The notes under the pieces are model-generated. The model was not told where the DNA came from. It ran no database searches and saw only the letters and a program-made list of their open reading frames with translations. From an uncultured Bacilli bacterium (GTDB lineage: Bacteria > Bacillota_I > Bacilli_A > RF39 > UBA660): a stretch of DNA of 18,678 nt. The first letter of the stretch is position 1. Every line of letters starts with the position of its first letter. Made by a program: the position numbers and the translations under genes. The stretch is from assembly GCA_944372315.1 (NCBI GenBank), contig CALVYX010000019.1, positions 1 through 18,678 of the forward strand, written 5' to 3'. Below are positions 1 through 18,678 of the stretch, in pieces.

Positions 1-18
1 TTAAAAGAGGTGGAATAA

Positions 19-183
19 ATGAAAACGTTATTGTTTAAGATAGGTAATTTTTTTGATAAGTATTTAAAATGGCACAGTTGTGAAACATTAGGAAACGATG
101 GTTGTAGTAATTATGGAATATGTAAATATTGTGGTGCTAGATGTTTGCAAGATAGTCAAGGAAATTGGTTTGAGGTGGAATAA
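19..183 (+). CDS. Small Zn-ribbon-like phage protein, 54 aa
   Basis: The frame opens with ATG at 19 after GAGGTGG and ends at TAA 181-183. The product has several cysteines: C21, C29, then C35-x2-C38-G and C42, with W18-H19 just before. A CxxCG knuckle in a peptide of about 55 residues resembles the small zinc-ribbon prophage proteins of the DUF1660 type; that family link is from memory of layout only. The next gene starts directly after the stop, so the two are probably co-translated. Function is unknown; metal binding is an inference from the cysteine spacing. Confidence 0.7.
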   Translation: MKTLLFKIGNFFDKYLKWHSCETLGNDGCSNYGICKYCGARCLQDSQGNWFEVE

Positions 184-573
184 GTGGAAGAGGATTTAAG
201 AAAAAAACTAGGTATTGATGATTGGCTAGAATTAGTCAAAGAAGATAGGAATTGTAACGGTGCTTACATTAGTTTTGGACAATATATGTATCTGTTAGAA
301 AAAGAAAATCAAGAATTAAAAGAGCAACTTGAAGATATGACGTTATGTAGAGATATAGCAAGTGGTCATAGAAAAGAAGTACAAGATAGAGAAACTATAT
401 TATTAAATCAACAAAAAGAATTTATGAAATTATTAGAAAATAAAATTGATATTTTAACACAAGGAAAAGAAACATTTGCAGACCTAGATAAAGGAGAGGC
501 GGTCGTCTTAATGGAATTAGCGATGGTATTAGAAGAATATAAAGAAATAATAGGAGATAAGGATGAAAATTGA
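184..573 (+). CDS. Coiled-coil phage protein of unknown function, 129 aa
   Basis: GTG start placed immediately after the previous TAA, with GAGGTGG at 172-178 as ribosome binding site. The sequence is rich in Glu and Lys; residues about 37-100 show a heptad-like pattern (EKENQELKEQLEDM and following), consistent with a coiled coil. No catalytic motif is visible. It overlaps the next gene by 11 bases, so it belongs to the same early/middle operon. I do not recognise a family. Confidence 0.75.
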   Translation: MEEDLRKKLGIDDWLELVKEDRNCNGAYISFGQYMYLLEKENQELKEQLEDMTLCRDIASGHRKEVQDRETILLNQQKEFMKLLENKIDILTQGKETFADLDKGEAVVLMELAMVLEEYKEIIGDKDEN

Positions 574-838
574 TTTTAAAGACATAGTAAAACTTCAAAG
601 ATTATATATAGAAATATTTGGGGAATATGATGGTTATCCCGTTGATGGTAGGAAAATTATAAAAAAAGAAGAAGCACTCCAAAGAATACTTGATAAGATA
701 ACTGATGATACTATTCTTCAAAACAAAATAATAAGTGCTATTAGTAGTGGTAGTTGGAATAGTGATGATAATACATATAAGCCAATATGTGATGAATTAA
801 GAGAGTTAGGTTTTGAAATAATAGGAGGTAAAGAATGA
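563..838 (+). CDS. Hypothetical phage protein, 91 aa
   Basis: ATG at 563 follows AGGAG within the end of the preceding gene. It ends in an ATGA overlap with the RNA ligase gene, which suggests translational coupling. The protein is small, mixed-charge and soluble, with no signal peptide, membrane segment or motif that I recognise. Its constant operon position is the only functional hint. Confidence 0.7.
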   Translation: MKIDFKDIVKLQRLYIEIFGEYDGYPVDGRKIIKKEEALQRILDKITDDTILQNKIISAISSGSWNSDDNTYKPICDELRELGFEIIGGKE

Positions 839-1455
839 TTAAAAAAGAAATATATCCTAAAACACCAAGGTTAAAAATAAATGGTGATCGAGTTTATGTA
901 ACTGAAAAACTTGATGGAAGCAATTTAGTATTTTTTAAAAAGAATGATGTTTTGTACGTGGCTCAAAGAAAAAGTATATTCGCTATAGATGAATTAGAAG
1001 AAGTAAAGGGTACTCTATATAAAGGCTTATATCAATGGCTTTTAGATAATAAGGATGTACTACAAAAAGAATTATATGAAGGAAGTGCTATCTGTGGCGA
1101 ATGGCTCGGTATGGGTCAACTTAAATATACTATAGATGAATTTGATAAGAAGTGGTATATGTTTGCTAAAGCTAGAGTAGATGATGATTTTAAACTAAGT
1201 GATTTTAATTATTATCATGAAAATTTTATATACCCCTTCGCAAGTCAAGAGATACCTAAATTTATTGGTATTGTACCAGATGTAACAGAGCTAAATGTAT
1301 TGCCTACTAAAGAACATTTAGATAGCATATATCAAAAATACTGTGATAAAGTAGGCAGAAATGTCGAGGGCTTTGTTATAAATTTTCATAATATTATTTC
1401 AAAATATGTTCGCATGAAGAATGGAAAATTACAAGATCATTTTGATAGAGAATGA
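835..1455 (+). CDS. RNA ligase family nucleotidyltransferase, 206 aa
   Basis: The protein carries the ordered motifs of the covalent nucleotidyltransferase superfamily: motif I EKLDGSNL with K25 as the probable adenylated lysine, an EW-containing motif III-like region (AICGEWLGMGQ, about residues 86-96), motif IV EGFVINF at 178-184, and a basic motif V (KYVRMK, 190-195). At 206 residues it is a compact catalytic domain without a visible C-terminal extension. That is shorter than T4 Rnl2 but in the range of phage RNA-ligase-domain proteins. The reaction would be ATP-dependent sealing of RNA ends. Start is ATG in an ATGA overlap, with GGAGG upstream. The window also encodes two tRNAs, so tRNA repair is an attractive role, but the substrate cannot be read from sequence. 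Confidence 0.85.
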   Translation: MIKKEIYPKTPRLKINGDRVYVTEKLDGSNLVFFKKNDVLYVAQRKSIFAIDELEEVKGTLYKGLYQWLLDNKDVLQKELYEGSAICGEWLGMGQLKYTIDEFDKKWYMFAKARVDDDFKLSDFNYYHENFIYPFASQEIPKFIGIVPDVTELNVLPTKEHLDSIYQKYCDKVGRNVEGFVINFHNIISKYVRMKNGKLQDHFDRE

Positions 1456-1471
1456 TTAGGAGGATGATAAG

Positions 1472-1609
1472 ATGAATGAATTAGTTGATTATTTAATATT
1501 TAGGGATTGGATTATACCGATAGTGGTTACATTAATAGTTTTATTTATTTGGCTTTTAGGGTGGTTTGCGAAGAAGTTAGAAAATCGGTTTAGGAATAAG
1601 AAAAAGTAA
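1472..1609 (+). CDS. Small single-pass membrane protein, 45 aa
   Basis: ATG at 1472 follows AGGAGG at 1459-1464. Residues about 13-33 (start WIIPIVVTLIVLFIWLLGWF) are a clear hydrophobic segment, followed by a basic tail (KKLENRFRNKKK), which predicts an N-out, C-in single span. It is too short to assign a function by sequence. Small membrane peptides of this kind are common among phage accessory genes. Confidence 0.7.
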   Translation: MNELVDYLIFRDWIIPIVVTLIVLFIWLLGWFAKKLENRFRNKKK

Positions 1610-1623
1610 CTGGAGGGTAAATA

Positions 1624-1929
1624 GTGATAACAGAAGAATCATTGATAAACAACAAATATAAATGTTGCGGTCCTATGGTTTGGGAACATTACAGTAAGTT
1701 ATTTAATAAATTTGTTGAAAATGATGAAAATAGAAAATATGTAATAAATGTTTATGAGTCTTGTTATGGGGATGGAAAAAAAGATTATGACTGGGAGCTA
1801 TATGCAACAAAAAATAATTGTAGAATTAGGATAATGTTTTATGATTTTGATAACAAAACTACGATAAAAGAAATTGAAGATATGATTGATAGCGTATGGA
1901 CTGGATTGAATTGCAATAATATTTTATAA
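1624..1929 (+). CDS. Hypothetical phage protein, 101 aa
   Basis: GTG start at 1624 with GGAGGG at 1612-1617. The sequence contains a CC pair (KYKCCGPMVW) and an acidic middle, and no recognised motif. It lies 9 bases before the regulator gene and shares its operon. Function is unknown. Confidence 0.7.
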   Translation: MITEESLINNKYKCCGPMVWEHYSKLFNKFVENDENRKYVINVYESCYGDGKKDYDWELYATKNNCRIRIMFYDFDNKTTIKEIEDMIDSVWTGLNCNNIL

Positions 1930-1938
1930 AGGAGAAAT

Positions 1939-2355
1939 ATGATACTAGAGAAAAAACTAACTATTAAAGAAATATTCGATGAAATGAAAGTAATTAGATC
2001 GCGTCTAATAGAGCTATCTCATAAGTATAATAGAACATTGGTTGATATATCAGCAGTAACCTGGAAAGATATAGTTACTAAAGGAGGTAAGAAAGGAGAT
2101 ATAATGCTAAACAGAGTTATAAAAAAAGATGAACTAGAAGAAGAATTTGATGCAGTTATGGAAACATATAAGGATTATAAGCAAATGGCTATAAATGAAA
2201 TTCGGGAAATGATTAAAAATAACTCTGTAGAGCATTGCATCGTTTATTTTAGAGATAATCTTCGTTGGCGATGGGATGACATAGCAAAATTATTTAATTA
2301 TTCGAGGAGCCATTGCCATAGATTATACGATAATTATAAAAAAGAGACAAAATGA
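1939..2355 (+). CDS. Sigma-70 region 4-like late transcription regulator, 138 aa
   Basis: The C-terminal part (about residues 100-133) reads YFRDNLRWRWDDIAKLFNY followed by SRSHCHRLYDNY. This is the layout of the helix-turn-helix of sigma-70 region 4 and of small phage activators such as the DUF1492, ArpU and RinA types. The N-terminal half is helical and charged. Start ATG 1939 follows AAAGGAGAAAT. A second in-frame ATG at 2104 (residue 56) has an equally strong AAAGGAG site, so an 83-residue form holding the DNA-binding part may also be made. The gene sits last before the non-coding control region and the virion genes, the usual place of a late-gene activator. The last codons overlap the first GAGACA repeats downstream. 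Confidence 0.75.
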   Translation: MILEKKLTIKEIFDEMKVIRSRLIELSHKYNRTLVDISAVTWKDIVTKGGKKGDIMLNRVIKKDELEEEFDAVMETYKDYKQMAINEIREMIKNNSVEHCIVYFRDNLRWRWDDIAKLFNYSRSHCHRLYDNYKKETK

Positions 2356-2389
2356 GACACTATGAGACATTAATTTGGTGTAATATGAT
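2344..2389 (+). promoter_or_regulatory. Three GAGACA direct repeats at 10-bp period; candidate late promoter/operator
   Basis: GAGACA occurs at 2344-2349, 2354-2359 and 2364-2369, exactly one helical turn apart. A -10-like TATGAT follows at 2384-2389. There is no good TTGACA at the usual distance, as expected for an activator-dependent promoter. The regulator encoded immediately upstream is the natural candidate to bind here. Repeats and spacing are seen directly; promoter function is inferred. Confidence 0.5.
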
Positions 2390-2390
2390 A

Positions 2391-2416
2391 TTATGGAATA
2401 ATTATAAGTTCCATAA
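2391..2416 (+). repeat. 8-bp perfect inverted repeat
   Basis: TTATGGAA at 2391-2398 and TTCCATAA at 2409-2416 with a 10-base spacer. It lies just after the candidate -10 and could be an operator palindrome or the first hairpin of the RNA that follows. Confidence 0.5.
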
Positions 2417-2610
2417 GATTTAACTTACATGAGCTATCCTTAATGGGTAGTGTACTGATAGTATGAGTACCATTAGACCTAGCAAACTAGGATATATTGA
2501 ATAATCGGCTAAAGTTAAATCGAGTATACGGAGCTCTAGCTTATGCTATTAGTACAGTATCTATTAATTGATACTAAACCCCCTTGAGAACTAGAAATAG
2601 TTCTTTTTAT
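2417..2610 (+). ncRNA. Putative structured non-coding RNA ending at an intrinsic terminator
   Basis: No gene fits between 2356 and 2612. The stretch holds several helices: a 10-bp perfect long-range pairing of 2417-2426 with 2512-2521, CCTAG-CAAA-CTAGG at about 2478-2491, GTACT/AGTAC near 2452-2470, and AGTATC/GATACT near 2559-2580. It ends in a clean terminator. This much pairing in about 190 bases suggests a folded RNA, either an independent small RNA or a leader that controls read-through into the tRNA and virion genes. I do not recognise a known RNA family. Confidence 0.45.
2587..2610 (+). terminator. Rho-independent terminator
   Basis: AGAACTA and TAGTTCT form a perfect 7-bp stem closed by a GAAA tetraloop, followed by TTTTAT. 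It ends 2 bases before the tRNA-Ile, so the tRNA and virion genes need read-through, antitermination or RNA processing. Confidence 0.75.
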
Positions 2611-2612
2611 AT

Positions 2613-2688
2613 TGGCGAATAACTCAACGGTCAGAGTTCTCGGCTTATATCCGAGCGGTTGTAGGTTCAAATCCTACTTCGCCAACCA
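2613..2688 (+). tRNA. tRNA-Ile, anticodon UAU
   Basis: A full cloverleaf can be drawn: acceptor TGGCGAA/TTCGCCA, D stem ACTC/GAGT, anticodon stem CTCGG/CCGAG, loop CTTATAT with anticodon TAT at 2646-2648, T arm GTAGG-TTCAAAT-CCTAC, discriminator A and encoded CCA. UAU reads the isoleucine codon AUA. Most bacteria read AUA with a CAU tRNA modified to lysidine by TilS; UAU versions are rarer and need no lysidine. AUA is very frequent in the genes of this window, so the tRNA probably supports phage codon demand. Confidence 0.93.
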
Positions 2689-2700
2689 ATAGGAGAATAA

Positions 2701-3147
2701 ATGAGAGAGATAACTAAAGAAATGATAGATTATTATAAAATCATGAAATTGGGATATGATTTTATGGGTTTCCTGGTTTATCAGAAGAATAAGTTATCTT
2801 TCCACCATCTTATAGTGCCTCATAGACATTGTAAAGAGGCTGGAATAGGCGAGGGCTATTTATGGTGGAACGGTGCAATATTAAATCAATCAACATCTCA
2901 TGAGTACTTACATCTAATCGAGGCAAAAGACTTTGATATGTTTAGTGCCATAACTAGCGAAATGATTGATGAAAATGTTAAGGGCTATCTCGATATGGAA
3001 AATCTAAAACATATATTAGATGTATTGCATTGTTTTGAGAGAGAACATTGCTCGGATCATAGCAAAAAAGGGAACTACTTAATCAAAGAGGAATACTTAT
3101 ATAGGCCAGCATTAGAAGAGCCAATGAAAAGGGTGAGGAGAAGGTGA
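2701..3147 (+). CDS. HNH-like endonuclease/zinc-finger phage protein, 148 aa
   Basis: ATG at 2701 follows AGGAG. The core has HH at 35-36, N57 and N62 in WWNGAILNQSTSHEYLH, and H67/H71, in the order expected of a beta-beta-alpha-metal HNH fold (HH...N...H). HNH proteins encoded next to the terminase are common in HK97-type phages and can assist DNA packaging. The usual CxxC zinc pairs are absent, so this would be a compact or divergent version. The C terminus is basic (RVRRR) and the stop overlaps the start of the next small gene. Confidence 0.6.
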   Translation: MREITKEMIDYYKIMKLGYDFMGFLVYQKNKLSFHHLIVPHRHCKEAGIGEGYLWWNGAILNQSTSHEYLHLIEAKDFDMFSAITSEMIDENVKGYLDMENLKHILDVLHCFEREHCSDHSKKGNYLIKEEYLYRPALEEPMKRVRRR

Positions 3148-3311
3148 ATATTATAGTTGGCACAACTTTGTTGATAACTTCATTATTATTCACAATTGTA
3201 ATATGTATTGCTGCAGCGCATAAAGAAGAAATATGGTCTTATGTAGTCTTTGATGATGAGGAAGATTATGAAGACTATGGAGATGATGATTTAGATGAGT
3301 ATTATGAATAG
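3144..3311 (+). CDS. Small membrane protein with acidic tail, 55 aa
   Basis: GTG at 3144 overlaps the previous TGA (GTGA), with GAGGAGA just upstream. Residues about 3-25 are hydrophobic (IIVGTTLLITSLLFTIVICI), and the C-terminal half is extremely acidic with many Asp, Glu and Tyr. A membrane anchor with an acidic tail is visible; no function is recognised. Confidence 0.6.
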   Translation: MNIIVGTTLLITSLLFTIVICIAAAHKEEIWSYVVFDDEEDYEDYGDDDLDEYYE

Positions 3312-3313
3312 TA

Positions 3314-3379
3314 TTTTTATTTAAGAGTACGAAACCCTTTCTAGACATGATTCCATAATTTCGTGCTCTTAAATAAGAA
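3314..3379 (+). repeat. Long hairpin (about 21-bp stem)
   Basis: 3314-3334 pairs with 3359-3379 with two G-U wobbles and no bulge, leaving a 24-base loop. It is not followed by a T run on either strand, so it does not look like a terminator. The foot of the stem touches the AGAAAGGA ribosome binding site of the next small gene. It may mask that site or act as a processing signal upstream of the tRNA at 3478. Confidence 0.65.
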
Positions 3380-3390
3380 AGGAAAAAAAT

Positions 3391-3474
3391 ATGAGTGATC
3401 CAGTATTAATTACATTAATAATATGTGCTACTCTCATTATAATGGGAGTGTTAAGCTCAATAAATAAGAAATAA
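3391..3474 (+). CDS. Very small hydrophobic peptide, 27 aa
   Basis: ATG at 3391 is preceded by AGAAAGGA at a good distance and the frame ends at TAA 3472-3474. Residues about 5-22 are hydrophobic (VLITLIICATLIIMGVLS), enough for one membrane span, followed by NKK. It stops 3 bases before the initiator-like tRNA. Being this short, it could be a chance frame. Confidence 0.45.
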   Translation: MSDPVLITLIICATLIIMGVLSSINKK

Positions 3475-3477
3475 CAT

Positions 3478-3554
3478 CGCGGGATGGAGCAGTCTGGTAG
3501 CTTGCTAGTATCGTTGGCTAGAGGTCGTAGGTTCAAATCCTACTCCCGCAACCA
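3478..3554 (+). tRNA. Initiator-type tRNA with anticodon CGU (reads ACG)
   Basis: The body matches bacterial tRNA-fMet nearly position by position outside the anticodon arm. The acceptor is CGCGGGA/TCCCGCA with the initiator-specific C1 x A72 mismatch (3478, 3550), the formylation pairs G2-C71, C3-G70 and G4-C69 are present, the D stem GAGC/GCTT has A11-U24, the D loop is AGTCTGGTA, the variable loop AGGTC, the T arm GTAGG-TTCAAAT-CCTAC, then A73 and encoded CCA. The anticodon stem is CTAGT/GCTAG and the loop ATCGTTG, giving anticodon CGT at 3512-3514. Two departures from normal initiators: the three G-C pairs next to the loop are lost (A29-U41, G30-C40, U31-G39), and position 37 is U. CGU is exactly complementary to ACG, the apparent start codon of six genes downstream. 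Automatic tools may label it tRNA-Thr(CGT). Confidence 0.9.
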
Positions 3555-3594
3555 CATGATAAAAAATTAATTAGATAGAAGATGGTGAGGTGTA

Positions 3595-4068
3595 TTGGCT
3601 AAATATGATTGGAAAAACCTAGAAAAAGAGTATCTTACAAGTAAACATAAAACTGTTAGCTCATTTTTAAAAGCCAAAGGTATTTCTGATAATGGAAATA
3701 CTAGAAAAAAAATTAAAGGCTGGAAAAATAAAAAGGTAGTAGTCGAGGAGAAAAAGAGTGCAAAAACCCTCGAAAAAATAATTGAAAAACAGGCCGAAAA
3801 AGAAGCAAATGAAATTGTTAGTGTTGGTAGTGTAGCAGATGCTTTATTAAAAAAAGTAAATGAAGCTGTAAAAGAATTGAATATTCATGTAGATATGTTT
3901 GGCAATCAGCGCGAGAGCATAGTTGATAGAAATGAACTAAAAAAATTAACATCTGCTTTAAAAGACATAGATGACGTGTTAAAGGATAAGAATAAAGCAA
4001 ATGATGTTGAAGATTTAACAGTCCTTGCTGACTTACTAGGGTTTGGTGATGATGAACGCAAACAATAA
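3595..4068 (+). CDS. terS: Terminase small subunit-like protein, 157 aa
   Basis: TTG start at 3595 follows GGTGAGGTG. The N terminus (AKYDWKNLEKEYLTSKHKTV, then SSFLKAKGI) has the helix-turn-helix-like layout of Firmicute phage small terminases, which recognise the packaging site; the rest is helical and charged, fit for oligomerisation. It lies directly before the large terminase and its end overlaps that gene by 13 bases. Family assignment rests on the N-terminal pattern and position. Confidence 0.7.
   Translation: MAKYDWKNLEKEYLTSKHKTVSSFLKAKGISDNGNTRKKIKGWKNKKVVVEEKKSAKTLEKIIEKQAEKEANEIVSVGSVADALLKKVNEAVKELNIHVDMFGNQRESIVDRNELKKLTSALKDIDDVLKDKNKANDVEDLTVLADLLGFGDDERKQ
4045..4058 (+). promoter_or_regulatory. 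Shine-Dalgarno and ACG start of terL
   Basis: GGTGAT at 4045-4050 matches the anti-Shine-Dalgarno; ACG is at 4056-4058, base -1 is A, and the codon before it is the in-frame stop TGA (4053-4055). Confidence 0.65.
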
Positions 4069-5402
4069 AGTGGCTACCATTTTCCAAAAAGCATATAGAT
4101 TACATTATAAATAGCAAAAAATGTAAAGCAAATGTTGCTGAAGGAGCTGTTCGTGCTGGTAAAACAATAGATAACTGTATAGCTTTTTCATTAAACTTAG
4201 AATATAGTAAAGATAAAATTCATTTGGCTAGTGGTTCGACTCTCGCTAATGCTAAACTTAATATTGGTGAATGTAATGGTTATGGATTAGAACATCAATT
4301 TAAGGGAAGATGTAAATGGGGGAAATTCAAAGACAATGAAGCGTTATTTATCAACACCAAGGCTGGACAAAAAATAGTTATATTTGTTGGTGGAGGTAAA
4401 GCTGATAGTTATAAAAAAATATTAGGTAATTCATACGGATTATGGATAGCAACTGAAATAAATGAGCATTATGATGCTGATGATTCTAAAACTAGCTTTA
4501 TTAAAGTTGCATTTGCTAGACAACTAGCGAGTGATAATCCTAAATGGTTTTGGGATTTAAATCCAGGAAACCCTAATGATACGATATATAGTGAATATCT
4601 TGATTTGTGGCAAGAAAAAGGATTGTTAGGTGGATACAATTATCAACACTTCACAATATTTGATAATGCTGCGATAACTGAACAAAGAAAAGCTGAGATA
4701 ATAAGCCAATATGATCCATCGAGCATATGGTATCAAAGAGATATACTAGGAAAAAGAGTTGTGGCAGAAGGACTTATATATTGTGAATTTAAAGACTATC
4801 ACATTGTTAAGATGCAAGACTGGAATGCAATTGATGAAAAGGGTAATTATACCAATGATATAAGAAAGTCACTAAAATTCATAAGTGTTGGTGTTGACTT
4901 CGGAGGTAATATATCAGCTCACAGTTTTAATGCCACTGGTTTTACTAATCAATTTAGAAAATTTGGCACAATAAAGCAGAAAAGAATTGCCAAAAGAATA
5001 GATGATAAAGAATTAACACAAGAATTTATAAAATTCATAGAAGAATTAAGAGAAGAATATCCCAATGTAAATATTATAGATATTAGATGTGATTCTGCAG
5101 AACAAACATTGATTGCTGGATTTGAAAGAGCACTAAGAGAAAATAATATTGGAATACCAATAAATAATGCTATAAAAGGCGAAATACTTAATCGTATTAG
5201 GTTTTATTGTAAGATGTTTAGTACTAATAAGTATTTTGTTTTAGAATGCTGTAATGACTTAATAATGGCATTTAAAACTGCAGTATGGGAGAAAGATAAA
5301 AATGATGTGCGACTTGATGATGGGAAGCAAGATGTCGATAGCCTTGATGCTCAAGAATATTCTACAGAACCATATCAAGGAGTATTAGTTCAAATAAATT
5401 AA
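4056..5402 (+). CDS. terL: Terminase large subunit, ACG start, 448 aa
   Basis: This packaging ATPase/nuclease has Walker A EGAVRAGKT at residues 29-37 (K36), and RNase H-like nuclease acidic residues at D281 (GVDFGG), D346 (IRCDSAEQ) and D426/D428/D431 (KQDVDSLDAQ). The frame opens at 4056 right after TGA and contains no ATG, GTG or TTG before TTG 4224, which would delete the Walker A motif. ACG at 4056, giving (T/M)QTIKWLPFSKKHIDYI, fits the normal N terminus of this family. An ATA at 4065 is the only nearby alternative. The gene overlaps TerS and is followed 12 bases later by the portal gene in the same frame. Confidence 0.93.
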   Translation, partial: TQTIKWLPFSKKHIDYIINSKKCKANVAEGAVRAGKTIDNCIAFSLNLEYSKDKIHLASGSTLANAKLNIGECNGYGLEHQFKGRCKWGKFKDNEALFINTKAGQKIVIFVGGGKADSYKKILGNSYGLWIATEINEHYDADDSKTSFIKVAFARQLASDNPKWFWDLNPGNPNDTIYSEYLDLWQEKGLLGGYNYQHFTIFDNAAITEQRKAEIISQYDPSSIWYQRDILGKRVVAEGLIYCEFKDYHIVKMQDWNAIDEKGNYTNDIRKSLKFISVGVDFGGNISAHSFNATGFTNQFRKFGTIKQKRIAKRIDDKELTQEFIKFIEELREEYPNVNIIDIRCDSAEQTLIAGFERALRENNIGIPINNAIKGEILNRIRFYCKMFSTNKYFVLECCNDLIMAFKTAVWEKDKNDVRLDDGKQDVDSLDAQEYSTEPYQGVLVQIN

Positions 5403-5403
5403 A

Positions 5404-5417
5404 GGAGGTATTTAACG
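5404..5417 (+). promoter_or_regulatory. Shine-Dalgarno and ACG start of portal gene
   Basis: GGAGG at 5404-5408, 6-base spacer TATTTA, ACG at 5415-5417, base -1 A. Between the terL stop and the ACG there is no other start codon in this frame. Confidence 0.85.
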
Positions 5418-6809
5418 GAAAAAGTTGTTCAAGATTTTTTAAAGGATATCGGATATAGTGTTAATAAAATAGATACTGATCAAGAAAATAGAGTTAACAA
5501 TTGGCTTATGTGGTATGAGGGAAAAACAAAAGACCATGAATATTATGTTTATAATGGTAGAAAAAGAAATAAATATATATTAAAAAGCCTTAATATAGCG
5601 AGTCAATCATGCGAGGATTTGTCAGATTTTTTCTTTAATGAAAAATTAGAAATAACAATAAGCAATAAAAGAGTCCAAAAAGCAATAAACGATTGTTTTA
5701 TGCAAAATGGATTTTTAGATAATGCTAATAGTTTAATGCAATTAGTAGAGGCACTAGGAACTGGTGCTTTTGTTCCGTATTTAGATGAGGGTGTACTTAG
5801 AATAAACTATTTAGATGCTACTAACATTGTTATTTTAAATGCTACTAAAAAGGAAGTCAAAGAAGTATTATTTTGGACTAAAACTAAAACTCTAAATGGC
5901 GAAATTATTACTATAAACGCCCATATCCTAGATGAAAATAGCAATTATATAATACATAATCGAAAATATGAACGGAAAAGTGATTCAAGTACCTATCAAA
6001 AAATAGATTTAGGTGATTTAGAAAAAGTTGAAACAAAATCTGTAATACCTAAATTTGCAATGCTATTTACTCCTAAGATTAATAATTTAGATATTGATAG
6101 TCCTTATGGTATTAGTTCATATGCAAATGCAACTGATATTATATTAGGCATCGATAAAGTATATGATAGTTTAGATAATGAAACATGGTTAGGTAGAAAA
6201 AGAGTTTATGTATCAACTAGTGCAACATCATTTAATGTTGATGAAAATGGAAATATGACTCCGATATTTGACCCAACAGATGTAACTTTTTATGCAGTGC
6301 CTGGCAAAGATGAAAAAGAAATATTAAAAGAAAGTTCTTTTGATTTAAGAATTGAAGCTTTAACTCAAGCTTTGCAAGCACAATTAAATCTTTATACTTC
6401 TAAGGTTGGATTAGGGCATAATTATTATAAATTCAAAGATGGTGAAGTATATGTTAATACTGATAATGTAATGAGTTCTAATAGTGATGTATATCGTAAA
6501 ATTAAGAAGCAAGAAAATATAATTACTAAAGCAATAATTCAATTGTGTTATGCTATAGCAGATTTGTTAAAATTATCTGGCACTTTTAGTGTATCAGTTA
6601 ATTATGATGATAGCATTATTGAAGATACTGATAAAATTCGAACTCAAGCGCAAACAGAATATAATTCTAAATTAATTAGTAAAGCTCAATATTATAGAGA
6701 TGTGTATAAATTAAAAGATGAGGAAGCATTGCAATTTGCTGAACAAATGAACGAAGAAATAAAAAATCAGACAATAACTGATGGTAGTGAGTTCAATTTA
6801 GATGAATAA
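5415..6809 (+). CDS. Portal protein (SPP1 gp6-like), ACG start, 464 aa
   Basis: The portal is the dodecameric channel at one capsid vertex through which DNA enters. Position directly after TerL, length and the middle region (NLDIDSPYGISSYANATDII and following) fit the SPP1-type portal family. Without the ACG start the first in-frame ATG is at 5508, with no ribosome binding site, and 31 residues would be lost (EKVVQDFLKDIGYSVNKIDT and so on). The C terminus is acidic and overlaps the minor head gene by 8 bases. Product assignment is secure by context; the start is inferred from the perfect GGAGG spacing. Confidence 0.9.
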   Translation, partial: TEKVVQDFLKDIGYSVNKIDTDQENRVNNWLMWYEGKTKDHEYYVYNGRKRNKYILKSLNIASQSCEDLSDFFFNEKLEITISNKRVQKAINDCFMQNGFLDNANSLMQLVEALGTGAFVPYLDEGVLRINYLDATNIVILNATKKEVKEVLFWTKTKTLNGEIITINAHILDENSNYIIHNRKYERKSDSSTYQKIDLGDLEKVETKSVIPKFAMLFTPKINNLDIDSPYGISSYANATDIILGIDKVYDSLDNETWLGRKRVYVSTSATSFNVDENGNMTPIFDPTDVTFYAVPGKDEKEILKESSFDLRIEALTQALQAQLNLYTSKVGLGHNYYKFKDGEVYVNTDNVMSSNSDVYRKIKKQENIITKAIIQLCYAIADLLKLSGTFSVSVNYDDSIIEDTDKIRTQAQTEYNSKLISKAQYYRDVYKLKDEEALQFAEQMNEEIKNQTITDGSEFNLDE

Positions 6810-8382
6810 TGAAGAGTTAGTTAATAAAGCAATTGAGCCTCTTCTTGAAATGTATACTAAAATTGAAAATGATTTATTAGTAATGATAGCAGAGCATTTT
6901 AAGTCAAATGCAGAGTTTTTAAATAGTGATTATTGGCGAATACAAAAGTTAGAAGAAATGGGATTGTTCAATGAAGAAGTAATTGAGTATTTAGCAAAGT
7001 ATACTAATCGTACTAGAGAAGAGATATTAAAAGCATTAGAAGAAATAGGATATGATACTTTTGATATCAATAAGTTGGAAAATGTTTTTGAGCATGGAAA
7101 AATAAGAATAAATCCTAATACACTGATTGAAAATAACACTATTCAGAACATCATTAATAATGCCTACAACGAACTTTCTAATCATTTCATAGAGTTATCT
7201 AATAAAATAGCAAATTCAACGAGAGAAGCCTATTTAAATATAGTAGAAGAGGCATATCTTAAAACATCAATGGGAACACACTCATATCAGGAAGCTATAA
7301 GAGAGAGTCTTAATAGTTTAGGTAATAAGGGAATAACCACTTTAACATACACTACAATAGATGATGCAGGAAATATTATAGGAATTAGAAATTATGATGT
7401 TGAGGGTACGGTTAGAAGAGATATTCTTACTGGTGTAAGATCATTGTCTAATGATATCAATAAAACTACTGTTGAAGAATTAGAGTGCGAATGGGTATAT
7501 TTATCTGAACACTTAAGATGTAGGCCAACACATTTTGATTGGCAAGGTACAATAATCAAATACGAAGATTTAGTTAATGTAACTAATTATGGAGATGTTG
7601 CTGGTTTAGGGGGTATAAATTGTGCACATTATTTTGAACCATATTTTGGTGATGCTCGTGGAGATGAATTAAAAAGCATTTCCAAAGAAGATGCATTAGA
7701 ACAATACCATTTAAGTCAAGAGCAAAGATATCTTGAAAGAGGAATTAGAAAATGGAAAAGAAAAGCCGAGGTGTGGAAAAGTTCGGACAACATTGATCAA
7801 TATAATAAATGTACAGATAAGGTTAGAGAATGGCAAAGCAGATTAAAGAATTTTACTGAAGAACATAACCTAAGAAGAGACTATACTAGAGAATATGTTG
7901 CTCAAAGATATCCAAATTGGTATGTAAAATTAACTCAAGATGAAAAACAAGCATTAAACCAATATATTAGTAGTGACTCATATAAAATAAACGAAAAGCT
8001 ATATACAAATACTCCTTTAACAACAGAAGAAGAGACATTAGTTAAACATATTGATAATGCCCTTGATAAAATCCCCAACTATAAAGGATATGTTAATAGG
8101 TCAGTATTTATAAAAAATCAGGATCATTTAAATGAAATATTAAGTGTGTTTAATAATAAAGATTTAATCGGAAGTTGGAGTTCATATGTGTCATCAAGTA
8201 AAATTGTATATGATGATACAGCTGAACTACAATTTAGAATTTTATCAAAAACTGGTAAAAATATATCGTCTTTGAATAAAAATGAACAAGAAATTCTATT
8301 TAAAAGAAATACGAGGTTTAAAATTGTTGATTATAATCAAAAAAATGGTAAAATAAATATTAACTTGGAGGAAGTAGAATAA
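6802..8382 (+). CDS. Minor head protein with C-terminal ADP-ribosyltransferase-like domain, 526 aa
   Basis: Residues about 1-330 look like phage minor capsid protein 2: helical N terminus, then WVYLSEHLRCRPTHFDWQG and INCAHYFEPYFGD, with conserved His, Cys and Trp. Residues about 377-526 have the three marks of arginine-type ADP-ribosyltransferases: an Arg motif (YKGYVNRSV, R433), a Ser motif (SWSSYVSSS, about 458-466) and an E-x-E motif (NEQEILF, E495 and E497) followed by KRNTRFKIVDY. The head part would place it at the portal; the enzyme part could be injected with the DNA and modify host proteins or RNA, as T4 Alt does. Normal ATG start overlapping the portal gene, no strong ribosome binding site, so probably coupled. 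Confidence 0.8.
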   Translation: MNNEELVNKAIEPLLEMYTKIENDLLVMIAEHFKSNAEFLNSDYWRIQKLEEMGLFNEEVIEYLAKYTNRTREEILKALEEIGYDTFDINKLENVFEHGKIRINPNTLIENNTIQNIINNAYNELSNHFIELSNKIANSTREAYLNIVEEAYLKTSMGTHSYQEAIRESLNSLGNKGITTLTYTTIDDAGNIIGIRNYDVEGTVRRDILTGVRSLSNDINKTTVEELECEWVYLSEHLRCRPTHFDWQGTIIKYEDLVNVTNYGDVAGLGGINCAHYFEPYFGDARGDELKSISKEDALEQYHLSQEQRYLERGIRKWKRKAEVWKSSDNIDQYNKCTDKVREWQSRLKNFTEEHNLRRDYTREYVAQRYPNWYVKLTQDEKQALNQYISSDSYKINEKLYTNTPLTTEEETLVKHIDNALDKIPNYKGYVNRSVFIKNQDHLNEILSVFNNKDLIGSWSSYVSSSKIVYDDTAELQFRILSKTGKNISSLNKNEQEILFKRNTRFKIVDYNQKNGKININLEEVE

Positions 8383-8594
8383 TGTTAAATTTTAAAGATT
8401 GGATGATGTTATCTAAAGAAGAAAAAATTAGGCAATATGCTAATTTATCTGAAAGTGATAAGTTTTTGGTAAGACAGGGAAATTATTTTGACAATGACAA
8501 TAACAAAAATACAAATCAAGAAAGTGAATTTATAAAAGAAATTGACGAAATGTATAAAAATTTGAAGCAAAACAATGATAACACTACTTTTTAG
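8382..8594 (+). CDS. Hypothetical protein, 70 aa
   Basis: ATG at 8382 after GGAGGAAGTAGAATA; the stop of the previous gene overlaps it. The N-terminal 35 residues (FKDWMMLSKEEKIRQYANLS) are helical and the C terminus is Asn/Asp rich. Its stop codon lies in the loop of a 7-bp hairpin (ACACTAC 8581-8587 with GTAGTGT 8595-8601). Found between minor head and scaffold genes; function unknown. Confidence 0.7.
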   Translation: MLNFKDWMMLSKEEKIRQYANLSESDKFLVRQGNYFDNDNNKNTNQESEFIKEIDEMYKNLKQNNDNTTF

Positions 8595-8598
8595 GTAG

Positions 8599-8681
8599 TG
8601 TAAGTCGCATTTAAGGGAGGCATAGCCATTGGATGCTATCTTGTAGGTTCGACTCCTAGCTTTTCTTAAATGCGACTTACA
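8599..8681 (+). ncRNA. tRNA-like structured element on a 23-bp stem
   Basis: 8599-8621 pairs with 8659-8681: 17 perfect pairs followed by six pairs with G-U wobbles. On top sit two arms: ATAGC/GCTAT (8622-8626, 8635-8639) with loop CATTGGAT, and TAGG/CCTA (8644-8647, 8655-8658) with loop TTCGACT, which is a textbook T loop. The order acceptor, D-like arm, T arm resembles a tRNA without an anticodon arm. It may be a degenerate tRNA or a dedicated tRNA-mimic RNA. The pairing is seen directly; the role is unknown. Confidence 0.6.
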
Positions 8682-8698
8682 GTGCTTATAAACGCACT

Positions 8699-8729
8699 AA
8701 AGAGCATAGAAATATGTTCTTTTTATTTT
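8699..8729 (+). terminator. Rho-independent terminator inside the virion operon
   Basis: AGAGCATA/TATGTTCT with a GAAA tetraloop (one G-U pair, extended by A-T pairs) followed by TTTTATTTT. It is very similar to the terminator at 2587-2610. A further small hairpin AGTGC/GCACT lies at 8681-8698. No convincing promoter is visible between here and the scaffold start at 8808, so partial read-through or antitermination is likely. Confidence 0.7.
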
Positions 8730-8807
8730 GCCTTTTACTTGGTTAGGCTTTAAAAGAAATCAAGGTGAGGGAATTACTTTGTTACCCTTAATAAAAACGG
8801 AGGAGAT

Positions 8808-9389
8808 ATGAAAAAAACATTTATGCCTTTGAATATTCAGCGATTTGCAGAAAATAGCGGAGAAGAAGGCGAAAACTCAGTTACTCAGACTGAAATTAAA
8901 ACTGAGGGGACAGGAGCTGAACCTGTTGCAAAAACAGAAGAAAAGACTTTTACTCAAGAAGAAGTTAATGCAATGGTACTTAAAGAAGTAAATAAAGTGA
9001 CTAAAAAGTACGAAGGTGTTGACATGAAAAAATACAAGGAATGGGAAGAAAGTCAAAAGACAAAAGAAGAAAAATATGCGGACATTTTAAAAGAAAATGA
9101 AAAATTAAAAAATAATTTAGCATATGCGGAAAACAAATCAGTAGTTGCAAATGCTGGTGTTGATTCTAAATTTCAAAAATTTGTTTTATCTGAGGTATCT
9201 TTAATGGATGGAGATTTTGAGGAAAATTTAAAAAATTATTTAAAAGAAAATTCTCAATATTTAGTTAATAATGAAACTAAAACTCCAAACAGTACAGGTA
9301 TACCTCAAAATAATGCTAACAAAAGTGTTAGTGACAAACAAGCATATTTAGATAAAAAATATGCTAATAATCCATATTACAAAAAATAA
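8808..9389 (+). CDS. Capsid scaffolding protein (gp20-like), 193 aa
   Basis: The N terminus PLNIQRFAE is the hallmark of scaffold proteins of low-GC Gram-positive siphophages. It is followed by an acidic linker, a long Lys/Glu coiled coil (about residues 45-105, including KYEGVDMKKYKEWEESQKTK) and a C-terminal region ending NNPYYKK. It guides capsid assembly and sits directly before the major capsid gene. ATG at 8808 has GGAGGAG at 8799-8805; ATG 8823 (MPLNIQ) is an alternative. Unlike the capsid gene it uses a normal start. Confidence 0.85.
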   Translation: MKKTFMPLNIQRFAENSGEEGENSVTQTEIKTEGTGAEPVAKTEEKTFTQEEVNAMVLKEVNKVTKKYEGVDMKKYKEWEESQKTKEEKYADILKENEKLKNNLAYAENKSVVANAGVDSKFQKFVLSEVSLMDGDFEENLKNYLKENSQYLVNNETKTPNSTGIPQNNANKSVSDKQAYLDKKYANNPYYKK

Positions 9390-9393
9390 TTAA

Positions 9394-9410
9394 GGAGAGG
9401 TGATTTAACG
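9394..9410 (+). promoter_or_regulatory. Shine-Dalgarno and ACG start of major capsid gene
   Basis: GGAGAGGTGAT at 9394-9404, ACG at 9408-9410, base -1 A. In this frame there is no ATG, GTG or TTG between the upstream stop (9387) and ATG 9780. Confidence 0.9.
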
Positions 9411-10265
9411 GCAAAATATGGAAATCAATATGTTGATGAAGAATATTTATCAGCAATAGAACCAAACTTATACACTGATGAAGTTTTAATTCCAAATGTT
9501 ACATTCAGTGAAGATATTGTAGAAGGTCCTGCGGGTGGTTACTATGCACATAAATTAAATGATGGTAATGCAGTAGAACCAGGTACACCAGGAAGAGATT
9601 TTACGGATGAAACTGCAAAAGATGAATTAATTCAAGTTTCATACAATAATAACTTCCAAAAATCAAGAAAAATTTATGGAGTACAAGCAGCAGCAGTTGG
9701 ATTTAATGCTGGCGAAGCATATTTAGCAAATGCATTAAATGTTACTAAAGAAGGAAGAAGATATTCTGCTCTTGCGTGTATGGTTAATGAAGGTACTGTT
9801 TTGGCTGATACAACTGAAACTGATGAAGATAATGTTGTAGCAAATATTATTGCTATGAGAAAAGAAGTAAAAGATAATCACGGACAAGCAAATTTCTTGC
9901 TTGCTAGCACCGCAGTATATGCAGCTGCCTTAAAGGTGTTAGGATTAAAATCTACTGAAGATCCAGCTATTATTAGTGCTCAATTAATTAAAAGGTTTGG
10001 CCTTGATATTATCGAATGTAATTCATTTGATAAAGAAGGAGCTAAATATTATGATTACAGTGGCACATTAAAAACTGTTGACTTAACTGATGTAGAAATG
10101 ATTTGTGGTTATTACCAAGCATTCAAACTTGAAGATAACTTTGCTACATATAGACTAATTGACAGTGAAAACTTTGCTGGTTCTAAAGCTCAAGTAGAAT
10201 ATAACACTGCTATGAGAGTTGTTAGTCCTGAACAAATTATTGTAAAAAAAAAAGTAACAGCGTAA
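9408..10265 (+). CDS. Major capsid protein (HK97 fold), ACG start, 285 aa
   Basis: The product begins AKYGNQYVDEEYLSAIEPNL after the start residue and continues through EAYLANALNV, LIKRFGLDIIECNSF and the AMRVVSPEQIIVKK end. This is a small HK97-type capsid protein, as in other Firmicute siphophages, placed after the scaffold. The first canonical start codon in the frame is ATG 9780, at residue 125, deep in the fold and without a ribosome binding site, so ACG at 9408 is the only credible start. The zero-frame product stops at 10263 soon after a run of ten A (10244-10253), where a -1 frameshift is predicted to make a 362-residue form. Confidence 0.93.
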   Translation, partial: TAKYGNQYVDEEYLSAIEPNLYTDEVLIPNVTFSEDIVEGPAGGYYAHKLNDGNAVEPGTPGRDFTDETAKDELIQVSYNNNFQKSRKIYGVQAAAVGFNAGEAYLANALNVTKEGRRYSALACMVNEGTVLADTTETDEDNVVANIIAMRKEVKDNHGQANFLLASTAVYAAALKVLGLKSTEDPAIISAQLIKRFGLDIIECNSFDKEGAKYYDYSGTLKTVDLTDVEMICGYYQAFKLEDNFATYRLIDSENFAGSKAQVEYNTAMRVVSPEQIIVKKKVTA

Positions 10266-10283
10266 GTTATGTAGTTACTTATG
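10244..10283 (+). other. Predicted -1 ribosomal frameshift site
   Basis: Ten A run through codons AAA AAA AAA of the capsid gene; A AAA AAA at 10247-10253 is a valid -1 slip heptamer. After a 7-base spacer a hairpin follows: CGTAAGT (10261-10267) with ACTTATG (10277-10283), 7 pairs including one G-U, 9-base loop, which contains the zero-frame stop. A competing stem AAGTAAC/GTTACTT is also possible. Confidence 0.75.
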
Positions 10284-10495
10284 ATGCTAATGGTGGTACT
10301 GGGACTATTGAGCCAGTTACTTATACTGGAACACCAATTACTTTAAGTGATGGTACGGGATTAACTGGTCCCGAAGATAAACCAAACTTTTTAGGTTGGG
10401 CAAAAACTTCTACAGCACAAAGTGCAACAGTATCTAGTCCATTTACACCAACTGATAATACTACTTTATATGCAGTATGGTCTGCTACTGAGTAG
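10253..10495 (+). CDS. Frameshift extension of capsid: Listeria-Bacteroides repeat-like domain, about 80 aa
   Basis: This -1 frame is open from the slip site to TAG 10493-10495 and has no start codon or ribosome binding site of its own. After SNSVSYV it encodes a compact domain: VTYDANGGTGTIEP, then PNFLGWAKTSTAQSATV, then TPTDNTTLYAVW. YDANGG, FxGWA and LYAVW are the marks of the Listeria-Bacteroides (Flg_new) repeat, a beta-rich surface module. Several phages append Ig-like modules to a fraction of capsid or tail subunits by frameshift; here the module type is different. It would decorate the outside of the head and might bind host or mucosal glycans. Confidence 0.8.
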   Translation, partial: SNSVSYVVTYDANGGTGTIEPVTYTGTPITLSDGTGLTGPEDKPNFLGWAKTSTAQSATVSSPFTPTDNTTLYAVWSATE

Positions 10496-10504
10496 ATAAC
10501 GATT

Positions 10505-10519
10505 GGAGGGATATAAACG
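10505..10519 (+). promoter_or_regulatory. Shine-Dalgarno and ACG start of connector gene
   Basis: GGAGGG at 10505-10510, 6-base spacer ATATAA, ACG at 10517-10519, base -1 A. The codon before the ACG is the in-frame stop TAA (10514-10516). Confidence 0.88.
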
Positions 10520-10933
10520 GATAGTTATATAGATTATAGCTACTACACAGATAATTTTGGTGGGAATTTAATCCCTCAAGAAAATTTTGATAAGTTTGCT
10601 AAAGGGGCAAGTTATGGAGTTAGATTACGGATTCAAAATAGAGATATTACTAATTTTGAAAGTGAAGTAAAAGATGCTACTTGCTCCGTAGCAGATATTT
10701 TATATAACCAATTTACTGAAAAAGAAAAAATAAAGAATATTGTTAATGGTAATGAAAAAATAATTACATCTGAAAAGGTGGGCGACTATTCACGAAATAT
10801 CAGTGCAATTACTTTAAATGATTTACTATCTTTATCATCTGATGAAAAGATAACAAAAGAAATAAATAAAATTGTAGAGCAATACCTGTTTTTCACGGGA
10901 CTTCTATATGGAGGAATGCCTTGTGTTCGATAA
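10517..10933 (+). CDS. Head-tail connector protein, ACG start, 138 aa
   Basis: The frame opens exactly at ACG 10517, since the preceding codon is TAA, and has no ATG until a few codons from its end (10918), so ordinary ORF finders miss it. The product (DSYIDYSYYTDNFGGNLIPQ onward, with SEVKDATCSVADILYNQF and a helical C terminus EIVEQYLFFTGLLYGG-like) fits the gp6/Gp15-type connector that follows the capsid gene in siphophages. Position immediately after the major capsid and before head-closure genes supports this. The next gene starts within its last codons. Confidence 0.8.
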   Translation, partial: TDSYIDYSYYTDNFGGNLIPQENFDKFAKGASYGVRLRIQNRDITNFESEVKDATCSVADILYNQFTEKEKIKNIVNGNEKIITSEKVGDYSRNISAITLNDLLSLSSDEKITKEINKIVEQYLFFTGLLYGGMPCVR

Positions 10934-11303
10934 GGATATAACTGTTATTAATAAATATTTTAATAAGAGTACAAAATTAAATGAATATAAGGTACATCAT
11001 CTTAAAGGATTTTGGAGTTCTAATAGTGGAATTAGTATATCTGATACACAATTAGTAAAATCCGATGGTTTAATCGTGCGAATTTTAATGAGTGAAAGAG
11101 GATATGTTAATCCTAAATCTTTTGCTGGAGAAGATGATACTTGGACACTTCAAAATGGTGATTATTTGGTAAAAGGCATTGTTGATAATGTTGATACAAT
11201 TACTACAATTTTAGATGACTATGAATGCTTAAAAATAACAAATATAGCTATTAAAGATTATGGTAGTGATGACATGCAACATTTTGCAATAACTGGTGAA
11301 TGA
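10923..11303 (+). CDS. Head closure/connector phage protein, 126 aa
   Basis: GTG at 10923 is preferred because GGAGG at 10910-10914 lies 8 bases upstream; an ATG at 10908 in the same frame overlaps that site itself. The product (FDKDITVINKYFNKSTKLNE onward, WTLQNGDYLVKGIVDN in the middle) is a small beta-rich protein of the kind encoded second after the capsid, where head-closure proteins lie. The family is not firmly recognised. Stop overlaps the next ATG. Confidence 0.7.
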   Translation: MFDKDITVINKYFNKSTKLNEYKVHHLKGFWSSNSGISISDTQLVKSDGLIVRILMSERGYVNPKSFAGEDDTWTLQNGDYLVKGIVDNVDTITTILDDYECLKITNIAIKDYGSDDMQHFAITGE

Positions 11304-11740
11304 TGGATTTTGAAATAGAAGCATTTTTACCAGACCAACAACAAATAATGGATAGATTTGGTCTAAATGAAAATGGCCGTACTCAGAAGATAGTAGACAC
11401 ATCTTTTATTCATTATATGAGGCTTAAAATGCCGCGAGATAGTGGAGTAATGATTGCTAATACTAGAAATCCGCAAGGGGGATTAGTAACAGTTGAAACT
11501 CCTTATGCGCATTATATGAATGAAGGTATTAAGTATGTAGATCCTATTACTGGTAAAGGAGCATTTTTCAATGAAAACTATGGTTTTTGGAGTAGACCAA
11601 ATACTAGTAAAGTTCCAAGTAATGAATCGCTTAATTATCATGGTGGCCCAGATAGGGGTGCACACTTTGTTGAAAGAACAGCAAGTGAGAACTTTGATGA
11701 TATATTAAGAGAGGCCCAAAAGGAGATTGATAGACTATGA
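11300..11740 (+). CDS. Minor capsid/tail completion protein (HK97 gp10-like), 146 aa
   Basis: Residues near 80-95 and the ending GPDRGAHFVERTASENFDDI with following LREAQKEIDRL match the phage minor capsid (Minor_capsid_2) type: YAHYMNEG, a FWSRP stretch, then a R-G-x-HFVE helix. Such proteins join the head to the tail. ATG 11300 is coupled by overlap to the previous stop, and its own stop overlaps the next start. Confidence 0.75.
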   Translation: MMDFEIEAFLPDQQQIMDRFGLNENGRTQKIVDTSFIHYMRLKMPRDSGVMIANTRNPQGGLVTVETPYAHYMNEGIKYVDPITGKGAFFNENYGFWSRPNTSKVPSNESLNYHGGPDRGAHFVERTASENFDDILREAQKEIDRL

Positions 11741-12162
11741 TTGAAAAAATTAGGGATTACATTGCAACTTGTCCTTATTTAGATGAATTTACCGCTCTAA
11801 ATGTCAATTATTTAGTTGATAAAGTTAAAGCATATTCAGTAAATGAAAGCACTGCTTATAATCCTGTTGTGAATACATATTTAAATGGGGACAAAGAAAT
11901 GCAATTTTTATTTAGTTTCGATGCCAAACTCTATTGGAATGATGAAGTGAAAAATAATATTGATAATTCGGCATTTTTTGAAAAATTTAGGGATTGGTTA
12001 GAAAATAATGATGATAATGATATTTATCCCGCGGTTGATGGTATTCAACCATTGTCCATTAGTGCTACAACTAATGGATATATTTTTGCAACAAATTCTA
12101 ATGAAGCGATTTATAGGATTAGTTGTAAATTTGATTATCTTAAGATAAAAGGAGGAATTTAA
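11737..12162 (+). CDS. Tail terminator/minor capsid protein (Minor_capsid_3-like), 141 aa
   Basis: ATG 11737 is in an ATGA overlap. The sequence starts with a helical IEKIRDYIATCPYLDEFTAL segment, then MQFLFSFDAKLYWNDE and a beta ending YRISCKFDYLKIKGGI, the usual pattern of the tail-completion protein encoded directly before the major tail protein. Its TAA shares one base with the ACG start of that gene (TAACG), exactly as TAATG overlaps do with ordinary starts. Confidence 0.75.
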   Translation: MIEKIRDYIATCPYLDEFTALNVNYLVDKVKAYSVNESTAYNPVVNTYLNGDKEMQFLFSFDAKLYWNDEVKNNIDNSAFFEKFRDWLENNDDNDIYPAVDGIQPLSISATTNGYIFATNSNEAIYRISCKFDYLKIKGGI

Positions 12163-12164
12163 CG
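12151..12164 (+). promoter_or_regulatory. Shine-Dalgarno and ACG start of major tail protein
   Basis: GGAGG at 12151-12155, spacer AATTTA, ACG at 12162-12164, base -1 A. The alternative ATG 12192 has only a weak AGAAG upstream. Confidence 0.78.
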
Positions 12165-12659
12165 AGTAAGTTTGTAAAAAGAAGTGAAATAATGGCTTTC
12201 TTAAACATTGAACCAAGTGGTTCTAGTGAATCATGGGCTTTAGTAGGTAATGGTATGACCACAGGATCATATTCATATGAGGCTACTGAAACCAGTGAAA
12301 CATATATCATAAATGAAAACGCAACTACAACAGTAGATAGTTATGCTGTTTCATTAGATGGAGAAATGAAATGTATCTACGGTGATCAAGTATATGATTA
12401 TATTAATGGTTTAAGATATAATCTTGCTACTGGTACGGATGCAGAAACAACTGTTTTATTAATTGATAAATATGATACTGATGATGATGGAAGCTTCAAA
12501 GCACAAAAGTTCAATTGCTCAATTAGCATCAGTTCATATGGTGGCGATGGTGGAGCTACTCCTAGCATTGGATTTAAAATTAATGTTAATGGCGACCCTA
12601 CACAAGGCACTGCTACTATTGCGAGTGGAGTCCCAACATTTACCGAAGCTAGTGCTTAA
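12162..12659 (+). CDS. Major tail protein, ACG start, 165 aa
   Basis: The tube protein starts SKFVKRSEIMAFLNIE after the start residue and carries WALVGNGMTTGSYSYEATET, then LDGEMKCIYGDQVYDYINGL and GGDGGATPSIGFKINVNGDP, typical of short major tail proteins of Firmicute siphophages. It assembles into the hexameric-ring tail tube. ACG 12162 adds ten residues relative to ATG 12192 and has the better ribosome binding site. It is followed by the two tail-assembly genes. Confidence 0.85.
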   Translation, partial: TSKFVKRSEIMAFLNIEPSGSSESWALVGNGMTTGSYSYEATETSETYIINENATTTVDSYAVSLDGEMKCIYGDQVYDYINGLRYNLATGTDAETTVLLIDKYDTDDDGSFKAQKFNCSISISSYGGDGGATPSIGFKINVNGDPTQGTATIASGVPTFTEASA

Positions 12660-12660
12660 T

Positions 12661-12696
12661 TTAGGGGTAAGAATAATCTTACCCTTATTTTTTATA
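12661..12696 (+). terminator. Possible weak terminator or hairpin after major tail gene
   Basis: GGGGTAAGA and TCTTACCC form a stem around a short AATAA-type loop, followed by TTATTTTTTAT. High expression of the tail tube gene with partial termination here would lower the downstream genes. Stem and T run are seen directly; strength is unknown. Confidence 0.65.
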
Positions 12697-12708
12697 TAAG
12701 GAGGAAAA

Positions 12709-13206
12709 ATGAACGAATATATTAATATTAAGAAAAGAGACATTGTTAGAATTGGTATAAAAGATGAAGATGGAAATGTAAAGTTAGATAAGGACGGTCA
12801 TGAGGTCTTTATCGAGTTTGATTTAGAGGATATAAATTTAATTGATAACTATAGTAAAGCAATTACTATGTGCGAAAAGGCCGGAAAGACTTTACAATCT
12901 GAATTAGTAATTATCAATAAAAAGGAAGATGTAAAAATTAATGATTATATTACAAGAAATCAAAAAGCAAAAATGGATGCTTTGAAAAAGTATTATAAAT
13001 CTATTGAAGAAGCAATGAATTTGTTTTTGGGAGAAAACGGATTTGATAAAATATTTGGCAGTAAAAGATATTTAACTATGCTAGATGATTTATCAGAAAT
13101 GTTGGCACCGATTATGCCACTTCTTAAAGTCAATGTTGATAGTATTCAAAATAAAATCATAACTAAATATAAATCACATGATGAAAAAGTATTAAAAGAT
13201 GAATAA
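12709..13206 (+). CDS. Tail assembly chaperone-like protein, 165 aa
   Basis: ATG 12709 after AGGAGG. It begins with INIKKRDIVRIGIKDEDGNV, then a long helical region (YYKSIEEAMNLFLGENGFDK and on). It occupies the first of the two slots between major tail protein and tape measure, where tail assembly chaperones are encoded. The stop overlaps the next ATG (ATGAATAA), so the second product is made by coupling; no clear frameshift signal was found. Confidence 0.7.
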   Translation: MNEYINIKKRDIVRIGIKDEDGNVKLDKDGHEVFIEFDLEDINLIDNYSKAITMCEKAGKTLQSELVIINKKEDVKINDYITRNQKAKMDALKKYYKSIEEAMNLFLGENGFDKIFGSKRYLTMLDDLSEMLAPIMPLLKVNVDSIQNKIITKYKSHDEKVLKDE

Positions 13207-13765
13207 ATATCCAGAATACATTGAAGTTGGAACAAAAAGGTATAAAATAAATACCAGTTTTTGGGATGCGCTAAGATGTGAAAATATATTTAGAGATGAC
13301 TCTATATGCGATTATGAAAAAACACATGCTATAATTTATATTCTTTTGGGAGAAGAGGCAATGAAAGATGTTGAAAATAACGAGAAAATCGTAAAACTAT
13401 TAACAAAGTATCTTTTATGCGGAAAGAACCCTGAGGACATAGAAAATAGTGATGAAGAACCTAGTATGGATTTCAATCAAGATATGGGAAAAATTAAAAC
13501 TAGTTTCATGAGTGATTACAATATTGATTTAGATAGTACAGATATGCATTGGTGGAAATTTCATGATGCATTAGAAGGATTGACTGATGATAGTGTATTA
13601 AGTCGAGTTAGAATGATTAGAGAAGAACCATTATCAGGAAAAAAAGGAAAAGAAAGAGATAAATGGGAAAAAGCCAAAAAACAAGTGGCATTAAAACGCG
13701 AAAAAACAGCTCGTGAAAAAGAATTAGATAAATACTGGGAAGAAATTATGAAAAGAGGTGACTAA
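13199..13765 (+). CDS. Bacteriophage Gp15-family tail assembly protein, 188 aa
   Basis: The stretch SFMSDYNIDLDSTDMHWWKF with following HDALEGLTDDS is characteristic of the phage Gp15 family encoded before the tape measure. The N terminus (YPEYIEVGTKRYKINTSFWD) is beta, the C terminus is strongly basic and helical. ATG overlaps the stop of the previous gene. Its TAA is immediately followed by the ACG start of the tape measure gene. Confidence 0.85.
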   Translation: MNKYPEYIEVGTKRYKINTSFWDALRCENIFRDDSICDYEKTHAIIYILLGEEAMKDVENNEKIVKLLTKYLLCGKNPEDIENSDEEPSMDFNQDMGKIKTSFMSDYNIDLDSTDMHWWKFHDALEGLTDDSVLSRVRMIREEPLSGKKGKERDKWEKAKKQVALKREKTAREKELDKYWEEIMKRGD

Positions 13766-13768
13766 ACG
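13754..13768 (+). promoter_or_regulatory. Shine-Dalgarno and ACG start of tape measure gene
   Basis: AGAGGTGA at 13754-13761, ACG at 13766-13768, base -1 A, and the preceding codon is the in-frame stop TAA that also ends the upstream gene. Confidence 0.87.
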
Positions 13769-16108
13769 AATGGTTACTTAAACATCAAAACTAGAATTGA
13801 TAATTCTGATTTGAAGAAAAATTTAAATCAAACTAAAAAAGAACTTCAAAAATTTAAAAACGAAGAAGAAAAGTTAACTAATAAAAAACTTCAACTAGAA
13901 GCAGAAGTTAATATAAATGAAAAGTCTTATCAACAAAAATTGGATAAACTCAAAAAAGAATACCTAGATGCAATGGATGTTGCATCTGGATTTAGTGGCA
14001 ATGTTAGTCAGCAAAATAAATCTAGAATAGATGCTGACTTTCAAACTAGATTAAATGATTTAAATGCTAACGATTCATATGTTAAAGCTGTTAATGAATT
14101 AAAAAATATAGAAAGCCAATTACAACGAAATAAAACTAAGCAAGAAGAGTGGAACTCTAAAATTGATGAAATGAATGCATCTTTGAGACAATATGATGCA
14201 ATAGAAGAATCACATAAGAATATTAATAAATCAATTGATGATTCTACAAAAAAAATTGGTGGAACAATAAAACAAGTTGCTAAATGGGCTTTGGCCGTAT
14301 TTGCAGTTGAAAGTGCTTATGGATTTATAAGAAATGCAATTAGTACGTTAACTGGATACAATGATCAATTAGCTGCAGATGTAGAATATATTCAATTTGC
14401 TATAGCAAGCACTTTAGAGCCAGTAATAGAGCGAATAGTAGGATGGGTATATACTTTACTTCAATATGTTAATTATCTTGCTCAAGCCTGGTTTAATGTA
14501 AATCTATTTGCTAACGCGACTGAAAAGAATTTTAAAAAGGCAAATCAATCTGCAAAGCAATTAAATAAATCATTGAGTGGGTTTGATGAGATAAATCAAT
14601 TATCTGATAATTCTAGTAATAGTGGAAGTATAGTAGGACCATCAGTGGATTTATCAAATATGGAAGATTTTGAACCTCCTGCGTGGTTAGAAAAAATTGC
14701 TGAATTTGGTAAACCTATAATTGAATTTTTCCAAAACATTATAGATAAGTACGGATTAGTTGCTGGTGGCATAATGATAGTTGTAGGTGCCCTTGGTGCG
14801 TTATCTATAATAAAAACTATAACTAGTTGGATAACTGGTTTAGGTAAATCTGTAACAAAAGGGTCAACTGATTTTACTAAATTTTTCAATAGTTTGGGAA
14901 GAGCAGCAGAAGCTATTGCATTGTTGGGTGGATTATCACTAGTGATAGATTCTATTACTGAATTAATTGATATTTTTTCAGAAAGTGGAATGACATTAGG
15001 TGAAGTTGCAGGATTACTGGGAATAGTCTTAGTCGAAGTTGCGGCGGCTTTCATTGTCTTAATGGGGGCAATGACTTTACTCCAACCTAGCTGGCAAAGT
15101 ATAGCAGCTGCAGCAGTAATATTTGCTGGACTAGCACTAGTGTTACAATCTGTTTGTAATTTAATGGATACGTTTGCTGATAACGGCTTATCTTTAACTG
15201 ATGTAATAGGGCTTATGGCCACAGTATTAGTAACAATAATAGGGTTGATGGGGTCTATTGTGTTGTTGGGACCATCTATGACTGCTGGTCTAGTACCATT
15301 TAGTATTTTGATAGCAGCAATATCAGCGGTGTTATTGGTTATGGCAGCAACACTTCCAATTATTTTAGATGCAGTTGGAGATTTTATTGAACAAATTGCA
15401 CCTAGTTTATGTGATATTTTAGAAACGATAGGGATATTGATTGAGAATTTAATATATGCTTTAGGCACTGTTTTACCACCTATAATTGATAGTGTTGGTG
15501 GACTATTTGGTACTATTTTTAATGGCATTGCGAATGTTATAAATGCGGTAGGAAATGGTCTTGTAAATATATTAAATGCTATTGGAAGTTTGGTAAATAG
15601 TGTTTTAGGATCATTGCTTGGATTTATTAGAGATTTAGGTCCAGCAATTGAAACGTTTGTTGATAGTGCTATAAATGCAGTTACTAAACTTATTAATTTC
15701 ATGATTAGCGGTATTGAATATTTGGTTAATACTCTTGTTGTAGATGGCGTTAACGCAATAATAAAAGGAATTAATAGTATCGGTAAGTATATTGGATTTA
15801 CTATACCTACGTTATCTGAGTTTAAGATTGCAAGATTTAAACCGACTTATGCAGCTACTGGTGGTATAGTTGATGTTCCTCAACGTGGTGTTCCTGTAGG
15901 CAATAATGTCTTTGCTGGTGAAGCCGGAGCGGAAGGAATATTGCCATTAACTGATGAAAATACAATGCGCAGGTTAGGTCAAGAAATAGCTAAATGGATT
16001 GTTCTTAACATTCAATTAAATAATTATATAGATGGTCGTTTGCTAGCAAAATATATTAAGCAAATAATGAATGGCCAAGAATTTTCAAGAAACGGAGGTA
16101 TATCTTAA
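13766..16108 (+). CDS. Tape measure protein, ACG start, 780 aa
   Basis: The N terminus read from ACG, NGYLNIKTRIDNSDLKKNLN, is the standard start of Firmicute tape measure proteins; starting at TTG 13811 would remove it and has no ribosome binding site. Residues about 16-140 are coiled coil, about 330-530 contain several hydrophobic segments (for example GGIMIVVGALGALSI), and the C terminus has VPVGNNVFAGEAGAEGILPL, a common end-domain motif. It sets tail length and is ejected at infection. At 780 residues the expected tail is of modest length (inference from the usual length rule). Confidence 0.93.
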   Translation, partial: TNGYLNIKTRIDNSDLKKNLNQTKKELQKFKNEEEKLTNKKLQLEAEVNINEKSYQQKLDKLKKEYLDAMDVASGFSGNVSQQNKSRIDADFQTRLNDLNANDSYVKAVNELKNIESQLQRNKTKQEEWNSKIDEMNASLRQYDAIEESHKNINKSIDDSTKKIGGTIKQVAKWALAVFAVESAYGFIRNAISTLTGYNDQLAADVEYIQFAIASTLEPVIERIVGWVYTLLQYVNYLAQAWFNVNLFANATEKNFKKANQSAKQLNKSLSGFDEINQLSDNSSNSGSIVGPSVDLSNMEDFEPPAWLEKIAEFGKPIIEFFQNIIDKYGLVAGGIMIVVGALGALSIIKTITSWITGLGKSVTKGSTDFTKFFNSLGRAAEAIALLGGLSLVIDSITELIDIFSESGMTLGEVAGLLGIVLVEVAAAFIVLMGAMTLLQPSWQSIAAAAVIFAGLALVLQSVCNLMDTFADNGLSLTDVIGLMATVLVTIIGLMGSIVLLGPSMTAGLVPFSILIAAISAVLLVMAATLPIILDAVGDFIEQIAPSLCDILETIGILIENLIYALGTVLPPIIDSVGGLFGTIFNGIANVINAVGNGLVNILNAIGSLVNSVLGSLLGFIRDLGPAIETFVDSAINAVTKLINFMISGIEYLVNTLVVDGVNAIIKGINSIGKYIGFTIPTLSEFKIARFKPTYAATGGIVDVPQRGVPVGNNVFAGEAGAEGILPLTDENTMRRLGQEIAKWIVLNIQLNNYIDGRLLAKYIKQIMNGQEFSRNGGIS

Positions 16109-16470
16109 TGGCAGTTAACATAAATCAATTACCTAAAATGTTATCTAATCCAAAACATTCGATAGAGCCATTATGGGCTAGTGATGCTGGAAGAAATACT
16201 AATAGTGGTAAATATAGTGGAACATTTATTGGATGGTTTGATAAGATAGAAATATCTATCGGCGAAACTACTCAAGCAGAACTTACACAAATAAGAAATG
16301 CCATTGAAAATCCTATTATTGAAGATGTTACATTCACGGATACAAAAACTGGCAATAATAAAACAGAAGACTTTTATGGTACTGCTATTACTGCAGAAAG
16401 GCTTAATTCTAAGAAATATAAGCCTTTTTCTTTTTCTTTAACAGCCATCGAAAGGCGAAGTGATATGTAG
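16108..16470 (+). CDS. Small tail protein after tape measure (distal-tail-like), 120 aa
   Basis: ATG 16108 follows CGGAGG and overlaps the tape measure stop by one base. It is short and beta-rich (GKYSGTFIGWFDKIEISIGE, then FYGTAITAERLNSKKYKPFS), without the full N-terminal domain of a normal Dit protein. In this position small proteins of about 120 residues often serve at the tail tip. Assignment is by position. Confidence 0.65.
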   Translation: MAVNINQLPKMLSNPKHSIEPLWASDAGRNTNSGKYSGTFIGWFDKIEISIGETTQAELTQIRNAIENPIIEDVTFTDTKTGNNKTEDFYGTAITAERLNSKKYKPFSFSLTAIERRSDM

Positions 16471-18678
16471 TGACTTACTATGAAATTATGCAAAAACCAG
16501 GTAAGAGAATACATCCTAAATTTTATTATTATGGTTCAAATAATGCTAAAGTAGAAATAGATAGAGATGATATTGAGAGCGTTAAATTATATTTTAACGC
16601 TCCTCTTACTGGTTCGGTAATGGTAGGATTAAATGCTGAATTAAAATATGAACTTCCAGATGTTCCGATATATTTTCAAAATACTGTTACTTATAATGGA
16701 ACAAATGCAACAAAAACTTATGGACCATTTTATTTAAAAGAAAAGCCATCATTTGATGCAAGTAATAAAGTTTATGAGCACACAATGTATGATGGATTTT
16801 TAAAAGCAATGGTTGATTATCAACCTATAACAATAACCTATCCAACTACAGTATTGGATTTTTTTAAGCAATTATGTTTAGAATGTGGATATACAACTAA
16901 TATAACTAGTTTACCGAATGGTTCTAGGACAATTAATATGGATATATATGAGGGTATTAATTATACATATCGCGATGTATTTGATGATATAGCCAATGCT
17001 ACTGGATCCTTATTTAGATGTAGTAATAACGTTATTGAAAAGTGTTCATTAGGAACATCAGCAATATTGGTTGATGATGATTTATTGAAAAATCAAAATA
17101 TTGATTTAGGAGAGCACTTTGGCCCTATAAATTGTGTTGTTTTGTCTAGGTCTGGCGAATCTGATAATATATACAAAAGAGATGAAACTTTAACTAGTTG
17201 GAATGAGTATAAGATAGTTGATAATCAATTAATGAATGACAATAACCGAAGTGATTATCTGGATGAATTATATAATGCTTTATATGGTATAGAGTATGAC
17301 ATATTCGACTTGGAATTAGTTGGGTACGGTGGATTTAATCCTCTTGATAAAGTATCTATAACAACAAATAACACCACGTATAATTCTTATGTTTTTAATA
17401 ACGAGATAGAATTTACTCAAGGTGTTGAGGAATGTATTTATACTGAAATGCCAGAGGAAAGCACAACTGATTATACTGCGGCTAGCACTACCGATAAAAA
17501 GATTAATCAAACTTATATTATTGCAAATAAAAATACTCAACAAATTCAATCTGTTGTATCACAAATAGGTGATAGGTCAGAAAAAACAACTACAATCACA
17601 CAAGATATAGATACCATTTCTCAGCAAATATCCCAAGTTGCTGATTTAACTAAAGAAGAAACTCAAAATAGTGCATTAATAATTGAAGATGCTATAGCAT
17701 CAGACTTAATTAAATTCTCAATTGTAGGAGAAATGAGTTTGTTATATCCTAGAGACGATTTATATCCATCAAATGATTTGTATCCTTTAGATTCGTTCTT
17801 AATTATTGAAGATGAAGAAGGTAATCAAAATAAACTATGGTTACCGTTAACATATCTTCATTATTGGAATGCTAATGTCTATGATGAATTTGTTGTTGAA
17901 AATGGACAAGCTAAAATAATTCGTCGAGTAGGTGTTAATGAAGATGGTAGTTTTTATGCACTAACTACTCCTACTGAAGAGGATAAAGGAGAGTTAAATA
18001 TTCCAATTTCAACCGGTTATAACAAAATATGGTTGGAATCGTTTTTTGATAAAACTTTAAAATATTATGCTAAATATGGAACTGAAAGCGATTTAACAGA
18101 AGTGTTTGCTACTAAAGTTGAAATGAATAGTGCAATTACCCAAACAGCCAATAGTATCAATTTAGAAGTGTCTAAAAAAGTTGATGAAGATGAAGTAATA
18201 GCAGCTATTAACTTAACCAGTGAAGAAGCGAAGATAAATGCTGAAAAGATTACTTTAGAAGGTATAGTAACTGCCAATGAAAACTTTAAAGTATTAGAAG
18301 ACGGTTCAATTGAAGCAGTAAATGGTAAATTCACAGGTAATATCTATTTGCAAAATGGAAATGTAGTTGTTGGTGGTAATGGACTTTTAACTAATTTGCA
18401 ATTTGTTTCTCAAAAAGAATACAACGGTTATGGATTAATGGGATTTAATTATGATACATGGAATGCTGGGTATTCAATAATGAAAACAGCAGTTGATATA
18501 TGTTTTAATATACCAGAAAATTTCACTGTTACGGCCGCTTATGCCACAATTATGCACACACCAATTTCATGGATGGATACATCTGGAAATACAGTAAATG
18601 GTTATTCCAGAAATATAAAATTGTATAAAACATCTTCGCCTCAGGCTTCAAAAATGTATATGGCATATGCTTCTGGTA
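16470..18678 (+). CDS. Tail tip/tail-associated protein, partial (runs off window), at least 736 aa
   Basis: GTG 16470 overlaps the previous TAG (TAGTG); ATG 16488 is an alternative. The N-terminal part (PGKRIHPKFYYYGSNNAKVE onward, about 330 residues) fits the hub/endopeptidase-tail type. Then comes a helical linker (about 345-400, NQTYIIANKNTQQIQSVVSQ), a period-6 repeat LYPRDD-LYPSND-LYPLDS at 425-442, a beta region, and a second helical/beta stretch with EGIVTANENFKVLEDGSIEA and FTGNIYLQNGNVVVGG near 600-640, typical of tail-tip fibre shafts. The gene is open at the window end. It would contact the host surface. Confidence 0.8.
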   Translation, partial: MTYYEIMQKPGKRIHPKFYYYGSNNAKVEIDRDDIESVKLYFNAPLTGSVMVGLNAELKYELPDVPIYFQNTVTYNGTNATKTYGPFYLKEKPSFDASNKVYEHTMYDGFLKAMVDYQPITITYPTTVLDFFKQLCLECGYTTNITSLPNGSRTINMDIYEGINYTYRDVFDDIANATGSLFRCSNNVIEKCSLGTSAILVDDDLLKNQNIDLGEHFGPINCVVLSRSGESDNIYKRDETLTSWNEYKIVDNQLMNDNNRSDYLDELYNALYGIEYDIFDLELVGYGGFNPLDKVSITTNNTTYNSYVFNNEIEFTQGVEECIYTEMPEESTTDYTAASTTDKKINQTYIIANKNTQQIQSVVSQIGDRSEKTTTITQDIDTISQQISQVADLTKEETQNSALIIEDAIASDLIKFSIVGEMSLLYPRDDLYPSNDLYPLDSFLIIEDEEGNQNKLWLPLTYLHYWNANVYDEFVVENGQAKIIRRVGVNEDGSFYALTTPTEEDKGELNIPISTGYNKIWLESFFDKTLKYYAKYGTESDLTEVFATKVEMNSAITQTANSINLEVSKKVDEDEVIAAINLTSEEAKINAEKITLEGIVTANENFKVLEDGSIEAVNGKFTGNIYLQNGNVVVGGNGLLTNLQFVSQKEYNGYGLMGFNYDTWNAGYSIMKTAVDICFNIPENFTVTAAYATIMHTPISWMDTSGNTVNGYSRNIKLYKTSSPQASKMYMAYASG

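Follow-up and report, generated by a model that had tools for sequence, protein, structure and literature searches.

A putative phage initiator tRNA re-aimed from AUG to ACG, and structural genes that appear to start at the matching codon

Across bacteria, the CAU anticodon of the initiator tRNA and the AUG-type start codons that it reads are treated as fixed. The stretch of DNA analysed here – 18,678 nucleotides from a contig of an uncultured Bacilli bacterium, hereafter the window – raises the question of whether a phage can change both at once: it encodes a tRNA with the body of an initiator and the anticodon CGU, upstream of structural genes whose frames open with ACG. The tRNA lies at:

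3478–3554, + strand: tRNA with an initiator body, anticodon CGU (3512–3514) and encoded CCA (ARAGORN, Rfam, pair table)

ARAGORN calls a tRNA-Thr(CGT) at exactly these positions, and the Rfam tRNA model scores it at 47.9 bits; its minimum free-energy fold is not the cloverleaf (z −0.88), whereas the Rfam covariance-model alignment is. The pair table contains, together with the CGU anticodon, every initiator mark that the first-pass annotation had read from the sequence – C1×A72, G2–C71, C3–G70, G4–C69 and A11–U24 – as well as A73. The missing Watson–Crick pair at 1:72 is an initiator trait and sets the molecule apart from an elongator tRNA-Thr; the formylation pairs G2–C71 and C3–G70 and the purine 11–pyrimidine 24 combination are initiator traits too. 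The Thr anticodon bases G35 and U36 are present. Two traits of the fMet class are absent, namely the CAU anticodon and the three consecutive G–C pairs 29–31:39–41: the stem has its sole G–C pair at G30–C40, with A–U at 29:41 and U·G at 31:39, and the loop reads ATCGTTG, with U at position 37. The earlier claim of likeness to tRNA-fMet thus stands for the body, where 50 of 60 aligned columns are identical to a Lysinibacillus fMet tRNA once the anticodon arm is excluded, and does not extend to the arm itself. Annotated tRNA-Met genes of Erwinia phages match the window tRNA at 87% identity over 92% of the length. That this gene combines an initiator body with a CGU anticodon is confirmed.

The 1:72 mismatch is uncommon among the distinct ARAGORN tRNAs of all the loci compared, being found in 17 of 55, with the other 38 paired. 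Those 17 comprise ten CGT tRNAs, three ordinary CAT fMet tRNAs, two with GTT and two odd calls (a Ser in L046 and a Thr(TGT) in L186). Nine of the ten CGT tRNAs, the window's among them, have C1×A or C1×U; the tenth, in L052, has G1×A and was set aside for its defective acceptor. CGT tRNAs in L009, L022, L027 and L038 were also rejected as initiators, since T1 pairs with A72 and marks them as elongators. We further built a covariance model, R1, from an alignment of eight CGT tRNAs, the window's included; it gives the window tRNA 91.7 bits, but for these eight the score is high by construction, and the only result taken from R1 is that it finds no such tRNA in relatives with ATG starts.

By PHROG profiles, the window is the structural block of a tailed phage, with terL, portal, minor head, capsid, head–tail adaptor, major tail and tape measure genes, and its host was probably a low-GC bacterium. 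Six of these genes open with ACG:

4056–5402, + strand: terL (phrog_2, E 1.3e-18); ACG right after an in-frame TGA, no clear Shine–Dalgarno (SD) motif
5415–6809, + strand: portal (phrog_533); ACG start, SD AAAGGAGGT
9408–10265, + strand: major capsid protein (phrog_267); ACG start, SD GGAGAGGTG, next in-frame start 124 codons in
10517–10933, + strand: head–tail adaptor (phrog_541); ACG the first codon past a stop, SD GGAGG
12162–12659, + strand: major tail protein (phrog_3099/820); ACG start, SD AAAGGAGG
13766–16108, + strand: tape measure protein (phrog_1535); ACG the first codon past a stop, SD GAGGTG

All six ACG codons, which the first-pass annotation had picked out as late starts downstream of the tRNA, bear this description out: they open long frames, have no in-frame ATG, GTG or TTG upstream, and are followed by the nearest such codon only 10 to 124 codons further in. 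Five of the six are preceded by an SD motif at normal spacing; the exception, with no clear motif, is terL, which overlaps the end of terS and whose next in-frame start lies 56 codons in.

Close relatives place an ordinary start at or near the codon where the window has ACG. In four viral contigs (L001–L004) with capsids 77–82% identical to the window's, the capsid gene has ATG at exactly the window's ACG codon; the same holds for the portal in L001 and L003 and for terL in L001 and L004. The adaptor has its ATG two codons further along in L003 and L004, the major tail gene one codon further in L004, and for the tape measure gene L003 and L004 gave no alignment at the start. Neither ARAGORN nor R1 found a CGU tRNA in L001, L003 or L004, each of which retains more than 4 kb upstream of terL. 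More widely, the capsid matched 866 homologues, and the N-termini of the best 46 of these were examined; in 40 the first Met falls on query residue 1 or 2 (MAKYGNQYVDEQ or similar). The other six (P0016, P0018, P0021, P0036, P0044 and P0045) are truncated, with predicted starts at residue 26 or 38; a caller that overlooked an ACG start would be expected to give this result, and they possibly represent further ACG-start phages. Among named phage records, the capsid found a single match at 29% identity, and thus no cultured relative.

Related phages with a CGU initiator or with ACG starts were reached by two routes. L016, L017 and L005 came from a protein search, and the tRNA of L016 was noticed only afterwards; L023, L048, L008 and L186 were located by a tRNA pattern, and their ACG starts were seen later. 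The pattern scans, which covered viral contigs and one genome collection and give a minimum for the number of members, found CGU tRNAs with a mismatched C1 in L016 (with its copies L041 and L042), L023, L048, L008/L014, L186 and L013/L015; the L048 contig had been assigned to the bin of an uncultured Bacilli bacterium. Among 385 genomes in the order of G001, G001 alone matched a UCGUUR-type pattern. Pattern matches in L007, L010–L012 and most of L018–L043 proved to be chance matches in other sequence, and in an acceptor-pairing screen of 118 loci (L083–L200), L186 was the sole tRNA of the CGU-initiator kind among the candidates listed.

The ACG starts in these contigs fall on structural genes, among them several that open with ACG in the window. 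The portal starts at ACG in L016, L023, L048, L008 and L186, and the capsid in L016 and L008; the major tail gene does so in L016 and L048, which have the CGU tRNA, and also in L005 and L017, the adaptor in L005 and L016, and the tape measure gene in the L016, L048 and L008 lineages as well as in L005 and L017. The contigs of L005 and L017, with ACG at orthologous genes, begin behind the place of the tRNA. The L008 capsid has 16 relatives whose start is visible; every one of them, several being near-copies, has ATG, and ARAGORN found no CGU tRNA in these relatives, some of whose contigs are short. L013/L015 depart from the pattern: they share an identical CGU initiator, their capsid starts with ATG, and the roughly 10 kb visible contain no SD-preceded ACG start. 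They are either a real exception or phages whose ACG genes lie off the contig.

How closely do tRNA and start codon go together? In each of the six distinct contigs carrying a CGU initiator, the portal starts with ACG; in each of the six relatives that yielded no such tRNA, some of them fragments (L060 measures 4.4 kb), it starts with ATG. A maximum-likelihood tree of the portal, read from its well-supported branches alone, requires that the start codon changed three times or more, whether by gain or by loss; the contrasts fall between the window, L016 and L023 on the one side and L001, L003 and L004 on the other, between L048 and L059 (77% identical), and between L008/L186 and L076. Across genes, SD-preceded ACG accounts for 21 of 191 codons in the six contigs with the tRNA, against 3 of 465 in a set of 26 relatives. 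Fisher's test gives p = 2e-9, which is a nominal value, as the contigs share ancestry and the 21 include a second ACG within the portal gene of G004. Of 26 ACG genes over five contigs, 25 lack an in-frame upstream ATG, GTG or TTG, and in 11 the ACG is the first codon after a stop. Unrelated GC-rich loci can also have SD-preceded ACG codons by chance, as with the three in L045.

A simple gene caller that penalises ACG called it 27 times in four contigs with the tRNA and twice in eight relatives. In the same four contigs it called AAA 29 times and AAT 25 times, about as often, so that the ACG count alone would prove nothing; specificity for ACG rests on the contrast of 27 to 2 with the eight relatives, and on the alignments. 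CGU initiators and ACG starts do occur jointly in related phages, and the absence of such co-occurrence was among the grounds for refutation that the first-pass annotation had listed. These comparisons support the view that the anticodon of the initiator and the start codon have changed in step from lineage to lineage, with L013/L015 as the exception.

Position along the genome adds a further regularity, counted with the simple caller on the + strand only. ACG was called in 6 of 16 genes behind the tRNA and in none of 6 before it in the window, in 7 of 20 against 0 of 35 in G005, and in 7 of 24 against 0 of 37 in contig G001:C8, or 20 of 60 against 0 of 78 when the three are pooled. In G004, where the tRNA lies inside the structural block, the figures are 5 of 15 behind and 2 of 29 before. 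G005 and G001:C8 have an integrase at the left end and are thus probably temperate.

Other elements near these tRNAs may be recorded briefly. A tRNA-Ile(UAU) with T1–A72 at 2613–2688 of the window stands directly behind a hairpin followed by a T-run; the CGU initiators of L016, L008 and L013 likewise stand directly behind a terminator-like hairpin. At 8585–8700, between two late genes, a long near-perfect inverted repeat folds into a hairpin of −48.9 kcal/mol (z −7.6). At gathering level, Rfam reports only the two tRNAs in the window, with nothing credible at 8560–8830, nor beyond the tRNA at 2340–2720. A search for a formyltransferase gene in G004, G005, G001 and the contig of L186 gave a hit in G001 alone, where the gene lies on a different contig from the phage; for the window, the search covered ten proteins.

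The anticodon arm indicates what kind of molecule the class as a whole may be. G30–C40 is kept in all seven CGU phage tRNAs, as it is in a GUU tRNA described below, and none of the seven has all three G–C pairs. U37, within a loop of the form xUCGUUR, is present in six, with C37 in L013. All seven have G2–C71 and C3–G70; C1×A72 is found in the window tRNA and five others, with C1×U72 in L008, and A11–U24 in five, having been lost in L016 and L023. According to published work, A1339 of 16S rRNA contacts G30–C40, and swapping this pair costs about 20-fold in vivo (PMC11497404); the full set of three G–C pairs has been described as found in all initiators (PMC4611024). In sum, the class looks built to work like an initiator; we do not file it as tRNA-fMet, because neither CAU nor the full set of three pairs, both textbook features of that tRNA, is present. 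It shares with bacterial tRNA-fMet, which some phages also carry, C1×A72, G2–C71, C3–G70, G30–C40, mostly A11–U24 and a close body; it differs in having one or two G–C pairs rather than three, U37 (C37 in L013) rather than A37, CGU rather than CAU, and ACG starts to match.

Some chromosomal genes resemble this class. In Lysinibacillus contaminans, four fMet genes stand in tandem, and one of them (L044, 289–363) reads CGT and has a damaged anticodon stem, being either a stray copy or a sequencing error. In a Jorgensenbacteria MAG, an initiator-like tRNA with the anticodon CGT and intact G–C pairs (L046, G003:C6:9155–9231) sits among a row of odd tRNAs; it is the best R1 match in its MAG, though the training of R1 included it, and a Met(CAT) tRNA comes next at 66 bits. 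The 8 kb surrounding each of the two CGT genes contain no SD-preceded ACG, and both, being chromosomal, were left out of the phage members. L059, a relative of the L048 phage with an ATG start, has at 6987–7062 an initiator-like tRNA-Met(CAT) with U1–A72, which could be the kind of precursor that lies behind the CGU versions.

When CGCGG-type initiator bodies were scanned for a middle anticodon base other than A, the only contigs to emerge apart from L013/L015 were L201–L203, whose tRNA (2555–2631 in L201) has C1×A72, the anticodon GUU and C73. Directly downstream, at 2674–3672 of L201, an AAGGAG motif and eight bases precede an AAC that opens a frame of 333 codons, whereas the first ATG, GTG or TTG comes only at codon 39 counted from the preceding stop, some 29 codons past the AAC. 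Read from AAC and translated by eye, the N-terminus (FGLGGLFTAAGTVAG...) resembles that of Met-start homologues aligning over up to 98% of the query; a database entry 99% identical to this gene begins only at an internal Met. In 40 of the 61 kb of the GUU contig, other AAC or AAT calls are no more frequent than calls of CAC or GAC. As the three contigs are related, being nearly identical around the tRNA, and the AAC start concerns one gene, we offer GUU/AAC as support rather than proof. The wider search that the first-pass annotation had proposed, for initiator-body tRNAs with non-CAU anticodons and matching starts, has thus yielded CGU with ACG in five other contigs, and GUU with AAC as well.

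What, then, does the CGU tRNA do? Very probably, to judge from these patterns, it is a phage-encoded initiator whose anticodon has changed from CAU to CGU and which starts the main structural genes at ACG. The ACG codons are likely to be read poorly by the host's own initiator. The CGU tRNA would be charged with Met and/or Thr by host enzymes: the E. coli MetRS can, according to a review, methionylate tRNA-Thr(CGU) through its anticodon, while Thr identity uses the anticodon together with acceptor pairs (PMC9976931). The host formyltransferase would then formylate it by way of C1×A72, IF2 and G30–C40 would bring it to the P site, and CGU would pair with the ACG that follows the SD motif. With the tRNA at the head of the late block or inside it, structural proteins might be made only once that block is transcribed, which would amount to a lock on late genes at the level of translation and would suit temperate phages. 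Such a lock would be partial, as 10 of the 16 called late genes of the window do not use ACG. Also counted against the initiator reading and its lock are L013/L015, the chromosomal genes L044 and L046 with no SD-preceded ACG near them, the chance occurrence of SD-preceded ACG in GC-rich loci, the broken G–C pairs, the losses of A11–U24, U72 in L008, the terL start without a clear SD motif, and the ACG calls before the tRNA in G004. More generally, it seems likely, though somewhat less so than the initiator role itself, that phages have repeatedly evolved private start codons – ACG here, AAC in another group – so that virion proteins would be made only from their own initiator, perhaps with an N-terminus other than Met.

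The best-surviving alternative accepts the CGU/ACG pair and differs as to its purpose: rather than serving as a timing lock, it would shield virion protein synthesis from the destruction of tRNA-fMet by host nucleases or toxins. Initiator tRNA is cleaved by VapC toxins, and phages are reported to alter anticodon loops to escape, while T4 repairs cut tRNA with RNA ligases (all PMC10264068). The stem–loop of the CGU tRNA is rewritten beyond the anticodon, and the window encodes, upstream of its tRNAs:

835–1455, + strand: RNA ligase with an ATG start (PF09414, E 1.7e-10)

This is possibly an accessory gene for tRNA repair, and RNA ligases are also encoded by the GUU phage L201 and by the L048 phage, where the gene precedes the CGU initiator. 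However, G004, G005 and L186 yielded none, and in three contigs every gene called ahead of the tRNA has an ATG, GTG or TTG start, so that the host fMet tRNA must stay usable early in infection. We regard this purpose as conceivable but rather doubtful.

An elongator tRNA-Thr serving ACG codons, with the ACG starts read weakly by the host fMet tRNA, would agree with the ARAGORN label and with the Thr anticodon bases, yet it is improbable. It would leave C1×A72 in an initiator body to be accounted for, and of the 289 Thr codons within the window's late genes only 15 are ACG, so that elongator supply explains little. Nor would it lead one to expect the portal start codon and the tRNA to change together at least three times on the tree. 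It would also give weak starts to the capsid and major tail genes, whose products are usually made in large amounts.

Less probable again is a decayed, functionless copy of an fMet gene: the CGT copy with the damaged stem in the Lysinibacillus array is a precedent, but the phage CGU tRNAs span several lineages with intact stems and a shared loop and are matched by ACG starts. Least credible is that C-to-U editing, known from plant organelles, turns ACG into AUG in the mRNA by a single change while the tRNA is unrelated, as this would leave the six-of-six co-occurrence with CGU and the GUU/AAC pair unexplained, and we know of no ACG-to-AUG editing system in phages.

Among known systems, the proposed phage-encoded initiator has two nearest neighbours. 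The closest man-made counterpart is the engineered orthogonal initiator, for which an amber pair (CUA/UAG, Mj-itRNA; PMC8576571) and GUG/CAC with other non-AUG pairs (PMC13232202) are described: these share the initiator body, the changed anticodon and the matching start, but are made in the laboratory, mostly for non-canonical amino acids, whereas the CGU class is natural, belongs to phages and has several genes with the matching start. The closest natural idea is the recoding of late genes by phage suppressor tRNAs (theta-ribozyme-linked; PMC10879173), in which a phage tRNA is likewise proposed to control recoded late genes. Suppressors act at stop codons, however; in the CGU case the start codon would be recoded, the late frames are open under genetic code table 11, and with its CGU anticodon the tRNA lacks the traits of a suppressor. 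Phage tRNAs with altered anticodon loops that evade tRNA-cutting defences, in the known case alongside RNA ligases (PMC10264068), resemble the CGU class in the altered loop; they replace host tRNAs for the same codon, whereas the CGU class changes both the codon read and the genes. Among the top matches in the open-licence literature, titles and abstracts mention only engineered counterparts and no natural non-CAU initiator with matching starts, in keeping with the first-pass annotation, which had known of engineered mutants and no natural phage system.

If the proposed reading is true, the natural and recurrent re-aiming of an initiator would constitute start-codon recoding, a counterpart to the stop-codon recoding of phages, and standard gene callers would shorten or miss such structural genes, as the six capsid entries suggest. 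These tRNAs would offer a test bed for what P-site selection needs (C1×A72, G30–C40, U37) and for the first amino acid of the proteins they start, and they may provide natural orthogonal initiators for biotechnology.
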